A stretch of DNA of 64,000 nt from Spirosoma spitsbergense DSM 19989 (GTDB lineage Bacteria > Bacteroidota > Bacteroidia > Cytophagales > Spirosomataceae). Numbering within the stretch: position 1 is the stretch's first letter; each line of letters begins with the position of its first letter. A program made the position numbers and the translations under genes. Under the pieces are notes generated by a model. That model did not search any database. It worked only from the letters and a program-made list of their open reading frames with translations, and was not told where the DNA came from. Of this stretch, positions 1-64,000 are shown piece after piece. The stretch covers positions 14,356-78,355 of the forward strand of contig NZ_KB893603.1 of assembly GCF_000374085.1 (NCBI RefSeq), in the 5' to 3' direction.

Positions 1-760
1 ACCACGGTCAGGTTCATCACCCCCGAGTTCAGCGGAGTACCTACAATGAAGCCTGGATCGGCACCTGTTCGACTCAGTCCGTTGGCGGGCAGCCCCGTCA
101 CACCGATGGTGTAAGTGGAGGACCCCGGTGGGATAGGCAACGTTCTGGGCAATGAAGCGGAAAAGGGCACGCCAGCAGTGGCCGTCAGGCTGATGGGGGG
201 GCGCGGTGGATCGACCGTAATGGTGTAGGCTCGCCAGGTGGTTGCGTTGTTGACGGGCTGACTGGCCGTAAAGGTTTCGACCACGGTCAGGTTCATCACC
301 CCCGAGTTCAGCGGAGTACCCACAATGAAGCCTGGATCGGCACCTGTTCGACTCAGTCCGTTGGCGGGCAGCCCCGTCACACCGATGGTGTAAGTGGAGG
401 ACCCCGGTGGGATAGGCAACGTCCTGGGCAATGAAGCGGAAAAGGGCACGCCCACCGTGGTCGTCAGGCTGATGGGGGGGCGCGGTGGATCGACCGTAAT
501 GGTGTAGGCTCGCCAGGTGGTTGCGTTGTTGATGGTCTGGCTGGCCACAAAGGTTTCAACCACGGTCAGATTCATCACTCCCGAGTTCAGCGGAGTACCC
601 ACAATGAAGCCTGGATCGGAGCCCACCAGGCTCAGTCCGTTGGCGGGCAGCCCCGTCACACCGATGGTGTAAGTGGAGGACCCCGGTGGGATAGGCAACG
701 TCCTGGGCAATGAAGCGGAAAAGGGTACGCCCACCGTGGCCGTCAGGCTGATGGGGGGGG
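1..760 (-). repeat. Tandem 279-bp (93-codon) repeats
   Basis: Three units, the leftmost incomplete, follow each other with an exact 279-bp period. The landmark ending each unit falls at about 192, 471 and 750, and another at 1, 280 and 559. Differences between units are few, mostly in a short stretch coding LVGSD versus RTGAD and in the VETF(V/T)ASQ stretch. Such high DNA identity points to recent unit duplication or homogenisation. The array continues past the left edge. Confidence 0.9.
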
Positions 761-917
761 CGTCGACTGGAGTTAGTAGCTTGAAGAACTCACTAGACTG
801 AACCACATGGCCAGTGTCGATTCCCCGTGGGTTGCCCTCCGCATGTAAGGTCCAGGAGAAGAACAGCATCAAGCCTAATAACCAACCAAGTGAACGGATC
901 GTATTTGTATTATTCAT
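1..917 (-). CDS. Secreted repeat protein, C-terminus cut off by the window edge
   Basis: This reading frame opens at an ATG (complement of 915-917) and stays open to base 1, so only about 305 N-terminal residues are visible. Residues 8-26 form a hydrophobic signal peptide ending near WTLHA. From about residue 53 the protein consists of near-identical 93-residue units, each starting with PPISLT and holding TYTIGVTGLPANGL, then GFIVGTPLNSG and WRAYTITVDPP. The GLPANGL and GTPLNSG segments resemble the LPAGL/GTP core of putative Ig (cadherin-like) repeats of Bacteroidota surface proteins. By analogy with the T9SS proteins at 27-39 kb it is probably exported, but its C-terminus is not visible, so that is inference. 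The enzymatic or adhesive role is unknown. Confidence 0.75.
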   Translation of the reverse strand, partial: MNNTNTIRSLGWLLGLMLFFSWTLHAEGNPRGIDTGHVVQSSEFFKLLTPVDAPPISLTATVGVPFSASLPRTLPIPPGSSTYTIGVTGLPANGLSLVGSDPGFIVGTPLNSGVMNLTVVETFVASQTINNATTWRAYTITVDPPRPPISLTTTVGVPFSASLPRTLPIPPGSSTYTIGVTGLPANGLSRTGADPGFIVGTPLNSGVMNLTVVETFTASQPVNNATTWRAYTITVDPPRPPISLTATAGVPFSASLPRTLPIPPGSSTYTIGVTGLPANGLSRTGADPGFIVGTPLNSGVMNLTV

Positions 918-1565
918 ATCCTGAACGTTTAGTATTACGATGATTCGAGTAGCGGGTAATACTAATTAACTCCGGGGAATAAACGTCCTTACTTATGTAC
1001 CAACGGTCAATAATTTATTGAACCATCCGCACACGTACTGCTTTGTATACCAATTAGTTAGATAAATGATTTAAAATAGCCATCCGGGTTCTACTTTGTC
1101 AGATAAACTGCTCTGCCTTAACTTGGTCTGATGGGACTCCCAGTCAGTAAAAAAACGCGACACCTCCGCCTGTCGCTGCCAGAGCCACTTCGTCTGTGAC
1201 CGTAAAAACAACCTCCTGAAAGCATAAATTGTCCCTAAAGGACTCTTTCACGAAAGTAAATCGAACGGCGCGGTCGGCCCCAATCGAACGTATGCAGGAG
1301 CGCATCCCGGATTGTGACTATCAACAGCTTCACCACCGCACGGGCGGGCCCGTTTATCAGTGAGTCAACCTGGGATGCCTTTGACGTAATGGGTTCGGGA
1401 GCCCAAAACACGCACAGGAGTCTGTCCGAACTACCCGGTGAGCAGGGGCTGATGTTGGCCAAAACATTGCTAAACAAACTCCACAAATCAGCAGGTATCT
1501 GGCAAAGTAATCTGGCTTCTACTACCATCAACGGGTTGGCCAGTCTGGGCTTCGATGAAGGGCCT
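918..1565. other. Intergenic stretch with no convincing gene
   Basis: This is the upstream region of the leftward repeat protein and must hold its promoter, but I see no clear TAnnTTTG element. Two overlapping opposite open frames (1235-1531 minus, 1314-1682 plus) exist. Neither has a recognisable domain over this part, and the minus frame has no family-like features. Confidence 0.5.
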
Positions 1566-1682
1566 CTATTCCTGTCGGCTGTGTACCATTATGGTTTCCA
1601 GGATATTCTGAAAGAGCCAGTTGAAGGCATTGTTAACTCCCAGCGCAGGATACTCAGTGTCAACGTCGGGTTGAAGTTTTAA
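1566..1682 (+). pseudogene. Possible C-terminal remnant of an outer-membrane beta-barrel protein
   Basis: The plus-strand frame here encodes about 38 residues containing LFLSAVYHYGFQDILKEP and ending RRILSVNVGLKF before TAA. Alternating hydrophobic residues, a YxYG(F/L)xxI motif and a terminal Phe are typical of the last two strands of PorT-type barrels in Bacteroidota. The frame upstream (from 1314) shows no matching barrel strands and no signal peptide, so this looks like the tail of a decayed gene. It could also be a chance open frame. Confidence 0.3.
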
Positions 1683-1710
1683 CAACGTCAGTTTGTCGAC
1701 CTGAACGAGT

Positions 1711-1781
1711 CGGTCAGTTAGTGAGTTTATGTAGTGGTAGATTACTTTTGTATTCATTCCCACAAACTCACTAACTGACCG
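1711..1781. repeat. Perfect 18-bp inverted repeat directly before a start codon
   Basis: Arms 1711-1728 and 1764-1781 are exact reverse complements with a 35-nt loop. The right arm is followed by GC and a run of seven T, then at once by the ATG at 1791. The shape is that of an intrinsic terminator, but it sits in the leader of the next gene. It belongs to the family of gap palindromes also seen near 10.2, 10.7, 11.4, 17.2, 22.2, 23.6 and 52.2 kb. Confidence 0.85.
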
Positions 1782-1790
1782 GCTTTTTTT

Positions 1791-2357
1791 ATGAATACGC
1801 TCTTCCCCATTTTCGTTAAGGCGGAGAATCTGCACACGCTCATTGTAGGTGGTGGGTACGTCGGTCTGGAAAAACTTACTGCCCTGCTTGGTAATGCTCC
1901 GGCCGCCCGTATCACCCTGGTGGCGCCCGACATTCGGGATGAAATCCGGGAGCTGGCCCAACAGAATCCTAAAATTCAGCTTGTTCAGGAGCCTTATCAT
2001 TCTATCTATCTGTCGGATAAAGACCTGGTCATTGCGGGTACTAACGATAAGGCTGTCAACAAACAGGTGCAGCTTGATTGTAAAGCGCACCGTATCCTGG
2101 TCAACGTAGCCGATACCCCCGATTTGTGCGATTTTTACCTGAGTTCGGTCGTGAAGAAGGGCGACCTTAAAATTGCCATCTCGACCAATGGTAAATCCCC
2201 CACCTTTGCCAAGCGGTTTCGGGAGGTGCTGGAAGAAATTCTGCCCGACAGTTTACAGGAAACCCTCGATAACCTGACATCCATCCGCAATCAGCTCAAA
2301 GGCGATTTTGTCCAGAAGATGGAGAAACTAAACGAGATAACGAAGGTGTTGCGGTAA
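1791..2357 (+). CDS. Precorrin-2 dehydrogenase / sirohydrochlorin ferrochelatase
   Basis: The 188-residue protein matches the N-terminal module of CysG and stand-alone Met8p/SirC-type enzymes. These oxidise precorrin-2 to sirohydrochlorin with NAD+ and then insert iron to make siroheme, the cofactor of sulfite and nitrite reductases. Visible features are a Rossmann motif GGGYVGLEK near residue 20, the IAGTNDKAVN segment of the nucleotide fold, the VNVADTPDLCDFY segment and the STNGKSPTFAKRFRE helix. The uroporphyrinogen methyltransferase half of CysG is absent, so that step must be coded elsewhere. The start codon lies directly after an inverted repeat and T-run, which could limit its expression. 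The FMN reductase gene follows after 18 bp. Confidence 0.88.
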   Translation: MNTLFPIFVKAENLHTLIVGGGYVGLEKLTALLGNAPAARITLVAPDIRDEIRELAQQNPKIQLVQEPYHSIYLSDKDLVIAGTNDKAVNKQVQLDCKAHRILVNVADTPDLCDFYLSSVVKKGDLKIAISTNGKSPTFAKRFREVLEEILPDSLQETLDNLTSIRNQLKGDFVQKMEKLNEITKVLR

Positions 2358-2375
2358 TTAACAACCCGGTATCCA

Positions 2376-2924
2376 ATGCGTATTCTTACCATATCCGGCA
2401 GTTTGCGGGCAGCATCAACCAATACCTTGTTGCTGGAGGCCATTGCAGAATTGGCCCCCTCCTCTGTTACCGTTATCCGCTCTGGCAGCCTCGACAGTCT
2501 GCCCCACTTTAGCCCCGAACGAGATGTTGACCCAGCCCCGGAAGCCGTAACCGACCTTCGCACGCAACTTCGGGAGGCCGACGCGGTTATCATCTGTACA
2601 CCCGAATACATTCATAGTATGCCGGGCGTTCTGAAAAATATGCTCGACTGGGTGGCTTCATCGGGCGAGTTCGTCCATAAACCTGTGGGCGTTCTCAGTG
2701 CTGGTCCTTCCGATATGGGTGGCTCGCGGGCGCACACGGCCTTGTCGCATACCATGGAGGTGCTGATGGCACAACAACCCGAACAGGCATCACTGATTGT
2801 TCCCTTCGTTCGGCAGCGTATGGACGCCGATGGGCGGGTAACTGACCCGGTTTTAAAACAGGCGCTGCAAACGGTTCTGTCGACCCTGATTGATACGGTC
2901 GGGAAGCAAACGGCACAAGTATGA
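2376..2924 (+). CDS. NADPH-dependent FMN reductase (flavodoxin-like)
   Basis: The 182-residue protein belongs to the NADPH-dependent FMN/chromate/quinone reductase family (ChrR/AzoR-like, PF03358). The N-terminal [16 protein letters not shown] carries the phosphate-binding loop for [22 protein letters not shown] is the hallmark (T/V)PEYxxxxPGxLKNxxDW flavin-binding motif. Length fits the family. It reduces FMN, quinones or nitro/azo compounds, and the natural substrate cannot be read from sequence. It sits between the siroheme gene and an aldo/keto reductase in one direction with short gaps, so co-transcription is likely. The neighbourhood suggests redox housekeeping. Confidence 0.85.
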
Positions 2925-2958
2925 AAATTCTTTCTTTATCTCCAAAAAACAAAACGAT

Positions 2959-3960
2959 ATGAAAAATAGAACGCTGGGTAACACGGGCGAACAATTATCC
3001 GCTATTGGGCTGGGCTGTATGGGCATGAGCCACGGCTACGGTACGCCCGATGATACGGAAAGCATCGCCACCTTACATAAGGCACTGGACCTGGGTATCA
3101 ATTTCTGGGACACGGCCGATATGTACGCGAATGGTGTCAACGAAGAACTGGTTTCGCGGGTGCTGGTACCTAATCGGGACAAGGTGTTTATTGCCACCAA
3201 GTTCGGGTTCCGGTATCGGGATGATGTTGCGGGAATCGGAGGCATACCGGGTACTTATTTCGATGGCTCGCCCGCCTGGATGAAACAGGCCGTGGAGAAG
3301 AGCCTGAAACGGTTGAAAATCGACACCATCGACCTCTATTACGCCCACCGCATCGATCCAAATGTGCCGGTTGAAGAGATGGTAGGGGCAATTGCTGATC
3401 TGGTTACAGAAGGCAAAGTGCGTTACCTCGGCCTGAGCGAAGCCTCAGCGGCCTCCATTCGTAAAGCGCACGCCGTTCACCCGATTGCCGCCCTGCAAAG
3501 CGAATATTCGTTACTGACCCGCGATGTAGAAAAGGAAATTCTGGGCACCATTCGTGAACTGGGTATTTCGCTGGTGCCATACTCGCCGTTAGCACGGGGG
3601 CTCATCACCAACACGCTCGATGTTACCCAGTTGGATACCAAAGACTTTCGGCGTACCCTGCCCCGCTACAACGACGAGAACCGCGATAATAACCAGTTGC
3701 TGGCGAGCGCGTTTGCCGATCTGGCGGCTGACAAACAGCTAACGGCGGCTCAACTGGCACTGGCCTGGGTACTGGCGCAGGGTGACGACATTATCCCCAT
3801 CCCCGGAACTAAAAAACGGAAATACCTCGAAGAAAACGCGGGAGCTGTCGACGTAATCCTTTCTGAATCAGACAAGGAAGCTATCGAGACCTTACTGGCC
3901 CGTTACCCAAACACAGGTCCGAGGTACAGCGAAGGGGCACTCAAACTGGTGAATCATTGA
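2959..3960 (+). CDS. Aldo/keto reductase
   Basis: The 333-residue protein is an NADPH-dependent aldo/keto reductase of the (beta/alpha)8 type. The catalytic tetrad is intact: Asp51 and Tyr56 in DTADMYANG, Lys81 in ATKFGF and His130 in YYAHRID. The C-terminal [18 protein letters not shown] segment is the usual NADPH phosphate-binding part of the MGMS(H/E) group of AKRs acting on aldehydes. I chose the ATG giving [10 protein letters not shown] because the longer frame would overlap the FMN reductase and adds sequence unlike the family. Its last 60 bp are duplicated in decayed form at 5661-5720 beyond pabC. The physiological substrate is unknown. Confidence 0.9.
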
Positions 3961-4021
3961 GGGTCGAACTATATCAAATGCACCCGTGTCACATCGGTAG
4001 TAATCAACGGTATGTTTTTCC

Positions 4022-5032
4022 ATGACTTTTGATCAGGCAACCGACCAGATGGATGAGTATGGACGGCAACGGCGGCCGTTCTTGTTCATCCTGGATTTTG
4101 ACCTCAAATGCCCTCTTGTCCTACGCCCGGACGAATGGAAGGCCCACGATGTTGCCTTTGATTTCTCGGGAACACCGGCCCCCGCTTCCCCTGAGCCGTT
4201 CTGGTTTCGCCGGTATCCCACACCGTTTGAGCAATACCGGGTTGGGTTCGACTATGTGGTGAAGAACATCCACCTGGGTAATTCGTTTCTGGTAAACCTG
4301 TCGGGGCAGACGCCCATAGAAACAAACCTAACTCTGGGCGATATATACGTCCGGACAACAGCCCGCTATAAACTTCGGCTGGCTGATCGATTCGTGTGTT
4401 TTTCTCCGGAATCGTTCGTACAGATTCGTGGTAACCGGCTGGCAAGTTTCCCGATGAAAGGGACAATTCAGGCTAGTCTTCCGAATGCCGAAGCAACTCT
4501 GCTGGCCGATGCCAAAGAAGCCGCCGAACACGCCACCATTGTCGATCTGATTCGGAGTGACCTGAGCCGAATTGCCCAAAAGGTGTGGGTGGAACGATAC
4601 CGCTACATTGACCGGATTGACACGCATGAGGGTGGTCTGCTCCAGGTGAGTTCAGAAATAGCGGCCCTATTACCCGACAACTGGCGCGACCAGCCCGGTA
4701 CATTGCTGGCCAGCCTGTTACCCGCCGGGTCAATTAGCGGAGCACCCAAACCCAAAACAGTCGAACTGATCCACACTGCCGAACAATACGACCGGGGGTA
4801 TTATACGGGGGTTTGCGGGTATTTCGACGGCGAGCATCTGGATAGTGGTGTTATGATCCGGTTCATCGAGAATCAGCAGGGGCAGCTCGTTTTCAAAAGT
4901 GGTGGCGGTATTACTGCCCGTTCCGATGCCTGGTCGGAGTATCAGGAAATGATCGATAAAGTGTATCTGCCGGTATCCGTCGAAGCCGACTTGTCGATAA
5001 ATTCGCAGGAAAATTCGTCGTTCATCCCGTGA
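4022..5032 (+). CDS. pabB: Aminodeoxychorismate synthase component I
   Basis: The 336-residue protein is a chorismate-binding enzyme that aminates chorismate to 4-amino-4-deoxychorismate for folate synthesis, with ammonia supplied by a separate glutaminase (PabA, not in this window). Motifs in order are HLGNSFLVNLSG, SFPMKGTI, ATIVDLIRSDLSRIA, LLPAGSISGAPK, YTGVCGYF and GGGITARSDAWSEYQEM, all core signatures of the TrpE/PabB/MenF fold. It is shorter than E. coli PabB (about 450) because the N-terminal subdomain is reduced, as in many Bacteroidota versions. PabB is preferred over TrpE because the PabC-like gene follows with overlapping stop and start codons. Confidence 0.88.
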   Translation: MTFDQATDQMDEYGRQRRPFLFILDFDLKCPLVLRPDEWKAHDVAFDFSGTPAPASPEPFWFRRYPTPFEQYRVGFDYVVKNIHLGNSFLVNLSGQTPIETNLTLGDIYVRTTARYKLRLADRFVCFSPESFVQIRGNRLASFPMKGTIQASLPNAEATLLADAKEAAEHATIVDLIRSDLSRIAQKVWVERYRYIDRIDTHEGGLLQVSSEIAALLPDNWRDQPGTLLASLLPAGSISGAPKPKTVELIHTAEQYDRGYYTGVCGYFDGEHLDSGVMIRFIENQQGQLVFKSGGGITARSDAWSEYQEMIDKVYLPVSVEADLSINSQENSSFIP

Positions 5033-5637
5033 TTTCTATGCCCTCCTGCCTGGAAACGATCTGTGTCCGAAACCGACAATTACAGCATATTTCGGCGCAC
5101 AATGACCGGTTCAACCGTACCCGGCTGGCCTGTTGGCAAATGAATGACCCCGCCCGACTCGAAGACTTTATTAAACTTCCCAATTGGCTGCTTCCACCAG
5201 AAATCTACAAGTGCCGCGTAACGTACGGTCCTGACATAGAAACGATTGAATTTGAGCCATACCACATCCGGCCCGTACAGAGTCTGGCCCTGGTGAATGC
5301 GAATGGATTAATGTACAGCCATAAATACGCTGACCGCCAGGCCATCAACAACCTGTTTGCCAGGCGTGGTTCTGCCGATGACATCCTGCTGGTTCGTGAT
5401 GGTTTATTAACGGATACCTCCTACGCTAATGTAGCCTTATTGGCGGGTAACCGCTGGTATACCCCGGCGCACCCGTTGCTCGAAGGTACGCAGCGTGCCC
5501 GTCTGCTGGCCGACGGTATCCTGCACCCCGCCGATATTCGCCCCGCCGATCTGCCTCGCTTCGAGAGTATCAAATTGATGAACGCCATGCTCGACTGGGA
5601 GCAGACTACGCCAATACCCGTACAGGCAATTCGCTGA
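5029..5637 (+). CDS. pabC: Aminodeoxychorismate lyase-like class IV aminotransferase
   Basis: The 202-residue PLP enzyme of fold type IV should remove pyruvate from aminodeoxychorismate to give p-aminobenzoate. The candidate PLP lysine is in YSHKYADRQAINN, followed by the class IV stretch DILLVRDGLLTDTSYANVAL and the HPLLEGTQRARLL loop. It is short next to E. coli PabC (269 residues), matching the compact Bacteroidota form that lacks part of the N-terminal domain. The GTG start at 5029 overlaps the pabB TGA as GTGA. An ATG nine bases later (5038) is equally possible. Overlap with pabB argues for translational coupling and supports the function. Confidence 0.82.
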   Translation: MISMPSCLETICVRNRQLQHISAHNDRFNRTRLACWQMNDPARLEDFIKLPNWLLPPEIYKCRVTYGPDIETIEFEPYHIRPVQSLALVNANGLMYSHKYADRQAINNLFARRGSADDILLVRDGLLTDTSYANVALLAGNRWYTPAHPLLEGTQRARLLADGILHPADIRPADLPRFESIKLMNAMLDWEQTTPIPVQAIR

Positions 5638-5660
5638 CAATAATACTGCCGGCAACCCGG

Positions 5661-5720
5661 CACGTTACCCAAACACAGGGCCGGGGTACGGTGAAGGAGC
5701 ACTCAAACTGGTGAATCGCT
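5661..5720 (+). pseudogene. Duplicated fragment of the aldo/keto reductase 3' end
   Basis: These 60 bp repeat the last codons of the aldo/keto reductase gene (3899-3956) with about five or six differences. The encoded stretch reads [18 protein letters not shown], against [18 protein letters not shown] in the parent, then runs into unrelated sequence without a stop at the homologous place. No other part of the reductase is present. It looks like the scar of a tandem duplication whose middle was lost or replaced by pabB-pabC. Confidence 0.75.
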
Positions 5721-5784
5721 GGGAAGGGAAGAATGAGAATAGGAAATGGTTACAGACTGTTTTGAGAAATTACTCAGCTAAACA

Positions 5785-5832
5785 AAAAATGGGCTGCCAA
5801 ACACCGTCAGGTGTTTAGCAGCCCATTTTTTG
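5785..5832. terminator. Bidirectional intrinsic terminator between pabC and prfA
   Basis: Arms 5785-5806 and 5811-5832 pair over 22 bp with one mismatch around a GTCA tetraloop. The outer ends are A-run and T-run, so it can stop transcription from both converging genes. Confidence 0.85.
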
Positions 5833-5870
5833 TCATCGGCATCGTTACTATTTGTTGGTAGAAGAGTGCC

Positions 5871-6944
5871 TTATACCGTTGCGCCTTCCTTCAATCGTTC
5901 GGCGTTTTCGGCGATGCGGAGTTGCTCGATGAAGTCGCCAATGTCACCGTCCATGACGGCGGGGAGGTTGTGCGTAGTCAGGCCAATGCGGTGGTCGGTT
6001 ACGCGGCTTTGCGGGTAGTTGTAAGTCCTGATTTTATCGGACCGGTCGCCACTACCAACCATCGTTTTGCGTTGGGAGGCAATGGCTTCGTTGTGCTTTT
6101 TAAGTTCCATTTCGTAGATCCGGGAGCGCAGAACGGTCAGGGCTTTATCAAAGTTTTTCAACTGCGAGCGTTCATCCTGGCACTGCACTACCATTCCCGT
6201 TGGGATGTGGGTCAATCGTACGGCAGAGTAGGTCGTGTTTACAGACTGGCCACCAGCACCCGACGAGCAGAAGGTATCTTTCCGGATGTCGTTCATACTG
6301 ATTTCAACGTCTACTTCTTCCGCTTCGGGCAGTACCGCCACACTGGCCGCCGAGGTATGAATGCGCCCCTGGGTTTCGGTGGCGGGTACGCGCTGCACCC
6401 GGTGAACACCCGATTCAAACTTGAGTTTGCCGTATACGTCCTCGCCTTCTATCTCGGTTATAATCTCCTTATAGCCGCCCGATGTGCCTTCTGTAAAATC
6501 TACCAGCGACATGCGCCAGCCCATTTTTTCGCAAAAACGCTGGTACATCCGGAAAATATCGCCCGCAAAAATAGCGGCTTCATCGCCCCCGGTGCCACCC
6601 CGAATTTCGAGAATCACGTTCTTGCTGTCGTTCGGATCTTTCGGCATCAGCATCTCTTTCAGTAGCTCCTCCAGTTCTTCCCGGCGGGGCAGTAACTCGT
6701 CAAGCTCCGTTTTGGCTAAATCCCTGAAATCTTCGTCCTTTTCGGTCGCCACGATCTGTTTGGCGTTTTCGATTTCTTCGAGTAGTTGCATGTAGGCCTG
6801 GTACTGCGCCACAATCTTCTCCAGATCTTTATATTCTTTACTCAGCTTCATGAATCGCTTCTGGTCCGAAACGGCTTCGGGCTGCACAATTTGCTGAGAT
6901 ACTTCGTTGAAGCGTTCGCGAATGGCTTCTAACTGGTCAAGCAT
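5871..6944 (-). CDS. prfA: Peptide chain release factor 1
   Basis: RF1 reads UAA and UAG in the ribosomal A site and triggers peptidyl-tRNA hydrolysis. The 357-residue protein has the stop-codon recognition tripeptide PAT at 187-189 (RVPATETQGR), which separates RF1 from RF2, and the catalytic GGQ at 231-233 in GAGGQSVN, the Gln being the usual methylation target. Domain order and length fit the family. The frame extends 15 codons upstream, but the ATG giving MLDQLEAIRERF matches the family start. It converges on pabC with a shared terminator; its own upstream side is divergent from the lipoprotein gene at 7114. Confidence 0.97.
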   Translation of the reverse strand: MLDQLEAIRERFNEVSQQIVQPEAVSDQKRFMKLSKEYKDLEKIVAQYQAYMQLLEEIENAKQIVATEKDEDFRDLAKTELDELLPRREELEELLKEMLMPKDPNDSKNVILEIRGGTGGDEAAIFAGDIFRMYQRFCEKMGWRMSLVDFTEGTSGGYKEIITEIEGEDVYGKLKFESGVHRVQRVPATETQGRIHTSAASVAVLPEAEEVDVEISMNDIRKDTFCSSGAGGQSVNTTYSAVRLTHIPTGMVVQCQDERSQLKNFDKALTVLRSRIYEMELKKHNEAIASQRKTMVGSGDRSDKIRTYNYPQSRVTDHRIGLTTHNLPAVMDGDIGDFIEQLRIAENAERLKEGATV

Positions 6945-7113
6945 AGTATAGTACTTTATCTGCCAGCGTTGTGGCAGCGATATAGACAATTATGAAACAC
7001 AAAATTACGAAAATCGCGGCAGTTCGATTATGTATTGACTGATTGCAACCAAGCGGCTGCCGGTGTGGTTTTCTATCTGAATGACGATATGTATTCCTAT
7101 TGAGTTCCTGTCT

Positions 7114-7695
7114 ATGAAACCCTGCCTGCTTCCTATTCTTTTCCTGACAACTTTTTTATTATCCTGCAATCCGGAACGGGTGCATTATACGACCGAATTG
7201 AAGCAGGAGATGGCCGATTCAAAAATCAAGCGCATCACCAACGCCGACCTTATTGCTACGGTTGATAATCTGGGCGGAAAGATCAGTATGGTTATCCAGA
7301 AAGAATTGGCCACGCAACTGCAGAAAACCACCGACCCGGTAGAGCGGGCCAAACTTTGCCAGTTAGCGAATTTGCCCCGTACCAAAGCCATTGCTAAAAG
7401 TTACGAAGTTGATATAAGACTGCTGGGCTCGGCCGATATACAGAATAAAACGCTCAACGCAAAAGAGCGGGAAATTCTGGATGCGTACCGGTATAGTGTC
7501 GGGCAGAAACAGGTGCCGATTTCCAATATTCAGAAAATCAACGATACATCGTACGTGTACAACGCGGTTGTTCCGCTGATCAGCCCGATCTGCAAAGCCT
7601 GTTTTGGCAAAGACACCCTTCCATTTGCCGTCTGGCACATCGGTTTTCAGAAACGCGAAGTGGTCCGTCGGATGCAGTCCTCCAAAAAGAAATAA
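7114..7695 (+). CDS. Putative DUF3365/Tll0287-like lipoprotein with altered haem motif
   Basis: The protein of about 193 residues starts MKPCLLPILFLTTFLLSCN, a lipoprotein signal with lipobox LLSC, so it is probably anchored in the periplasm or outer membrane. The body, with KISMVIQKELATQLQ, a DIRLLG(S/T) stretch, LNAKEREILDAY and a late Cys-x-x-Cys, resembles the DUF3365 (Tll0287-like) fold, known as a c-type haem or sensor domain. In that family the late motif is usually CxxCH. Here it reads PICKACFGK, with Phe where the haem-ligating His should be, so covalent haem binding with normal ligation is doubtful. The upstream start (7081) adds residues before the signal peptide and was rejected. 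Function is unknown. Confidence 0.6.
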   Translation: MKPCLLPILFLTTFLLSCNPERVHYTTELKQEMADSKIKRITNADLIATVDNLGGKISMVIQKELATQLQKTTDPVERAKLCQLANLPRTKAIAKSYEVDIRLLGSADIQNKTLNAKEREILDAYRYSVGQKQVPISNIQKINDTSYVYNAVVPLISPICKACFGKDTLPFAVWHIGFQKREVVRRMQSSKKK

Positions 7696-7699
7696 GTAT

Positions 7700-7741
7700 A
7701 TTCGTAGAAATAATTTCGTGGAAATGATTTCGTGGAAATAA
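7700..7741. repeat. Three tandem 14-bp repeats before the Uma2 gene
   Basis: Units at 7700-7713, 7714-7727 and 7728-7741 share the pattern TTTCGTGGAAATRA; the last two differ at one base. The array lies just before the ATG at 7753 and creates a GTG that extends the open frame. It may be a slippage-prone leader. Confidence 0.8.
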
Positions 7742-7752
7742 ACTGGTGTGAT

Positions 7753-8409
7753 ATGGAAGCCGTTGCCCTAAAAATCCCGATGACGTTGCAGGAACATAGT
7801 GAAACCGTATCGCCGGACCGCCCCGATATGCTCCGCATTCCGGCAACCTGGGAGGAGTACCTGGAACTGGCTGAACAACTCCCCTACAACATTGAGTATT
7901 ACGAAGGAGAGATTATTCTGATGAGCCAGGCCACCGATTTACACGAACAGTTAATTAGTCAACTTGGCGCATTGTTTGTCGATCTTCTCGACGATCAACC
8001 CGATTATCGGGTGTTGGGCAGTAACGTTAAAATCTGTGTAGCCGAAGGTTCCGCTGAGTTCAACGCCGATTTATCGGTCGTTAAAGGGCCATCAGATTTT
8101 GCTGTGTTGCCAAGCGGCCGGGTATCAACGGCGCGGATCAAGAATCCGGAAATTGTGGTAGAGGTATTGTCGAAAAGCACCAGAGCGTACGACCAGTCGG
8201 ACAAACTTGATCAGTACCGGCTTATTCCCTCCCTGAAGCACATTCTTTTTATCAGTCAGGAAGAAGTGTTTGCCCGTATTTACTCCCGCACTGAACAGCC
8301 TGACCAATGGTTTGATGCCGATTACCGGTCTATTGAGGCTACCGTTCTGATGGGTTCACTGGCTCTGCCACTTCGAAAAATCTACCGCAAAACGCCTTTT
8401 GCCGCATAA
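7753..8409 (+). CDS. Uma2 family (DUF820) putative endonuclease
   Basis: The protein of about 218 residues belongs to the Uma2/DUF820 family with a PD-(D/E)xK nuclease fold, which is abundant in cyanobacteria and some Bacteroidota. Visible core elements are YYEGEIILMSQAT, then NADLSVV (Asp of the PD motif), EIVVEVLSKST (E-x-E strand) and DKLDQYRLIPSLKHILFIS. No biochemical role is established for most members. I chose ATG 7753 because the earlier GTG (7732) lies inside a 14-bp repeat array. The 3' end overlaps the convergent mnmH gene by 28 bp. The gene stands alone, without restriction or transposition genes nearby. Confidence 0.85.
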   Translation: MEAVALKIPMTLQEHSETVSPDRPDMLRIPATWEEYLELAEQLPYNIEYYEGEIILMSQATDLHEQLISQLGALFVDLLDDQPDYRVLGSNVKICVAEGSAEFNADLSVVKGPSDFAVLPSGRVSTARIKNPEIVVEVLSKSTRAYDQSDKLDQYRLIPSLKHILFISQEEVFARIYSRTEQPDQWFDADYRSIEATVLMGSLALPLRKIYRKTPFAA

Positions 8410-9431
8410 TTGTCAGCCCAGGCAATCAACTGTTTGGCAGTTTCTGCCGGATTATCTTCCCGAATTTCTATAGGATGAACCAGAGCGGCATCGCGCTGGG
8501 ATAGGCCGTGCAGATACGCTTTGTCGTAATAATCCAGCGTTAAGTCGGCTACGGTAGCGTAATCGTTTCGCGTCAGAGCATCCAGCGCATCTTTCGTTAT
8601 TTTTCCGCCCAGTCGTTTCTGAATCCGTTCCGTGGCATCTACCAGGAGCTGATGGTCGATACCGGCGTATTCATGGACCAAACGCTCTACCCGGCACGAT
8701 TTTGTTACATCGATGAACGCAACCGGCGCGGCCCGCATCTGATGCCAGAGCGGCATTGGAATAAAGCACGAACCGATGCTCCGGCTTTCATCTTCAAGCC
8801 AGATGCGTTTGGTACGGTCGAGCTGACGTAACTGCTGATGCACCAGGTTTTCAAACTGTTCCGTGGCGGGTTGGGCTGCCTGACCGATGGCCCCGTAGGT
8901 CGAGCCTTTATGATTGGCCAGCCCTTCCAGATCAATGATTTGTTCACCCTGCCGGGCCAGTTCTTTCAGGATATCGGTTTTACCGCTACCCGTCTTACCG
9001 CCAAGAATAAGCAGCTTACGTGGCTCCGTAAAGGCTGAAAGCACCGTGTTTCGGTACGCTTTGTAGCCGCCTGCCAGCGTCGATGCCGTGAGTCCGGCGG
9101 TGTCCAGCAACCAGGCAAATGAACTGCTTCGCATACCACCACGCCAGCAGTGAACCAGCACTTCTTTTCCCTGCGGGTTCAGTTTTTTCGACTGCTTTAC
9201 AAAGTTGGCCAGCTTTGGCCCTACCAGAGAAAGCCCAAGTAAAACCGCCGAATCCTTCCCTGCATTTTTATATTTGGTACCCACCAGCGCCCGCTCGTCA
9301 TTGTCGAACAGGGGAATACTGACTGCCCCCGGAATATGTGCATGCTGGTATTCCCCCGGCGACCGGACGTCGATAATGGGTAGGGTTTGGGCTTTGTCTA
9401 AAAACTCCTCAACCGGGTGTTTATGAATCAT
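8382..9431 (-). CDS. mnmH: tRNA 2-selenouridine synthase
   Basis: MnmH (SelU/YbbB) replaces sulfur by selenium at the wobble 2-thiouridine of certain tRNAs, via a geranylated intermediate. The 349-residue protein has an N-terminal rhodanese domain with active Cys95 in [13 protein letters not shown] and a C-terminal P-loop domain with GGKTGSGKT around residue 145. Both halves and the total length match the family. Its ATG overlaps the pdxJ stop as ATGA, so the two are probably translated in tandem. Selenophosphate synthetase (selD) is not in this window, so whether selenium is used cannot be judged. The 3' end overlaps the Uma2 gene. Confidence 0.93.
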
Positions 9432-10147
9432 TGGATGCTCAGGCAGCGTAAATAGAGTTGGATGGTATTTTCCAGACCCAGATAAAGGGCGTCGCTTATT
9501 AGTGCATGGCCAATGGAAACTTCTTCGAGCTGGGGGATCTGTTCAGCAAAGTAACGTAAATTTTCCAGGCTTAAATCGTGGCCGGCATTCAGCCCCAGGC
9601 CGATTTCTGTGGCTCGTTTGGCCGCCCGAACAAAGGGCGCAACGGCCGCTTCCCGGCCCTGGGGATAGTGAGTGGCGTATGGTTCGGTATACAGCTCAAT
9701 TCGGTCTGTACCAACCGCTTTCGCGCCATCGACCATTCGTTCGTCGGCATCCACAAAAATAGAAACGCGGATACCATCGGCTTTAAACGTGTCGATCAGT
9801 TTCCGCAGGTGGTCGGCGTGGCGAATGGTGTCCCAGCCTGCATTAGACGTAATGGCATCGGGCGCATCGGGCACCAGCGTCACTTGCGCAGGCTTTACCT
9901 GCTTCACGAGTTGGATAAACCGGTCGTCGGGATTACCCTCGATATTGAATTCGGTCGTAACGACTTCACTCAGGTCCAGCACGTCCTGATAGCGAATGTG
10001 CCGCTCGTCGGGGCGGGGGTGAACGGTAATGCCCTGCGCACCGAAGCGTTCGCAATCGAGGGCAACCTGTACCAGGTTCGGGTTGTTGCCGCCCCGCGCA
10101 TTCCGGAGGGTCGCAATTTTATTAATGTTAACGCTTAAACGAGTCAT
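9428..10147 (-). CDS. pdxJ: Pyridoxine 5'-phosphate synthase
   Basis: PdxJ condenses 3-amino-2-oxopropyl phosphate with deoxyxylulose 5-phosphate to make pyridoxine 5'-phosphate in the DXP-dependent vitamin B6 pathway. The 239-residue TIM barrel starts [20 protein letters not shown]. It also shows [15 protein letters not shown], the FNIEGNPDD segment, SIFVDAD and [13 protein letters not shown]. The first motif reads [10 protein letters not shown] where E. coli has VNIDHIATLR, which I recall as normal for Bacteroidota. The longer upstream frame was rejected because it runs through an inverted-repeat leader. It is divergent from the yqeY-type gene, and both have similar CTCTTTCG-rich leaders. 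Confidence 0.95.
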
Positions 10148-10154
10148 GTATAGT

Positions 10155-10277
10155 AAAGAGCGAAAGTACGAAAGAGCGAAAGAGTTAATTGGCGCTCTTG
10201 GTTTTGTAACTTTGCAGCAAGAGTGAAGGTTCAGTAGTTTTTTATCGCTCATTCACTCATTCACTCTTTCGTTCTTT
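10155..10277. repeat. Inverted low-complexity repeats between divergent pdxJ and yqeY
   Basis: Arms 10155-10184 and 10246-10277 are imperfect reverse complements (about three quarters identical) made of the unit GAGYGAAW. Each arm lies a few bases before a start codon, pdxJ on the minus strand and yqeY on the plus strand. Both mRNAs therefore begin with a pyrimidine-rich CTCTTTCG-type leader. Confidence 0.8.
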
Positions 10278-10281
10278 AACT

Positions 10282-10731
10282 ATGTCTCTAAAACAACAAA
10301 TCGACGCGGATATAAAGCAGGCCATGCTGGCTAGAGATCAGGATAAATTACGGGCACTCCGGGCCGTAAAATCAATGATCCTGCTGGAAGAAACCAAAGA
10401 AGGGCAAACCGGCGACCTCAAACCCGAGGACGAAACCCGGATTCTGACCAAAGCGGTGAAGCAGCGAAAGGACTCGGCCGATATCTATCGGCAGCAAAAC
10501 CGTCCTGACCTGCTGGCTACGGAAGAAGGAGAGATTTCCGTTATCGAGAAATACCTCCCCCAGCAACTGTCGGAAGAAGAGTTAAAAGAAAAACTACAAG
10601 CCATTATGGCCCGCGTAGGTGCATCGGCTCCCTCCGACATGGGCAAGGTTATGGGGGCTGCAACGAAGGAATTGGCCGGTCAGGCCGATGGGAAAGCCAT
10701 TTCGGCCATGGTGAAGACGTTGTTACAATGA
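10282..10731 (+). CDS. GatB/YqeY domain protein
   Basis: The 149-residue protein is a stand-alone YqeY protein, similar to the tail domain of the GatB subunit of tRNA amidotransferase. It starts MSLKQQIDADIKQAMLARD and contains LRALRAVKSMI, VIEKYLPQQLSEEEL and SDMGKVMGAATKELAGQADG, all family hallmarks. The exact function of YqeY is not settled; tRNA-related roles are inferred from GatB. It lies upstream of a cvpA-type gene and rlmN in one direction. The last codons and stop are part of a 34-bp inverted repeat whose other arm precedes the next start codon. Confidence 0.92.
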   Translation: MSLKQQIDADIKQAMLARDQDKLRALRAVKSMILLEETKEGQTGDLKPEDETRILTKAVKQRKDSADIYRQQNRPDLLATEEGEISVIEKYLPQQLSEEELKEKLQAIMARVGASAPSDMGKVMGAATKELAGQADGKAISAMVKTLLQ

Positions 10732-10802
10732 GCGAATGAGCGAATGAGTGAAAGAGCGAAAAGCTGAATCACTCATTCGCTCATTCGCTCTTTCACTCAT
10801 TG
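10726..10802. repeat. Inverted GAGYGAAW repeat between yqeY and cvpA genes
   Basis: Arms 10726-10759 and 10769-10802 (34 nt each, five mismatches, 9-nt loop) form a long hairpin. The left arm includes the yqeY stop codon; the right arm ends five bases before the TTG start of the next gene. The right arm's sense strand is a G-poor CACTCATTCGCTC-type leader. Confidence 0.88.
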
Positions 10803-10807
10803 TAAAT

Positions 10808-11356
10808 TTGAACACACTCGACTTACTCATGCTGATTCCCCTTGCCTGGGGCGCATTTAACGGCTACCGAAAAGGGCTACTGGTAGAAATCGTGGGCATC
10901 ATTGCGTTTGTGGTGGCCATGATTGTGGGGTTCAAATTTCTGGGGTTTGGTATCGAGCTATTAAGCCCGTATATCAGCCGGGAGGTAGCCCGACGGATCC
11001 TTCCGTGGCTGGGATTCTCCATCATCTTTTTTCCAACGGTAATGATGATCAATCAGTTAGGTTTTTCTATCCGTCGATCACTCAAATACTCGGTGTTAGG
11101 TACGTTCGATAGTGTAGCGGGGGCGGCAGTCGGTGTTTTTACGTGGGTGTTTGGAATTAGTGTCATTCTTTGGCTGTTGAGTTATATGAATGTAAAAATG
11201 CCGCCCCGCCAGGTCGAAACCGCCTTTTTATACCCCTATATTCGGCCCATTGCCCCAAAAGTCATGGATAAAGCTGCGGTATGGGTGCCGAAAGGACTGG
11301 AAGAAGGAAAGAAATGGCGGGCAGAAAATATAATGAGTGAAAGAGCGATAGAGTGA
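10808..11356 (+). CDS. CvpA family membrane protein
   Basis: The 182-residue protein has four predicted membrane segments and the CvpA-type N-terminus LNTLDLLMLIPLAWGAFNGY followed by RKGLLVEIVG. CvpA-family proteins are inner-membrane proteins linked in E. coli to colicin V production and bile resistance; their molecular role is unclear. I start it at TTG 10808, because that gives the family-like (M)NTLDLL start and the upstream extension is only translated inverted repeat. ATG 10829 is an alternative. The final residues SERAIE are encoded by the left arm of the next inverted repeat, so the C-terminus may have been rewritten by repeat insertion. Confidence 0.85.
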   Translation: MNTLDLLMLIPLAWGAFNGYRKGLLVEIVGIIAFVVAMIVGFKFLGFGIELLSPYISREVARRILPWLGFSIIFFPTVMMINQLGFSIRRSLKYSVLGTFDSVAGAAVGVFTWVFGISVILWLLSYMNVKMPPRQVETAFLYPYIRPIAPKVMDKAAVWVPKGLEEGKKWRAENIMSERAIE

Positions 11357-11405
11357 AAGGCCAGTTTTATTCCTAACGCTCTTTCATTCTAACGCTCTTT
11401 CACTC
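11335..11405. repeat. Inverted GAGYGAAW repeat between cvpA and rlmN genes
   Basis: Arms 11335-11359 and 11381-11405 (25 nt, two mismatches) enclose a 21-nt loop. The left arm covers the last codons and stop of the cvpA-type gene; the right arm ends seven bases before the rlmN ATG. Unit sequence matches the arrays at 10.2 and 10.7 kb. Confidence 0.88.
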
Positions 11406-11412
11406 TTTGACC

Positions 11413-12462
11413 ATGAAACAGGATATCCGTAAAACAACACCCGCTCAACTGAAAGACTGGCTGACCCAGCAGGGGGAACAGGGCTTTCGGGCTAAACAGG
11501 TGCATGAATGGCTCTGGAAAAAATCGGCCCGGTCATTTGAGCAAATGACGAACCTGTCGTTGCCCACGCGGGACTTGCTGAATGCTCATTTTGACATTCG
11601 ACCGCTGACGGTTGCTGAAGAACAGCGTAGCAATGACGGCACCATCAAATCATCGTTCCGGCTGTTCGACGGTAATCTGGTAGAAGGCGTGCTGATTCCG
11701 GCACTGCGAAACGATGAACACGGTGACCGTATGACCGCCTGTGTATCGAGTCAGGTGGGTTGCTCGCTGACCTGTAAATTCTGCGCGACGGGTTATATGG
11801 ACCGTAAGCGCAACCTCGATGCCGCCGAAATTTATGATCAGGTAGTGGCCATTGACCGGCAGGCGAAAGAAAACTATGATGCCCCGCTCTCCAACATTGT
11901 ATACATGGGCATGGGGGAGCCGCTGTTAAACTACAAAAACGTGCTCGAATCCGTCGACCGCATCACCTCGCCGGATGGCCTGGGTATGTCGCCGAAGCGA
12001 ATTACGGTTTCTACGGCGGGTATTGCCAAAATGATTCGGCAACTGGGCGATGATGCTGTGAAGTTTAATCTGGCTTTGTCCTTACACGCGGCCAATGACC
12101 AGAAACGCGATCAGATTATGCCCATCAACGAAAGCAATACGCTGGACGTGTTAGGCGATGCGCTGGGGTATTTTTATAAAAAAACCGGTACCCGGATTAC
12201 GTTCGAATACATTCTGTTCTACAACTTCAACGATACGTTGCAGGACGCTCAGGAACTCTGGAAGTTTACAAAACGCGTTCCGGCCAAGATCAATATCATT
12301 GAATACAACCCCATTGCCGAGGCAAATTTTAAAAATACAGATCCCCAGACACTGGATAAGTTTGCTGGATTTCTGGAAAACAAAGGCGTAACGGTTAATG
12401 TACGCCGGAGCCGGGGAAAAGATATCGATGCCGCCTGCGGCCAACTGGCCGGAAAGAAGTAG
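11413..12462 (+). CDS. rlmN: 23S rRNA/tRNA adenine C2-methyltransferase RlmN
   Basis: RlmN is a radical SAM enzyme that methylates C2 of A2503 in 23S rRNA and A37 of some tRNAs. The 349-residue protein has the CxxxCxxC cluster at Cys117, Cys121 and Cys124 (CSLTCKFCATG) and the acceptor Cys at about 342 in DAACGQLAGKK. It also has the typical VYMGMGEPLLNY and LALSLHAAND segments. ATG 11413 fits the family; an in-frame TTG two codons upstream was not used. The leader is a CTCTTTCACTC-rich repeat arm, so expression may be influenced by the hairpin formed with the end of the preceding gene. Confidence 0.96.
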   Translation: MKQDIRKTTPAQLKDWLTQQGEQGFRAKQVHEWLWKKSARSFEQMTNLSLPTRDLLNAHFDIRPLTVAEEQRSNDGTIKSSFRLFDGNLVEGVLIPALRNDEHGDRMTACVSSQVGCSLTCKFCATGYMDRKRNLDAAEIYDQVVAIDRQAKENYDAPLSNIVYMGMGEPLLNYKNVLESVDRITSPDGLGMSPKRITVSTAGIAKMIRQLGDDAVKFNLALSLHAANDQKRDQIMPINESNTLDVLGDALGYFYKKTGTRITFEYILFYNFNDTLQDAQELWKFTKRVPAKINIIEYNPIAEANFKNTDPQTLDKFAGFLENKGVTVNVRRSRGKDIDAACGQLAGKK

Positions 12463-12587
12463 TGCGCCCGGCTGCCTTACGTGTGTTAACAATTTGGTAA
12501 TATGCCTCTGCGCTGTTTGGCGTACTTTTGTAGCAATCATCAGCTTACGGACCCACCGTTTGCTTACTTACAGAAGACAACTTTCTC

Positions 12588-14009
12588 ATGTTTGGATTAG
12601 AAACGGATGTTTTTATCCTTCTCTTCATCAGCCTCTTCGCTGCCTGTGCCTTTGAATTTGTAAATGGTTTTCATGATACAGCGAACGCCGTTGCTACCGT
12701 TATCTACACCAATTCGCTGAAACCAACCGTTGCCGTTGTCTGGTCGGGCATTTGCAATTTTGCGGGGGTTTTGCTGGGCGGTATCGGGGTTGCCATGGGG
12801 ATCGTGAACCTACTGCCGGTCGAGTTACTGGTCGATCAGAATGTATACCATAGCATCGCCATGGTACTGGCCTTGTTGATTAGCGCCATTATCTGGAACC
12901 TGGGGACCTGGTATTTTGGTCTGCCCAGCTCCAGTTCACATACACTGATCGGGTCTATTCTGGGAGTAGGCCTTGCTTTTGCTACAATGCCCGAAAACAC
13001 AACTGGTTCGGCCGTTAACTGGGAAAAAGCCATCGAAACGGGCGAAGCGCTGCTGTTGTCACCCCTGCTGGGTTTTAGCCTGGCCATTATTTTGATGTTT
13101 CTACTTCGTCGGTTCGTGAATGAGGAAACAAAAACTCAACTGTTTAAAGAACCGAAAAAAAACGCTCCCCCGCCACCCTGGATTCGGGCTATATTGGTTA
13201 CAACCTGTTCGCTGGTAAGTTTCTTCCACGGCAGTAATGACGGGCAAAAAGGAGTCGGCTTAATCATGCTTATCCTAATTGGTGTTGTTCCATACCAGTT
13301 TGCTATTAAAACCGATCTGGACCCTAGCCTGTTAGGAACCAATATCAGCGGGATTGAGCAGAGTATTGCTACGCTGGATTCAAACCGGCTTTCGGCGGTT
13401 AACCGAACCCGGTTAATGCAGACTCGAAATGAACTGGCAGGGCTAAGCAAGCTGGTAAATGGTCCTTTGGTCGACAACAAGATTCCAAACGAGGAGCGGC
13501 TGGAAGTTCGTCGTGACCTATTGCTGATTAACAGCAATATGAAAAAAATTGTGGAGGATGAAGGGGCTAACTTAAGTGCGAGCCAGGTGGCCACGCTGAA
13601 CGCAAACCTGGGCGAAGAGAAAGGGTTGCGTCGGTTTACGGATTACGCGCCGTTGTGGGTTATTCTGATGATTGCCCTGTCTTTAGGACTTGGCACCATG
13701 ATTGGCTGGCGTCGGATTGTAGTAACTGTAGGTGAGAAGATTGGTAAGCAACACCTGACGTACGCGCAGGGGGCGTCGGCCGAGCTGGTAGCCGCAGTCA
13801 TGATTGGCGTTGCTTCGGGTTTGAAACTGCCCGTTAGTACTACACACGTGCTCTCATCGGGCATTGCGGGTACCATGGTGGCTAACAAAGGTATCAAAAA
13901 CCTCCAGGCTGATACCGTTCGTAACATTGCCCTCGCCTGGATACTTACACTGCCTGTTTCGCTGCTGTTATCGTTTACGCTCTACATATTCTTTCGCTGG
14001 CTATTGTAA
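12588..14009 (+). CDS. PiT family inorganic phosphate transporter
   Basis: The 473-residue polytopic protein imports phosphate by cation symport. The two family repeats are visible: FEFVNGFHDTANAVATVIYT near residue 24 and the C-terminal LPVSTTHVLSSGIAGTMVA near residue 410, with SSSSHTLIGS and FFHGSNDGQKG in between. About ten membrane segments are likely. Between them lies a hydrophilic insert of roughly 110 residues (about 240-350) predicted to be helical, longer than in E. coli PitA and common in Bacteroidota forms. No PhoU-like gene lies next to it. A TACTTTTG element at 12523-12530 is a possible -7 box, without a well-spaced TTG. Confidence 0.92.
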   Translation: MFGLETDVFILLFISLFAACAFEFVNGFHDTANAVATVIYTNSLKPTVAVVWSGICNFAGVLLGGIGVAMGIVNLLPVELLVDQNVYHSIAMVLALLISAIIWNLGTWYFGLPSSSSHTLIGSILGVGLAFATMPENTTGSAVNWEKAIETGEALLLSPLLGFSLAIILMFLLRRFVNEETKTQLFKEPKKNAPPPPWIRAILVTTCSLVSFFHGSNDGQKGVGLIMLILIGVVPYQFAIKTDLDPSLLGTNISGIEQSIATLDSNRLSAVNRTRLMQTRNELAGLSKLVNGPLVDNKIPNEERLEVRRDLLLINSNMKKIVEDEGANLSASQVATLNANLGEEKGLRRFTDYAPLWVILMIALSLGLGTMIGWRRIVVTVGEKIGKQHLTYAQGASAELVAAVMIGVASGLKLPVSTTHVLSSGIAGTMVANKGIKNLQADTVRNIALAWILTLPVSLLLSFTLYIFFRWLL

Positions 14010-14021
14010 AAGCTGGATTCG

Positions 14022-14897
14022 TTACCGTTGTGTATAGTCGGACAGGGGCAATCCGTCGCCATCATCGCGAACGGTGTTGAGAATTTGTTCTACCTCGCGA
14101 ACCCGTTCCGTATCACCATTTTTCTCGAAAGCCAGGGTCAAGTTGCGTAGTACCCGCCGAACGATGTCGGCATTAGTGCAAGGCTGATAAAAGGTGTCCA
14201 GTCGTTTAATGTTTAACTGGTCGATATACTGGTCAATGTCTTTTGTTGTGAAGACAAGTCCCCGGTTAAATACATTGATGTAAAACTGAACCCCTGCATT
14301 GTTTTTATAGGTGAGTACGAACAGGTTTGGCAGATTCACCCCATAAACGGGTAGGTTTAACCGTTTGGCAATGAGCATGTACAGTACACAAAGGGTGATG
14401 GGGTTGCCCCGGCGCGATTCGAGAACCTGATTGATCATGGAGTTGGCCGGGGAATGGAAATGCTTGGTGTTGGGCGCGAACTTCAGCTTCGAGAAAAAAG
14501 CCGTATTCATCGCCTTTATCTGCTCATCGGGATGCATATCCGTTTTGAAGTCCACCCACACATCATAGAACAACTGTTCAACATCCTGTTTGAGTTTGTG
14601 TAATGAGAGGTCAGGGTACTGATAAGTTGCCACAATCCACAGCCCTTCCAGCAAGTCCATTGCTCCACCGTTCTTCCAGTCGCGCATTCGGTCAAGAACA
14701 GATTCGTACTGAAGATCGTGGATAATCTCTTCAATGCGCTTTTGTAGAGCGGGATTAAAGCTTCCTTCCCATTCCGTTTCCAGGAGGGGAATCATTTGCC
14801 CGCCCATCTGCCGAATTCGCTGCTCGACGTGGTCCACAACTTCCTGGTCTTCGTCGTCCAGAAGCGAAATAAGGGCTTTCAACTCGTTGTCGTTCAT
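14022..14897 (-). CDS. SirB1-type transglutaminase-like protein
   Basis: The 291-residue protein resembles the SirB1/DUF transglutaminase-like family: an N-terminal helical part (LLDDEDQEVVDHVEQRI), the segment FYDVWVDF, then SMINQVLESRRGNPITLCVLY and LNLPVYGVNLPNLFVL. The typical core of these proteins is RRGxPxxLxxLY...GLPxxGVxxPGHFxx. The canonical catalytic Cys and His of transglutaminases are not clearly preserved (Cys in TLCVLY is present; the later His is replaced in LPNLFVL), so a non-enzymatic or altered role is likely. Divergent from galE. Function unknown. Confidence 0.75.
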   Translation of the reverse strand: MNDNELKALISLLDDEDQEVVDHVEQRIRQMGGQMIPLLETEWEGSFNPALQKRIEEIIHDLQYESVLDRMRDWKNGGAMDLLEGLWIVATYQYPDLSLHKLKQDVEQLFYDVWVDFKTDMHPDEQIKAMNTAFFSKLKFAPNTKHFHSPANSMINQVLESRRGNPITLCVLYMLIAKRLNLPVYGVNLPNLFVLTYKNNAGVQFYINVFNRGLVFTTKDIDQYIDQLNIKRLDTFYQPCTNADIVRRVLRNLTLAFEKNGDTERVREVEQILNTVRDDGDGLPLSDYTQR

Positions 14898-14940
14898 TCG
14901 TATAGATTACTTTGCTGACTATCCTCAGAATAAATACTAC

Positions 14941-14971
14941 TTTCGTAAACCTCCTGAATATACTACTTTTG
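14941..14971 (+). promoter_or_regulatory. Possible galE promoter
   Basis: TTTC at 14941-14944 and TACTTTTG at 14964-14971 are 19 bp apart, one base off the Bacteroidota TTTG-N19-TAnnTTTG consensus. It lies 57 bp before the galE start. Confidence 0.35.
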
Positions 14972-15027
14972 TTGGGTTGTACGACTTACCAGGTTAAAGT
15001 AGTAACAAAATTTTCATAAAAAACAGT

Positions 15028-16074
15028 TTGACTCCTACAGGCAATTCCCCCAAAATTCTGGTTACCGGCGGAGCCGGGTTTATCGGCTCCCACACGGTTG
15101 TTTCGCTGGTTGAGGCTGGTTTCGAGCCGGTTATAATTGATGATTTCTATAACTCCGAGCGTACTGTACTCGATGGGCTGAAGGCCATTCTGAATCGGGA
15201 AATTACCTGCTATCCGGTCAATTGTAATGATGCTGCGGCTATGGCCGATATTTTTCAGAAAGAAAACCCCGTTGGGGTTATTCACTTTGCGGCCTACAAA
15301 GCCGTTGGTGAGTCGGTGGCTGAGCCGCTGAAATACTATCGTAATAACCTGGACTCGCTGTTATTACTATTGGAAATGATGCCCAAATACGGCGTACAGA
15401 ATCTAGTGTTTTCGTCATCCTGTACCGTTTATGGCCAGCCGGAGCAGTTGCCCGTTACGGAAGAAACGCCCCGCCTGCCTGCGCAGTCACCTTATGGTAA
15501 CACAAAAGCCATTGGCGAAGACATTATTCGCGATGCAGTACGGGCCAAACTCCCGATCAAGGCCCTGGCTCTTCGGTATTTCAATCCAATTGGGGCACAC
15601 CCTTCTGCCGAAATTGGTGAATTGCCATTAGGTGTTCCCGCAAATCTTGTGCCGTTCATTACGCAGACGGCGGCTGGTATTCGGTCCAGCCTGACTGTAT
15701 ATGGCGATGACTACAACACGCCGGATGGAACCTGTATTCGCGACTATATTGATGTGATGGATTTGGCGGATGCACACGTAGAGGCTCTCCGGAAGCTAAT
15801 CGACGAGTCAGCTGCGAGTCTTTACGATGTGATTAATATTGGCACTGGCAGGGGTGAAACCGTTCTAAACGTCATAAAAACGTTTGAACAGGTAACAGGT
15901 GTTACGGTAAACTATCAGCTTGGCCCGCGCCGGTCTGGCGATGTAGAACAGGTTTATGCCGATGTATCAAAAGCCAACCAGGCGCTGGGATGGACGGCCC
16001 GTCGTTCGCTGGCCGAATCATTACGGGATGCCTGGAAATGGCAGCAAAAAATTAGCCAGCGTGAGCGGACTTAA
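15028..16074 (+). CDS. galE: UDP-glucose 4-epimerase
   Basis: GalE interconverts UDP-glucose and UDP-galactose (or the N-acetyl forms) with bound NAD+. The 348-residue short-chain dehydrogenase has TGGAGFIGSH at 13-22, the SSSCTVYG segment and the Tyr156/Lys160 pair in SPYGNTK. It also shows RYFNPIGAHPSAEIGE and the GDVEQVYAD C-terminal region, all GalE-like. There is no ATG before residue 72, so the TTG at 15028 is the best start. It opens a nucleotide-sugar group with rfbB and rfbA that should feed surface glycan synthesis. Confidence 0.93.
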   Translation: MTPTGNSPKILVTGGAGFIGSHTVVSLVEAGFEPVIIDDFYNSERTVLDGLKAILNREITCYPVNCNDAAAMADIFQKENPVGVIHFAAYKAVGESVAEPLKYYRNNLDSLLLLLEMMPKYGVQNLVFSSSCTVYGQPEQLPVTEETPRLPAQSPYGNTKAIGEDIIRDAVRAKLPIKALALRYFNPIGAHPSAEIGELPLGVPANLVPFITQTAAGIRSSLTVYGDDYNTPDGTCIRDYIDVMDLADAHVEALRKLIDESAASLYDVINIGTGRGETVLNVIKTFEQVTGVTVNYQLGPRRSGDVEQVYADVSKANQALGWTARRSLAESLRDAWKWQQKISQRERT

Positions 16075-16132
16075 GGTTTGCAGGTATGCTTATTGCACAT
16101 TGCTAAAAACTGTAGATAAGAAACAATAAATC

Positions 16133-17200
16133 ATGAAACTATTAATTACCGGTGGGGCCGGGTTTATCGGGTCGCACGTTGTTCGACTGTTCGTTACCAA
16201 ATACCCTGAATACCAGATTTACAATCTCGATGCATTGACCTACGCCGGAAACCTGGCCAACCTGTCGGACATTGAACACGCGCCAAACTATACGTTTGTG
16301 AAAGGGGATATCACCGACGCGAAATTTCTGGAGGATATGTTTGCCGAACTTTCCTTCGATGGGGTCATCCACCTGGCCGCCGAATCGCACGTTGACCGCT
16401 CCATTACCGATCCCATGTCGTTTGTGATGACCAACGTGGTTGGAACAGTAAACCTGCTCAATACCGCTAAGAATAGCTGGAAGGATGCCGACGGAAAGCC
16501 AGCCTACGAGGGCAAGCGGTTCTACCACGTCTCGACCGATGAGGTGTACGGCTCGCTGCACAATCCGGAAGATTTCTTTACCGAAGAAACGGCCTACGAC
16601 CCGCAGTCTCCTTACTCGGCTTCCAAGGCAGCTTCGGATCATTTTGTTCGGGCCTACGGCAACACCTATAAGTTGCCGGTGGTACTATCCAACTGCTCCA
16701 ACAACTACGGCCCGAATCACTTCCCGGAAAAACTGATTCCGCTAATGATTCATAATATTCAGACCAATAAACCACTGCCCGTGTACGGCAAAGGAGAGAA
16801 CGTACGGGATTGGCTGTATGTTGTCGACCATGCCCGTGCTATCGATGCCGTTTTCCATACCGGCAAACTGGGCGAAACATACAACATAGGTGGTTTCAAT
16901 GAATGGAAAAACCTTGACCTGGTACACCTGCTGTGCCAGATTATGGATCGAAAACTGAATCGGGAAGAAGGCACCTCGGCCAAATTAATTACCTACGTAA
17001 CGGATCGTGCCGGGCACGACCTTCGGTACGCCATTGATGCCCATAAAATTATGAATGAACTGGGTTGGCAGCCATCGCTTCAGTTTGAAGAAGGCCTCGA
17101 AAAAACGGTTGACTGGTTCCTGGCCAATCAAACCTGGCTCGATAACGTCACATCAGGTGCCTATCAGGGCTATTATCAGGACATGTACGCAAATAGATAA
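16133..17200 (+). CDS. rfbB: dTDP-glucose 4,6-dehydratase
   Basis: RfbB/RmlB converts dTDP-glucose to dTDP-4-keto-6-deoxyglucose, the second step toward dTDP-rhamnose and related sugars. The 355-residue enzyme has TGGAGFIGSH at 6-15, the catalytic Thr135-Asp136-Glu137 in VSTDEVYGSL, and Tyr161/Lys165 in YSASKAASDH. It also has SNNYGPNHFPEKLIP and RDWLYVVDHARA. All catalytic residues are present. The ATG follows galE by 58 bp, and rfbA follows after an inverted repeat. rfbC and rfbD are not in this window. Confidence 0.95.
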   Translation: MKLLITGGAGFIGSHVVRLFVTKYPEYQIYNLDALTYAGNLANLSDIEHAPNYTFVKGDITDAKFLEDMFAELSFDGVIHLAAESHVDRSITDPMSFVMTNVVGTVNLLNTAKNSWKDADGKPAYEGKRFYHVSTDEVYGSLHNPEDFFTEETAYDPQSPYSASKAASDHFVRAYGNTYKLPVVLSNCSNNYGPNHFPEKLIPLMIHNIQTNKPLPVYGKGENVRDWLYVVDHARAIDAVFHTGKLGETYNIGGFNEWKNLDLVHLLCQIMDRKLNREEGTSAKLITYVTDRAGHDLRYAIDAHKIMNELGWQPSLQFEEGLEKTVDWFLANQTWLDNVTSGAYQGYYQDMYANR

Positions 17201-17204
17201 TTGT

Positions 17205-17259
17205 GAATGGGCGAATGAGTGACTATTTACCGCACACTCATTCATTCATTTACTCATTC
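17205..17259. repeat. Inverted GAATGAGTG repeat between rfbB and rfbA
   Basis: Arms 17213-17221 and 17235-17243 pair perfectly over 9 bp. The right side continues as CATTCATTTACTCATTC up to seven bases before the rfbA ATG, and the left side begins four bases after the rfbB stop. Same unit family as the 10-11 kb repeats. Confidence 0.75.
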
Positions 17260-17266
17260 AGAAACT

Positions 17267-18127
17267 ATGAAAGGGATTATATTGGCCGGAGGCTCCGGTA
17301 CTCGTCTTCATCCGCTTACGCTCGCGGTATCCAAACAGTTGATGCCCGTCTACGATAAGCCGATGATCTATTATCCGCTATCGATTTTGATGCTGTCTGG
17401 CATCCGGGAGATTCTTATTATTTCGACTCCGCACGATCTGCCTCATTTTGAGAAACTCCTCGGCGACGGTGAGCGTTTTGGTTGCCAGTTTACGTACGCC
17501 GTTCAGCCTAGCCCCGACGGCCTGGCGCAGGCATTTATCATTGGCGAAGAGTTTATTGGCAATGAGAAGGTCGCACTGGTATTGGGTGATAATATTTTCT
17601 ATGGCTCAGGCCTGTCCAAATTGCTTCAGGCCAATAATGATCCGGATGGTGGCGTAGTGTATGCCTATCAGGTAAACGATCCTGAGCGCTACGGCGTGGT
17701 TGAGTTCGATGATCATTTTAATGTTTTATCCATCGAAGAAAAACCCGAGAAACCCAAGTCAAATTACGCCGTTCCCGGCCTGTATTTCTACGATAATGAG
17801 GTAGTTGATATTGCTAAAAATATTAAACCTTCCCCACGCGGTGAACTGGAAATTACGGACATTAACCGGGTCTATCTGGAGCGTGGTAAACTAAAAGTCG
17901 GCGTTCTGGACCGGGGAACTGCCTGGCTCGATACGGGTACCTTTGAATCATTGATACAGGCCGGGCAGTTCGTACACGTAATCGAAGAGCGACAGGGATT
18001 GAAAATTGGTTGTCCGGAAGAGATTGCTTACCGCATGAAATTCATCACGGCCGAACAGTTGACAACCATTGCAAAACCATTAGTCAAAAGTGGTTATGGT
18101 GCTTACCTGCTAAATCTTCTGAAGTAA
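17267..18127 (+). CDS. rfbA: Glucose-1-phosphate thymidylyltransferase
   Basis: RfbA/RmlA makes dTDP-glucose from dTTP and glucose-1-phosphate, the first step of the dTDP-sugar path. The 286-residue enzyme starts [18 protein letters not shown], the nucleotide-binding loop. It continues with [18 protein letters not shown], the LGDNIFYG metal-site segment, [18 protein letters not shown] and the TAWLDTGT motif near the end. ATG 17267 gives the exact family start; the longer frame only reads through the repeat leader. It acts directly before RfbB, encoded immediately upstream. Confidence 0.96.
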
Positions 18128-18170
18128 GAAAAGGAATTGACTACATCAGTGTGTGGTGTATTGACGGATA

Positions 18171-18205
18171 AAAAAATGCCGGGGCAAATTGCTCCGGCAT
18201 TTTTA
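18171..18205 (+). terminator. Intrinsic terminator after rfbA
   Basis: An AAAAATGCCGG arm pairs with CCGGCATTTTT across a short loop, and the T-run follows. It ends the galE-rfbB-rfbA stretch. Confidence 0.85.
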
Positions 18206-18542
18206 TTGACCTAACCTATAAGAAATATCGTTATTGATGCCTGCTTCAGTAGTCGCGGTATCAACTATAGGGTCAAAGGTAGAGCCTGAAGCAGGGCAGA
18301 TGAAGAGAAGAAATACTGTTTTTAGTTACTGTAATCAGGGTAGGCGAAAATGCGCACTTTACTACGTAGTTCTACGTATTGCTGTATTCTTTATCTTAGT
18401 TAAGATATTGTTAGTTAGTTAGTTATCTTGTTTTGGTATTTTATAGGGAAAATGGCAATTGGCGTTTCCTGTTGTATGTTCGTTACGCTTTCCGGTTTTA
18501 TCCATTCTAGATATTTTTTACTTTATTATTCTTTTTAAGCGC
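18206..18542 (+). other. Leader region of the small Cys protein gene
   Basis: No gene seen. It contains a 10-bp inverted repeat CCTGCTTCAG (18240-18249) and CTGAAGCAGG (18286-18295) with a 36-nt loop, an ACTACGTAGTTCTACGTA stretch near 18361, and a GTTA microsatellite near 18409-18428. These could be regulator sites or RNA structure for the downstream genes. Confidence 0.4.
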
Positions 18543-18947
18543 ATGAACGATTCTATTTTTAATGAAAATGCAGGACGTTTTCTTACTGCTAAAGAAACCA
18601 AATCCCTCAAAGAGACCTACCGCAATTGTAAATTGGCCTGTGGTGAAAAAGAAGAAGAATACACCCGCTCGGAGTTTTTCGGCCTCGACAGAGTGAATCA
18701 GTTGCTGAAGCAACCGGGCTGTGTAGGGGTCCGTGTTCATTATGCCAACCGGTGGGAAGATGAGGATGGTAAACCTGCCGAAGTGGGTAAAGGACAATTT
18801 AAGCCCCGTGTTTTGCTAACAGGTGTCGATGCAAAGGGGAGAGATTTGGGCGCTCAGTCAGGTATGGGTGGGCTTAAAGATGATGGTGATCCGGGTGAGA
18901 TGGTAGTGGGTGATGGGTGGACGTGTCCTAAACAGTGTGCTGCTTAG
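18543..18947 (+). CDS. Small conserved Cys-containing protein of unknown function
   Basis: The 134-residue protein has no signal peptide and five cysteines (29, 33, 60, 128, 132). Its pattern is a helical N-terminus with LTAKETKSLKETYRN, then VNQLLKQPGCVGVRVHYA, a strand LLTGVDAKGRDL and a final WTCPKQCAA. I recognise this layout (QPGCVGxRxYYA ... VGVDxxGxD ... CPxxC) as a recurrent Bacteroidota family without assigned function, often encoded next to a small polytopic membrane protein as here. ATG 18543 was chosen because the upstream extension is a hydrophobic stretch foreign to the family. It could be a ligand, sensor or effector; no enzyme motif is visible. Confidence 0.7.
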   Translation: MNDSIFNENAGRFLTAKETKSLKETYRNCKLACGEKEEEYTRSEFFGLDRVNQLLKQPGCVGVRVHYANRWEDEDGKPAEVGKGQFKPRVLLTGVDAKGRDLGAQSGMGGLKDDGDPGEMVVGDGWTCPKQCAA

Positions 18948-18965
18948 TTGGAAGGGTGTTAAATC

Positions 18966-19637
18966 ATGACAGAAAGACTTTTTCATCTAATTGAAAAATA
19001 CCCCTTAAATTTAGTTTCTCATTTATTCAGTCTTCTCCCAATTGCGCTGGGATTGGCTTTACTCAACTGCTTATCAACAAGTTATAAGGTTGTCTTGTTG
19101 CTGTTTGCCCTGTACTTCATCAGTGATACCTATTCGCTGTGGCTGGTTATGGCGCGGGTGAGTACGTACCCAATTCAAAATCTACAACCGCTATTTGAAA
19201 TAGGAATCATAACTGCCGTTTACCTGAACAGTTTTCGGAAAAACGAAACGGGGAAATGGATAAAACTCGCTGCTATTCTGAGTGCATTCATTATTGTTTT
19301 CAGTTATCGGCAAAGTACTATTTCAACGGTTGGCCTTACGACACAACGCCTGTTTGAAACGATAACAGTACTACTCTATTTTAATAAAATACTGATTGAA
19401 GCACGGGTGAAAAACATACTGTTCCATAGTATGTTCTGGCTGAGTTCGGGGTTGTTGATTTATTCGGCCGGTACATTTTTCTTTTCACTTTTTAGCTCGT
19501 ACCTGTATAGCGATACTATTTCAAATGAAGAATTTGATCCGTTCTGGAGACTAAATCAAATTTTATACATCATATTCTGCCTGATGTCGTCCGTTGGTAT
19601 ATGGGTTTGCAGGTATGAAATAGATAACCTGTCTTAA
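18966..19637 (+). CDS. Polytopic membrane protein of unknown function
   Basis: The 223-residue protein has about seven hydrophobic segments (roughly 17-36, 41-63, 72-90, 97-115, 127-143, 150-180, 198-217) and no recognised domain. It starts 18 bp after the small Cys protein gene, so they are likely co-transcribed. A histidine kinase with one membrane helix and no sensor domain follows 227 bp later. The arrangement suggests it may sense a signal for that kinase, which is inference from context only. Confidence 0.65.
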   Translation: MTERLFHLIEKYPLNLVSHLFSLLPIALGLALLNCLSTSYKVVLLLFALYFISDTYSLWLVMARVSTYPIQNLQPLFEIGIITAVYLNSFRKNETGKWIKLAAILSAFIIVFSYRQSTISTVGLTTQRLFETITVLLYFNKILIEARVKNILFHSMFWLSSGLLIYSAGTFFFSLFSSYLYSDTISNEEFDPFWRLNQILYIIFCLMSSVGIWVCRYEIDNLS

Positions 19638-19686
19638 CAAAAAAACAGTAAAACAGGATAAAGTAAAATTTATTCCGACTTGAAAG

Positions 19687-19747
19687 GACGTAAGACAAGA
19701 GCTATAAGGTATTGTATATCAACAGCTAGCCTCTTTGCTCTTACGTC
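19687..19747. repeat. Inverted repeat between membrane protein and kinase genes
   Basis: GACGTAAG at 19687-19694 pairs with CTTACGTC at 19740-19747, with further imperfect pairing inside (ACAAGAG against CTCTTTG). A T-rich stretch follows. It may be a partial terminator separating the two halves of the gene set. Confidence 0.5.
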
Positions 19748-19864
19748 TATTTTATTTGAAGTAGTACCGCCTTTACCGTTTACTCAATGGTTCACTTAAA
19801 CAGTTGACATTCAATCCGTTATTTTTGACCTTTACTAATCATGGATTGGCTGTAAATAGAGATA

Positions 19865-20677
19865 ATGTCGACAAACGCCGGTTTTGCAATTGCCGTAGGA
19901 ACGGCTGTATTATTGATAATGGCCGTGTTCATTATCATCTTCGTCGCTTATTATCAGCAAAAACAAACCCAACAGCAACTCGCTATCAAAGAGCTACAGG
20001 CGCAGCATCGGCAACAGTTGATGGAGGCCACTTTCCGGGGCCAGGAAGAAGAACGAAAACGGCTCGCCGAAGACATGCACGACGGTATCGGCACCATGCT
20101 GTCCATTACCAAAATGAGCCTGAACCAACTGGAAAAACAGTTGGGTAGTACGATGGAACTGGGGTTACAGTTTCAGAAGACGCGTTCCATGATTGACGAA
20201 ACCATGACCAATGTCCGGCGTATCAGCCGGAACCTGGTTCCTACAACGCTGGAGCGGTTTGGTTTGCTGGCCGCTCTGGAAGAACTTGCCGAACGTGCAA
20301 CAACGTCCGAAACGGAAGTGCAGCTAGTGTACAGCGAATCGGCCATTCATTTGCTCCCCGTTACGGAGTTGATGTTTTATCGCATTGCGCAGGAGTTGGT
20401 AAACAATGCCATCCGCCATGCCCGTGCCAGGCACATAACGATTCAGCTAGTTTATTTCGATAGCGAAGTCCGGCTTTCTGTACTGGATGATGGCGTTGGA
20501 TTTGATGTCGATGCCGTTATGGAGAACAGGCAGACTGGTCTGGGGCTTCGCAACATTGAGAGTCGACTGAACGTAGTTAATGGCCATGTAACGTTCGATT
20601 CATCACCCGGCCGGGGGTCCCAAATTCATGTGCAGGTTCATCTGCACGAAGTACAGCCTGCAAAAATAATGAGTTGA
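19865..20677 (+). CDS. Sensor histidine kinase, NarX/DegS type, without sensor domain
   Basis: The 270-residue protein has one N-terminal membrane helix (about 8-30), a short coiled coil, and then a HisKA_3 dimerisation domain with the phosphoacceptor His72 in RLAEDMHDGIGTMLS. The ATPase domain follows, with QELVNNAIRHA (N box), LDDGVGFD (G1) and GLGLRNIESR (G2). No periplasmic or PAS domain exists, so input must come through the helix or a partner protein. The response regulator follows 67 bp downstream and is its likely target. The polytopic membrane protein upstream is a plausible input partner. Confidence 0.9.
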   Translation: MSTNAGFAIAVGTAVLLIMAVFIIIFVAYYQQKQTQQQLAIKELQAQHRQQLMEATFRGQEEERKRLAEDMHDGIGTMLSITKMSLNQLEKQLGSTMELGLQFQKTRSMIDETMTNVRRISRNLVPTTLERFGLLAALEELAERATTSETEVQLVYSESAIHLLPVTELMFYRIAQELVNNAIRHARARHITIQLVYFDSEVRLSVLDDGVGFDVDAVMENRQTGLGLRNIESRLNVVNGHVTFDSSPGRGSQIHVQVHLHEVQPAKIMS

Positions 20678-20744
20678 TTTGTTGGCGGGATAATGGCAAC
20701 TTGCGACTAACGATTATGGTTTTGATCCTAACTCTTCCTTCTCT

Positions 20745-21419
20745 ATGCGAAAAATTAAACTAGCCATCTGCGACGATCATACACTATTCCGCGTTGGCAT
20801 GGCCACCATTGTTGGCCAGATTCATGACTTCGAACTAATTCTGGAAGCAGGCAATGGTCAGGAATTGATCGATAAAATTCCCCGCAAGATGCCCGATGTG
20901 GTACTGCTCGACCTTCAAATGCCGGTTATGGATGGAACCGCTACCGCCGATTACTTACGGGAACACTACCCACTCATTAAGATCGTTGTGTTAACGATGC
21001 ACGACGAAGACAGAATGGTTCTGCATTTACTGGAGAAAGGCGTTAGCGGTTATCTGCTCAAGGATGCCGAAGCCGGCGAAGTAGAAAAAGCCGTTCGTAA
21101 GGTAATGGATGAAGGGGTATATCTGAATGAGTTCGTATCGAAAGCTATGCTCCGCAAAATGACCAATAAAACAACGGTCAATAAGCCCATCAATGCTTTC
21201 TATAACAGTAAGGTACTCTTATCAGAACGGGAAAAAGAAGTATTGATGCTAATTTGCGAAGGCCTTTCGACCAATGAAATCAGCGAAAAAATCTTTTTAA
21301 GCCCCCGCACGGTCGAAGGGCACCGGCTACGTATCCTTGAAAAAACGGGTACCAAAAATACGGCCGGCATGGTAGCCTACGCGTTTAAGAATGATCTGGT
21401 TGGCAACAGCATGGTGTAA
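20745..21419 (+). CDS. NarL/FixJ-type response regulator
   Basis: The 224-residue protein has a receiver domain with acidic Asp10-Asp11 in AICDDHTLFR, the phosphoacceptor Asp56 in VVLLDLQMPVMDG, a switch Thr in VVLTMHDED and the conserved Lys in GYLLKDAEAGE. A LuxR-type helix-turn-helix follows (LLSEREKEVLMLICEGLS and SPRTVEGHRLRILEK). It is probably phosphorylated by the kinase encoded just upstream and acts as a transcription factor. Its target genes are not evident; the four-gene set is a candidate for autoregulation. Confidence 0.93.
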   Translation: MRKIKLAICDDHTLFRVGMATIVGQIHDFELILEAGNGQELIDKIPRKMPDVVLLDLQMPVMDGTATADYLREHYPLIKIVVLTMHDEDRMVLHLLEKGVSGYLLKDAEAGEVEKAVRKVMDEGVYLNEFVSKAMLRKMTNKTTVNKPINAFYNSKVLLSEREKEVLMLICEGLSTNEISEKIFLSPRTVEGHRLRILEKTGTKNTAGMVAYAFKNDLVGNSMV

Positions 21420-21602
21420 GGGGAGCCAGTAGACCGGGTTTTAAGGGGGCAGGTAATTGATAAACCCATTGTTCGATTACCAGTTATCAAAACAGAAGCC
21501 AGCTAATATTGGTAAAAACGCCGTTGGCGTAGTTTTACACTAACAAATTAGTAGTTTTGACCAACTTTGCCCCTAATCTTAATCACTGGTCTCTACTATA
21601 CC

Positions 21603-22184
21603 ATGTCAAAATCATTAATTATCGTAGTTGTTATCGCCCTGGCTCTGGGCGTGTTTGGCTGTAGTTCGTATAACGGTCTGGTCCAGGAAGACACCAACGT
21701 GCAGGAAAAATGGGCACAGGTGCAAACGCAATACCAGCGCCGGTCAGACCTGATTCCGAATCTTGTTCGTACCGTACAGGGAGCGGCTAACTTTGAGAAG
21801 AGTACGCTGACGGCAGTTATTCAGGCTCGTTCTAAGGCAACCAGCATTAATCTGACTGCCGACCAGCTAACGCCTGAAAATATTCAGAAATTTCAGGCTG
21901 CCCAGGATCAACTCAGTGGGTCACTGTCCCGATTGCTGGCGGTAGCGGAGGCTTATCCGCAACTGAAAGCAACCCAGAATTTCTCCGAACTTCAGGCGCA
22001 GCTTGAAGGGACAGAAAATCGAATTTCTGTCTCCCGAAATGACTTCAATGGGGCCGTAAAAACCTATAATCAGTCGGTTCGTTCTTTCCCGAATAATATC
22101 TTCGCCGGCATTTTTGGATTCCCCGTAAAAGGATTCTTCGAGGCTTCGCAGGCCGCCCAAAGTGCGCCAACTGTACAGTTTTAA
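21603..22184 (+). CDS. lemA: LemA family lipoprotein
   Basis: The 193-residue protein starts with a hydrophobic segment ending in LGVFGCSS, which fits a lipobox. It continues with the LemA hallmarks YNGLVQEDTNVQEKWAQVQ, YQRRSDLIPNLV, the FQAAQDQLSGSLSRLLAVAE region and ENRISVSRNDFNGAVKTYN. LemA proteins are membrane-linked helical bundles of uncertain function, typically encoded with TPM-domain proteins, as here. ATG 21603 follows from the family start; the longer frame adds residues before the signal. A TAGTTTTG element at 21552-21559 is a possible -7 box. It forms an operon-like set with the two following genes. Confidence 0.92.
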   Translation: MSKSLIIVVVIALALGVFGCSSYNGLVQEDTNVQEKWAQVQTQYQRRSDLIPNLVRTVQGAANFEKSTLTAVIQARSKATSINLTADQLTPENIQKFQAAQDQLSGSLSRLLAVAEAYPQLKATQNFSELQAQLEGTENRISVSRNDFNGAVKTYNQSVRSFPNNIFAGIFGFPVKGFFEASQAAQSAPTVQF

Positions 22185-22193
22185 TGAATAATG

Positions 22194-22290
22194 GATAATG
22201 TACGATGAACAATGGGTGGCTTTCGAATCGCCATTGTTCATTGCACATTATCCCGCACGGGCGGCCCCGATTACCCATTCTACATTATCC
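22194..22290. repeat. Inverted repeat with a third copy before the TPM gene start
   Basis: Arms 22194-22215 and 22231-22252 (22 nt, two mismatches) form a hairpin right after the lemA stop. A further direct partial copy of the right arm, ending ACATTATCCT, lies at 22272-22290 and abuts the ATG at 22292. It shares the design of the other gap palindromes but has its own unit sequence. Confidence 0.82.
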
Positions 22291-22291
22291 T

Positions 22292-22720
22292 ATGAATCCC
22301 TTCACTGCCGATGAACAACAGCGCATTGTAGCATCCATTCGGCAAGCCGAAAAGGCTACATCGGGCGAAATCCGGGTACATGTAGAAGCGCATTGTACTA
22401 CGGATGACCCCGTACAACGGGCTATTGATGTATTTGCCCACCTGGGGATGCATCAGACCAAGGATCAAAACGGTGTCCTGTTCTACCTCGCTCATGCCGA
22501 CCGTAAATTTGCCGTTGTTGGTGATAAGGGAATTGATGCGAAAGTGCCCGCCGACTTCTGGGAGAGCACGAAGAACCTGCTCCGCAGTCATTTTGCAAAG
22601 GGAGCCTATGCGGATGGCTTAAGCCGGGGAATAGAACAGGCCGGGCAGCAGTTGAAACAGTATTTTCCTTACGCCAGCGATGACACCAACGAACTAGCTG
22701 ACGATATTTCGTTTGACTGA
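22292..22720 (+). CDS. TPM domain protein (cytoplasmic form)
   Basis: The 142-residue protein has a TPM (TLP18.3/Psb32/MOLO-1) domain: FTADEQQRIVASIRQAEKAT, SGEIRVHVEAHC, GVLFYLAHADRKFAVVGDKG and the ending FAKGAYADGLSRGIEQAG. It has no signal peptide or membrane helix, unlike the next gene's product. TPM proteins have acid-phosphatase or assembly roles in plants, and the bacterial role is unknown. It sits between lemA and a second TPM gene, a conserved Bacteroidota trio. ATG 22292 was preferred over the longer frame, which reads through the repeat leader. Confidence 0.88.
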   Translation: MNPFTADEQQRIVASIRQAEKATSGEIRVHVEAHCTTDDPVQRAIDVFAHLGMHQTKDQNGVLFYLAHADRKFAVVGDKGIDAKVPADFWESTKNLLRSHFAKGAYADGLSRGIEQAGQQLKQYFPYASDDTNELADDISFD

Positions 22721-22727
22721 TACCGCC

Positions 22728-23564
22728 GTGACTGTACCTAATTTTCCTCATATAATTGTCCGTTTCCTCCGTCTTGCCCTAGTAGCACTACTGCTGGTTG
22801 CGCCAGTTGGTGTGTGGGCGCAGGACTCCGCCACCGATACTGGAACATCGAACGTAATTCCTGATAAGCCAAATCCGCCCCGGCTGGTCAATGATTTTGT
22901 GGGTATTCTATCCCGTTCTGACCGGGAGCAACTGGAACAGAAACTCCGGGTTTATAATGACTCAACCTCAACGCAAATCGTTGTTGTGATTGTTAAAACG
23001 ACTGAACCTTATCCTATTGGCGATTTTGCTTTTCAGGTGGGTCGGAAGTGGGGTATTGGGCAAAAGGGTAAAAATAACGGGCTGGTGCTTGCCTGGGCTA
23101 CCGAAACCCGTAAAGTGTATATCGCTACGGGTTACGGACTGGAGGGAGCCATTCCGGATGCCATTGCCAAGCGAATTATATCGAATACAATTGTTCCGGC
23201 CTTTAAACAGGAGCAATACTATCAGGGGCTGGACAAAGCAACGACCGAAATTATTCAGCGGGCCAGTGGCGAGTACAAAGCCGAGCCTGACACGGATACG
23301 GGGGATGGAGGCTTCCCCGTTATCTTTATCGTTTTTGGGGTCATGATTATTATCTTCATCTTCTCCCGGCGCAATAACGGAGGGGGGGGCAGCAACCGCA
23401 ATCGGGGCGGAGGATGGGGCCCCATCTTTTTTCCAACCTCGACCTACTCTGGCTGGGGAGGTTCAGGCGGTGGCGGCTGGAGTGGCGGTGGTGGAAGTGG
23501 GGGAGGGTTTGGTGGTTTTGGCGGGGGAAGCTTCGGGGGTGGGGGTGCCGGGGGGAGTTACTAA
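22728..23564 (+). CDS. TPM domain membrane protein with Gly-rich tail (YgcG type)
   Basis: The protein of about 278 residues has a signal peptide (ALLLVAPVGVWAQ), a TPM domain (VNDFVGILSRSDREQLEQKL, STQIVVVIVKT, GLVLAWATETRKVYIATGYG and LEGAIPDAIAKRI), one membrane helix (VIFIVFGVMIIIFIFS) and a long Gly/Ser-rich C-terminus. The TPM domain should face the periplasm and the Gly-rich tail the cytoplasm. YgcG-type proteins are regularly paired with LemA. The GTG at 22728 avoids overlap with the upstream stop; a TTG at 22713 is an alternative. Confidence 0.88.
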   Translation: MTVPNFPHIIVRFLRLALVALLLVAPVGVWAQDSATDTGTSNVIPDKPNPPRLVNDFVGILSRSDREQLEQKLRVYNDSTSTQIVVVIVKTTEPYPIGDFAFQVGRKWGIGQKGKNNGLVLAWATETRKVYIATGYGLEGAIPDAIAKRIISNTIVPAFKQEQYYQGLDKATTEIIQRASGEYKAEPDTDTGDGGFPVIFIVFGVMIIIFIFSRRNNGGGGSNRNRGGGWGPIFFPTSTYSGWGGSGGGGWSGGGGSGGGFGGFGGGSFGGGGAGGSY

Positions 23565-23700
23565 GTGGTTAACTGATGGTCATTCGTTGTCATTAGATGG
23601 TCACTTAGTAGTCAGTCAAGTGTCATTTGCTGTTTCCGCATCATGACCACTTAATGACCACGAATGACTATCTGATGACCAGAAATGACTACTAAGTGTT
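23565..23700. repeat. Cluster of TGGTCAT/ATGACCA inverted repeats between convergent genes
   Basis: The gap holds roughly ten degenerate ATGACCA units. Arms 23575-23595 and 23652-23672 pair over 21 nt with two mismatches, while 23602-23614 and 23686-23698 pair perfectly over 13 nt. The two pairings interlace, so they are alternatives or a pseudoknot. It lies between the convergent TPM and gmhA genes and may end both transcripts. Confidence 0.85.
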
Positions 23701-23702
23701 TC

Positions 23703-24275
23703 TCAAACAAGCTGTTTCTCAATTAGCAGAATAAACAGGTGAATCACTTTAATGTGAATCTCCTGAATGCGGTCGGCATAGCCAAAGTGAGGAACCCGAA
23801 TCTCGACATCGGCCTGACCAGCCAGCTTTCCGCCGTCTTTCCCGGTCAATAAAACCACGTTCATCCCCTTGTATCTGGCGGCTTCAACTGCTTTGATCAC
23901 GTTGGCCGAATTGCCGCTCGTGCTCAGACCCAGTAACACATCACCCTCGCTGCCCAGGCCCTCTATGAACCGGGAAAAAACGTAATCGTAGCCGTAGTCA
24001 TTACTAACGCAGGAAAGGTGACTGACATCAGAAATGGCAATGGCTGCCAGCGAACGGCGGTCATCGCGATAACGGCCTGATAGTTCTTCCGCAAAATGCA
24101 TGGCATCGCAATGGGAGCCCCCGTTGCCACAGGAAATGATTTTTCGGCCATTGCGCAGGGCATCAGCCATTAACGTTGCCGCCTGTTCAATGGCGGTTAA
24201 ATGAGCAGGATCGTTGAGAAACGTATCCAAAACCGATTGTGCTTCGGTTAATTCCTGCCGGATAATATCAAGCAT
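23703..24275 (-). CDS. gmhA: Sedoheptulose-7-phosphate isomerase (SIS domain)
   Basis: GmhA isomerises sedoheptulose 7-phosphate to D-glycero-D-manno-heptose 7-phosphate, the first step in ADP-heptose synthesis for lipopolysaccharide or other glycans. The 190-residue SIS protein has [34 protein letters not shown] and [12 protein letters not shown], with length as in the family. I placed the start at the ATG giving [13 protein letters not shown]; the longer frame reaches into the next gene's tail region. The heptose kinase and nucleotidyltransferase (hldE) are not adjacent. It could share a transcript with the Wzi/RemB-type gene upstream on the same strand. Confidence 0.9.
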
Positions 24276-24316
24276 CAATGACGTAGTAAAGTAGAAAATC
24301 GGTAAGCAATGGCGTG

Positions 24317-26098
24317 TTAAAATACCCAGTTCTGGTACGGCATGTTCCAACGCAGCGCAAAGCTAGCGACTTGTTCGGTATAACTGTTCGGGCGGTACTG
24401 GCTATCCTGAAACCGATACAAGAAACGGCCTTCCAGAAATATATTGTGCCGTATCATGTAAGAAGCCCGAAAATCAGCGTAGGTCACGACGGTCTTGCGC
24501 CCCTGTCCAATAAAATTCCCTTCGTTACGAAAGCGGTACGTATAATCTTTCAGGATGTTGCCGCCGTAATTAATATCAGCCGACGGATCACTGCCGTACA
24601 TCATAACACCGGCAATGAGATTACCCGATAACCGCTTTCGCTGATACCGGACAATACCCAGCCCTTCGGCAAAATTACCGCCCAGTGGGTGAGCCAATGG
24701 CTGGCTGAAATGGGCATAGTTGGTTTGACCGGCACTAACCGTTGGCGATGCTTCGTGCGAATAGGTGTACGGCCGGGCCAGATTGAATTCGAGTTGCAGA
24801 TCGAGATTGGGAACCTGGAACGCATCGATGTATTTGCCGCCAAGCTGAAAGGCAAACTTATTGGTCCAGTCACCTTTGCCCGCCAGCAGGGGTCTTAGTC
24901 GAAATTCGTCCAGCATGAGTTGGGTGTACACCAGAAACTGCGACAGAAGATTAGCTTTCAGGTCAATCCCGATAAAAGCGTTATCACTACTGCCCACACT
25001 AGACTCTACATAGCGGTACAAAATAATGGGGTTCAGGTAGCTAAGGTCCAGCCGGTCGCGACTAAACACTTCCGCTTCAAACACACCCAGATTGATATTA
25101 TCGGTTACGTTAATGCTTAGATGGTGCATAGCCGCAAACTTAGGCGGAATGAGTTTGACTCCCGTCGGCAGGGGGGCCTGGGTATTTTGTAGCTGCGTAA
25201 ACAGGTTGGTATATTGAATCCGGCTCCCTAAGCGTGTGGAGAGTTTCAGAAATAAAGAAGGGGGGCTGTTATCCGACAGGAAGAGTGACCGGAAGCCGTT
25301 TCCGAAAAAATTGCGGTCATGTCCAAACTGTACATTGATAATCTTAAGGGCATTGAACGTAATGTATCCCCTTGCCGACAGGTAATCGACCCCGTTGTTG
25401 CGGAATGGTTTTACAAAACTCTGGCCCGGAGCCGCAACCAGTTGATCGCTGGTTTGGCCATACGTTTGGCCATATTGTTGTATGTATTCGGGATAGATAG
25501 CCTGATTATCGGAAAAGAACGTGTAAAAGCCCAGTTTGCGACCAATGGTGCCCCGGACCTCCAATCCCCGGCTATTCACAAACAAAAGCTGACGATCACT
25601 GGTCAATGCATTCGACGAACCAGATGTATTGTCGGCTCCGACGCCAAAATAGACAGCCGGATTAACGTGCAAATCCAAATCCGGAGTTTGTAAACTATAG
25701 AAATCCGCTTTCTTTTGATAGAAATGTTTTAGAATTGGCTTCCCACTATCCCAGATAGATAAGGGGGTTTCTGAACGACGGGTAAATGGGTTTTTCTGTA
25801 ACGAATCGTAGTTGGGTACCCACTCCCAACTGTCGTTGCGGAGATAATCGAAATTGAAATAGTCGGAGTCAGAAAGGTTACGGCCAGGATTGGCCTCTAT
25901 ACTGTCAACTAACTGAATAATACTTTCCCGATTATAGGGCTTCACGGAACTATGAAATCCTGCGGCCCAGTGATTTTGCCGGATTTCGAGCCGGTCGATG
26001 AGGTGGTAATAATCAGCGTTGAGTGGCACGAATGGGCTTTGGGCCTGGACGCATAACGAGAGTAAAAAAAAATAGAGAACGTAAACGGTCCTACGCAT
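24317..26098 (-). CDS. Outer-membrane protein, capsule assembly Wzi / gliding RemB type
   Basis: The 593-residue protein has a signal peptide ([16 protein letters not shown]) and then alternating strand patterns of an outer-membrane beta barrel. Segments such as [20 protein letters not shown], the [14 protein letters not shown] stretch and ending [11 protein letters not shown] fit the Wzi/RemB group. Wzi binds group 1 capsule in Enterobacteria; RemB in Flavobacterium is a mobile surface protein of gliding motility. Which role applies cannot be decided here. The gmhA gene lies directly downstream on the same strand, consistent with a surface-glycan context. Confidence 0.75.
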
Positions 26099-26222
26099 GT
26101 AACTTACTGGCTGTTGAGCTTATTTATAGCGGTTGAGTCGCTATTGACTGCTCAAATTAGTTATTTGGTTTGGATATACGCCAACCTTGCGGCTAATTTA
26201 CGGCGAAAGACCCCTACAAACT

Positions 26223-26870
26223 ATGTTTGTTTTCTCGCAACAGCCCTCACTGGCCAATCAGTTCATCGCCGAACTGCGAAATGTATCGATCCAGCAGGAT
26301 AGGCTCCGGTTTCGCCGAAACCTGGAGCGACTGGGCGAACTGATGGCATATGAAATCTCGAAAGTATTACCGTATCATTCCATTGACATACAAACTCCGC
26401 TTGGGGTATGCCGTTCGCAGGTGATTCGTCAGCAGCCGGTGCTGGCCACTATATTGCGTGCCGGATTGCCGTTTCATCAGGGATTTGCCAATTACTTCGA
26501 CCAAGCGGAGAGTGCTTTCGCTGGTGCTTATCGCGGACAATCGGCGGCCGGGAGTGAGGAGTTCGAAATTGCGATGGACTACATAACCTGCCCTGATTTG
26601 AGTGGTAAAACGCTAATCCTCTGCGATCCCATGCTGGCAACGGGCCGTTCCCTCGAAAAAGTGTATCATGCCCTGCTCCGGTATGGTATTCCGTCCCAAA
26701 CGTATATTGCCGCTATCATTGCCAGCCCGGAAGGTATCCGGCATGTGCAGCAACAACTACCGCAATGCCATCTTTGGCTGGGTGCTATTGATGATTACCT
26801 CAATGAGCATTTTTACATCGTTCCCGGCCTGGGCGATTCGGGGGATCTGGCCTTCGGTGAAAAAATTTGA
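26223..26870 (+). CDS. upp: Uracil phosphoribosyltransferase
   Basis: Upp makes UMP from uracil and PRPP in pyrimidine salvage. The 215-residue enzyme has TILRAGLPFHQGFANYF (the flexible RAG(L/A) segment), the PRPP loop LILCDPMLATGRSL, and the uracil-binding end IVPGLGDSGDLAFGE. All fit the family, and the C-terminal GDxGDR motif is slightly changed to GDSGDL. ATG 26223 gives MFVFSQQPSLANQ. A TTTG (26169-26172) and TAATTTAC (26194-26201) pair is a weak promoter candidate. The gene is monocistronic. Confidence 0.92.
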   Translation: MFVFSQQPSLANQFIAELRNVSIQQDRLRFRRNLERLGELMAYEISKVLPYHSIDIQTPLGVCRSQVIRQQPVLATILRAGLPFHQGFANYFDQAESAFAGAYRGQSAAGSEEFEIAMDYITCPDLSGKTLILCDPMLATGRSLEKVYHALLRYGIPSQTYIAAIIASPEGIRHVQQQLPQCHLWLGAIDDYLNEHFYIVPGLGDSGDLAFGEKI

Positions 26871-27099
26871 CGGGTATAAACAAAATAAGATGTAAGGTTA
26901 TCAATAAGTTAGCAAAATAAAATTGGTTATTCAGTGAGAAATTCAGTAGGCTATTTAGTAGAATACTGAATTTTTCTTTCTTTTACGCCATAACTGGTAA
27001 CATGATATACGGCATAGCAATCTTTCATTATTGTTTTTGTATACAAAGGAAGCCACTATATTTCTTTATTTTATCACAAACTAATCCATTTCAATTTCC

Positions 27100-29778
27100 A
27101 TGATGAAAAATTTACGAAGGTTTAGAGTTGGTTCAATGCTTGCGCTGGCTCTACTGGTAGCACCGTTTGCGATCAAGGCGCAAACCGTAGACGCCGTGAA
27201 GCAAAGGGCAAGGGAAGCCAAAGTTTCCAGCGATCTGTTGACAGTTATCACTAATGGTGGTGTCGGACAGCAAGCCCCTGTCGCCGGACTGGAACGGGTA
27301 AATCTGTTCATGACTTCCGGTGATGCAATTGCTATTGATGCGTTTGCCAACTCGGAAGGAGAAGGGACGGCCCTGTTGCAAGCCTTACAGGCACTGGGCC
27401 TCAGTCAGGGAATTGCATCCCAGCAACGGGTATCCGGGTATCTGCCCATCGACAAACTCGACGATTTGAAGAACGTATCAACGCTGAAGTTTGCCCGTCC
27501 GTCATACCAGCCGATTCACAATGTGGGTGCAGTCACATCGCAAGGTGATACGTCGCTGCGTTCATACGTCGCTCGTACAACGTATGGTGTAGACGGAACT
27601 GGCGTTAAAGTAGGTATCCTGTCGGATTCATACAATAACCTGGGCGGTGCCGCTGCGGGTGTTGCTTCGGGCGATTTACCGGCGGGTGTGCAGGTTCTGA
27701 AAGATGCAGCGAGTGGCGGTAGTGATGAGGGACGCGGTATGGCTGAATTAATTCACGACGTAGCCCCTGGTTCTCCATTAGCCTTTTATACGGCGTTTGT
27801 TAGTCAACTCGATTTTGCTGCGGGTATTCGGGCACTGGCAACGGCTGGTTGCAAGATTATTACTGATGATGTGAGTTATTTTGCCGAGCCATTTTTTCAG
27901 GATGGTCCTGTTGCCCAGGCCATTGATGATGTGGTGAATAACAGCGGAGTTACTTACTTCTCATCGGCTGGAAATAACGCCCGAACATCATACCAAAAGG
28001 CGTATAACCCGACAACAACCCCGGTAGCCCCGCTTACGCTTCCGACAGGCTATGTATCGGCGCATGACTTTGGCGGTGGCGATATCCGTCAATCCTTTTT
28101 ACTTCGTGGCGGTGGTCGCACATCAATTATTTCGTTCCAGTGGGATGATCCGTTCTTCTCCGTTAGTGGTGGGGCTGGTGCTCAAACCGATATGGATATA
28201 CTGGTCTATATTGGAGGAACTTTTTATGGTAGCCTTTCGGGAGCTTCCGATAACCTGGGAGGGGATCCTTTAGAAATTATCGGCATAAGGAACAATGGTG
28301 CGGACGTTACAATTGAGCTGGTACTGGCAAAATATGCCGGGCCTAATCCGAGTCTGTTGAAGTGGGTCTATTTCGGTAATGGTGTCACAACGACCATCGA
28401 ATACGACACGAAAAGCTCAACGGCAGTAGGGCATACCAATTCAACCCGTTGTATTAGTGTAGGAGCGGCTGCGTTCTACAACACACCCGCCTATAATGGT
28501 GCTTCTACGGCTACGGTTGAGGGTTTTTCGTCGGCCGGTGGTACGCCTATCTACTTCACCACCTCGGGCGCACGTCTTGGCTCACCTGTTACGCGTCAGA
28601 AACCTGAGATCACCAGCGTTGACGGTGGAAATACAACATTCTTTGGGTCAGATTCCAATAGGGATACCGATTCCTTCCCGAACTTTTTCGGCACATCGGC
28701 AGCCGCTCCTCACGCTGCGGCTGTGGCTGCTTTGATGAAACAGAAAGTACCAAACATCACGTCCGCAGCCATTTTGTCAACGCTGGAAAACACGGCACTG
28801 GATATGGATGATCCGTCTACTACGGGCTTCGACACGGGCTTTGATTTTGGCACCGGCTACGGCTTCATTCAGGCCGACCGGGCTTTGCAGGCGCTACAAA
28901 CTATTACGAGCACTTTTAGTATTACGGGCGTTACTACGGTGAGTTGCATGACGCTTTCGGCTGGATCTAGAATGATTTCGTTTACTCCACAGTATGGCGG
29001 TCTGAATGGGCAACCAGTAAGTTTCTCAGTATTGAATGAATTGACGCCTACTACCGCTCCCGGTCCTTACTCGTTGCGGGTCTACACCGATAATCCGGTT
29101 ATTACCCTGAAAGCTATCCAGACTGGAACCGCTGACGAAGCGAGCTTCTCCTACAACTGGCTGGTGGCCTGTGGCGGTAGTACGCCCCCACCTCCACCAC
29201 CACCTTCGGGCGCATTTTCTATCACGGGGGTCACCACGGTGAACTGTCCCGCAGCATCGGCTGGGGCACGGATACTAACATTCAATCCCCAATATAGCGG
29301 GCTGAGTGGTCAGCCGGTAAGTTTCTCGGTGGCTAACGAAATGCTGCCTACAACTGCACCAGGTCCGTATTCTCTGCGGGTCTATACCGACAATCCGGTT
29401 ATTACCCTGAAAGCTATCCAAAGTGGAACCGCTGGTGAAGCGAGCTTCTCCTACAACTGGCTGGTGGCTTGTAATGGTGGCACTCCTGGCAGCGCGCGGG
29501 TAGGCGCTGGTTCGGAGTTAACCAGCAAACTGAAGGCTACGATACTGCCCAATCCGGTGTCGGAGGAGTTCCGGATTCGCCTTGAGGGTGCACAGGGACA
29601 GGCAGTGCGTCTGGAGTTGAGCGATGTGAGTGGTCATTCGCTGTTGAATCGGTCGGTCGAAGTGAGCAGTGATGATCATCAGGAGTCGGTTCGGTTCAGT
29701 CAGCCGGGTCGTGGCCTGTACCTGTTGCGGGTGAGTACGGGTCAGCAGGCGGTCACCCTGAAAGTGATTCGGGAGTAA
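27100..29778 (+). CDS. T9SS-exported subtilase-like serine peptidase
   Basis: The 892-residue protein has a signal peptide (MLALALLVAPFAIKAQ), a propeptide-like region, and a subtilisin-fold domain of about residues 160-600. The Asp is in VGILSDSYN (Asp176) and the Ser in FFGTSAAAPHAAA (Ser533). The position of the usual His is taken by SDEGRGMAELIHDVAPG (Glu210). This DEGRxM pattern is that of the S53-like/subtilase hybrid group, so the charge relay may be Glu/Asp/Ser. Two copies of an ~86-residue Cys module follow (28915-29172, 29215-29472), then a T9SS type A sorting domain (ILPNPVSEEFRIRLEG ... LYLLRVSTGQQ). It should be secreted and anchored by type IX secretion. Confidence 0.88.
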   Translation: MMKNLRRFRVGSMLALALLVAPFAIKAQTVDAVKQRAREAKVSSDLLTVITNGGVGQQAPVAGLERVNLFMTSGDAIAIDAFANSEGEGTALLQALQALGLSQGIASQQRVSGYLPIDKLDDLKNVSTLKFARPSYQPIHNVGAVTSQGDTSLRSYVARTTYGVDGTGVKVGILSDSYNNLGGAAAGVASGDLPAGVQVLKDAASGGSDEGRGMAELIHDVAPGSPLAFYTAFVSQLDFAAGIRALATAGCKIITDDVSYFAEPFFQDGPVAQAIDDVVNNSGVTYFSSAGNNARTSYQKAYNPTTTPVAPLTLPTGYVSAHDFGGGDIRQSFLLRGGGRTSIISFQWDDPFFSVSGGAGAQTDMDILVYIGGTFYGSLSGASDNLGGDPLEIIGIRNNGADVTIELVLAKYAGPNPSLLKWVYFGNGVTTTIEYDTKSSTAVGHTNSTRCISVGAAAFYNTPAYNGASTATVEGFSSAGGTPIYFTTSGARLGSPVTRQKPEITSVDGGNTTFFGSDSNRDTDSFPNFFGTSAAAPHAAAVAALMKQKVPNITSAAILSTLENTALDMDDPSTTGFDTGFDFGTGYGFIQADRALQALQTITSTFSITGVTTVSCMTLSAGSRMISFTPQYGGLNGQPVSFSVLNELTPTTAPGPYSLRVYTDNPVITLKAIQTGTADEASFSYNWLVACGGSTPPPPPPPSGAFSITGVTTVNCPAASAGARILTFNPQYSGLSGQPVSFSVANEMLPTTAPGPYSLRVYTDNPVITLKAIQSGTAGEASFSYNWLVACNGGTPGSARVGAGSELTSKLKATILPNPVSEEFRIRLEGAQGQAVRLELSDVSGHSLLNRSVEVSSDDHQESVRFSQPGRGLYLLRVSTGQQAVTLKVIRE
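28915..29472 (+). repeat. Two tandem Cys modules (about 300-bp spacing)
   Basis: The units at 28915-29172 and 29215-29472 encode FSITGVTTV(S/N)C, PVSFSV, PTTAPGPYSLRVYTDNPVI and SYNWLVAC. They are joined by a Pro-rich linker. Related units recur in the two downstream genes. Confidence 0.85.
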
Positions 29779-29797
29779 ACCGAAGCAAGTATTTGAT

Positions 29798-29847
29798 GGG
29801 CAACAAAAAAGGTTCTTTCTACCAAGAAAGAACCTTTTTTGTTGCCC
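29798..29847. terminator. Long perfect hairpin terminator after the first peptidase gene
   Basis: Arms 29798-29820 and 29825-29847 are perfect 23-bp complements around the tetraloop ACCA, with A6 and T6 tracts inside the arms. The rest of the gap to 30100 holds no gene and should contain the promoter of the next gene, though I find no clear TAnnTTTG box. Confidence 0.88.
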
Positions 29848-30100
29848 ACAGGCGCAAGGGGTGCACAGTGCCATCAAACTCAAGCAAGGCTTTCGAACAG
29901 GATCCGTATTAATGTCGGTACAGTTAAGCATACCGTTAAATAAAAACCCCAATCGGGTACTAAGTATATTGCCTGTAATCTAGTGCTTTAGCCACACATT
30001 TGGTGCTCCATTACTTATGGCGTTTCCTGCAAAGGATAGCCTATGAGCGAACCCGGTCCACTTAATTTCTTAAATTTTTAACCAACCCATTTAACGCGTC

Positions 30101-33100
30101 ATGATGAAAAATCTACGAAGTTGTGGTGTCTATGCTGTCTTTGTATTGACATTACTCATGTCCTCATTTGTGGTGCAGGCCCAAAACCCTGTCTCAGTCA
30201 AGCAGGCGGCTAAAGCGGCCAAAATATCACCTGACCTGTATCGGGTGATGCAGAACAACGGGCCACTGCCGATCGTATCGACTAACGGAGGGACGGTGGA
30301 GACAAACCAGGTTTTTGTTGGTGACAAGATAGCTATCGAGGCCGTTGCTAATAATGATGACGGGGAGGGGCTGCTCAACCAGCTAAAAGCATTGGGTTTA
30401 ACTGATGGGGTAGCCTACAAGAGGAAGATATTTGGTTACCTGCCTATCGATAAACTGGGGGAACTAAAAAATGTATCGTCCCTGAGTTTCGCCGATTCCT
30501 TTTATAAACCCGAAACAAACACGGGTTCGGTAACGTCGCAGGGCGATGCAGCGCTGAAAGCTGACATAGCCCGCACCACCTATGGGGTTACGGGAGCCGG
30601 CGTTAAAGTAGGTATTCTCTCTGATTCGTATAATCGTCTGGGTGGACAAGCTGCCGGGATTACTACGAATGACCTACCCGCTGCCGGTGTGCAGGTATTA
30701 GAGGAATACACAGGTACCGGGCCAACTGATGAAGGGCGGGCGATGGCCGAAATTGTTTATGACGTAGCCCCTGGAGCCGCTTTGGCTTTCAACACGGCTT
30801 TTACCGGGGAAGCCGGATTTGCGCAGGGTATTATCAACCTGGCCACGACGGCTGGCTGTCAGATTATTGTTGATGATGTAGGGTACCTGAATGCGCCGAT
30901 GTTTCAGGATGGGCTTGTTGCGCAGGCTGTTAATCAGGTAGTAAACAATAATGGCGTAACTTATTTTTCGGCAGCTGCCAATCAGGCAAGGTCTTCTTAT
31001 CAGGCGGCTTACAAAAGCGGAGCATCAATCAACATCCCTGCCTATGATCCCGGTACCTATCCCACTCATGATTTTGGGACGGGTGATAGTTACCAGCAAA
31101 TAACGATTCCGGCAGGTGGTAGGATTCGCCTTGCTTTTCAATGGGATAACCCCTATCAATCAGTCAGTGGTGGAACAGGAGCAACCACCGACCTGGATAT
31201 CCTGATTCTTAATAGTACAAACACGACAATACTTGCCTCTAGTGCCAGAGATCAAAGTGCTGGCGGTGATCCGTGGGAAATTACGGGTACCTACACCAAT
31301 ACAACCGGTGCTCCGCTTAATGTTAATGTTGTTATTGTCAAGTATGCAGGACCTGATCCGGGCCTGGTTAAATGGGTGAACTACGGTAGCCGTACCATCG
31401 TCCCCGAGTACGATACCAAGAGCAGCACCTCGTTTGGCCATGCTAACGCAGCTGGGGCCATTGGCGTGGGAGCATCCGCGTACTTCGATACGCCTGTTTT
31501 CAATAGCGCAGCTACTGCCACTATCGAGGGTTTTTCGTCGGCGGGTGGTACGCCCATCCTGTTCAACACCAATGGTACGCGTATCAATGGCATTATTGGT
31601 ACAGTGCGCCAAAAGCCAGAAATTACCTCCGTTGATGGTGGTGATAACACGTTTTTTGGGAGCGATTACGAACCAAATGGTAAACCAAACTTTTTTGGTA
31701 CGTCAGCTGCTGCACCCCATGCCGCGGCAGTGGCGGCTCTGATGAAGCAAAAAGTACCGGCTATTACCCGCAACACCATTTTATCGACACTACAGTCGAC
31801 AGCCCTGGACATGGATGATCCGTCCACGGTGGGTTTCGATACGGGCTTTGACTTTGGCACCGGCTTCGGCTTCATTCAGGCCGACCGCGCCTTACTGGCC
31901 ATTTCGCCTACCTCGCTGTCCCTGGTTGTTTCAGCCAATCCGACTACGATTCTGACGACGGGCACCACCACCCTGTCGGCCACGGTATCGGGCGGCACTA
32001 CCCCCTACAGCTATACCTTTTCGGGACCGGGTACCATTACGCCCTCGGGTAACACGGCCAGTGTGTCCAACCTGCCGGCCGGGGTACAATCTTTCACGGT
32101 GCTGGCCCGGGATGCCACTTCGCCCACCAGCCAGAGTATTTCGGGTACGGTCAGCGTGACGGTGAACATGGCCCCACCCGCCAACACGCCCCCCACGGTG
32201 GCTAACCCGGTCTCGCCCCAGTCGGCTACGGTGGGTGTGGCCTACACGCTTTCCTTAGCTAACGTCTTCACCGATGCCGAGACGCCCTCCAGTCTGACGC
32301 TGTCGGTTTCGGGTCTACCAGCGGGACTGAGTTTCTCGGCTCCTTCCACTATCTCGGGTACGCCTTCGATGTCGGGGGTGAGCAGTATAACGGTGGTAGC
32401 CACCGATCCGGGTAGTCTGAGTGCCAGCACCAGCTTCACCATCACCGTCAGCCCCGCCCCACCCGCCAACACGCCCCCCACGGTGGCCAACCCGGTCTCG
32501 CCCCAGTCGGCTACGGTCGGCGTGGCCTACACGCTGTCTTTGGCTAACGTCTTCACCGATGCCGAGACGCCCTCCAGTCTGACACTGTCGGTTTCGGGCC
32601 TGCCCGCGGGACTGAGTTTTACGGCTCCTTCGACCATCTCGGGTACGCCTTCTATGTCGGGGGTGAGCAGTGTGACGGTGGTCGCCACCGACCCGGGTAG
32701 TCTGAGTGCCAGCACCAGCTTCACCCTGACGGTGAGTCCGGCGGCCGGTACGCCACCGCCGACGGGTGTCTTCAGCATCACCAGCGTGACCACGATCAGT
32801 TGCCAGGTGCTCTCGGCGGGTCAGCGCCGGGTAAGTTTCACTCCGCAGTACGCCGGTCTGGATGGCAGCCCGGTGAGCTTCTCGGTGGTCAGTGAGCTGT
32901 TACCCACCACCAGTCCTGGCCCTTACAGTCTGGATCTGTACACCGACAACCCGGTCATTACCCTGCAGGCGGTGCAGAGCGGGGCACCCAGCAGCTTTGC
33001 CTACAACTGGCTGACGGCCTGTAGCTCCTCGACGGGCAACACGCCCCCTACGGTGGCTAACCCGGTTTCTCCTCAGTCGGCCACGGTGGGCCTGGGCTAC

Positions 33101-34453
33101 ACGCTGTCTTTGGCTAATGTGTTCACCGATGCCGAGACGCCCAGCAGTCTGTCCCTGTCAGTCTCGGGTCTGCCTGCGGGCCTGAACTTCGTGGCTCCTT
33201 CGACCATCTCGGGTACCCCGTCGATGAGTGGCGTAAGTAATGTGACCGTCACGGCGACTGATCCGGGCAGTCTGTCGGCCAGCACCAGTTTCAGCATCAC
33301 GGTGAGTCCGGCGGCCGGTACGCCCCCGCCCCCAACGGGTACGTTTAGTATCACCAGCGTGCAGACCATCAGCTGCGAAGTGCTTTCGGTGGGTCAGCGC
33401 CGGCTGACGTTCACTCCGCAGTATGCGGGTCTGAACGGAGCCCCGGTGAGCTTCTCGGTGGTCAGTGAGTTGTTACCCACGACTGCTCCGGGCCCTTACA
33501 GTCTGAATCTGTACACGGATAATCCGGTCATCACGCTTCAGGCGGTGCAGAGTGGGATTGGCAGCAGCTTTGCCTACAACTGGCTGGCGGTTTGCAGCAG
33601 CACGACGGCCAACACGCCCCCTACGGTGGCCAATCCGGTGGCGCCCCAGTCGGCCACGGTGGGTGTGGCCTACACGCTCTCTCTGGCTAACGTGTTCACC
33701 GATGCCGAGACGCCCAACCAGTTGACGCTGTCGGTAATGGGCTTGCCCGCGGGCCTCAGCTTTAGCCCACCTGCAACTATTTCGGGCACGCCTTCGCTGA
33801 GTGGGGTGAGCAGTGTGACGGTGACGGCCACCGACCCGGGCAGTCTGTCGGCCAGCACCAGCTTCACCCTGACGGTGAGTCCGGCGGGGGGTACACCTAC
33901 GGGTACCTTCAGCATCACGGGTGTGACGACGGTCAGTTGCCAGGTCCTTTCGGCGGGTCAGCGTCGGGTAAGTTTCACTCCTCAGTACGCGGGTGTGGAC
34001 GGCAGTCCGGTGAGTTTCTCGGTGGTCAATGAGTTGTTACCCACGACTGCTCCGGGTCCCTACAGTCTGGATCTGTACACCGACAATCCGGTCATTACGC
34101 TGCGGGCGGTGCAGAGTGGGGTGTCTACCAGCTTCTCTTACGGCTGGCTGGCCGCCTGTAGCCCGAGTGCGCGGGTGGGTGTTGGTTCGGAGTTGACCAG
34201 TAAACTAAGGGCTACGATACTTCCCAACCCGGTGTCGGAGGAGTTCCGGATTCGCCTTGAGGGTGCACAGGGACAGGCAGTGCGTCTGGAGTTGAGCGAT
34301 GTGAGTGGTCATTCGCTGGTGAATCGGTCGGTCGATGTGAGCAGTGATGATCATCAGGAATCGGTTCGGTTCAGTCAACCGGGTCGTGGCCTGTACCTGT
34401 TGCGGGTGAGCACGGGTCAGCAGTCGCTCACCCTGAAAGTGATTCGGGAGTAA
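30101..34453 (+). CDS. T9SS-exported subtilase-like peptidase with Ig-type repeats
   Basis: This 1450-residue paralogue of the previous protein has a signal peptide, a subtilase-like domain with Asp175 (GILSDSYNRL), Glu211 (TDEGRAMAEIVYDVAPG) and Ser535 (FFGTSAAAPHAAA). A long modular stalk follows: one Ig-like module A (31911-32169), B B (putative Ig, 95-residue period), then C B C B C, where C is the Cys module. A T9SS type A sorting domain ends it. B modules carry ANPVSPQSATVGVAYTLSLA and LSGLPAGL-like segments typical of Put_Ig domains. The stalk probably holds the peptidase away from the cell or binds glycan. DNA of the modules and sorting domain is nearly identical to the next gene, showing recent exchange. 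Confidence 0.88.
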   Translation: MMKNLRSCGVYAVFVLTLLMSSFVVQAQNPVSVKQAAKAAKISPDLYRVMQNNGPLPIVSTNGGTVETNQVFVGDKIAIEAVANNDDGEGLLNQLKALGLTDGVAYKRKIFGYLPIDKLGELKNVSSLSFADSFYKPETNTGSVTSQGDAALKADIARTTYGVTGAGVKVGILSDSYNRLGGQAAGITTNDLPAAGVQVLEEYTGTGPTDEGRAMAEIVYDVAPGAALAFNTAFTGEAGFAQGIINLATTAGCQIIVDDVGYLNAPMFQDGLVAQAVNQVVNNNGVTYFSAAANQARSSYQAAYKSGASINIPAYDPGTYPTHDFGTGDSYQQITIPAGGRIRLAFQWDNPYQSVSGGTGATTDLDILILNSTNTTILASSARDQSAGGDPWEITGTYTNTTGAPLNVNVVIVKYAGPDPGLVKWVNYGSRTIVPEYDTKSSTSFGHANAAGAIGVGASAYFDTPVFNSAATATIEGFSSAGGTPILFNTNGTRINGIIGTVRQKPEITSVDGGDNTFFGSDYEPNGKPNFFGTSAAAPHAAAVAALMKQKVPAITRNTILSTLQSTALDMDDPSTVGFDTGFDFGTGFGFIQADRALLAISPTSLSLVVSANPTTILTTGTTTLSATVSGGTTPYSYTFSGPGTITPSGNTASVSNLPAGVQSFTVLARDATSPTSQSISGTVSVTVNMAPPANTPPTVANPVSPQSATVGVAYTLSLANVFTDAETPSSLTLSVSGLPAGLSFSAPSTISGTPSMSGVSSITVVATDPGSLSASTSFTITVSPAPPANTPPTVANPVSPQSATVGVAYTLSLANVFTDAETPSSLTLSVSGLPAGLSFTAPSTISGTPSMSGVSSVTVVATDPGSLSASTSFTLTVSPAAGTPPPTGVFSITSVTTISCQVLSAGQRRVSFTPQYAGLDGSPVSFSVVSELLPTTSPGPYSLDLYTDNPVITLQAVQSGAPSSFAYNWLTACSSSTGNTPPTVANPVSPQSATVGLGYTLSLANVFTDAETPSSLSLSVSGLPAGLNFVAPSTISGTPSMSGVSNVTVTATDPGSLSASTSFSITVSPAAGTPPPPTGTFSITSVQTISCEVLSVGQRRLTFTPQYAGLNGAPVSFSVVSELLPTTAPGPYSLNLYTDNPVITLQAVQSGIGSSFAYNWLAVCSSTTANTPPTVANPVAPQSATVGVAYTLSLANVFTDAETPNQLTLSVMGLPAGLSFSPPATISGTPSLSGVSSVTVTATDPGSLSASTSFTLTVSPAGGTPTGTFSITGVTTVSCQVLSAGQRRVSFTPQYAGVDGSPVSFSVVNELLPTTAPGPYSLDLYTDNPVITLRAVQSGVSTSFSYGWLAACSPSARVGVGSELTSKLRATILPNPVSEEFRIRLEGAQGQAVRLELSDVSGHSLVNRSVDVSSDDHQESVRFSQPGRGLYLLRVSTGQQSLTLKVIRE
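31911..34190 (+). repeat. Ig-type and Cys-module array, order A-B-B-C-B-C-B-C
   Basis: Landmarks: A 31911-32169; B units starting near 32182, 32467, 33039 and 33610; C units 32767-33026, 33340-33596 and 33903-34160. The first two B units have a 285-bp period. Codon-level identity among copies is very high, including silent sites. Confidence 0.85.
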
Positions 34454-34489
34454 TCACTGATTCCTCACAGACAGATAGCATACAAAATG

Positions 34490-34521
34490 GGTCGGCCTTT
34501 CCAGTGATGGAAAGGCCGACC
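34490..34521. terminator. Hairpin terminator after the second peptidase gene
   Basis: Arms 34490-34503 and 34508-34521 (14 bp perfect, GTGA loop). The 50 bp from the stop through the left arm (34454-34503) are identical to 39089-39138 after the next gene. Confidence 0.8.
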
Positions 34522-34861
34522 TCGTTTAATGTAATCTACCACAAAAATTAAACGTAACAGATAGCTGAAACAGGAGTAAACGCTGGAAAAGTAAAAGCCA
34601 TCAGGAACTAGTTTGCCAGCGTATAGAATGTGTAGTTCTTGGAATGACACAATAAAAAAGTCCCTGGCAGATGACAGATTACCTGTATTTACTACGCTTA
34701 ATAAAAAGCCTGACAAATAAGTGCAGGAAATAGTTACACCCTCTCTTTTTTAATTGATATTTACCGGGGTAATCTGTATAGCTTTTCCTGAATATCAGGG
34801 ACTTTTGTTTAGGGTTACGCTTATTATTCACCTATTCATTTTATAACTCATAACTGTCTAC
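34522..34861. other. Intergenic region without gene
   Basis: About 340 bp before the trypsin-like gene. It is AT-rich with short CAGGAACTAGTTTGCC-like patches and no open frame of note. It must hold the promoter for the next gene, but no consensus pair is evident. Confidence 0.4.
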
Positions 34862-37800
34862 ATGATGAAACATTTACGAAGGTGTAGTACCGGGGTACTA
34901 GTTGTACTGGCATTATTAATAGTGTCATTTGCGGTGCAGGCGCAGGTAACAACCCGGATATTATCGGGCGGTAATGCAGGTTTGAACCAGTTTGGTGCAT
35001 ATGGCCCCCAGGGGCCTAGTATTTCCCGGTCGGAACTGCCACGGCTGGATGTCGCTCAATTAAGAGCTGAAGATGAGCAATACCGAAAAACCGGTCGTCC
35101 GTTGCGGGTAGCGGTTCAGCAAAACATCAGCCTGGATATTTTAAAGGCGGGTACCACTATGGAACGTAATGGCTACCGGATTTACCAGTATGAAGTACTG
35201 GCTCCGGAAGCGGGCGGCTTAAGTGCTATCTTCGACCGCTTACAACTAGCCGAAAATGCCCGTGTTTTTCTGTACAATGCCGAGCAAACCGTGCTAATTG
35301 GGCCGATTACCAGTCAACAGAATACGACGAACGCCCCTTTTACTAGCGGTCACGTCACCGGCGACCGGCTTATTATTGAGTTGCAGGAACCTCTGAGTGT
35401 GGTCGGGCAAAGCCAGTTACACTTATTGGGTGTGGCTAACTTTTACGAACCCAGAGGCCCTTTCGGGGGGCTACGCCCCGCTGGTAGTTGCGAAAACAAC
35501 CAGGTTTGTTTCCCGACCTATCAGTCAGAAGCGGATGGCGTAGCGCTTATTCTGGTCAACGATGGGGCTGGAGGCCTTTATCTTTGCACCGGTACCACCG
35601 TTAACGATGCCCGGCAGAGTTTTCGCTCTTTTTTCCTGACGGCCTTCCATTGTACTGACTTTAATGAAAACCAGATCAATGACCCCAATGAGGCCAGCTC
35701 AACGGCTGGGTGGACTTTTTATTTTAAATATCAGAGCGCTACCTGTACTCCCACTACAGACAACAATACGTATGTAACGCTGAACGGAGCTACGTACCGG
35801 GCGGGTAGTGCGGCTTCTGATTTTACGCTGATCGAATTGAACGCCCAAGCACCACAAAGTGAAAGTATTTCCTTTGTGGGCTGGGATCGCAGTAGTAATC
35901 TGGCCAGCACTGTGTTTGGAATTCACCACCCCAATGGTTCTTTGAAGAAGATTTCATTTGGAGGAGCGACTTCAACGGTTGGGGTATCTTATTTACCAGG
36001 CGGAAACTACAATGTTGTTTCAGGTACTTCTTTTCTACAATTGAGCTGGAATAATGGCGTAACGGAAGGGGGATCATCTGGTTCCGCCCTATTCGACGGA
36101 ACATCGCGTCGGGTTATTGGTCAACTACTAGGCGGATCGTCATTCTGTTCATCGCCAACTGCCCCTGACCAATATGGCCGGTTTTTCACTTCCTGGACGG
36201 GGGGAGGGGCAAATAATAACCGACTCAGCAACTGGCTTGATCCAACGGGTATCAGCGGCAATACAACTAATCTGGCCGTTCCAACCGTTAGTGGACCAGC
36301 AGCTTTTACTAACACGGGTTCATTTTCGCTCAATACAGGTACATCGTCCATAACATCCTGGTCCATTGTCGGGGCAAATGCTGCTTCTTTTTCCGTAAGC
36401 AGTGGATCAGGTAATGTTGCTAACCTGATAGCTACTGCCAGTGCGTCAAATGTTGTTATTCGATTTACGGTAGATGCAGGTCAAAGCTACCCGATCCAAT
36501 TTACCAAAACATTCAACGCTACCGTAGCGGCCCCTGTCAACACTGCTCCGACGGTGGCTAACCCGGTTTCGCCCCAGTCGGCTACTGTGGGTGTGGCCTA
36601 CACGCTGTCTTTGGCCAGTGTGTTCACCGATGCCGAGACGCCCTCTAGTTTGACGCTGTCGGTAATGGGTCTGCCCGCGGGCCTCAGCTTCAGCCCCCCT
36701 GCTACTATCTCGGGTACGCCGTCGCTGAGTGGGGTGAGCAGTGTGACGGTGAAGGCCACCGATCCGGGTAGTCTGAGTGCCAGTACTAGCTTCAACATCA
36801 CGGTGAGTCCGGCGCCAGTGGTAGTCACCTCGCTGTCCCTGGTTGTTTCGGCTAATCCGACTACAATTCTGACCAGTGGTACGACCACCCTGTCGGCAAC
36901 GGTATCGGGCGGTACTACCCCCTACAGCTATACCTTCTCGGGACCGGGCACCATCACCCCCTCGGGCACCCCGGCCAGCGTGTCCAACCTGCCGGCCGGG
37001 GTGCAGTCCTTCACGGTGCTGGCCCGGGATGCCACCTCGCCCACCAGCCAGAGCATTTCAGGAACGGTCAGCGTGACGGTGAATATGGCCCCACCTGTCA
37101 ACACTGCTCCGACGGTGGCCAACCCGGTCTCGCCCCAGTCAGCTACGGTCGGCGTGGCCTACACGCTTTCCTTAGCTAACGTCTTCACCGATGCCGAGAC
37201 GCCCTCCAGTCTGACGCTGTCGGTTTCGGGCCTGCCCGCGGGACTGAGTTTTACGGCTCCTTCGACCATCTCGGGTACGCCTTCGCTGAGTGGGGTGAGC
37301 AGTGTAACGGTGGTGGCCACCGACCCGGGTAGTCTGAGTGCCAGCACCAGCTTCACCCTGACGGTGAGTCCGGCGGGGGGTACGCCACCGCCGACTGGTG
37401 TCTTCAGCATCACCAGCGTGACCACGATCAGTTGCCAGGTGCTCTCGGCGGGTCAGCGCCGGGTAAGTTTCACTCCGCAGTACGCGGGTGTGAACGGAGC
37501 ACCGATCAGCTTCTCGGTGGTCAGTGAGATGCTACCCACCACTAGTCCGGGTCCTTATACCCTGAATCTGTACACCGACAACCCGGTCATTACCCTGCAG
37601 GCGGTGCAGAGTGGGGCACCCAGCAGCTTTGCCTACAACTGGCTGGCGGTTTGCAGCAGCACGACGGCCAACACGCCCCCTACGGTGGCTAACCCGGTTT
37701 CTCCTCAGTCGGCCACGGTGGGCCTGGGCTACACGCTCTCGTTGGCTAATGTATTTACCGATGCCGAGACGCCCAGTAGTCTGTCCCTGTCAGTCTCGGG

Positions 37801-39088
37801 TCTGCCTGCGGGCCTGAACTTCGTGGCACCATCGACCATCTCGGGTACCCCGTCGATGAGTGGAGTAAGTAATGTGACCGTCACGGCGACTGATCCGGGC
37901 AGTCTGTCGGCCAGCACCAGTTTCAATATCACGGTGAGTCCGGCGGCCGGTACGCCCCCGCCCCCAACGGGTACGTTTAGTATCACCAGCGTGCAGACCA
38001 TCAATTGCGAAGTGCTTTCGGTGGGTCAGCGCAGACTGACGTTCACTCCGCAGTACGCGGGTCTGAACGGAGCCCCGGTGAGCTTCTCGGTGGTCAGTGA
38101 GTTGTTACCCACGACTGCTCCGGGCCCTTACAGTCTGAATCTGTACACCGACAACCCGGTCATCACGCTTCAGGCGGTGCAGAGTGGGATTTCGAGCAGC
38201 TTTGCCTACAACTGGCTGGCGGTTTGCAGCAGCACGACGGCCAACACGCCCCCTACGGTGGCCAATCCGGTGTCGCCCCAGTCGGCTACGGTGGGGGTGG
38301 CCTACACGCTGTCTCTGGCTAACGTGTTCACCGATGCCGAGACGCCCAACCAGTTGACGCTATCGGTTTCGGGTCTACCAGCAGGGCTGAGTTTCTCGGC
38401 TCCTTCGACCATCTCGGGCACGCCTTCGCTGAGTGGGGTGAGCAGTGTAACGGTGGTGGCCACCGATCCGGGCAGTCTGTCGGCCAGCACCAGCTTCAAC
38501 ATCACCGTCAGTCCGGCGGGGGGTACTCCACCAACGGGTACGTTCAGCATCACGGGTGTGACCACGATTAGTTGTCAGGTACTGTCGGCGGGTCAGCGCC
38601 GGGTAAGTTTCACCCCTCAGTACGCGGGTCTGAACGGTAGTCCGGTGAGTTTCTCGGTGGTCAATGAGTTGTTACCCACGACTGCTCCGGGTCCCTACAG
38701 TCTGGATCTGTACACCGACAATCCGGTCATTACGCTGCGGGCGGTGCAGAGTGGGGTGTCTACCAGCTTCTCTTACGGCTGGCTGGCCGCCTGTAGCCCG
38801 AGTGCGCGGGTGGGTGCTGGTTCGGAGTTGACGAGTAAACTGAAGGCTACGATACTTCCCAACCCGGTGTCGGAGGAGTTCCGGATTCGCCTTGAGGGTG
38901 CACAGGGACAGGCCGTTCGTCTGGAGTTGAGTGATGTGAGTGGTCATTCGGTGTTGAATCGGTCGGTCGATGTGAGCAGTGATGATCAGCAGGAGTCGGT
39001 TCGGTTCAGTCAGCCGGGTCGTGGCCTGTACCTGTTGCGGGTGAGCACGGGTCAGCAGTCGCTCACCCTGAAAGTGATTCGGGAGTAA
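34862..39088 (+). CDS. T9SS-exported trypsin-like peptidase with Ig-type repeats
   Basis: The 1408-residue protein has a signal peptide (VLVVLALLIVSFAVQAQ), a propeptide, and a trypsin-fold domain similar to lysyl endopeptidases. The triad is His263 in FFLTAFHCTD, Asp320 in GSAASDFTLIEL and Ser406 in TEGGSSGSALFD. Cysteines near 210-300 may form disulfides. From about residue 550 it carries B, A, B, C, B, C, B, C modules shared with the gene upstream, then the same T9SS type A sorting domain. The catalytic domain is unrelated to the upstream subtilases, so one stalk and export signal has been joined to two protease folds. Probably a secreted or surface protease; substrate unknown. Confidence 0.88.
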   Translation: MMKHLRRCSTGVLVVLALLIVSFAVQAQVTTRILSGGNAGLNQFGAYGPQGPSISRSELPRLDVAQLRAEDEQYRKTGRPLRVAVQQNISLDILKAGTTMERNGYRIYQYEVLAPEAGGLSAIFDRLQLAENARVFLYNAEQTVLIGPITSQQNTTNAPFTSGHVTGDRLIIELQEPLSVVGQSQLHLLGVANFYEPRGPFGGLRPAGSCENNQVCFPTYQSEADGVALILVNDGAGGLYLCTGTTVNDARQSFRSFFLTAFHCTDFNENQINDPNEASSTAGWTFYFKYQSATCTPTTDNNTYVTLNGATYRAGSAASDFTLIELNAQAPQSESISFVGWDRSSNLASTVFGIHHPNGSLKKISFGGATSTVGVSYLPGGNYNVVSGTSFLQLSWNNGVTEGGSSGSALFDGTSRRVIGQLLGGSSFCSSPTAPDQYGRFFTSWTGGGANNNRLSNWLDPTGISGNTTNLAVPTVSGPAAFTNTGSFSLNTGTSSITSWSIVGANAASFSVSSGSGNVANLIATASASNVVIRFTVDAGQSYPIQFTKTFNATVAAPVNTAPTVANPVSPQSATVGVAYTLSLASVFTDAETPSSLTLSVMGLPAGLSFSPPATISGTPSLSGVSSVTVKATDPGSLSASTSFNITVSPAPVVVTSLSLVVSANPTTILTSGTTTLSATVSGGTTPYSYTFSGPGTITPSGTPASVSNLPAGVQSFTVLARDATSPTSQSISGTVSVTVNMAPPVNTAPTVANPVSPQSATVGVAYTLSLANVFTDAETPSSLTLSVSGLPAGLSFTAPSTISGTPSLSGVSSVTVVATDPGSLSASTSFTLTVSPAGGTPPPTGVFSITSVTTISCQVLSAGQRRVSFTPQYAGVNGAPISFSVVSEMLPTTSPGPYTLNLYTDNPVITLQAVQSGAPSSFAYNWLAVCSSTTANTPPTVANPVSPQSATVGLGYTLSLANVFTDAETPSSLSLSVSGLPAGLNFVAPSTISGTPSMSGVSNVTVTATDPGSLSASTSFNITVSPAAGTPPPPTGTFSITSVQTINCEVLSVGQRRLTFTPQYAGLNGAPVSFSVVSELLPTTAPGPYSLNLYTDNPVITLQAVQSGISSSFAYNWLAVCSSTTANTPPTVANPVSPQSATVGVAYTLSLANVFTDAETPNQLTLSVSGLPAGLSFSAPSTISGTPSLSGVSSVTVVATDPGSLSASTSFNITVSPAGGTPPTGTFSITGVTTISCQVLSAGQRRVSFTPQYAGLNGSPVSFSVVNELLPTTAPGPYSLDLYTDNPVITLRAVQSGVSTSFSYGWLAACSPSARVGAGSELTSKLKATILPNPVSEEFRIRLEGAQGQAVRLELSDVSGHSVLNRSVDVSSDDQQESVRFSQPGRGLYLLRVSTGQQSLTLKVIRE
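36538..38800 (+). repeat. Ig-type and Cys-module array, order B-A-B-C-B-C-B-C
   Basis: B units start near 36538, 37097, 37668 and 38240; A lies at 36824-37086; C units at 37399-37655, 37969-38227 and 38540-38798. Blocks from 37097 onward match 32467-34160 of the neighbouring gene almost base for base, but the A module has moved relative to the first B. Confidence 0.85.
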
Positions 39089-39107
39089 TCACTGATTCCT
39101 CACAGAC

Positions 39108-39173
39108 AGATAGCATACAAAATGGGTCGGCCTTTCCACCACTGGAAAGGCCGACCCATTTTGTATGCTATCT
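39108..39173. terminator. Perfect 31-bp palindromic terminator between convergent genes
   Basis: Arms 39108-39138 and 39143-39173 are exact complements over 31 bp with the loop CCAC, ending seven bases before the lolA stop. The left arm and preceding bases are a copy of the sequence after the previous peptidase gene, where only 14 bp pair. It should stop transcription from both sides. Confidence 0.9.
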
Positions 39174-39179
39174 ATAAGT

Positions 39180-39821
39180 CTAGCGTAAGTCCACGACTTC
39201 AACGCCCGGATGCTTCGAATTATCAAAAACGAAGTAAGAATCTGGGATGGTTACATTCGGCGTAAATTTGGTGATGGTGTACGACGTTTTCTTGCCATCC
39301 TTATTTGTTATCAGCCAGTTGCGAATAGATTTGTCAGCTTTGTCAACTGAAATCTGTACCTTGGAAATGGAGTTTTTCGCTTGAGTAGGCGTTAATTCAA
39401 TCACTTCCAGCGTTCGCCCTCCCTGTTTCTGTTCTTTGAGGAAGCGATAGTTGAAGCCACGCTTGTAGATATTGTAGATCTGCGTAGGATTTAATTCATC
39501 GTTACTGCTGGCATCATAATCCTGAATATTGACCTCGTTCGATTCTTTCAGGTAGGTCGACGTTGTCTTGCCGTCCGTAAATACTTCCTGACCACCTACT
39601 GCTAACCGAAATTTCTGTCCCTTTACGGTTAAATCACCTTTGTAAGACTCCTTCGCACCGACTCCTCCGCTGGTGTACGTAAAGGCAGCCTGATAGGAGT
39701 TGAGCGATTTATAGCGACTGCTCATCGCATCCAAAATATTCTGCGCCCGTTTGTCTTTTTGCGCCATGGCTGGTAGTACAGCAAATAAAGTCAGGCCCAG
39801 TATCCATGCTAATTTTCTCAT
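39180..39821 (-). CDS. lolA: Outer-membrane lipoprotein carrier LolA
   Basis: LolA ferries lipoproteins from the inner membrane LolCDE complex across the periplasm. The 213-residue protein has a signal peptide (WILGLTLFAVLPAMAQ). A LolA fold follows with AQNILDAMSSRYKSLNSYQA, FTYTSGG, the GDLTVKGQKFRLAVGGQEV strand pair and NPTQIYNIYKRGFNYRFL. It ends with a FVFDNSKHPGVEVVDLR strand. ftsK lies upstream on the same strand, an arrangement common in Bacteroidota. A hairpin between the two may separate the transcripts. Confidence 0.88.
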   Translation of the reverse strand: MRKLAWILGLTLFAVLPAMAQKDKRAQNILDAMSSRYKSLNSYQAAFTYTSGGVGAKESYKGDLTVKGQKFRLAVGGQEVFTDGKTTSTYLKESNEVNIQDYDASSNDELNPTQIYNIYKRGFNYRFLKEQKQGGRTLEVIELTPTQAKNSISKVQISVDKADKSIRNWLITNKDGKKTSYTITKFTPNVTIPDSYFVFDNSKHPGVEVVDLR

Positions 39822-39873
39822 TTCTTGTCTTTTTTACTGATCAATGTAGGCTCTTGTATATGTATTAGACAGC

Positions 39874-39912
39874 ATTCAGGCCCGAAACGTTTAATCCGTT
39901 TCGGGCCTGAAT
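39874..39912 (-). terminator. Intrinsic terminator after ftsK
   Basis: Arms 39874-39888 and 39898-39912 pair over 15 bp (ATTCAGGCCCGAAAC) with a 9-nt loop. It lies 28 bp past the ftsK stop and 53 bp before the lolA start. Confidence 0.75.
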
Positions 39913-39939
39913 TGTTTTGGTTGATATGAATCTTAGAGG

Positions 39940-42513
39940 TTACTCGCCCTTCAATCGTTTCAGGATTTCTTCCAGATGCTGTAAATCCTGGACTAGTACT
40001 TCCCGGGCTTTACTCCCTTCAAACGGACCGACGATTTTAGCCGCTTCCAACTGGTCGATTAGTCGCCCGGCACGATTGTAACCGAGTTTGAGTTTACGCT
40101 GAATAAGCGAAGTGCTACCCTGTTGGTGAATAACAATGAGCCGGGCGGCTTCGTCAAACATAGGATCGCGGTTGTCCAGGTCCACATCTTTGTCGTCGCT
40201 CTGACCACCGTCATCGCCAACAAACTCGGGCAGCGCGTAGGCATCGTCGTATCCGCGCTGGTTACCGACAAATTCGCACAGGTCTTCGATTTCATTCGTA
40301 TCGACAAACGGACATTGCAGCCGGATGATGTCGGAGTTTGAGGACAGCAGCATATCGCCCATGCCCACTAGTTGCTCAGCCCCACCCGTATCAAGGATGG
40401 TACGTGAGTCAATCTTGGATGTCACTTTAAACGACAGACGGGCCGGGAAGTTGGCTTTGATCAGACCGGTGATAACGTTTACCGAAGGTCGCTGTGTAGC
40501 CACAACCAGATGAATGCCAATAGCTCGTGCCAACTGAGCTAACCGGGCAATGGGCTGTTCTACTTCCTTTCCGGCCGTCATCATCAGGTCGGCCAATTCG
40601 TCGATAATGAGAACGATGTAGGGCAGGAACCGGTGGCCTTTTTCAGGGTTGAGCCGGCGTTTTACGAACTTCGCATTGTATTCTTTCAGGTTGCGGCATC
40701 CCCCGTCCTTGAGCAGGTTGTAGCGGTTATCCATCTCAATGCAAAGCGAATTGAGCGTATTGACCACTTTCTTGGTATCCGTAATAATCGGTTCTTCGGA
40801 ATCAGGAAGTTTAGCCAGAAAATGGCGTTCCAGTTTATTGAACAGGGTCAATTCAACCTTTTTCGGGTCAACCAGGACCAGTTTTAGTTGCGAAGGGTGC
40901 TTTTTATAAATCAACGAAGTAAGCAGCACATTCAACCCAACAGATTTACCCTGTCCCGTGGCACCCGCCATAAGCAGGTGGGGCATTTTGGCCAGGTCGG
41001 CTACGTAAATTTCGTTCGAGATAGTCTTGCCCAGTACAATAGGCAGATCAAATTTGCTGTTGCTGAAAATGTCGCTCGTAATCATTGACCGCATAGAAAC
41101 CATTTCCCGATTCTTATTCGGCACTTCGATACCAATGGTTCCCATACCCGGCATGGGGGCAATAATGCGGATACCAAGGGCCGACAGACTTAAGGCAATA
41201 TCGTCTTCCAGGCTCTTTATTTTGGAAATCCGGACTCCCTTTGCCGGAACAATCTCATATAGAGTAACTGTGGGGCCGATAGATGCCTGAATGGAATCTA
41301 TTTCAATACCGAAATTACGAAGTGTACTTTCTATACGCTCTTTATTGACTGTCAGCTCATCGTCAGACACCTGCGCCTTACGGCTGTTCTGGTACTCGGT
41401 CAGCAGCTCATTGGTTGGGTATTGGTACTGCGGTAAGTCGAGCGTAGGGTCGTACAAGCCATGAACCGAAACCAGGTCGTCGTCCTCAAATGGGTCAGGC
41501 TCGAAGGTAGGGGCTGGTACGGCACTAAGTTCGTCGGTATCGATTGGGTCATCCGCTACGGCGTCTCTGTTTTTGATGGTTAGCGTAACGCCAGTAGGTT
41601 TGATTGCTGCTTCAGGCTGCCGGGACTCCTGCTCCACCGCATCAGGCGGAATGGTATCGTCGGGATAAGGTGGAGCCGTTCTGGCGACTGCGTGGCTATG
41701 AGCTTCCGGCGATGTCTCCTGCAAATCTTCATCGCTATCCTCATCCGGCTCAAGTTCGCTTTCTTCGTACGTTTGAAGCGGATTGCCACTGTAACTGCGG
41801 GGCCGTGGACGAGTAGGGAGCGATAAGTCCGGCATTTTTATCTGCCGTATATTGAAAAAGTAAACGATGAAGAAGAAAAGCAAAAAAGTAATGAACGCTA
41901 AATTACCCCAGCCAAACAGGCTATATAACGTCACATTGATTTCATAGCCAATACCCCCGCACCATACACTGGCAGTGGCGGCAGAATCGGTAACCAGCAC
42001 TATATATCCCAGAAACAGGCTTAGCCAAACAGCCATAAACAACAACGCTGTGGTAGTGCGGCTGAGGGGTAGCAACTCGACTCCGAAGGTTAATTTATAA
42101 CCAGCCAGAAAAACAATAAAGGGTAACGCGAGGGCACCTACCCCAAACCAGCGAAACACAAACGCGTGGGCAATGTAGGCACCAACCAGACCAACCCAGT
42201 TACGGGTTTCGCTGGCTGATTCAACTAATGGTGCCGAAAAAGCGGCACCTACTACACTTTGGTCGGCGGAGCCATTGAGCAGGTAGGATACAAAAGCGAC
42301 TAGTAGCCCTATGGCAAGGCCCATTAGCAAAACGCCAAATGTAAGCGTTGAGCGTTGGTCGGTAAACCAGCGGTCGAGTGCCGCCCCCCAATTATACGAA
42401 TCCCTGCGGGGAGGGCTGGCAGTTTTGCCATTCGATACGCGGGGGCGAGGCTCATTACGGTCAGCCGGACGTCGGAGTGTATTTTGTCGCGGAGAAGTGG
42501 TTGGTTGGGCCAT
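39940..42513 (-). CDS. ftsK: DNA translocase FtsK
   Basis: FtsK sits at the division septum and pumps DNA to resolve and segregate chromosomes. The 857-residue protein has four N-terminal membrane helices (about 54-80, 106-137, 153-174, 203-222) and an acidic linker. The motor follows, with Walker A GATGQGKSV (517-525) and Walker B IVLIIDELADLM near 635. At the C-terminus a gamma winged-helix domain (STSLIQRKLKLGYNRAGRL) would recognise KOPS-like sites. The linker is short compared with E. coli FtsK, as in other Bacteroidota. No xer gene is nearby. Confidence 0.95.
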   Translation of the reverse strand: MAQPTTSPRQNTLRRPADRNEPRPRVSNGKTASPPRRDSYNWGAALDRWFTDQRSTLTFGVLLMGLAIGLLVAFVSYLLNGSADQSVVGAAFSAPLVESASETRNWVGLVGAYIAHAFVFRWFGVGALALPFIVFLAGYKLTFGVELLPLSRTTTALLFMAVWLSLFLGYIVLVTDSAATASVWCGGIGYEINVTLYSLFGWGNLAFITFLLFFFIVYFFNIRQIKMPDLSLPTRPRPRSYSGNPLQTYEESELEPDEDSDEDLQETSPEAHSHAVARTAPPYPDDTIPPDAVEQESRQPEAAIKPTGVTLTIKNRDAVADDPIDTDELSAVPAPTFEPDPFEDDDLVSVHGLYDPTLDLPQYQYPTNELLTEYQNSRKAQVSDDELTVNKERIESTLRNFGIEIDSIQASIGPTVTLYEIVPAKGVRISKIKSLEDDIALSLSALGIRIIAPMPGMGTIGIEVPNKNREMVSMRSMITSDIFSNSKFDLPIVLGKTISNEIYVADLAKMPHLLMAGATGQGKSVGLNVLLTSLIYKKHPSQLKLVLVDPKKVELTLFNKLERHFLAKLPDSEEPIITDTKKVVNTLNSLCIEMDNRYNLLKDGGCRNLKEYNAKFVKRRLNPEKGHRFLPYIVLIIDELADLMMTAGKEVEQPIARLAQLARAIGIHLVVATQRPSVNVITGLIKANFPARLSFKVTSKIDSRTILDTGGAEQLVGMGDMLLSSNSDIIRLQCPFVDTNEIEDLCEFVGNQRGYDDAYALPEFVGDDGGQSDDKDVDLDNRDPMFDEAARLIVIHQQGSTSLIQRKLKLGYNRAGRLIDQLEAAKIVGPFEGSKAREVLVQDLQHLEEILKRLKGE

Positions 42514-42663
42514 GCGTAGGGTTATAGGCTATAGCGGTAGGTAAATTTCCCACTTTTTGATGAATAAGCGTGATGAATTGAAAAATATTGCGCCTTTTTA
42601 CCCAACGGGAATTTTACACACTGCTTTTTAGTGACAGTACAACACACAGAAAGAGGCTTAGTT

Positions 42664-43713
42664 TTACAAATCCCGGAGTAGTGCCTGATTGATGCGTTTG
42701 GCCAATCCAGGTCCCTCGTAGATGAAGCTCGTGTATACCTGCACCAAACTAGCCCCGGCACGTAACTTCTCCTGAGCATCTTCGGGTGAGGAAATGCCGC
42801 CCACGCCAATAATGGGGAATGCGCCCCCGGATTGTTGATGTAAATAGCGGATCACTTCGGTTGACCGATCACGTAACGGGCGACCGCTTACGCCACCCGC
42901 TCCCAGTTGAGATACTGTATCCGAATCGGTCAGGAGTTGGTCGCGGCTAATGGTTGTGTTTGTGGCCACCACACCCGCAATCCCGGTTTCGGTCACAATG
43001 CCCACAATATCGTCCAACTGTCCGTTGGTCAGATCAGGTGCAATTTTCAGCAGTATCGGTTTGGGTGGAGATTGCTGACGATTTTCCTGCTGTAGCGCCG
43101 TCAGGATTTTTGTGAGTGGTTCCCGTTCCTGCAAATCGCGCAGACCGGGCGTATTAGGTGAACTAACATTGACCACAAAATAATCGACAGTAGTAAACAA
43201 TTCGCGGAAACTGATCAGGTAATCAGTCAGCGCGTCTTCGTTAGGGGTATCCTTATTTTTTCCAATATTCCCCCCTACAATAACACGTCGTTTCCCCTTG
43301 TTTTCGCCAAAATGCCGAAGCTTTGCCGTGGCCACGCTAACCCCCTTGTTGTTAAACCCCATTCGGTTGATAAGACCGCCATCGGCTTTGAGCCGAAACA
43401 GCCTTGGACGTGGATTGCCGGGTTGCGGGCGTGGCGTAACGGTACCAATTTCGACAAACCCAAACCCTAAATCGCTCAACTCACTGACAAGTTCAGCGTT
43501 TTTATCGAACCCTGCCGCCATGCCAACTGGATTGGGAAACGTAAGACCGAACACGGTTCGGGCCAGTCGTGGGTCGTTTACAACATAGAGTTTTTGGCAA
43601 AGGGTAGAAACGCCCGGAATGGAGAGGGCCAGTTTGAGTACTGTCGTAACCGTATGGTGAATGGTTTCCGCATCAAAACGAAACAAAATGGGCAGAACAA
43701 TGCGCTTGTACAT
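42664..43713 (-). CDS. pyrD: Dihydroorotate dehydrogenase (quinone), class 2
   Basis: PyrD oxidises dihydroorotate to orotate in pyrimidine synthesis and passes electrons to the membrane quinone. The 349-residue protein has the N-terminal membrane-binding extension typical of class 2 ([20 protein letters not shown]) and [15 protein letters not shown]. It also has [19 protein letters not shown], the catalytic Ser in [12 protein letters not shown], and the FMN-phosphate segments [12 protein letters not shown] and [13 protein letters not shown]. The ATG giving MYKRIVL was chosen over one six codons upstream. It is followed upstream by cysM on the same strand with a short gap. Confidence 0.95.
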
Positions 43714-43771
43714 ACGGGCAAAAGTACGCAAGTCTTGCGTGTTCTATCGACTTTGTACGGTAGAGAAAAGC

Positions 43772-44647
43772 CTAACCGAACAGGTCAGAGGATAAATACC
43801 GGTCGCCCCGGTCGCAGATGATACAGACAATAACAGCGGGTTCGGTTAGTTCCTGCGCTAACTGAACTGCCGCGTGTACGGATCCTCCGCTACTCATACC
43901 GGCAAAAACCCCTTCAACACTGGCCAGCTTACGGGTCATCATGGTTGCCTCCTCGGCAGATACTTCCATAACCCGGTCGACGCGCTGAGGCTCATAAATC
44001 TTTGGCAGGTACTCAACAGGCCACTTTCTAATGCCCGGAATAGAAGAACCATCGGTTGGTTGGCAGCCCACAATCTGAACGTTGGGATTTTGTTCCTTCA
44101 AATACCTTGAAGTGCCCATGATGGTCCCCGTAGTACCCATCGACGATACAAAGTGGGTTACTTGGCCAGCTGTATCGCGCCATATTTCGGGGCCTGTTGT
44201 TCGGTAGTGAGCCAGGTAGTTATCCGGGTTGGCAAACTGGTTTAGCATCAGAAAACCACCTTTTTCTACCTGCTCATCCGCATAATCACGGGCTTTTTCG
44301 ATGGTTTCTGTCAGGGTAACTTTAGCCCCGAAGGCTTCCATCGTCAGAACGCGCTCATGGGTTGAGTTTTCGGGCAGCACCAATTCAATGGCAATGTCGT
44401 ATAACCGGGCAATCATCGCCAGCGCAATGCCTGTGTTACCGCTGGTTGCTTCAATCAGTTTCATGCCGGGTTTCAGTTCACCCCTTGCCAGGGCGCCCTG
44501 AATCATACTGGCTGCGGCCCGGTCTTTTACACTACCACCAGGATTGTTTCCTTCGAGCTTACCGTACAGCGTTACGTTTGGATTGGGATTTAGCCGGTTC
44601 AATTCAACCAGGGGTGTATTACCGACTAAATCGAGCAGGGTTGCCAT
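43772..44647 (-). CDS. cysM: Cysteine synthase B (O-acetylserine sulfhydrylase)
   Basis: CysM makes cysteine from O-acetylserine and sulfide or thiosulfate with PLP. The 291-residue protein starts MATLLDLVGNTPLVELNRL and has the PLP lysine Lys41 in GGSVKDRAAAS and the substrate loop EATSGNTGIALAM. It has the PLP-phosphate loop SSMGTTGTIMG and ends CDRGDRYLSSDLFG, which favours the CysM over the CysK branch. Length matches. It lies between pyrD and a LytTR regulator that runs in the opposite direction. Confidence 0.93.
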   Translation of the reverse strand: MATLLDLVGNTPLVELNRLNPNPNVTLYGKLEGNNPGGSVKDRAAASMIQGALARGELKPGMKLIEATSGNTGIALAMIARLYDIAIELVLPENSTHERVLTMEAFGAKVTLTETIEKARDYADEQVEKGGFLMLNQFANPDNYLAHYRTTGPEIWRDTAGQVTHFVSSMGTTGTIMGTSRYLKEQNPNVQIVGCQPTDGSSIPGIRKWPVEYLPKIYEPQRVDRVMEVSAEEATMMTRKLASVEGVFAGMSSGGSVHAAVQLAQELTEPAVIVCIICDRGDRYLSSDLFG

Positions 44648-44900
44648 GCTGATTTATTGGAGACTTGTTGTTGGATTGTCAAGGTTAAAGCCGCCAAATA
44701 AGTTCGCCAGCCCCCTTTTTCTAAACAAAATCAGCTTCCTGAATACGGGGTTACCAGGAGCCTGGGGCCCTTATCACAGTACGATTAATTTTTTTTGCGG
44801 TAGCAAGTTGTCAGATGCGAAATTTTGCGTAAACTTGCTGACACAGAAAGGTATAGCAACATACCTACTGTTTAATTCACACCTTTAATTCAAGCATACC

Positions 44901-45356
44901 ATGAGAGCAGTCCTGCTTACCCAATCGCTCACGCCCGTCCATGTTGAGCAGCTCGCCGGTCAATTTGCCCTTCCCGATATGACCCTTCCTTTTTTAGGGA
45001 GCCGCCGTAAAATGCCCATGCACCGTATTGTACGATTGGAAGGAGAAGGGAATTACACCTTATTCCACTTTTCTGATGGCAGCCATTTGATGGTATCCCT
45101 CACATTGAAAAAACTGGAAGAACGCTTGTCTGATAAAGTGTTCGTGCGGCCGCACAAAAAAAACATCATCAACCTGCTCTATCTGGAGGCTCTCCACCCA
45201 GAAAATCAGCAACTGAGTGTGAGTCTGGTTAATGGAGACCGGGTTGAGGTGTCGCGCCGGAAGGTTAGTTTATTTATGAAACAAGTTCGCGGATTTCAGG
45301 AGGAGTTGCTCCTCCTTAGTGCGAACCCTTTTGCCTCCAGTCAGGTTGTGGCCTGA
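44901..45356 (+). CDS. LytTR-domain DNA-binding protein
   Basis: The 151-residue protein consists of a short N-terminus (about 40 residues, no receiver domain) and a LytTR DNA-binding domain: MHRIVRLEGEGNYTLFHFSD, LTLKKLEERLSDKVFVRPHK, KNIINLLYLEAL and VEVSRRKVSLFMKQVR. Stand-alone LytTR proteins regulate transcription without a fused receiver, possibly by small-molecule or partner control. No partner kinase is adjacent. A hairpin separates it from the convergent acyl-CoA ligase gene. Confidence 0.88.
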   Translation: MRAVLLTQSLTPVHVEQLAGQFALPDMTLPFLGSRRKMPMHRIVRLEGEGNYTLFHFSDGSHLMVSLTLKKLEERLSDKVFVRPHKKNIINLLYLEALHPENQQLSVSLVNGDRVEVSRRKVSLFMKQVRGFQEELLLLSANPFASSQVVA

Positions 45357-45360
45357 ATCT

Positions 45361-45394
45361 TTACCGGTTCCTGGTGTATATCAGGAACCGGTAA
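45361..45394. terminator. Hairpin between LytTR and acyl-CoA ligase genes
   Basis: Arms 45361-45373 and 45382-45394 pair perfectly over 13 bp (TTACCGGTTCCTG) with an 8-nt loop. The T-run is weak on both sides. Confidence 0.65.
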
Positions 45395-45405
45395 TTAACA
45401 AAAAG

Positions 45406-47124
45406 CTATTTTTTCAATTTTGCCAGCTCCTCATCCCGCAGAGGTCGACGCAGGATTTTACCCACGTTTGATTTTGGCAATTCGTCGCGAAATTCGATTT
45501 CGCGCGGCACTTTATAGGCTGTTAGATTTTCGCGGCAAAACTCCTTGATTGTTTCAGCCGTGAGGGCGGGGTCTTTGCGGACCACAAAAATCTTGACTAC
45601 CTCGGTCGATTTTTCGTTAGGGATGCCAATACAGGCCACTTCTAGCACGCCGGGGCATTGTGCCACAACATCTTCCACTTCGTTCGGATAGACGTTGAAG
45701 CCGGATACCAGAATCATATCCTTTTTTCGGTCGACAATCTTAAAAAAACCGTCTTCACTCATCACGCCAATATCACCGGTTTTAATCCAGTCGCCCATCA
45801 TTGAATTGGCGGTTTCTTCGGGACGATTGTAATACCCTTTAAATACCTGTGGTCCCCGCGCTACAATTTCACCGGCTTCGCCAACAGCCGCATCGGTTCC
45901 ATCATCCCGAATAATTTTCATGTCGGTGCTGGGCCAGGGAATACCAATCGTACCTACCCGCACGCCCCCGTCGATGGGATTGGAACACAGAACAGGCGAC
46001 GTTTCGGTAAGCCCGTATCCTTCGCAGGGAGTATTGCCGGTTAATTTAGTCCATCGTTCGGCCACTGATGTTTGCAATGCCATACCACCGGCCGATGTTA
46101 CTTTTAGATGGCTGAAATCTACCTCGCCGATTCGTGGGTGATTGAGCAGACCATTATAAAGCGTATTGACACCGGTAAAGGCCGTAATTTTGTATTTTTT
46201 CAGGTCGTCTATAAATGTGTTCAGATCGCGCGGGTTAGTGATGAGCAGGTTCATCGTGCCACTTTTCAGGGCCGCCAGCGCATTCGTCGTCAGGGCATAC
46301 ACATGGTAGAGAGGAAGTGCTGCTACAATGATGCCTTCACCATTGGGAATACCACTGGGTTTCATCCAACAATCCTGTCCTTCTACATTGGCTATAATGT
46401 TCCGGTGAGTCAGCATGGCTCCCTTCGAAACGCCCGTTGTGCCACCCGTATACTGCACAAAAGCAAGATCGGTATTGCTAATCTCTACCGACCTGAACGG
46501 TTGGGTACTTCCCCGCCTTAAGGCGTCAGTGAACGAAATGGCATCGGGGATTTTGTAAGCAGGAACCAGTTTTTTTACATATCTGACAACTACATTGACC
46601 AGCTGCTTCTTCGGAAATCCCAGCAAATCACCCAGTTCGGTAACTACCACATGCTGGATGTCGGTACGATCAATAATTTTTTCCAGATGACTGGCAAAAT
46701 TGGCCAGAATCACAATGGCTTTGGCACCGGAGTCTTTAAACTGATGCTGCATTTCGCGGGGCGTGTACAGTGGATTCGTATTGACCACAGCCAGTCCCGC
46801 CCGCAAAGCCCCAAACATGGCTACCGGATATTGCAACGTATTAGGCATCTGGATAGCTAGTCGGTCCCCTTTTCGAAGGCCCAGATCGTTTTGCAGAAAA
46901 GAAGCAAACTGTGCCGACAATTTGTCTAATTCTCCGAACGTAATCTGCTTACCCATGCATGCATAGGCGGGGCAGTCAGTAAATCGACGGCAACCCTCTT
47001 CCAGTAAAGCAGCCAGCGATGAATAAGCGTCCGGGTTGATCTCGTAAGGAACTCCCTTCGGGTAAAACCGTCGCCAGGGATATGTATTTAGGGCTGATTC
47101 TGTATTCATATGGATGTTATTCAT
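45406..47124 (-). CDS. Long-chain fatty acid-CoA ligase (AMP-binding)
   Basis: The 572-residue protein is an acyl-CoA synthetase of the FadD type, which activates fatty acids with ATP and joins them to CoA. Motifs include the P-loop-like YTGGTTGVSKGAMLTHRN, the segment EGYGLTETSPVLCSNP, and the WIKTGDIGVMSEDGFFKIVD hinge region. RKKDMILVSGFNVYPNEVED is the fatty-acyl signature, and the C-terminal Lys is in LPKSNVGKILRRPLRDEE. Length and order match FadD. Two ATGs (47124, 47109) are possible. Acyl-chain length is not readable. It has a long upstream region shared with the lrp-type gene. Confidence 0.92.
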   Translation of the reverse strand: MNNIHMNTESALNTYPWRRFYPKGVPYEINPDAYSSLAALLEEGCRRFTDCPAYACMGKQITFGELDKLSAQFASFLQNDLGLRKGDRLAIQMPNTLQYPVAMFGALRAGLAVVNTNPLYTPREMQHQFKDSGAKAIVILANFASHLEKIIDRTDIQHVVVTELGDLLGFPKKQLVNVVVRYVKKLVPAYKIPDAISFTDALRRGSTQPFRSVEISNTDLAFVQYTGGTTGVSKGAMLTHRNIIANVEGQDCWMKPSGIPNGEGIIVAALPLYHVYALTTNALAALKSGTMNLLITNPRDLNTFIDDLKKYKITAFTGVNTLYNGLLNHPRIGEVDFSHLKVTSAGGMALQTSVAERWTKLTGNTPCEGYGLTETSPVLCSNPIDGGVRVGTIGIPWPSTDMKIIRDDGTDAAVGEAGEIVARGPQVFKGYYNRPEETANSMMGDWIKTGDIGVMSEDGFFKIVDRKKDMILVSGFNVYPNEVEDVVAQCPGVLEVACIGIPNEKSTEVVKIFVVRKDPALTAETIKEFCRENLTAYKVPREIEFRDELPKSNVGKILRRPLRDEELAKLKK

Positions 47125-47643
47125 TTAAGAGCAGGGAACGCTGCACTTTGGTCGCTATATAGTACCAAAAACTACAAGGTGCTGGCTGTTTTTTTAGACT
47201 ATTGACGTATGCAACAAAAATAATGAAATTGTTCAATTTTTTCATGGATGTATGTCAAAGCTTTCCTGAAAGGGCTGTAGAAAGCTTTGTACATAGCTAC
47301 TAGTGAGTGCCTTGACCGCTTGTCAACATATTTCACCTCTCATATAAGAGTGATATTATACTGCAACATTACTCTGGTAAACACGTCCTTATTTAGACGC
47401 CCTAACGCGTTTAAGTTAAGATAAGAGTGCATAAACGCCGGAACAGAGATGTGTCCGGCGTTTTTTGATTTTTTGGCTACCGAACTGATAATTTATCCAA
47501 TGGTTTTATATCGGAAATAATGGCTTAAAAGGCCCTATTTCAGGCGGTAATGTAAGCGGATAACCGTTACCTCTGTCTGACAATTTTACCGATATAGTTG
47601 AAACAGGAATTAATAGGCACAATATTTGGTAATATGAAGCGTA
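47125..47643. other. Long intergenic region with possible structured RNA
   Basis: This gap between the divergent acyl-CoA ligase and Lrp/AsnC genes holds no coding frame I can support. It contains an inverted repeat CAAAGCTTTC/GAAAGCTTTG (47256-47265, 47280-47289) and a complete intrinsic terminator on the plus strand that no gene explains. A small RNA is possible. Confidence 0.4.
47433..47466 (+). terminator. Orphan intrinsic terminator
   Basis: AAACGCCGGA (47433-47442) pairs with TCCGGCGTTT (47454-47463), followed by more T. No plus-strand gene precedes it within the gap. Confidence 0.75.
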
Positions 47644-47674
47644 TTTGGCATATGGTTGGTTTTGCTTAATTTTG
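47644..47674 (+). promoter_or_regulatory. Promoter of the Lrp/AsnC-type gene
   Basis: TTTG at 47644-47647, 19 bp, then TAATTTTG at 47667-47674: an exact match to the Bacteroidota sigma-A consensus. A second -7-like box TAGATTTG at 47762-47769 lies nearer the gene but lacks a clear TTG partner. Confidence 0.6.
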
Positions 47675-47804
47675 TGCCGATTTAAAAGGTTTTTGATCGG
47701 ATTTCTTTGGGTTTTTGTAAAAAATCAATATATTTTAAGAATTTTCTATTAGAAAAGATGGTAGATTTGTGCCGTTTTGTAACTATGTTTCAACTGACTG
47801 TTTT

Positions 47805-48275
47805 ATGTCGAGTCAAAAATTAGATCAGATAGATCGCAATGTTTTAGAAATTCTGCAAGCCAACGCTAAAATTACCAATGCACAACTTTCTAAGGAAATA
47901 GGCCTTTCGCCCGCCCCCACACTAGAACGGGTTAAAAAACTGGAAACGTCGGGTATTATTCAAAGCTACCATGCGCAGCTTAGCCGGGATAAAATCGGGC
48001 TGGGAGTTACAACCTTTGTAATGGTTACGCTAGTTGGTCATAAGAAAGACACAACCATGTCTTTCGTGGAGAAAGTCCATGAAATCCCGGAAATTATTGA
48101 GTGCCACCATATCACTGGTTCCGGGGATTTTTTGCTGAAAGTGATTGCAAAAGACATCTCTTCGTATCAAGCGCTGATGCTGGATGTTATCAATGAAATT
48201 GACGAGGTGGCCAGTACGCAGACGATGGTTATCATGTCTACCTTCAAGGAAAGCAAAGTATTACCCATTCCCTGA
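47805..48275 (+). CDS. Lrp/AsnC family transcription regulator
   Basis: The 156-residue protein has an N-terminal helix-turn-helix (LDQIDRNVLEILQANAKITN, AQLSKEIGLSPAPTLERVKK) and a C-terminal RAM ligand-binding domain (CHHITGSGDFLLKVIAKDIS). Lrp/AsnC proteins form multimers and respond to amino acids; the ligand here is unknown. ATG 47805 gives the family-like start MSSQKLDQIDRNVLEILQ. It is divergent from the acyl-CoA ligase gene, which could be a target. A long AT-rich leader with two promoter-like boxes precedes it. Confidence 0.92.
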   Translation: MSSQKLDQIDRNVLEILQANAKITNAQLSKEIGLSPAPTLERVKKLETSGIIQSYHAQLSRDKIGLGVTTFVMVTLVGHKKDTTMSFVEKVHEIPEIIECHHITGSGDFLLKVIAKDISSYQALMLDVINEIDEVASTQTMVIMSTFKESKVLPIP

Positions 48276-48293
48276 TCGGTTGGTGGGTTATTG

Positions 48294-48328
48294 GTTATCA
48301 GTTGGTTTGTTACTAACTAACTGATAAC
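48294..48328. repeat. Inverted repeat between convergent lrp-type and TPR genes
   Basis: Arms 48294-48307 and 48315-48328 (14 nt, one mismatch) with a 7-nt loop. It fits a shared terminator without a strong T-run. Confidence 0.7.
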
Positions 48329-48331
48329 TGA

Positions 48332-49546
48332 TTATACCCGTTTTCTTCGCTCCTCTCGTCGCGCCTTCTTCGCGTCGTCAATCGCTTTTTTTGCTTCCTT
48401 ATACTGGCTGGACTTTCGCTCGCCCTTATCAATTACTTCGTTGAAGTAGGTTTGGGCCAGGTCGTAATTTTTTTCTTCCGTCGCTATCTTTGCCAGTCCC
48501 AGTACGGACGATAAATAATAACCCGTATTCATGGAGTTCGTCTGTTTGGCAAAGTCTATCGCTTTTTGATAATAGGTTTTTGCTTCTACCCGGTTCTTGT
48601 AAAACAGCTGGTTCGTATAAGCCAGAATATAGGCTGCCGTTCGGCCACTGACCCCTTCATAGCCAGTTTGTCCACGCTCAATCTTATCCAGAATATCTTT
48701 GGAGATGCGTTCTGCTTCGGGTAAACGACCCGTTACGAATGCAGACCGGGCATAGTAGCGCTCAAAAAAAGGATTATCTGGATATTGCTCCGTCATGTAC
48801 TTAGACATCTCGTATGCTTTGTCATACTGATTCTCCATACTGTAAATCTGAACCAGAAAGTAGCGGGCCTCCACACGGGTATAGAAAGCTGTATTTGCCG
48901 TTTTTTCCAGTTCCTTGATACCCGTAGCCTTATTTCCTTTCGGAAAAAGCATCAAAATGGGCTTCAGCAAAGGGTAATTCTCGGGAATCCACTGGGCGTA
49001 GTAATTATACATGCCATCGCCAAAAAGTAACTCAGGGTTAAATTCAGAATTGCCTTTACATTTCTGAAAATATTTGAGGGCGTTTTTTCCGGCAAAGGTT
49101 GCCTTTGTCCATTTCTTCCGTTCGGAGTACAACCGTCCTTTGAATGCATAGGCGGCTGCCAGAAAAAAGGAAGGCTCCAATTTATTTTCGCTCTCATCAT
49201 ACAGTTTTTCGGCCAGCGTAATGGTCGTATCCATGAGTGCAATGCACCGGTCGTCGTAATCAGTTACGTCCGTATTCGGAACAATTTTCCACCATTCTGC
49301 CAGGCCCATTAAAAAGTAGGGCATGGGATGGTTCGGATAGCGCAGCCGCAACCACCGAAATTCTTTGTCGGCTTCGTAAAACTTATAATTATACATCTGA
49401 TTGATGGCCTCTGCCGACTCAATCTGAACGCCGGGGTGCTTGAGCAGGCCATCATATTTCTTATCGAAAGCCGACGGGTCATAGAGCTGGGCTTTGGCTA
49501 AAACAGCCATTCCCAACAGGCATACCGTCAACAATATTTTGTTCAT
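48332..49546 (-). CDS. Exported tetratricopeptide repeat protein
   Basis: The 404-residue protein has a signal peptide (ILLTVCLLGMAVLAKAQ) and helix pairs spaced as TPR-like repeats, for example YYFAD-type YKFYEADKEFRWLRLRYP, RVEARYFLVQIYSMENQYDK and YDLAQTYFNEVIDKGERK. The C-terminus is strongly basic (AKKARREERRKRV). It is probably periplasmic and a protein-binding scaffold; no enzyme motif is present. It is divergent from hpt. The precise role is unknown. Confidence 0.8.
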   Translation of the reverse strand: MNKILLTVCLLGMAVLAKAQLYDPSAFDKKYDGLLKHPGVQIESAEAINQMYNYKFYEADKEFRWLRLRYPNHPMPYFLMGLAEWWKIVPNTDVTDYDDRCIALMDTTITLAEKLYDESENKLEPSFFLAAAYAFKGRLYSERKKWTKATFAGKNALKYFQKCKGNSEFNPELLFGDGMYNYYAQWIPENYPLLKPILMLFPKGNKATGIKELEKTANTAFYTRVEARYFLVQIYSMENQYDKAYEMSKYMTEQYPDNPFFERYYARSAFVTGRLPEAERISKDILDKIERGQTGYEGVSGRTAAYILAYTNQLFYKNRVEAKTYYQKAIDFAKQTNSMNTGYYLSSVLGLAKIATEEKNYDLAQTYFNEVIDKGERKSSQYKEAKKAIDDAKKARREERRKRV

Positions 49547-49625
49547 TCGTTAAAATAGCTTTATCAGTATATCAACGTAAACGAAGGGCAGTCCGTTTAC
49601 CGACATTTATTTTTCCGGCAATTTT

Positions 49626-49657
49626 TTTCCCGGTTCCAGCGCATCAGCGTACCTTTG
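49626..49657 (+). promoter_or_regulatory. Possible hpt promoter
   Basis: TACCTTTG at 49650-49657 preceded by TTTC at 49626-49629 with a 20-bp spacer. The ATG lies 20 bp downstream of the box, giving a short leader. Confidence 0.45.
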
Positions 49658-49676
49658 AGATTCTGCCAACATCGTT

Positions 49677-50207
49677 ATGGTAACCATTAAAGATAAAACG
49701 TTTGTCCCGTTTATTAGTGCTGAGGTCATTCAGGCCCGTATTCAGGAACTGGCTATTCAGATCAACGAGGATTATGCCCATAAGCAGCCGTTAATTGTTG
49801 TTGTACTGAACGGCGCATTCATATTTGCCGCAGAATTAGTCAAACACCTGACTATTCCGTGCGAGATTACGTTTATCCGGGTGGCTTCCTATGCCGCTAC
49901 CGAGTCGAGCGGCCAGATCAAACAGATTCTGGGCCTGAACGATACGATTACCGGCCGAGACCTGATTGTGGTTGAAGATATCGTTGATACGGGGCTTACA
50001 ATTAGTGAAGTATGCAGTCAGCTTCAGGCTCAGAAACCTACTTCTCTGGCTATAACTACCTTGTTATTTAAGCCAGAAGCACTGAAAAAACCGCTTGATT
50101 TGCCCTACGTAGGGTTTGAAATTGAAAATCGTTTTGTGCTGGGCTATGGTCTTGACTATGATGGTTTGGGAAGAAACATCAAAGATATTCTCGTACTAGA
50201 ATCATAA
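49677..50207 (+). CDS. hpt: Hypoxanthine phosphoribosyltransferase
   Basis: Hpt salvages hypoxanthine or guanine to IMP or GMP using PRPP. The 176-residue enzyme has VVVLNGAFIFAAELVKHL, the flexible loop SYAATESSGQI, and the PRPP loop LIVVEDIVDTGLTISEV. It also has the base-binding end YVGFEIENRFVLGYGLDYDG. Length and order match. The gene is monocistronic and convergent with nuoD. Confidence 0.94.
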   Translation: MVTIKDKTFVPFISAEVIQARIQELAIQINEDYAHKQPLIVVVLNGAFIFAAELVKHLTIPCEITFIRVASYAATESSGQIKQILGLNDTITGRDLIVVEDIVDTGLTISEVCSQLQAQKPTSLAITTLLFKPEALKKPLDLPYVGFEIENRFVLGYGLDYDGLGRNIKDILVLES

Positions 50208-50241
50208 AGCGATCAGATTCATTGAATGAAACACAGGCTGC

Positions 50242-51462
50242 TCAGCGATCCACCTCACCCATTACCACATCAATTGATCCGATAATCGCCACTAGATCGG
50301 CCAGCATGGCTCCCCGGCTAATTTCGCTGATGACCGACAGGTTGTGGAAAGAGCAGGACCGTGCCTTACACCGCACTGGTACATCCGATTTGCCGTCGGT
50401 ACGGAAGAAAAATCCGAGTTCACCCTTAGCACTTTCGGCACGGGCGTAAAAATCCATGGCTTTGGGCCGTATCTTCTTCGGAACAGTTGCCTGAGGGTCA
50501 TAGTCCGGTGTACGTCGGTAATTACCCAACAGCTGATCAAGACACTGTTCAACGATTCGTATGGATTGGTGGCACTCCTGAACGCGCACGTTGTTCCGGT
50601 CCCAGCAATCACCAACGGTTCCCATCTGTCCTTCACCAATAGGAATGTCGAAGTCAATTTCGGGGTAAACAGAGTAGTGGTCAACCCGGCGTAAGTCGTA
50701 TCGCAGACCAGAGCCGCGTAGCATGGGACCGGTACAACCGTAATTGATAGCAACGGACAAGGGCAGCACCCCCACATTTGCCGTGCGTTTTATGAATATA
50801 TCATTTTCAATGACCAGTTGCTGTAACTCAGTCATCTTGGGTTTTAGATACTGGATGAATTCGAGGCACCGTGCCTCAAAACCTACCGGAAGGTCATAAA
50901 ATAATCCGCCAACCCAGATATAATTGTAGAGCATCCGGGCACCACTTACCCACTCCAATAGTCGCTGTATATGCTCCCGGTCGCGCATGAGCCATAAAAA
51001 AGGGGTATAGGCTCCAATGTCGAGTGCGTACGTGCCAATCCCCAAAAAGTGGGCGGCAATCCGGTTGAGTTCTGCCACTAATACCCGGATATATTCGGTT
51101 CGCTTCGGGATATCGTTTTCGATGCCCAGCATCCGTTCTACCCCCATGACATAGGCGTGTTCGCCATTCATAGCAGCCAGATAGTCGAGCCGGTCAACAA
51201 AAGGGATCGTTTGATTAAAGGGGAGTGACTGAGCGTGCTTCTCGAAACAACGGTGCAGGTAGCCCAGGTGTGGCACTACATCAACAATGATTTCGCCATC
51301 GGTAACCACCTCGAAACGTAGTACACCGTGGGTGGACGGATGTTGCGGTCCCATATTCAGGATCATCTCACCCTCGCCCAGGTCGCCAGGGCTATAAATA
51401 CCCGGTTCCGAAGCACGAAAATGGCCGGGAGCGTATTCGTATTGAATTTTTTGCGTAGTCAT
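50242..51462 (-). CDS. nuoD: NADH-quinone oxidoreductase subunit D
   Basis: NuoD is the 49-kDa-type subunit of complex I, close to the quinone site. The 406-residue protein has MNMGPQHPSTHGVLRFEV near its start, then PHLGYLHRCFEKHAQ, DYLAAMNGEHAYVMGVERM, LMRDREHIQRLLEWVSGARM, GDCWDRNNVRVQECHQSI and the C-terminal EISRGAMLADLVAIIGSIDV. It is full length. No other nuo gene lies in this window, whereas nuoD usually sits in the nuo operon. The ATG giving MTTQKIQYEYAPGHF was chosen over one nine codons upstream. Confidence 0.94.
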   Translation of the reverse strand: MTTQKIQYEYAPGHFRASEPGIYSPGDLGEGEMILNMGPQHPSTHGVLRFEVVTDGEIIVDVVPHLGYLHRCFEKHAQSLPFNQTIPFVDRLDYLAAMNGEHAYVMGVERMLGIENDIPKRTEYIRVLVAELNRIAAHFLGIGTYALDIGAYTPFLWLMRDREHIQRLLEWVSGARMLYNYIWVGGLFYDLPVGFEARCLEFIQYLKPKMTELQQLVIENDIFIKRTANVGVLPLSVAINYGCTGPMLRGSGLRYDLRRVDHYSVYPEIDFDIPIGEGQMGTVGDCWDRNNVRVQECHQSIRIVEQCLDQLLGNYRRTPDYDPQATVPKKIRPKAMDFYARAESAKGELGFFFRTDGKSDVPVRCKARSCSFHNLSVISEISRGAMLADLVAIIGSIDVVMGEVDR

Positions 51463-51559
51463 TGCTGGGTCAAATGTCGAAAAAGCCAATCCGAATGCAA
51501 AATTGCAATGGTTTTGTCGCCTAATCTACTACGAATCATTAGTTTTTCTGATAAAGCTA

Positions 51560-51590
51560 TTGGCTAATCCAACCGTATTTTGTACCTTTG
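51560..51590 (+). promoter_or_regulatory. Promoter of rpmG
   Basis: TTG at 51560-51562, 20 bp, then TACCTTTG at 51583-51590. The box matches TAnnTTTG exactly; the rpmG ATG is 30 bp further. Confidence 0.65.
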
Positions 51591-51620
51591 CGGTCCTTAT
51601 CGAGAAAACAGACTGTAACG

Positions 51621-51806
51621 ATGGCAAAGAAAGGCGCCAATAGAATCCAGGTTATTCTGGAATGCACCGAACAGAAAAACAGCGGTGTTCCCGGCATGTC
51701 CCGGTATATCACGACAAAAAACCGGAAAAACACGCCGGCTCGTATCGAACGGAAAAAATACAATCCGTTCCTTAAGAAAGTAACGCTGCATAAAGAAATT
51801 AAATAG
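51621..51806 (+). CDS. rpmG: Large ribosomal subunit protein bL33
   Basis: The 61-residue protein is ribosomal protein L33: [20 protein letters not shown], then [19 protein letters not shown] and [15 protein letters not shown]. It lacks the CxxC zinc pairs (C- form), with a single Cys. The usual Bacteroidota neighbour rpmB (L28) is not upstream; nuoD is, in the other direction. DUF4295 follows 91 bp downstream. The ATG was set by family start; the longer frame begins before the promoter's likely transcript start. Confidence 0.95.
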
Positions 51807-51897
51807 GTTTTCGGTTTTTCAGTATACTGGTTTACGGGTAATGCTACGGCAACGTGAACCGAATACGGTAAAACGAATACCATAAACCGACAAAATC

Positions 51898-52053
51898 ATG
51901 GCAAAAAAGGTAGTTGCGACCCTGAAAACAAAGGACAACGGCAAGGCATTCGCCAAAATCATTAAAGCCGTTAAGTCGCCTAAAACTGGCGCTTATACGT
52001 TCAAAGAAGAAATGGTGCCAGTTGATGAGGTTCAGGCCGCACTGAAAAGCTAG
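51898..52053 (+). CDS. DUF4295 protein, probable ribosomal protein bL38
   Basis: The 51-residue product starts MAKKVVATLKTKDNGKAFAK and ends EEMVPVDEVQAALKS. It fits DUF4295, a small basic Bacteroidota family encoded with rpmG. I recall that a protein of this family was seen in the Flavobacterium johnsoniae ribosome and named bL38; the match here is from the pattern and neighbourhood, not from a search. It lies in the same direction as rpmG and ends with a terminator at 52120. Confidence 0.85.
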   Translation: MAKKVVATLKTKDNGKAFAKIIKAVKSPKTGAYTFKEEMVPVDEVQAALKS

Positions 52054-52119
52054 TCTTTTCAAAATCAATTGTACCAGCGAGCCGTGTTTTGACGGCTGGT
52101 TTCATGCATAAAGACGTTT

Positions 52120-52148
52120 GTCCCACATTCTTTTGTGGGACTTTTTTT
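52120..52148 (+). terminator. Intrinsic terminator of rpmG-DUF4295
   Basis: GTCCCACA (52120-52127) pairs with TGTGGGAC (52134-52141), followed by seven T. It isolates the ribosomal genes from ftsY. Confidence 0.88.
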
Positions 52149-52157
52149 GTTGAAAAG

Positions 52158-52300
52158 CAGTTAGTGCAGACAGATAGTTGGTCAGTCCGTTAGTTAATGT
52201 GTTAGTCAGACAGTTTTCGCTATTCGTCTGTTGAACCGACTTTCTGACCGACCAATTCACTCACCGACTGTCTGACTGATTAACTCACTAACTCATTACC
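52158..52300. repeat. Large imperfect palindrome of GTTAGT/GTCAGA units before ftsY
   Basis: The left half (about 52158-52213) is rich in GTTAGT and GTCAGACAG. The right half (about 52244-52294) contains the complementary CTGTCTGACTG and ACTCACTAACTC stretches and runs to within 13 bases of the ftsY ATG. For example 52205-52213 and 52268-52276 pair perfectly. Confidence 0.8.
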
Positions 52301-52307
52301 TATTCAC

Positions 52308-53273
52308 ATGGCTTTATTCGGCTTATTCTCAAAAGAAAAGAAAGAAACCCTCGATAAAGGGCTGGAGAGGACAAAAGATAGTTTTTTCTCTAAGCTGGGC
52401 CGGGCCGTAGTAGGCAAATCGACTGTTGATGAAGACGTACTCGATGAAGTCGAAAATATCTTGATTTCATCGGATGTAGGGGTAGAAACAACGGTCAAAA
52501 TCATCCGTCGGGTTGAAGAGCGCGTTGCCCGCGACAAGTATGTGAGCACCGACGAACTGGATCGGATTCTACGGGAGGAAATTGCGGGTCTGCTCTCTGA
52601 AACGAATACGGAGGGAAACCAGCCGGATCGGGATGACTTCGACCTTCCTGCCGGTAAAAAACCGTACGTTATTATGGTTGTGGGGGTCAACGGTGTAGGT
52701 AAGACTACAACCATTGGCAAACTGGCTGCCCAATTTCACAAGCGGGGTAAAAAAGTGGTACTGGGAGCAGGTGATACCTTCCGGGCCGCTGCCGTTGATC
52801 AGCTTATTTTGTGGGGTAATCGGGTAGGGGTACCGGTTATTTCGCACGGGATGAATACTGACCCATCGGCTGTTGCTTTTGATGCCGTAAAGAAAGCAAC
52901 TGAAATTGGGGCCGATGTTGTCATTATTGATACCGCAGGCCGACTGCATACCAAAGTCAACCTGATGAATGAGCTGACCAAGATAAAACGGGTAATGCAG
53001 AAGTTTACGCCCGATGCGCCCCATGAAGTCTTACTGGTGCTGGATGGCTCAACCGGGCAGAACGCGTTTATTCAGGCAACGGAGTTTACGAAAGCTACCG
53101 AAGTGACGGCATTGGCCATCACAAAACTGGACGGAACTGCCAAAGGGGGGGTCGTGATTGGTATTTCGGACCAATTCAAGATTCCGGTTAAGTACATCGG
53201 TGTTGGCGAAAAGATTGACGACCTGCAAACGTTCAACAAGATGGAGTTTGTGGATTCGTTTTTCAAGAAGTGA
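52308..53273 (+). CDS. ftsY: Signal recognition particle receptor FtsY
   Basis: FtsY docks SRP-bound ribosomes at the inner membrane for co-translational insertion. The 321-residue GTPase has an N domain (MALFGLFSKEKKETLDKGLE, VLDEVENILISSDVGVETT), the G1 loop GVNGVGKTTT at 126-135, and AGDTFRAAAVDQL, DTAGRLHTKVNLMNEL and TKLDGTAKGG. It ends GVGEKIDDLQTFNKMEFVDS. The acidic A domain of E. coli FtsY is missing, as is normal in Bacteroidota. The start follows a large palindrome, and the next gene overlaps by one base. Confidence 0.96.
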   Translation: MALFGLFSKEKKETLDKGLERTKDSFFSKLGRAVVGKSTVDEDVLDEVENILISSDVGVETTVKIIRRVEERVARDKYVSTDELDRILREEIAGLLSETNTEGNQPDRDDFDLPAGKKPYVIMVVGVNGVGKTTTIGKLAAQFHKRGKKVVLGAGDTFRAAAVDQLILWGNRVGVPVISHGMNTDPSAVAFDAVKKATEIGADVVIIDTAGRLHTKVNLMNELTKIKRVMQKFTPDAPHEVLLVLDGSTGQNAFIQATEFTKATEVTALAITKLDGTAKGGVVIGISDQFKIPVKYIGVGEKIDDLQTFNKMEFVDSFFKK

Positions 53274-53734
53274 TGCGTAATTCTTCTGTTATTTTGCTGT
53301 TGATTTTGGCGCTGTCTACAACCGCCTGCGCTCAGAAAACCTCCCGTTCCGGCAACACACAGGGTATTTGTGGCACGGTGCTGGAGAAGCGGGGAAACCA
53401 CATGCCCAGTCCCGATTCGCCCCCGTCGAAAGGCCATCCCGTTGAGCGCGAAATACTCATCTTCCCACTTCTGAACATGAGCCAGATAGAGGCCGGGGAT
53501 AATGGTTTTATTAAATCCGTTAGAGAGGCAAAACCGGTGGAAACGGTTAAATCCGATAAGGCGGGTAAATTTTGCGTAAGCCTGCCTGCCGGTCGATACT
53601 CCATCGTAGTGCGGGAGCCAAAGGGTTTATACGCGAACCTGTTCGACGCGCAGAACAATATTTTTCCGGTAACCGTCAAAAAAGGCAAGCAGGAAACTGT
53701 CTCCGTAGAAATAACACACCAGGCGGTGTTCTAA
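53273..53734 (+). CDS. Exported protein with carboxypeptidase regulatory-like fold
   Basis: The 153-residue protein has a signal segment (VILLLILALSTTACAQ) that may be a lipobox. A domain follows with GICGTVLEKRGNHMPSPDSP and KAGKFCVSLPAGRYSIVVRE, the pattern of carboxypeptidase regulatory-like (CarboxypepD_reg) beta-sandwiches. Its ATG overlaps the ftsY TGA by one base, so coupling is likely although functions seem unrelated. No catalytic motif. Function unknown. Confidence 0.7.
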   Translation: MRNSSVILLLILALSTTACAQKTSRSGNTQGICGTVLEKRGNHMPSPDSPPSKGHPVEREILIFPLLNMSQIEAGDNGFIKSVREAKPVETVKSDKAGKFCVSLPAGRYSIVVREPKGLYANLFDAQNNIFPVTVKKGKQETVSVEITHQAVF

Positions 53735-53738
53735 GGCT

Positions 53739-54377
53739 GTGGAAACGTTCTTTATACTGCTGGTTAGTGTAGGCGTACCTTTCGTCTGGTTTATCGTTCG
53801 TATGCTGCGCTTCACGAAGGAAACCGTTGGCGAAGAATCACCTTTAATGGTTGAACGTACGTATGAGGTGACGGTGAAGGAATACTTTGGTACGTTCTCA
53901 AGGATTATGAATGGTCTACTGACGGTAATGATGTTAGGGCTTACTATTCTGATGATTCGGGTGGGCATTCAGCAAGAGCCTGTAGTCGTTGTTTTTGCCC
54001 CCTTTTTTCTGGTTTCTGCTGGTATGTTTGGTTTTTGTATCTATTTAGACTGGCAATACTGGCATATTACCCGAGGGGTACGGGTGACTTTTTGTCCAGA
54101 GAATCCAGGTATTAGCATTGATGCGCCGACTTGGCACCGCATTTTAACCCCTGACACATTAGTGCGTGTAGAGCAGTACGTGGCTAATGGTAGTCGTTTA
54201 TTTGCTGGCTATAGCTACTTTCTTTTTTACGAAGCAGATGGCCAGGTTACGCTGCTGAACGCCATTTTGTTCAGTAACTTCAGCCATTACGAGTTTCTGG
54301 AAAAATACTTTCCGGCAGTACCAATTACCTTGGTTCGGCAGGAAATTCCCTGGGTTAAAAAGATGAACCTGTCCTAA
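53739..54377 (+). CDS. Membrane protein of unknown function
   Basis: The 212-residue protein has an N-terminal helix (about 2-22), and two further helices around 55-76 and 82-103. A soluble C-terminal half of about 100 residues follows, with alternating strands (GVRVTFCPENPGISID, VRVEQYVANGS). The last part could be a PH-like domain, but I do not recognise the family. The GTG start lies four bases after the preceding stop, so it belongs to the ftsY transcript. Confidence 0.6.
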   Translation: METFFILLVSVGVPFVWFIVRMLRFTKETVGEESPLMVERTYEVTVKEYFGTFSRIMNGLLTVMMLGLTILMIRVGIQQEPVVVVFAPFFLVSAGMFGFCIYLDWQYWHITRGVRVTFCPENPGISIDAPTWHRILTPDTLVRVEQYVANGSRLFAGYSYFLFYEADGQVTLLNAILFSNFSHYEFLEKYFPAVPITLVRQEIPWVKKMNLS

Positions 54378-54452
54378 ACGCAGGCCCTCCCCGAACTTTG
54401 ATGCGTAAAACATGCGTTAGCTATTACTAATGCGCTGAAACTTATATCTGTT

Positions 54453-55760
54453 TTGAAAACCAAAGGAGTACGTACTAATAAAATCAATATCGTTACGCTG
54501 GGATGCTCGAAGAATCTGGTCGATTCGGAGGTGCTGTTTACGCAACTCAAGGGCAATGGCATGGCCGTAACGCATGAATCGAAAAAGGATGATGCCAATA
54601 TCGTCGTGATTAACACCTGCGGCTTCATCGACAACGCGAAGGAAGAGTCTATCAATACCATTCTACGTTATGTAGACGCCAAAGATGCGGGTGTGGTCGA
54701 TAAAGTGTACGTAACGGGTTGCCTGTCGCACCGGTACAAGGACGAACTGGAGGTGGAGATGCCAACGGTCGATGCCTGGTTTGGTACCAACGAACTACCC
54801 CGGTTGCTTAAAACCCTCCGCGCCGACTATAAGCACGAACTCGTAGGTGAACGGTTACTCACCACGCCTTCCCATTTTGCTTACCTTAAAATTGCCGAAG
54901 GCTGCGACCGCCCCTGCTCGTTCTGTGCCATTCCACTGATGCGCGGAGGACACGTATCGAGGTCGATGGATGAGCTGGTGATGGAAGCCAAATCACTGGC
55001 CCGGCGTGGCACGAAAGAGCTGATTTTGATTGCTCAGGACCTGACCTATTACGGGTTGGACCTGTACAAAAAACGGAACTTGTCTGAACTCATCAACCGC
55101 CTGGCTGATGTAGAAGGTATTGACTGGATTCGGTTACAGTACGCGTATCCGTCGGGTTTTCCACTAGACGTGCTGGATGTGATGTGCGACCGCCCCAATG
55201 TTTGCAAGTACCTGGACATGCCCCTGCAAACCGGTTCGACGGAGTTATTGAAACTTATGCGTCGGGGTATAACCCGCGAGAAGACCGAAAGCCTGATTGA
55301 GACAATACGGGAAAAAATACCGGACATCACACTCCGTACGACGCTCATTGTAGGCCATCCCGGCGAAACCGAGGCAATGTTTCAGGAAACGTATGATTTC
55401 GTAGAGCGGATGCGCTTCGACCGGATGGGAGCTTTTACCTACTCGCATGAAGATAATACGCATTCCTTCTCGATGCCTGACAACATCGATGCTGATACTA
55501 AACAGGAACGCGCTGATGTACTGATGGAGTTGCAGCAGGGTATTTCGCAGGAGTTGAACCAGCAGAAGGTGGGTAAAACCTACAAAGTCCTGTTCGACCG
55601 GAAAGAAGGCGGCTACTTCATCGGTCGTACCGAGGGTGACTCTCCCGAAGTTGATAATGAGGTGTTAGTTCCGGCGTCAACCTATGTACGCATTGGCGAT
55701 TTTGCCCATGTTCGCATCGACCGGGCCGAGGAGTTCGATTTATACGGAGAGGTTGTGTAA
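54453..55760 (+). CDS. rimO: Ribosomal protein uS12 methylthiotransferase RimO
   Basis: RimO adds a methylthio group to an aspartate of ribosomal protein S12 using two iron-sulfur clusters. The 435-residue protein has Cys18, Cys56 and Cys90 for the N-terminal cluster (LGCSKNLVDSE, INTCGFIDNA, VTGCLSHR). The radical SAM cluster is CDRPCSFC (Cys151, Cys155, Cys158) in the core, with a TRAM domain at the end. No ATG precedes the LGCSKN motif in frame, so the TTG at 54453 (giving MKTKGVRTNKINIV) is the start. All motifs favour RimO over MiaB. Confidence 0.94.
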   Translation: MKTKGVRTNKINIVTLGCSKNLVDSEVLFTQLKGNGMAVTHESKKDDANIVVINTCGFIDNAKEESINTILRYVDAKDAGVVDKVYVTGCLSHRYKDELEVEMPTVDAWFGTNELPRLLKTLRADYKHELVGERLLTTPSHFAYLKIAEGCDRPCSFCAIPLMRGGHVSRSMDELVMEAKSLARRGTKELILIAQDLTYYGLDLYKKRNLSELINRLADVEGIDWIRLQYAYPSGFPLDVLDVMCDRPNVCKYLDMPLQTGSTELLKLMRRGITREKTESLIETIREKIPDITLRTTLIVGHPGETEAMFQETYDFVERMRFDRMGAFTYSHEDNTHSFSMPDNIDADTKQERADVLMELQQGISQELNQQKVGKTYKVLFDRKEGGYFIGRTEGDSPEVDNEVLVPASTYVRIGDFAHVRIDRAEEFDLYGEVV

Positions 55761-55829
55761 GGTAGTCGCCGGAATTGTAAATCACCGGAATTTGCCGGGA
55801 GGTAGCATCGTATCCACCCGTCAGCAGTG

Positions 55830-57485
55830 TCAAGGTCTGGTTTTAGCCGATAGGCTATCGGCTATGGATACATTCATAACCCGGTACACTTTTATGGTGT
55901 CGGTTGGGAAAAGGGAGTACGCCCAACTGATACCCCGCCCGTAAAAGCTGTTATAATAATTCGTTGACAAAAAAGTTAGCCAGCTAAACGGTTCCGTCAG
56001 GTAATGAACGGGCTTGAGCAAAATATCGGCGGGAATTTTCTGACTGGCAATGCCGGTGGGTTTTAGCAGGTAATCGCCCTGCTGAAGTTTGACGGAGTCA
56101 GCCTGAACTTCCCGGAACCCCTGCTGCTTCGCGTACCACTGCCAGCCCCAGTGGCCGACTGTCCAGACTCGTTTTTGCCCTGACAGCATCGTGGCTGCTT
56201 CGGTTGCTTTCTGACGGTAGAAATTGGCAAATCGCCAGTCAGATACTGCCAGAGTCAGGCAAACAACAATGGCTACCAGGAGGGCTTGCGATGCGTTGAG
56301 GGTGGATATAGGAGCCAGCCAGCGGCCGCCTAAAAACAATACCGGAGGGATGATTAATAAGACGTGCCGGCTGGCAACGAAGGGGGCCAGAAAAATAATA
56401 AAGCCACTCATTGCCACTATCCACGTCAACAGTATCAAATCTGTATCGGTAATCTGACTCAACACGGTACTTTTCTTCCATATACTCGTTAGCACCAGGC
56501 CAATAATAATTAAACCGTTTAGTAGAAAGAATACGGCTAAAATATCATTGGCGGTCAACAGATATAATCTCTTTCTGGCAGTTGCCACTGTTAAAAGGGC
56601 AAAGAAGAAGGCCGCTGAAGGTGTTAGCAGCGTAATGAGTCTGTACCTCGAAAAATAACCGGCAACAAGGGCCAGTGAGAAAGTAGAAATGGCACCCAGA
56701 CACGTAATATAAGCGATTAAGTTGCTGCTGAATACCGAGAAACTGAACGCTCTGCGCGGCCTGTTCAGTAAATGGATGTCCGAAAATTCAACGTAATTCC
56801 ACCACGACCAAAGTCCCAACATACCAATTGGTATAATCAGTACGTACAACAAATGGTATTGTTTGCGCCAAAGTAACGTAATTAGTAAAACGACCAGTAA
56901 AGGGATACTGCTGTATTTAATTAACAGGCTGAAGCCAAGAATCAGGCCAACTGTCCAGTAGCGTTTTGTTTCGGATTGAACCGGCTGTTTCAGCAAATAA
57001 TATAGGAACCAAAGGTTAAAGCATAGTAAAGGGACATCGAGCATTAAATTCTGATTTATCAGAAAAGCCGGACAAAATGCGAAAAAAGCAGTTAGCAGTA
57101 AACCTTTTTTTAGCTTTAACAGCTGCGTTATTTTATAGAAACCAACTAATGAAAAAAAGGTAAAAATGGATTGGAAAAGGTGCAGGATAATCTCCCCATT
57201 CCCAAAAAATGCACTAACGGGCGCTAGTAAATAAAAGTATAAAGGCGGTTGATTTTCCGCATACATCGGTTGTTTACTTTCATTCCAGTTAATTAAGCCG
57301 GACATGGGTCGGAATGGATGATTTTTTATCCAATTGATGGCCTCCAGATGAAACGTATCATCGATGTGATAGGCTTTATCGATATTTATGGCTGTAGCAA
57401 CCAGGTAAAGTAAGCCAATTATCAACCATTCTTTTCTGGATATATTCGTTGATTGGTAATAATGCTTATTAGTTGGTCGATTCAT
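55830..57485 (-). CDS. GT39/ArnT-like multispanning glycosyltransferase
   Basis: The 551-residue protein has about 12 hydrophobic segments and an N-terminal loop DKAYHIDDTFHLEAINWI. The acidic pair there is in the position of the catalytic Asp-Glu of GT39/GT83 enzymes (PMT, ArnT), followed by NQPPLYFYLLAPVSAFFGNG as in that superfamily. The enzyme should transfer a sugar from a polyprenyl-phosphate donor on the periplasmic side; donor and acceptor are unknown. The C-terminal ~90 residues are soluble. It converges on rimO. Confidence 0.8.
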   Translation of the reverse strand: MNRPTNKHYYQSTNISRKEWLIIGLLYLVATAINIDKAYHIDDTFHLEAINWIKNHPFRPMSGLINWNESKQPMYAENQPPLYFYLLAPVSAFFGNGEIILHLFQSIFTFFSLVGFYKITQLLKLKKGLLLTAFFAFCPAFLINQNLMLDVPLLCFNLWFLYYLLKQPVQSETKRYWTVGLILGFSLLIKYSSIPLLVVLLITLLWRKQYHLLYVLIIPIGMLGLWSWWNYVEFSDIHLLNRPRRAFSFSVFSSNLIAYITCLGAISTFSLALVAGYFSRYRLITLLTPSAAFFFALLTVATARKRLYLLTANDILAVFFLLNGLIIIGLVLTSIWKKSTVLSQITDTDLILLTWIVAMSGFIIFLAPFVASRHVLLIIPPVLFLGGRWLAPISTLNASQALLVAIVVCLTLAVSDWRFANFYRQKATEAATMLSGQKRVWTVGHWGWQWYAKQQGFREVQADSVKLQQGDYLLKPTGIASQKIPADILLKPVHYLTEPFSWLTFLSTNYYNSFYGRGISWAYSLFPTDTIKVYRVMNVSIADSLSAKTRP

Positions 57486-57909
57486 TTCGGCTTATTTTTT
57501 AGTAGTAGACCGAATACAATTGTAGTAGGACCGCCAAAAGTTAAAAAATCCATTAGTGTGCAAATAAGCATAGGTTAACGTGTAAATAAGCTGGAAGCTC
57601 TTTACGCTACAGTCGTTTGCCATAATCCATCTCCCGTATGGATAACCACGTGTCTCTAACGAAAAAGAAACGGTAGCTCCGGCCACTCGGTTGACTTATC
57701 TGTCGACATTAATTAGCGGTCAGACACCCTGATCCGCACTCGTTTGTTTTTAGTAAAACGCGTCTGACCCTCAATTGAACTGATAGAACCGTCATTTGCT
57801 TGAATTGGTCCTGCAAGATAGCGAGTCAACTAACAAGTACCGTTCCAAACCCGAACCTTGCGAGTTCTTTCATTGTTAGAATCCGGTAAACGAAACCCCC
57901 GCCTACCGC
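57486..57909. other. Intergenic region between divergent GT39-like and bshC genes
   Basis: About 420 bp, no supported gene. It contains a short inverted repeat GGTCAGAC (57718-57725) and GTCTGACC (57762-57769) and must hold two divergent promoters; no convincing consensus pair is seen. A small minus-strand frame at 57492-57686 has no family-like features. Confidence 0.45.
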
Positions 57910-59457
57910 ATGAACTGTCAGTACCTGCCGCTTGCCCAAACCGGCCAGTTTTCCTCTCTTTTTCTCGATTACATCAACAAACAAGAAAAATTAACGCCTT
58001 TTTACAACCGTTTCCCCGACGTGTCCGCTTTCGATGGACAGTTGGCCGACAAAAAGTTTGACGAATCGAAACGGCAGGTTCTGGTGGATGCATTGGAGCG
58101 GCAATATCAGGCTATCGAGACTAAGCCCGATTTTTCGGTACTGCTTCAGCCAAATACGTTTACGGTAACGACGGGCCACCAGCTAAACATTTTCTCGGGT
58201 CCACTCTACGTTATTTACAAACTGATTACGACCATTAAGCTGGCCCGGAAGCTGAAAGAAACCTACCCGGACTATACTTTCGTACCCGTTTACTGGATGG
58301 CTACGGAAGACCATGACTTCGCCGAAATCAACCATTTCTCCCTGTTTGGCAACAAGTATGCCTGGCAAACCGAGCAACGCGGGGCGGTTGGTCGTATGAA
58401 TCCACAAGAGTTGAAAACACTTTTCCAACAGATTCCCGAAAAATTATTCCTGTTTGAGGAAGCTTATCTGAAACAGAGTACGTTGGCTGATGCCACCCGC
58501 TATTACGTCAATGAACTGTTTGGGGCCGAAGGGTTAGTTTGTCTGGATGCCGATGATGCGTCCCTAAAACGAATTTTCTCTCCGGTAATGCAGGATGAAC
58601 TGACGCAGCAGAAATCGGGTGAGCTGGTGCAGAGCCAAACTGAAAAATTAGAAAAATTAGGCTACAAGACCGTCATTGCCCCGCGTGACATTAACCTGTT
58701 TTACCTGGATGACCAGGTTCGTGAACGTATCGAACGCAAAGAAAATGGTACGTACCGGGTGCTACACACGTCGTTGACATTCACGGAAGATGAATTGCTA
58801 ACGGTACTGGACGAACACCCGGAGCGGTTCAGCCCGAACGTGGTATTACGCCCTTTGTATCAGGAAACGATTCTGCCCAATTTAGCCTACATCGGTGGCC
58901 CGTCTGAAGTGCCTTACTGGTTACAGTTAAAGCCAGTATTTGACCATTATCAAACGGTGTTTCCTATTCTGATGCCTCGCAATTTTGCCCTGTACGTGCC
59001 ATCTGTTTCGGCTAAACGCATTACGAAACTGGGGCTTACTCCCGAAGAGCTTTTCCAGGATATTAGTACCCTCAAACGCGAATATGTAGAACACCACACC
59101 CGGCATTCACTTAAATTCGACAATGAGAATAAAACGGTAAATAAGGCACTGGACGCTATACTGCACAAAGCACAAATGGTTGACCCCACGCTGGAAAAGG
59201 CCGTTCTGGCTGAAACAAAGCGGTTTGCCAATGCCGTGGCCCGGCTGGAAAAGAAAATGCGACGTGCCGAAGAACGAAATCAGGAAGTGGGCATCCGGCA
59301 GTTGATGGCTGTGAAAAGCGAACTCTTCCCCAGCGGAGGACCGCAGGAGCGAAGCGAGAATTTTCTGACGTTTTACCTGAACAACCTAGCGTTTCTACAG
59401 GAAATACTAGCCGCTTTTGATCCATTTGATTACCGAATGCAGCTTTGTCTGGCGTAA
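57910..59457 (+). CDS. bshC: Bacillithiol synthase, cysteine-adding enzyme
   Basis: BshC adds cysteine to glucosaminyl-malate in the last step of bacillithiol synthesis. The 515-residue protein is full length and shows TVTTGHQLNIFSGPLYVIYK, VPVYWMATEDHDFAEINHF and GGPSEVPYWLQLKPVFDHY. PILMPRNFALYV follows, with a C-terminal coiled coil (ARLEKKMRRAEERNQEV), all typical of BshC. The enzymes BshA and BshB are not in this window. Bacillithiol is best known from Firmicutes but occurs in several Bacteroidota. The formyltetrahydrofolate cyclo-ligase gene follows 19 bp later. Confidence 0.93.
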   Translation: MNCQYLPLAQTGQFSSLFLDYINKQEKLTPFYNRFPDVSAFDGQLADKKFDESKRQVLVDALERQYQAIETKPDFSVLLQPNTFTVTTGHQLNIFSGPLYVIYKLITTIKLARKLKETYPDYTFVPVYWMATEDHDFAEINHFSLFGNKYAWQTEQRGAVGRMNPQELKTLFQQIPEKLFLFEEAYLKQSTLADATRYYVNELFGAEGLVCLDADDASLKRIFSPVMQDELTQQKSGELVQSQTEKLEKLGYKTVIAPRDINLFYLDDQVRERIERKENGTYRVLHTSLTFTEDELLTVLDEHPERFSPNVVLRPLYQETILPNLAYIGGPSEVPYWLQLKPVFDHYQTVFPILMPRNFALYVPSVSAKRITKLGLTPEELFQDISTLKREYVEHHTRHSLKFDNENKTVNKALDAILHKAQMVDPTLEKAVLAETKRFANAVARLEKKMRRAEERNQEVGIRQLMAVKSELFPSGGPQERSENFLTFYLNNLAFLQEILAAFDPFDYRMQLCLA

Positions 59458-59476
59458 ACTTTTCAGCCGTTGAGGT

Positions 59477-60073
59477 ATGACAAAAACAGCGTTGCGTAAG
59501 AAATTTCTGGCTCAGCGCCGGGCGTTAACACCGGCTGACGTTAAGCGGAGAAGCCAATTGATTACCGGGCATTTTTTTAACTACCTTGAAAACGAAGCCC
59601 TTGCCGATGAGCCAGCGGTCGTTCATTCCTTCTTATCTATTGGCCGACACAATGAGGTAGATACGTGGCCCATTATCACCTGCTTCTGGGCAAAATTTAC
59701 CCATCTTACTATTAGTGTTCCGGTTATGGACATTGGTACCCGCCAAATGGCTCACTACACAATCTTCCCCGAAACGCCATTAGTTGAAAATAAACTGGGC
59801 ATTCCTGAACCGGTTATTCCGGAAAGGCCACAAACCGACCTTCGTTTTGTGAAGGTAGTGATCGTTCCGCTGCTGGCGTTCGATTTACAGGGGCATCGAG
59901 TCGGGTATGGGGGCGGTTATTACGACCGGTTTCTGGCCGAGGATGTACCCCATAGCCGAAAAATTGGCTTGTCGCTTTTCGGGCCGGTTGATTCAATCAA
60001 CGATATTGAGGCCACTGATGTACAGCTGGATGCCTGCATTACACCTGCGCAGGTATATCGGTTCGCCTGCTAG
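59477..60073 (+). CDS. 5-formyltetrahydrofolate cyclo-ligase
   Basis: The 198-residue enzyme converts 5-formyltetrahydrofolate to 5,10-methenyltetrahydrofolate with ATP. It shows the N-terminal KTALRKKFLAQRRALTP helix, FLSIGRHNEVDT, ISVPVMDIGTRQMAHY, the LGIPEPVIPE segment and the ATP-binding GYGGGYYDRFLA near the C-terminus. Length matches the family (FTHFS cyclo-ligase, YgfA/MTHFS). It starts 19 bp after bshC, so the two are probably one transcript. Confidence 0.92.
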   Translation: MTKTALRKKFLAQRRALTPADVKRRSQLITGHFFNYLENEALADEPAVVHSFLSIGRHNEVDTWPIITCFWAKFTHLTISVPVMDIGTRQMAHYTIFPETPLVENKLGIPEPVIPERPQTDLRFVKVVIVPLLAFDLQGHRVGYGGGYYDRFLAEDVPHSRKIGLSLFGPVDSINDIEATDVQLDACITPAQVYRFAC

Positions 60074-60130
60074 TTGCCGATTCATTTCGCATCCGTTTTC
60101 TTTACCCTTTATGCCTAACTACCAACTCGT

Positions 60131-60763
60131 ATGCACAAAATCTATCAATCATTCCTACTCGTTTTCATCACGATAATGACGTCCTTCGGGCAGGTACGCG
60201 TGGGCGCAACGGCCGGTTTTCAGCTGGCTATCCACACACCCGAGGATGTAGGTACGCAAAACAAATCGAAGGCGGGTTTTATGGCGGGGGCTATGTTAGA
60301 AATTCCTTTAAGTTCCGGCGTATCGCTGCGCCCGCAACTGCTTTATTCGGCTAAAGGTGTCAAGAGGAATGTGCTGGGTACGTTCGATGCGGCTTTATCG
60401 CTTAACTACATTGAAGTACCGATACAACTGGTCTATACGGTCGAATCCGGAACCGGGCACCTGAGTTTTGGTGCGGGTGTATACATAGCCTATGGCCTGA
60501 GCAGCAAAGCTGTCATCACCAGCAAGGGCCAATCTAGAACGTTTACCGACGATTTTGGCCCGGCAGCAGACCAGTTTCAGCGAAACGACATAGGAGGACG
60601 ACTTTCCATTGATTACGAATTGGCATCTGGTCTTACTATTGGCACTTACTATGCCCCCGGTTTTACGGACATCAATAACCCATCGGCAGCGTCGTCGGGA
60701 GTTGTGGCAACTCATAACTCAGCGCTTGGGATTTCCGTTGGGTATTGGCTGAAGAAACGATGA
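60131..60763 (+). CDS. Outer-membrane beta-barrel protein (PorT family type)
   Basis: The 210-residue protein has a signal peptide (FLLVFITIMTSFGQ) and then alternating strands: VRVGATAGFQLAIH, FMAGAMLEIPLS, LRPQLLYSAKGVK, LNYIEVPIQLVYT and a final SALGISVGYWLKKR. This pattern is that of small PorT/OmpA-barrel-like Bacteroidota outer-membrane proteins. PorT itself serves gliding/T9SS, but this branch is broad, so no function is assigned. It converges on pseG. Confidence 0.8.
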   Translation: MHKIYQSFLLVFITIMTSFGQVRVGATAGFQLAIHTPEDVGTQNKSKAGFMAGAMLEIPLSSGVSLRPQLLYSAKGVKRNVLGTFDAALSLNYIEVPIQLVYTVESGTGHLSFGAGVYIAYGLSSKAVITSKGQSRTFTDDFGPAADQFQRNDIGGRLSIDYELASGLTIGTYYAPGFTDINNPSAASSGVVATHNSALGISVGYWLKKR

Positions 60764-60823
60764 GGATTTGTAAGTTGCCAGGAAACAGGTTAGAGGGACT
60801 TGGTCCTTTCGTAACTCACTGGC

Positions 60824-61855
60824 TCAAGCCAGCAAGCCGACAAACAAGGCCCGAAGTCGCTCAGGCGAGCGACTATCGAAAAATTGTCGTTGATTGGATA
60901 ACGACTCTGCTACCGTATCAGGCGAAAACTGGAACCCCTGAATCGCCAGTTTCAGCATGTTCTCCAGGCTAATTATGGGCGTCAATCGAGTTAACAGGGT
61001 TGGGAAATTAACCGAAAGTGCCAGCTTTTCTTCCGACAGAAACTGCGCCAGCCGTGCCTGGTTATCAGCCGTTACCACCGTAATCAACGGGCGATTGATA
61101 GCACACACTTCGTAGGCGATGGTGCTACAGGCCGTAATAGCCAGGCTACATTGGCCTAACTCGTCCACCATTTGTGTCGCCGTTAAATTTTGCCGGACTG
61201 TCAGATTGGGCAACTGGTTTTGGAACGCATCGATAGCCGCCCGACCGGGGTGAAAAGGCCCTAAAATGAGGTGGACTGGTACGTCCGCATCTACCTGCTG
61301 AATGGCTTGCAGCGCCGTTAGTGATACATTGCCTGTATCGGCACCACCGAAGCTGACGAAGATAGGGCCATTGATTGGTGGTTCGCCAAAGCCGCCGGAT
61401 TGAAGAAATTCAGGTCGGAGCAGGGCGTAATGCGGGCCGAGATAAAACTGTGTATAGGGTTCCGCATCGTAATTAGTTTTCGTTACGCCACCTGCGTGAT
61501 TGATCACTACATCGGCAACCTGATACCCCTCTGCCAGGTCATCGATAAAAACCAGTTTTTTCGCCCGATCCCGAACAGCCCGCTGAAAGGCTTCATCGAA
61601 TGCGTAACCATCCAGCACCACAATAGTGTCTTGCTGAATACAATCTAAAAAAACTGTTTTAGCGTCTACTTCAGGCAGTTCGACAACGTCTATGCCCGAC
61701 TTTTCAACCAATGCCCTGACATCGGATGATGGTTCCGTTAGCGCAAATTGCATCGAAAAATCACCCTGCAACATATCGGCCAGAGCCAGACAACGCATTA
61801 CGTGCCCGAGGCCAATCTGTGCGTTACCGTCGGCGCGGAAAAGAAATTTGTTCAT
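60824..61855 (-). CDS. pseG: UDP-2,4-diacetamido-2,4,6-trideoxy-beta-L-altropyranose hydrolase
   Basis: PseG removes UDP to release 2,4-diacetamido-2,4,6-trideoxy-L-altrose in pseudaminic acid synthesis. The 343-residue protein has the N-terminal FRADGNAQIGLGHVMRCL with catalytic His18, a VVLDGYAFDE segment, LVFIDDLAEGYQVADVVINH, a middle hinge and a C-terminal GT-B-like half with FVSFGGADTGN and ACSTIAYEVCAINRP. It agrees with PseG in order and length. pseF and pseC lie upstream on the same strand, separated by a small lipoprotein gene. Confidence 0.9.
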   Translation of the reverse strand: MNKFLFRADGNAQIGLGHVMRCLALADMLQGDFSMQFALTEPSSDVRALVEKSGIDVVELPEVDAKTVFLDCIQQDTIVVLDGYAFDEAFQRAVRDRAKKLVFIDDLAEGYQVADVVINHAGGVTKTNYDAEPYTQFYLGPHYALLRPEFLQSGGFGEPPINGPIFVSFGGADTGNVSLTALQAIQQVDADVPVHLILGPFHPGRAAIDAFQNQLPNLTVRQNLTATQMVDELGQCSLAITACSTIAYEVCAINRPLITVVTADNQARLAQFLSEEKLALSVNFPTLLTRLTPIISLENMLKLAIQGFQFSPDTVAESLSNQRQFFDSRSPERLRALFVGLLA

Positions 61856-62039
61856 AGGGAAGATACGCTAATAGAAAATCAGACGGGTATCAATTCCTGA
61901 TATCTGCCATCGGCACTGAACAGAATTTGACGCTTCCCAGCTCTACATTTAGTCTAATCTAGGGGTATCCCAAATAACGTAAGTGTTTGTCTATAGAAGG
62001 GCTAAACCCAGAAACGGGTAAATCTGGTTACCAAAAATT

Positions 62040-62321
62040 TTATCGTCCGCGAATTGTCAGTATATCAATCCAGTTAAGTGCTACTTCACTTTTTATTCGA
62101 TACCGAATCCAGACGGGTGTATCAGGCTTAGTAAATTCAGCCGGGAGGTCGGCGCGAAAACTCGTATTATCGACTTTTACTACCCAGCCACCACAACCAG
62201 CACACGTAGTAAAATCCTGAACAGCCACGATAGCCGCTTTCTCTTCCGGCTCTACTGATTCTGCTTGATGACAACTCAAGCTAAAAAACAATAATCCGAC
62301 GAAAAGTAGAATACGTAGCAT
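62040..62321 (-). CDS. Small lipoprotein with CxxC motif
   Basis: The 93-residue protein starts MLRILLFVGLLFFSLSCHQA, a lipoprotein signal with lipobox LSC. The mature part holds DFTTCAGCGGWVVKVDN and a final strand region VALNWIDILTIRGR. The CAGC pair could bind metal or form a disulfide. I do not recognise the family. It lies between pseG and pseF on the same strand but has no obvious link to the sugar pathway. An upstream ATG (62333) is an alternative start. Confidence 0.6.
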   Translation of the reverse strand: MLRILLFVGLLFFSLSCHQAESVEPEEKAAIVAVQDFTTCAGCGGWVVKVDNTSFRADLPAEFTKPDTPVWIRYRIKSEVALNWIDILTIRGR

Positions 62322-62518
62322 GTAACAGTACATTTTAGTTATCAGTGTAGACCCTTTTCTGTAGGGTTTAGTTGTAAAGTGAATCCATTTTTTTTCGGGG
62401 AGCTGTATATCAACGAGAGCTGAACCGATAAAATGCAAATCAAGTGACAGATGTCATAGCTCACCGTACCTAGTTAAAGCTCGATTCGGCGGATAAGGTA
62501 AATAGTCGATAAGGACGA

Positions 62519-63205
62519 TTAAACATTTTGCATCTTAAATTTCATCTCCGCCAGTTGCCAGTCAACTTCAGTGTCAATATCATGGGCTGCCAGTTCGGAG
62601 ATGATGATGCCACCCGAATTTTTGGGGATGAGTACACCGCTTTTCAGAAAGTTATCTACCCGGAAAAAGTAAAACTGTCCGGCATCGTGGTAGGCTGGCT
62701 CCAAATCCTGCGAACGCGTTAGGGCGTGCTCAGGCTGGAACCACTGCACCGTTGAATCCTGCAAACGCACGGCCCTCTGAATAGGGAAACTGAATGGCTG
62801 GACAGGATATACGGTATCGAACTGTTTCTCCGCCAGCGTTGTGAAGGCACGTTTCAATAAATCGGGCGTAACGAACGGGGCCGTTGGATACAGACAGCAG
62901 GCATACTCGAAAACCTGTTTCTGCGCTTCGTATTTCTTTAACACTTCAAGGAGCACATCCGCTGTAGTCGCGAAATCATCCGCAGTTTCAGGTTGGCGCA
63001 TGAACGGGACCGATGCTCCATAGGTACGCGCGATGTTGGCAATCCCGTTATCATCCGTCGATACCATCACTTCGCTGAACAGGCCACATTCCAGCGCGGC
63101 TTCGATGGCGTAGCCCATAATAGGTTTGCCTAGAAAAGGACGACTGTTTTTGCGGGGAATGCGTTTGCTGCCCCCCCGAGCCGGTATGATGGCTACGTTG
63201 CTCAT
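62519..63205 (-). CDS. pseF: Pseudaminic acid cytidylyltransferase
   Basis: PseF activates pseudaminic acid with CTP to CMP-Pse. The 228-residue protein starts MSNVAIIPARGGSKRIPRKN, the CTP-binding motif of the CMP-NeuNAc synthetase family. It also shows VMVSTDDNGIANIARTYGA, a CCLYPTAPFVTPDLL segment and DIDTEVDWQLAEMKF at the end. PseF is preferred over NeuA because of the neighbouring pseC and pseG. Its ATG overlaps the pseC stop by four bases (ATGA). Confidence 0.9.
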   Translation of the reverse strand: MSNVAIIPARGGSKRIPRKNSRPFLGKPIMGYAIEAALECGLFSEVMVSTDDNGIANIARTYGASVPFMRQPETADDFATTADVLLEVLKKYEAQKQVFEYACCLYPTAPFVTPDLLKRAFTTLAEKQFDTVYPVQPFSFPIQRAVRLQDSTVQWFQPEHALTRSQDLEPAYHDAGQFYFFRVDNFLKSGVLIPKNSGGIIISELAAHDIDTEVDWQLAEMKFKMQNV

Positions 63206-64000
63206 GCGTTCACTAGGCGGAGTGCCGCCCACTCCCTGACCGACTCAATCACATAGTCCTGTTCTTCATCCGTAAGCGTTGGATACATGGGCAAACTCAG
63301 GCAATGGGCATAGTAGCGTTCGGCATTGGGGAAATCGCCCGGTTTCCAGCCGAATTGCCGGTAGTAAGGCATCAGATGGACCGGAACGTAATGCACCTGC
63401 GCCATGATGTTTTTCGTCCGCAGGAAATCATACAGCCCTTTTCGGTCGTCCACCTGAATCACATACAGGTGATACGCATGATTGACGCTGTCGGGTGGAA
63501 TGATGGTGATAACATTGGTTCCGGCAAAGGCTTCGTCGTAGCGTTGGGCAATTTCCTGCCGACGGGCCAGCATAACATCGGCGCGGTTCAATTGACTTGT
63601 GCCTAAAGCCGCCTGCATATCGGTCAGGCGGTAGTTATAGCCTAATTCCTGCAGCTCCATGTACCAGCCCCCACGTTCCGGTTCGCCCGGATACAGTTCG
63701 GTCAAATCGCCGGGCTTATTGGTGATACCATGCGTGCGGAGCCGGAGTAAGTGGTTATACAGGGCTTCGTTGCTGGTTGTAATCATACCGCCTTCGCCAG
63801 CTGCGATGTGCTTAACCGGATGAAAACTGAAAATGGCCAAATCGGCTAATGAGCCATCGCCACAGCGGTGTTCCTGCTCATCTCCACCATGAAATGAGCC
63901 ACCCGGCGAGTGGCAGCTATCTTCCAGCAGCCAAAGTCCATATTCATCGGCCAATGCCCGAAACGCAGTCAAATCGACCGGGTAACCGGCGTAATCAACG
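63202..64000 (-). CDS. pseC: UDP-4-amino-4,6-dideoxy-N-acetyl-beta-L-altrosamine transaminase, partial
   Basis: The frame is open to the right edge, so the N-terminus is missing and about 266 C-terminal residues are visible. It is a DegT/DnrJ/EryC1-type aminotransferase with VDYAGYPVDLTAFRALADEY, LLEDSCHSPGGSFHG, the PLP lysine in FSFHPVKHIAAGEGGMITT and NYRLTDMQAALGTSQLN. It should be PseC, which installs the 4-amino group in pseudaminic acid synthesis. pseF follows with a four-base overlap and pseG lies further downstream; pseB, pseH and pseI are outside this window. Confidence 0.9.
   Translation of the reverse strand, partial: VDYAGYPVDLTAFRALADEYGLWLLEDSCHSPGGSFHGGDEQEHRCGDGSLADLAIFSFHPVKHIAAGEGGMITTSNEALYNHLLRLRTHGITNKPGDLTELYPGEPERGGWYMELQELGYNYRLTDMQAALGTSQLNRADVMLARRQEIAQRYDEAFAGTNVITIIPPDSVNHAYHLYVIQVDDRKGLYDFLRTKNIMAQVHYVPVHLMPYYRQFGWKPGDFPNAERYYAHCLSLPMYPTLTDEEQDYVIESVREWAALRLVNA

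Follow-up and report, generated by a model that had tools for sequence, protein, structure and literature searches.

The window analyzed here, a 64-kb stretch of the Spirosoma spitsbergense genome, contains the gene order pdxJ (divergent), yqeY, a cvpA-type gene and rlmN, as established by gene calls and Pfam matches. pdxJ is located on the reverse strand (9428–10147; PdxJ, 1.2e-94), and yqeY (10282–10731; YqeY, 1.2e-46), the cvpA-type gene (10808–11356; Colicin_V, 5.9e-23) and rlmN (11413–12462; RlmN_N, 2e-14, and Radical_SAM, 3.1e-10) follow on the forward strand. The original prediction, made from the letters of the window, had claimed that the three gaps between these genes carry inverted arrays of the 8-bp unit GAGYGAAW, and such arrays were found in all of them. 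The gaps at 10155–10277, 10726–10802, and 11335–11405 hold 4, 7, and 3 exact units (GAGYGAAW or its complement), respectively, which is 14 of the 23 units of the whole window. In 1000 dinucleotide shuffles, the mean unit counts were 0.05, 0.06, and 0.03 in the same gap order, with maxima of 2, 1, and 1, so that the 14 units are clearly enriched over shuffled sequence (means of 0.03–0.06 per gap).

In the divergent gap, the left arm (10155–10189, purine strand on the forward strand) faces the start codon of pdxJ and is kept in the closest relative, L097, while the right arm (10243–10277), found by inverted-repeat search, ends 4 nt before the yqeY ATG. The search paired 10163–10194 with 10246–10277 over 32 nt at 81%. 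Between the arms lies a promoter-like TTTGTAACTTTGC (10203–10215, forward strand); TAnnTTTG is the −7 box of Bacteroidota. All 34 orthologous gaps examined contain its TAACTTTG part, each time in the same orientation, and an invertible promoter was therefore rejected. The arms of the yqeY–cvpA element (10723–10759 and 10769–10805, forward strand, inverted-repeat search) are 86% complementary over 37 nt. Here, the yqeY stop codon TGA (10729–10731) is part of the left arm, and the cvpA start codon TTG at 10808 lies 5 nt after 10802 and 2 nt after the longest arm; its position is taken by ATG in L101, L106, and L116 and by GTG in L107. The third element (11332–11359 and 11381–11408, forward strand, inverted-repeat search) has arms of 28 nt with 89% complementarity. 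Its left arm overlaps the end of cvpA, whose last codons thus lie inside an arm as anticipated, and its right arm ends 4 nt before the rlmN ATG. The RNA folds of the yqeY–cvpA, cvpA–rlmN, and pdxJ–yqeY elements reach −48.1, −40.2, and −44.6 kcal/mol (z = −9.5, −9.6, and −4.8, respectively). A known structured RNA family was rejected, as the 10 Rfam matches at E up to 1 within 9000–13000 were all below the gathering score and all belonged to miRNA-precursor models.

A fourth, degenerate copy is found at about 17195–17262 on the forward strand before a gene starting ATGAAAGGGATTATATTGGCC, and is also present in the closest relative searched (G044). Elsewhere in the window, 22193–22253 forms a palindrome whose arms, GGATAATGTACGATGAACAATGG, are similar to the 7-bp ATGNNYA arms that several other species carry between pdxJ and yqeY. 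At 1–759 and 32171–32725 there are long tandem repeats (279 and 285 bp), which are probably repeated domains of large proteins.

In the complete genome, the tandem unit GAGYGAAWGAGYGAAW occurs 139 times (67 + 72), with zero matches for the reversed control. The elements consist of two inverted arms of (AAWGAGYG)nAAW, mostly with 2–4 units, around a loop, and 3+3 (43) and 2+2 units (36) are the commonest forms among 207 pooled two-armed elements. In this genome, the majority of the 56 clusters are about 45–125 bp long, and the loops measure 10–62 nt (median 26.5, n = 50). Of 162 codirectional elements, 143 stop at one and the same unit phase (CTC, then [AT]TT) at one end and 140 at the other, and no conserved tag was found beyond the outermost unit at either end. 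An inner loop core, GCTGACGC/GCGTCAGC, is found in 25 of the 207 elements at about twenty times the background density. The core GCTGACGC...GCGTCAGC is also common to palindromes with unrelated arms (L044 at about 3007–3025, L130 at 13652, L094 at 4164). Short stretches are shared by 58 of 1225 loop pairs of the genome, compared to 4.9 in shuffles; no pair is similar over its whole length, the best score being 14.5.

The tandem unit was detected in all 36 genomes of the genus that were searched, with 4 to 418 matches and a median of 62, and the arms are accordingly present in close relatives. Among 14 genomes of other families of the same order, one had 4 matches. The paired form was found in at least 115 stretches of named genomes, mostly from Spirosoma, and among the matches listed also from Larkinella, Fibrisoma, Rudanella, Arsenicibacter, Dyadobacter, and Pontibacter. 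Flavobacterium, Chitinophagaceae, Saprospiraceae, Cytophagales, Anaerolineae, and Thermoflexus contributed one or two records each among the matches listed, and some of these titles outside the main carriers may be binning errors. One such record, Flavobacterium sp. SUN052 contig17 (L161), has its element at a gene pair shared with the Spirosoma loci L152 and L218, which would be either horizontal transfer or contamination. Long palindromes of any sequence, scoring 16 or more, occur in 22 of 94 gaps of the genus genomes and in 0 of 38 gaps of a small outgroup sample (11 loci).

The elements are mainly located between codirectional genes, where they reach from the stop codon to a few nucleotides before the next start, and in divergent gaps one arm lies before each start. 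With genes called by a simple custom script rather than a standard gene caller, the 56 clusters of the genome were assigned to 45 codirectional, 4 divergent, and 1 convergent gap, with 6 unplaced, and the 50 distinct two-armed elements to 43, 2, and 1, with 4 unplaced. Gaps of 40–150 nt without an element comprise 87 codirectional, 8 divergent, and 16 convergent ones; convergent placement is thus depleted (1 of 46 placed elements vs 16 of 111 element-free gaps, p = 0.024). In 40 loci, 34 from other genomes of the genus and 6 from the genome itself, two-armed tandem arrays occupy 51 of 326 codirectional, 13 of 117 divergent, and 0 of 84 convergent gaps, counts that are not independent since the genus loci are largely orthologous. 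The purine (left) array precedes the right array in 64 of 64 cases, and 4 matches fall within 620 kb of coding sequence. Of the pooled 207 elements, 12 were called convergent (1 from this genome, 11 from named genomes), some with doubtful neighbors. The last unit ends 7–10 nt before the start in 87 of 174 rows, 12 of which are convergent elements counted in, and the first unit takes one of a few registers around the stop, with a TGA within or between units used as the stop in some. Palindromes of any sequence are frequent in convergent gaps (49 of 70, vs 133 of 300 codirectional and 21 of 98 divergent), and the depletion there concerns the GAGYGAAW family. In convergent gaps of L101, L104, L114, L119, and L122, palindromes with GTAG or GTAA beside CGTGG-type arms were observed, which resemble classical REPs.

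Sixteen orthologous gaps, each seen in at least 8 loci, were surveyed across species. The family occupies the gap before sdhA (presumably sdhC–sdhA) in 12 of 12 loci, yqeY–cvpA in 25 of 33, pdxJ–yqeY in 20 of 34, and cvpA–rlmN in 19 of 31. Two other gaps are occupied in 5 of 18 and 2 of 21 loci, and the family is absent from the ten further ones. A test for palindromes of any sequence was passed in 10 of 12, 28 of 33, 20 of 34, and 15 of 31 loci of the same four gaps. With regard to gene pairs, 17 of the 46 pairs of the genome also have an element in some other genome, and, among the matches listed, 20 of 105 named elements occupy a gene pair that carries one in this genome. The element between accB and accC (biotin carrier and biotin carboxylase) is shared by Larkinella, Rudanella, and Spirosoma, and that between nuoC and nuoD was found in three Spirosoma genomes. 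In the gap after sdhA (presumably sdhA–sdhB), an any-sequence palindrome passes in 9 of 12 loci, and the arm languages vary by species (GTTATAAR-like, GGTTTACGG, AAGTCG, and others; e.g., L114 at 17180, L117 at 16142, L118 at 16175, L103 at 3013, and L125 at 4409).

The letters of these palindromes, by contrast, turn over quickly. The sisters L110 and L108 have about 97% identical proteins, and L110 carries a GAG-type palindrome between yqeY and cvpA where L108 has an unrelated TACGGACT palindrome. The unrelated palindrome TACGGACTTTAGTCCGTA replaces the GAG family in this gap at 10027–10124 of L106 and 10686–10782 of L108. Overall, 36 comparisons between close species were scored, and in 16 of them the palindrome had been replaced, with the cross score at or below 12. 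In some species the spacer has nearly gone, with 11–17 nt in L107, 14 nt in L130, 2 nt in L100, and an overlap in L127. Family-free cvpA–rlmN gaps of about 300 to over 1000 nt are found in L106, L108, and L110. Related species often retain a palindrome in a given gap while its letters turn over or give way to others.

The arms of a gap were further compared with arms swapped between species. For pdxJ–yqeY, split at the promoter, own arms beat swapped arms in 478 species pairs and lost in 62, with 21 ties; for yqeY–cvpA and cvpA–rlmN, where the swap also chose its split, own arms were better at 410:52 (3 ties) and 347:24 (7 ties). Whole-gap shuffles with a re-optimized split were beaten in 29 of 34, 30 of 31, and 22 of 28 gaps. 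These three-gap comparisons comprise the 34, 31, and 28 gaps that remained after dropping those outside 60–220 nt, with approximate borders for the cvpA gaps, no cvpA row for L102, and no pdxJ and yqeY for L120.

For close pairs, which overlap in species except for six, own arms in codirectional and convergent gaps were better in 24 cases, worse in 2, and tied in 6 when the split was re-optimized for the swap; in the six non-overlapping sister pairs the result was 13 better, 0 worse, and 4 ties. The corresponding divergent gaps gave 0 better, 2 worse, and 2 ties, and 2 ties in the six sister pairs. An earlier scoring with 25 better, 0 worse, and 7 ties (divergent: 1, 2, and 1) favored the own arms because the split was fitted to them. 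When the swap was free to align anywhere, also through both arms, the ratios were 14:10 in codirectional, 4:4 in convergent, and 0:3 in divergent gaps (1 tie). Within the genome, own arms scored 19.2 and swapped arms 15.8, a modest difference to which arm length may contribute and which none of 10000 permutations reached; the own arm was the best partner in 4 of 49 elements. Of the 207 elements, 84 have a rare 10-mer mirrored in both arms, compared to a mean of 27.8 and at most 41 under permutation, and outside the family sisters show multi-base blocks altered in both arms (L108/L110 at 6350; L118 and L119).

Such mirrored multi-base changes are those expected of template switching at quasipalindromes, whereas the Y register and the freely aligned swap argue that copying would be imperfect. 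In register, the letter at Y in one arm is unrelated to that in the other, and W is matched about as well when the arms are shifted out of register, so that any copying between arms would fall well short of exact. For W, covariation from arm to arm in the strict sense was rejected: odds ratios of 8–32 were obtained, but similar ones out of register, and the agreement reflects A-type and T-type elements. On the mRNA strand, no excess of G.U over A.C was found (U.G 67 vs C.A 82; G.U vs A.C 40:29 and 46:49), and wobble selection at the RNA level was rejected on these grounds. The mutual fit of the two arms, which mostly endures in codirectional and convergent gaps, is thus probably kept at the DNA level by template switching.

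Taken together, we favor a family of palindromic intergenic elements whose symmetry is maintained by copying at the DNA level and which persists through tolerance near starts, at a probability of about 0.47 and hence just short of even odds. The palindrome would extrude a hairpin during replication, template switching would copy one arm onto the other, and slippage would add or remove 8-bp units, so that the letters would drift while palindromy lasts. Their persistence beside starts would be a matter of tolerance: the transcript may fold the spacer out and bring stop and start close together, and the start-side arm of the family, holding little G, would suit initiation without Shine-Dalgarno pairing. 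That the elements are anchored before starts, and that a few species have a near-absent gap, suggests that the spacer is tolerated as it folds out and keeps the start side accessible.

A leader type used for translation without Shine-Dalgarno sequences had been one of two roles offered in the original prediction, and it fared only in part. The anchoring before starts fits such a role, as does the depletion in convergent gaps, but the generalization to a G-poor start-side arm was not borne out. For any palindrome next to a start, the start-side arm was the G-poor one at 31:7 in the orthology-replicated genus set, but the ratio of 11:6 in independent gaps of the genome was not significant (p = 0.33), and a general rule was rejected. 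Because the rule failed there, a leader role can only be inferred. Positions −10 to −2 of 347 leaders that have neither palindrome nor units contain 0.157 G and 0.276 C. Translation in Bacteroidota is reported to start without Shine-Dalgarno pairing (PMC6847099, PMC9976891), and the leaders of the genus are likewise low in G near the start; the available portions of these papers mention no array or palindrome of this kind.

The same arrangement might instead reflect an intercistronic RNA hairpin under selection, which would protect or process the operon mRNA, or couple translation via stop–start proximity and be melted by the terminating ribosome. The stable folds of the three elements are in line with it, as are elements that fill the space from stop to start between neighbors encoding one complex (before sdhA, nuoC–nuoD, accB–accC), the loss of palindrome and gap together in the four species with minimal spacers, and the replacement of palindromes by other palindromes. 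However, the sense strand lacks the G.U excess, the long cvpA–rlmN gaps do without the family, and in the divergent gap the promoter-like TAACTTTG between the arms would place them in separate transcripts. We therefore regard RNA-level selection as rather unlikely. Template switching alone leaves the replaced palindromes in 16 of 36 close comparisons unexplained. The favored reading is also weakened by the divergent gaps of the close pairs, by the mere 15 of 31 cvpA–rlmN loci that pass the palindrome test, by the long family-free gaps at that junction, and by the G-poor rule not being general. At certain operon junctions, selection might keep any palindrome, whatever its letters, with the fold-out restoring stop–start proximity for coupled, Shine-Dalgarno-free translation and template switching supplying the matched arms, although we judge this unlikely.

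The second role offered was a spreading palindromic element. A dispersed palindromic family is indeed present, but recent spreading was not seen, since the same gaps are occupied across species and no loops are alike. A mobile MITE- or REP-like selfish element, inserted beside stop or start codons and decayed into many variants, is accordingly quite unlikely in our estimate, even if the occurrence in several genera, the fixed end phase, the inner core, and the short stretches shared by loops would suit it. Neither a clear target duplication, nor a clean empty-site pair among the close strains compared, nor near-identical loops were found. The Y1/REP transposase family (PF01797) was undetected in 7 of 36 repeat-carrying genomes, which have 8–172 repeat matches and one of which is just 82% complete, and the correlation of transposase and repeat is 0.29 (p = 0.085); a dependence on Y1/RAYT was thus rejected. 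MITEs are short inverted-repeat elements without own genes, which also describes the Spirosoma elements. However, no clear target duplication or autonomous partner was found for the latter, and their positions are shared between species.

REP elements are described in the available text of PMC3733652 as 20–40 bp long with a GTAG- or CGTC-tagged end, the GTAG ones being linked to RAYT transposases. Both they and the Spirosoma family are small intergenic palindromes with many copies per genome, but the Spirosoma arms are tandem 8-bp units with ends AAWGAG...CTCWTT instead of a GTAG/CGTC tag, most clusters are longer (about 45–125 bp), and in some carriers no Y1 family member was detected. The terms Spirosoma, Cytophag-, and Dyadobacter are absent from the main text of that paper.

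If the arrays were operators, with a DNA-binding protein recognizing GAGYGAAW in the duplex and the positions marking its regulon, this would explain why the degenerate Y need not match between arms and why certain genes are preceded at fixed positions. Such a role is highly improbable in view of sister species that swap the arms for unrelated palindromes and of the 21 downstream proteins scanned in the genome (among them GMP synthase, GalU, GltX, RecR, RlmN, and a response regulator; 2 without a family), which show no common functional theme. Intrinsic transcription terminators, suggested by strong hairpins in gaps, were rejected as extremely improbable, given the depletion in convergent gaps (12 of 207 even in the pooled set) and sites inside operons such as nuoC–nuoD.

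For the preferred reading of symmetry kept by DNA-level copying, the closest known process is template switching, in which reverse-complement copying creates or repairs palindromes and gives multi-base mirrored changes (PMC8794818, PMC7202029, in their available portions). While quasipalindrome template switching is a process of mutation, its proposed target here is an entire family with repeat-unit arms at certain operon gaps. None of four typical 15-letter stretches of the GAGYGAAW repeat was found in the open-access library searched, and the listed titles and abstract openings on Spirosoma or Dyadobacter repeats and Bacteroidetes palindromic repeats do not describe it.

Palindrome spacers are an unusual kind of spacer. 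If selection did keep any palindrome at certain operon junctions, such gap-erasing palindromes would be a structure that is inherited while its sequence is freely replaced. The matched gaps over dozens of species form a natural set in which palindromy often lasts and sequence does not. This set makes it testable how bacterial genomes keep palindromes symmetrical, and whether Bacteroidota link neighboring genes through folded spacers.
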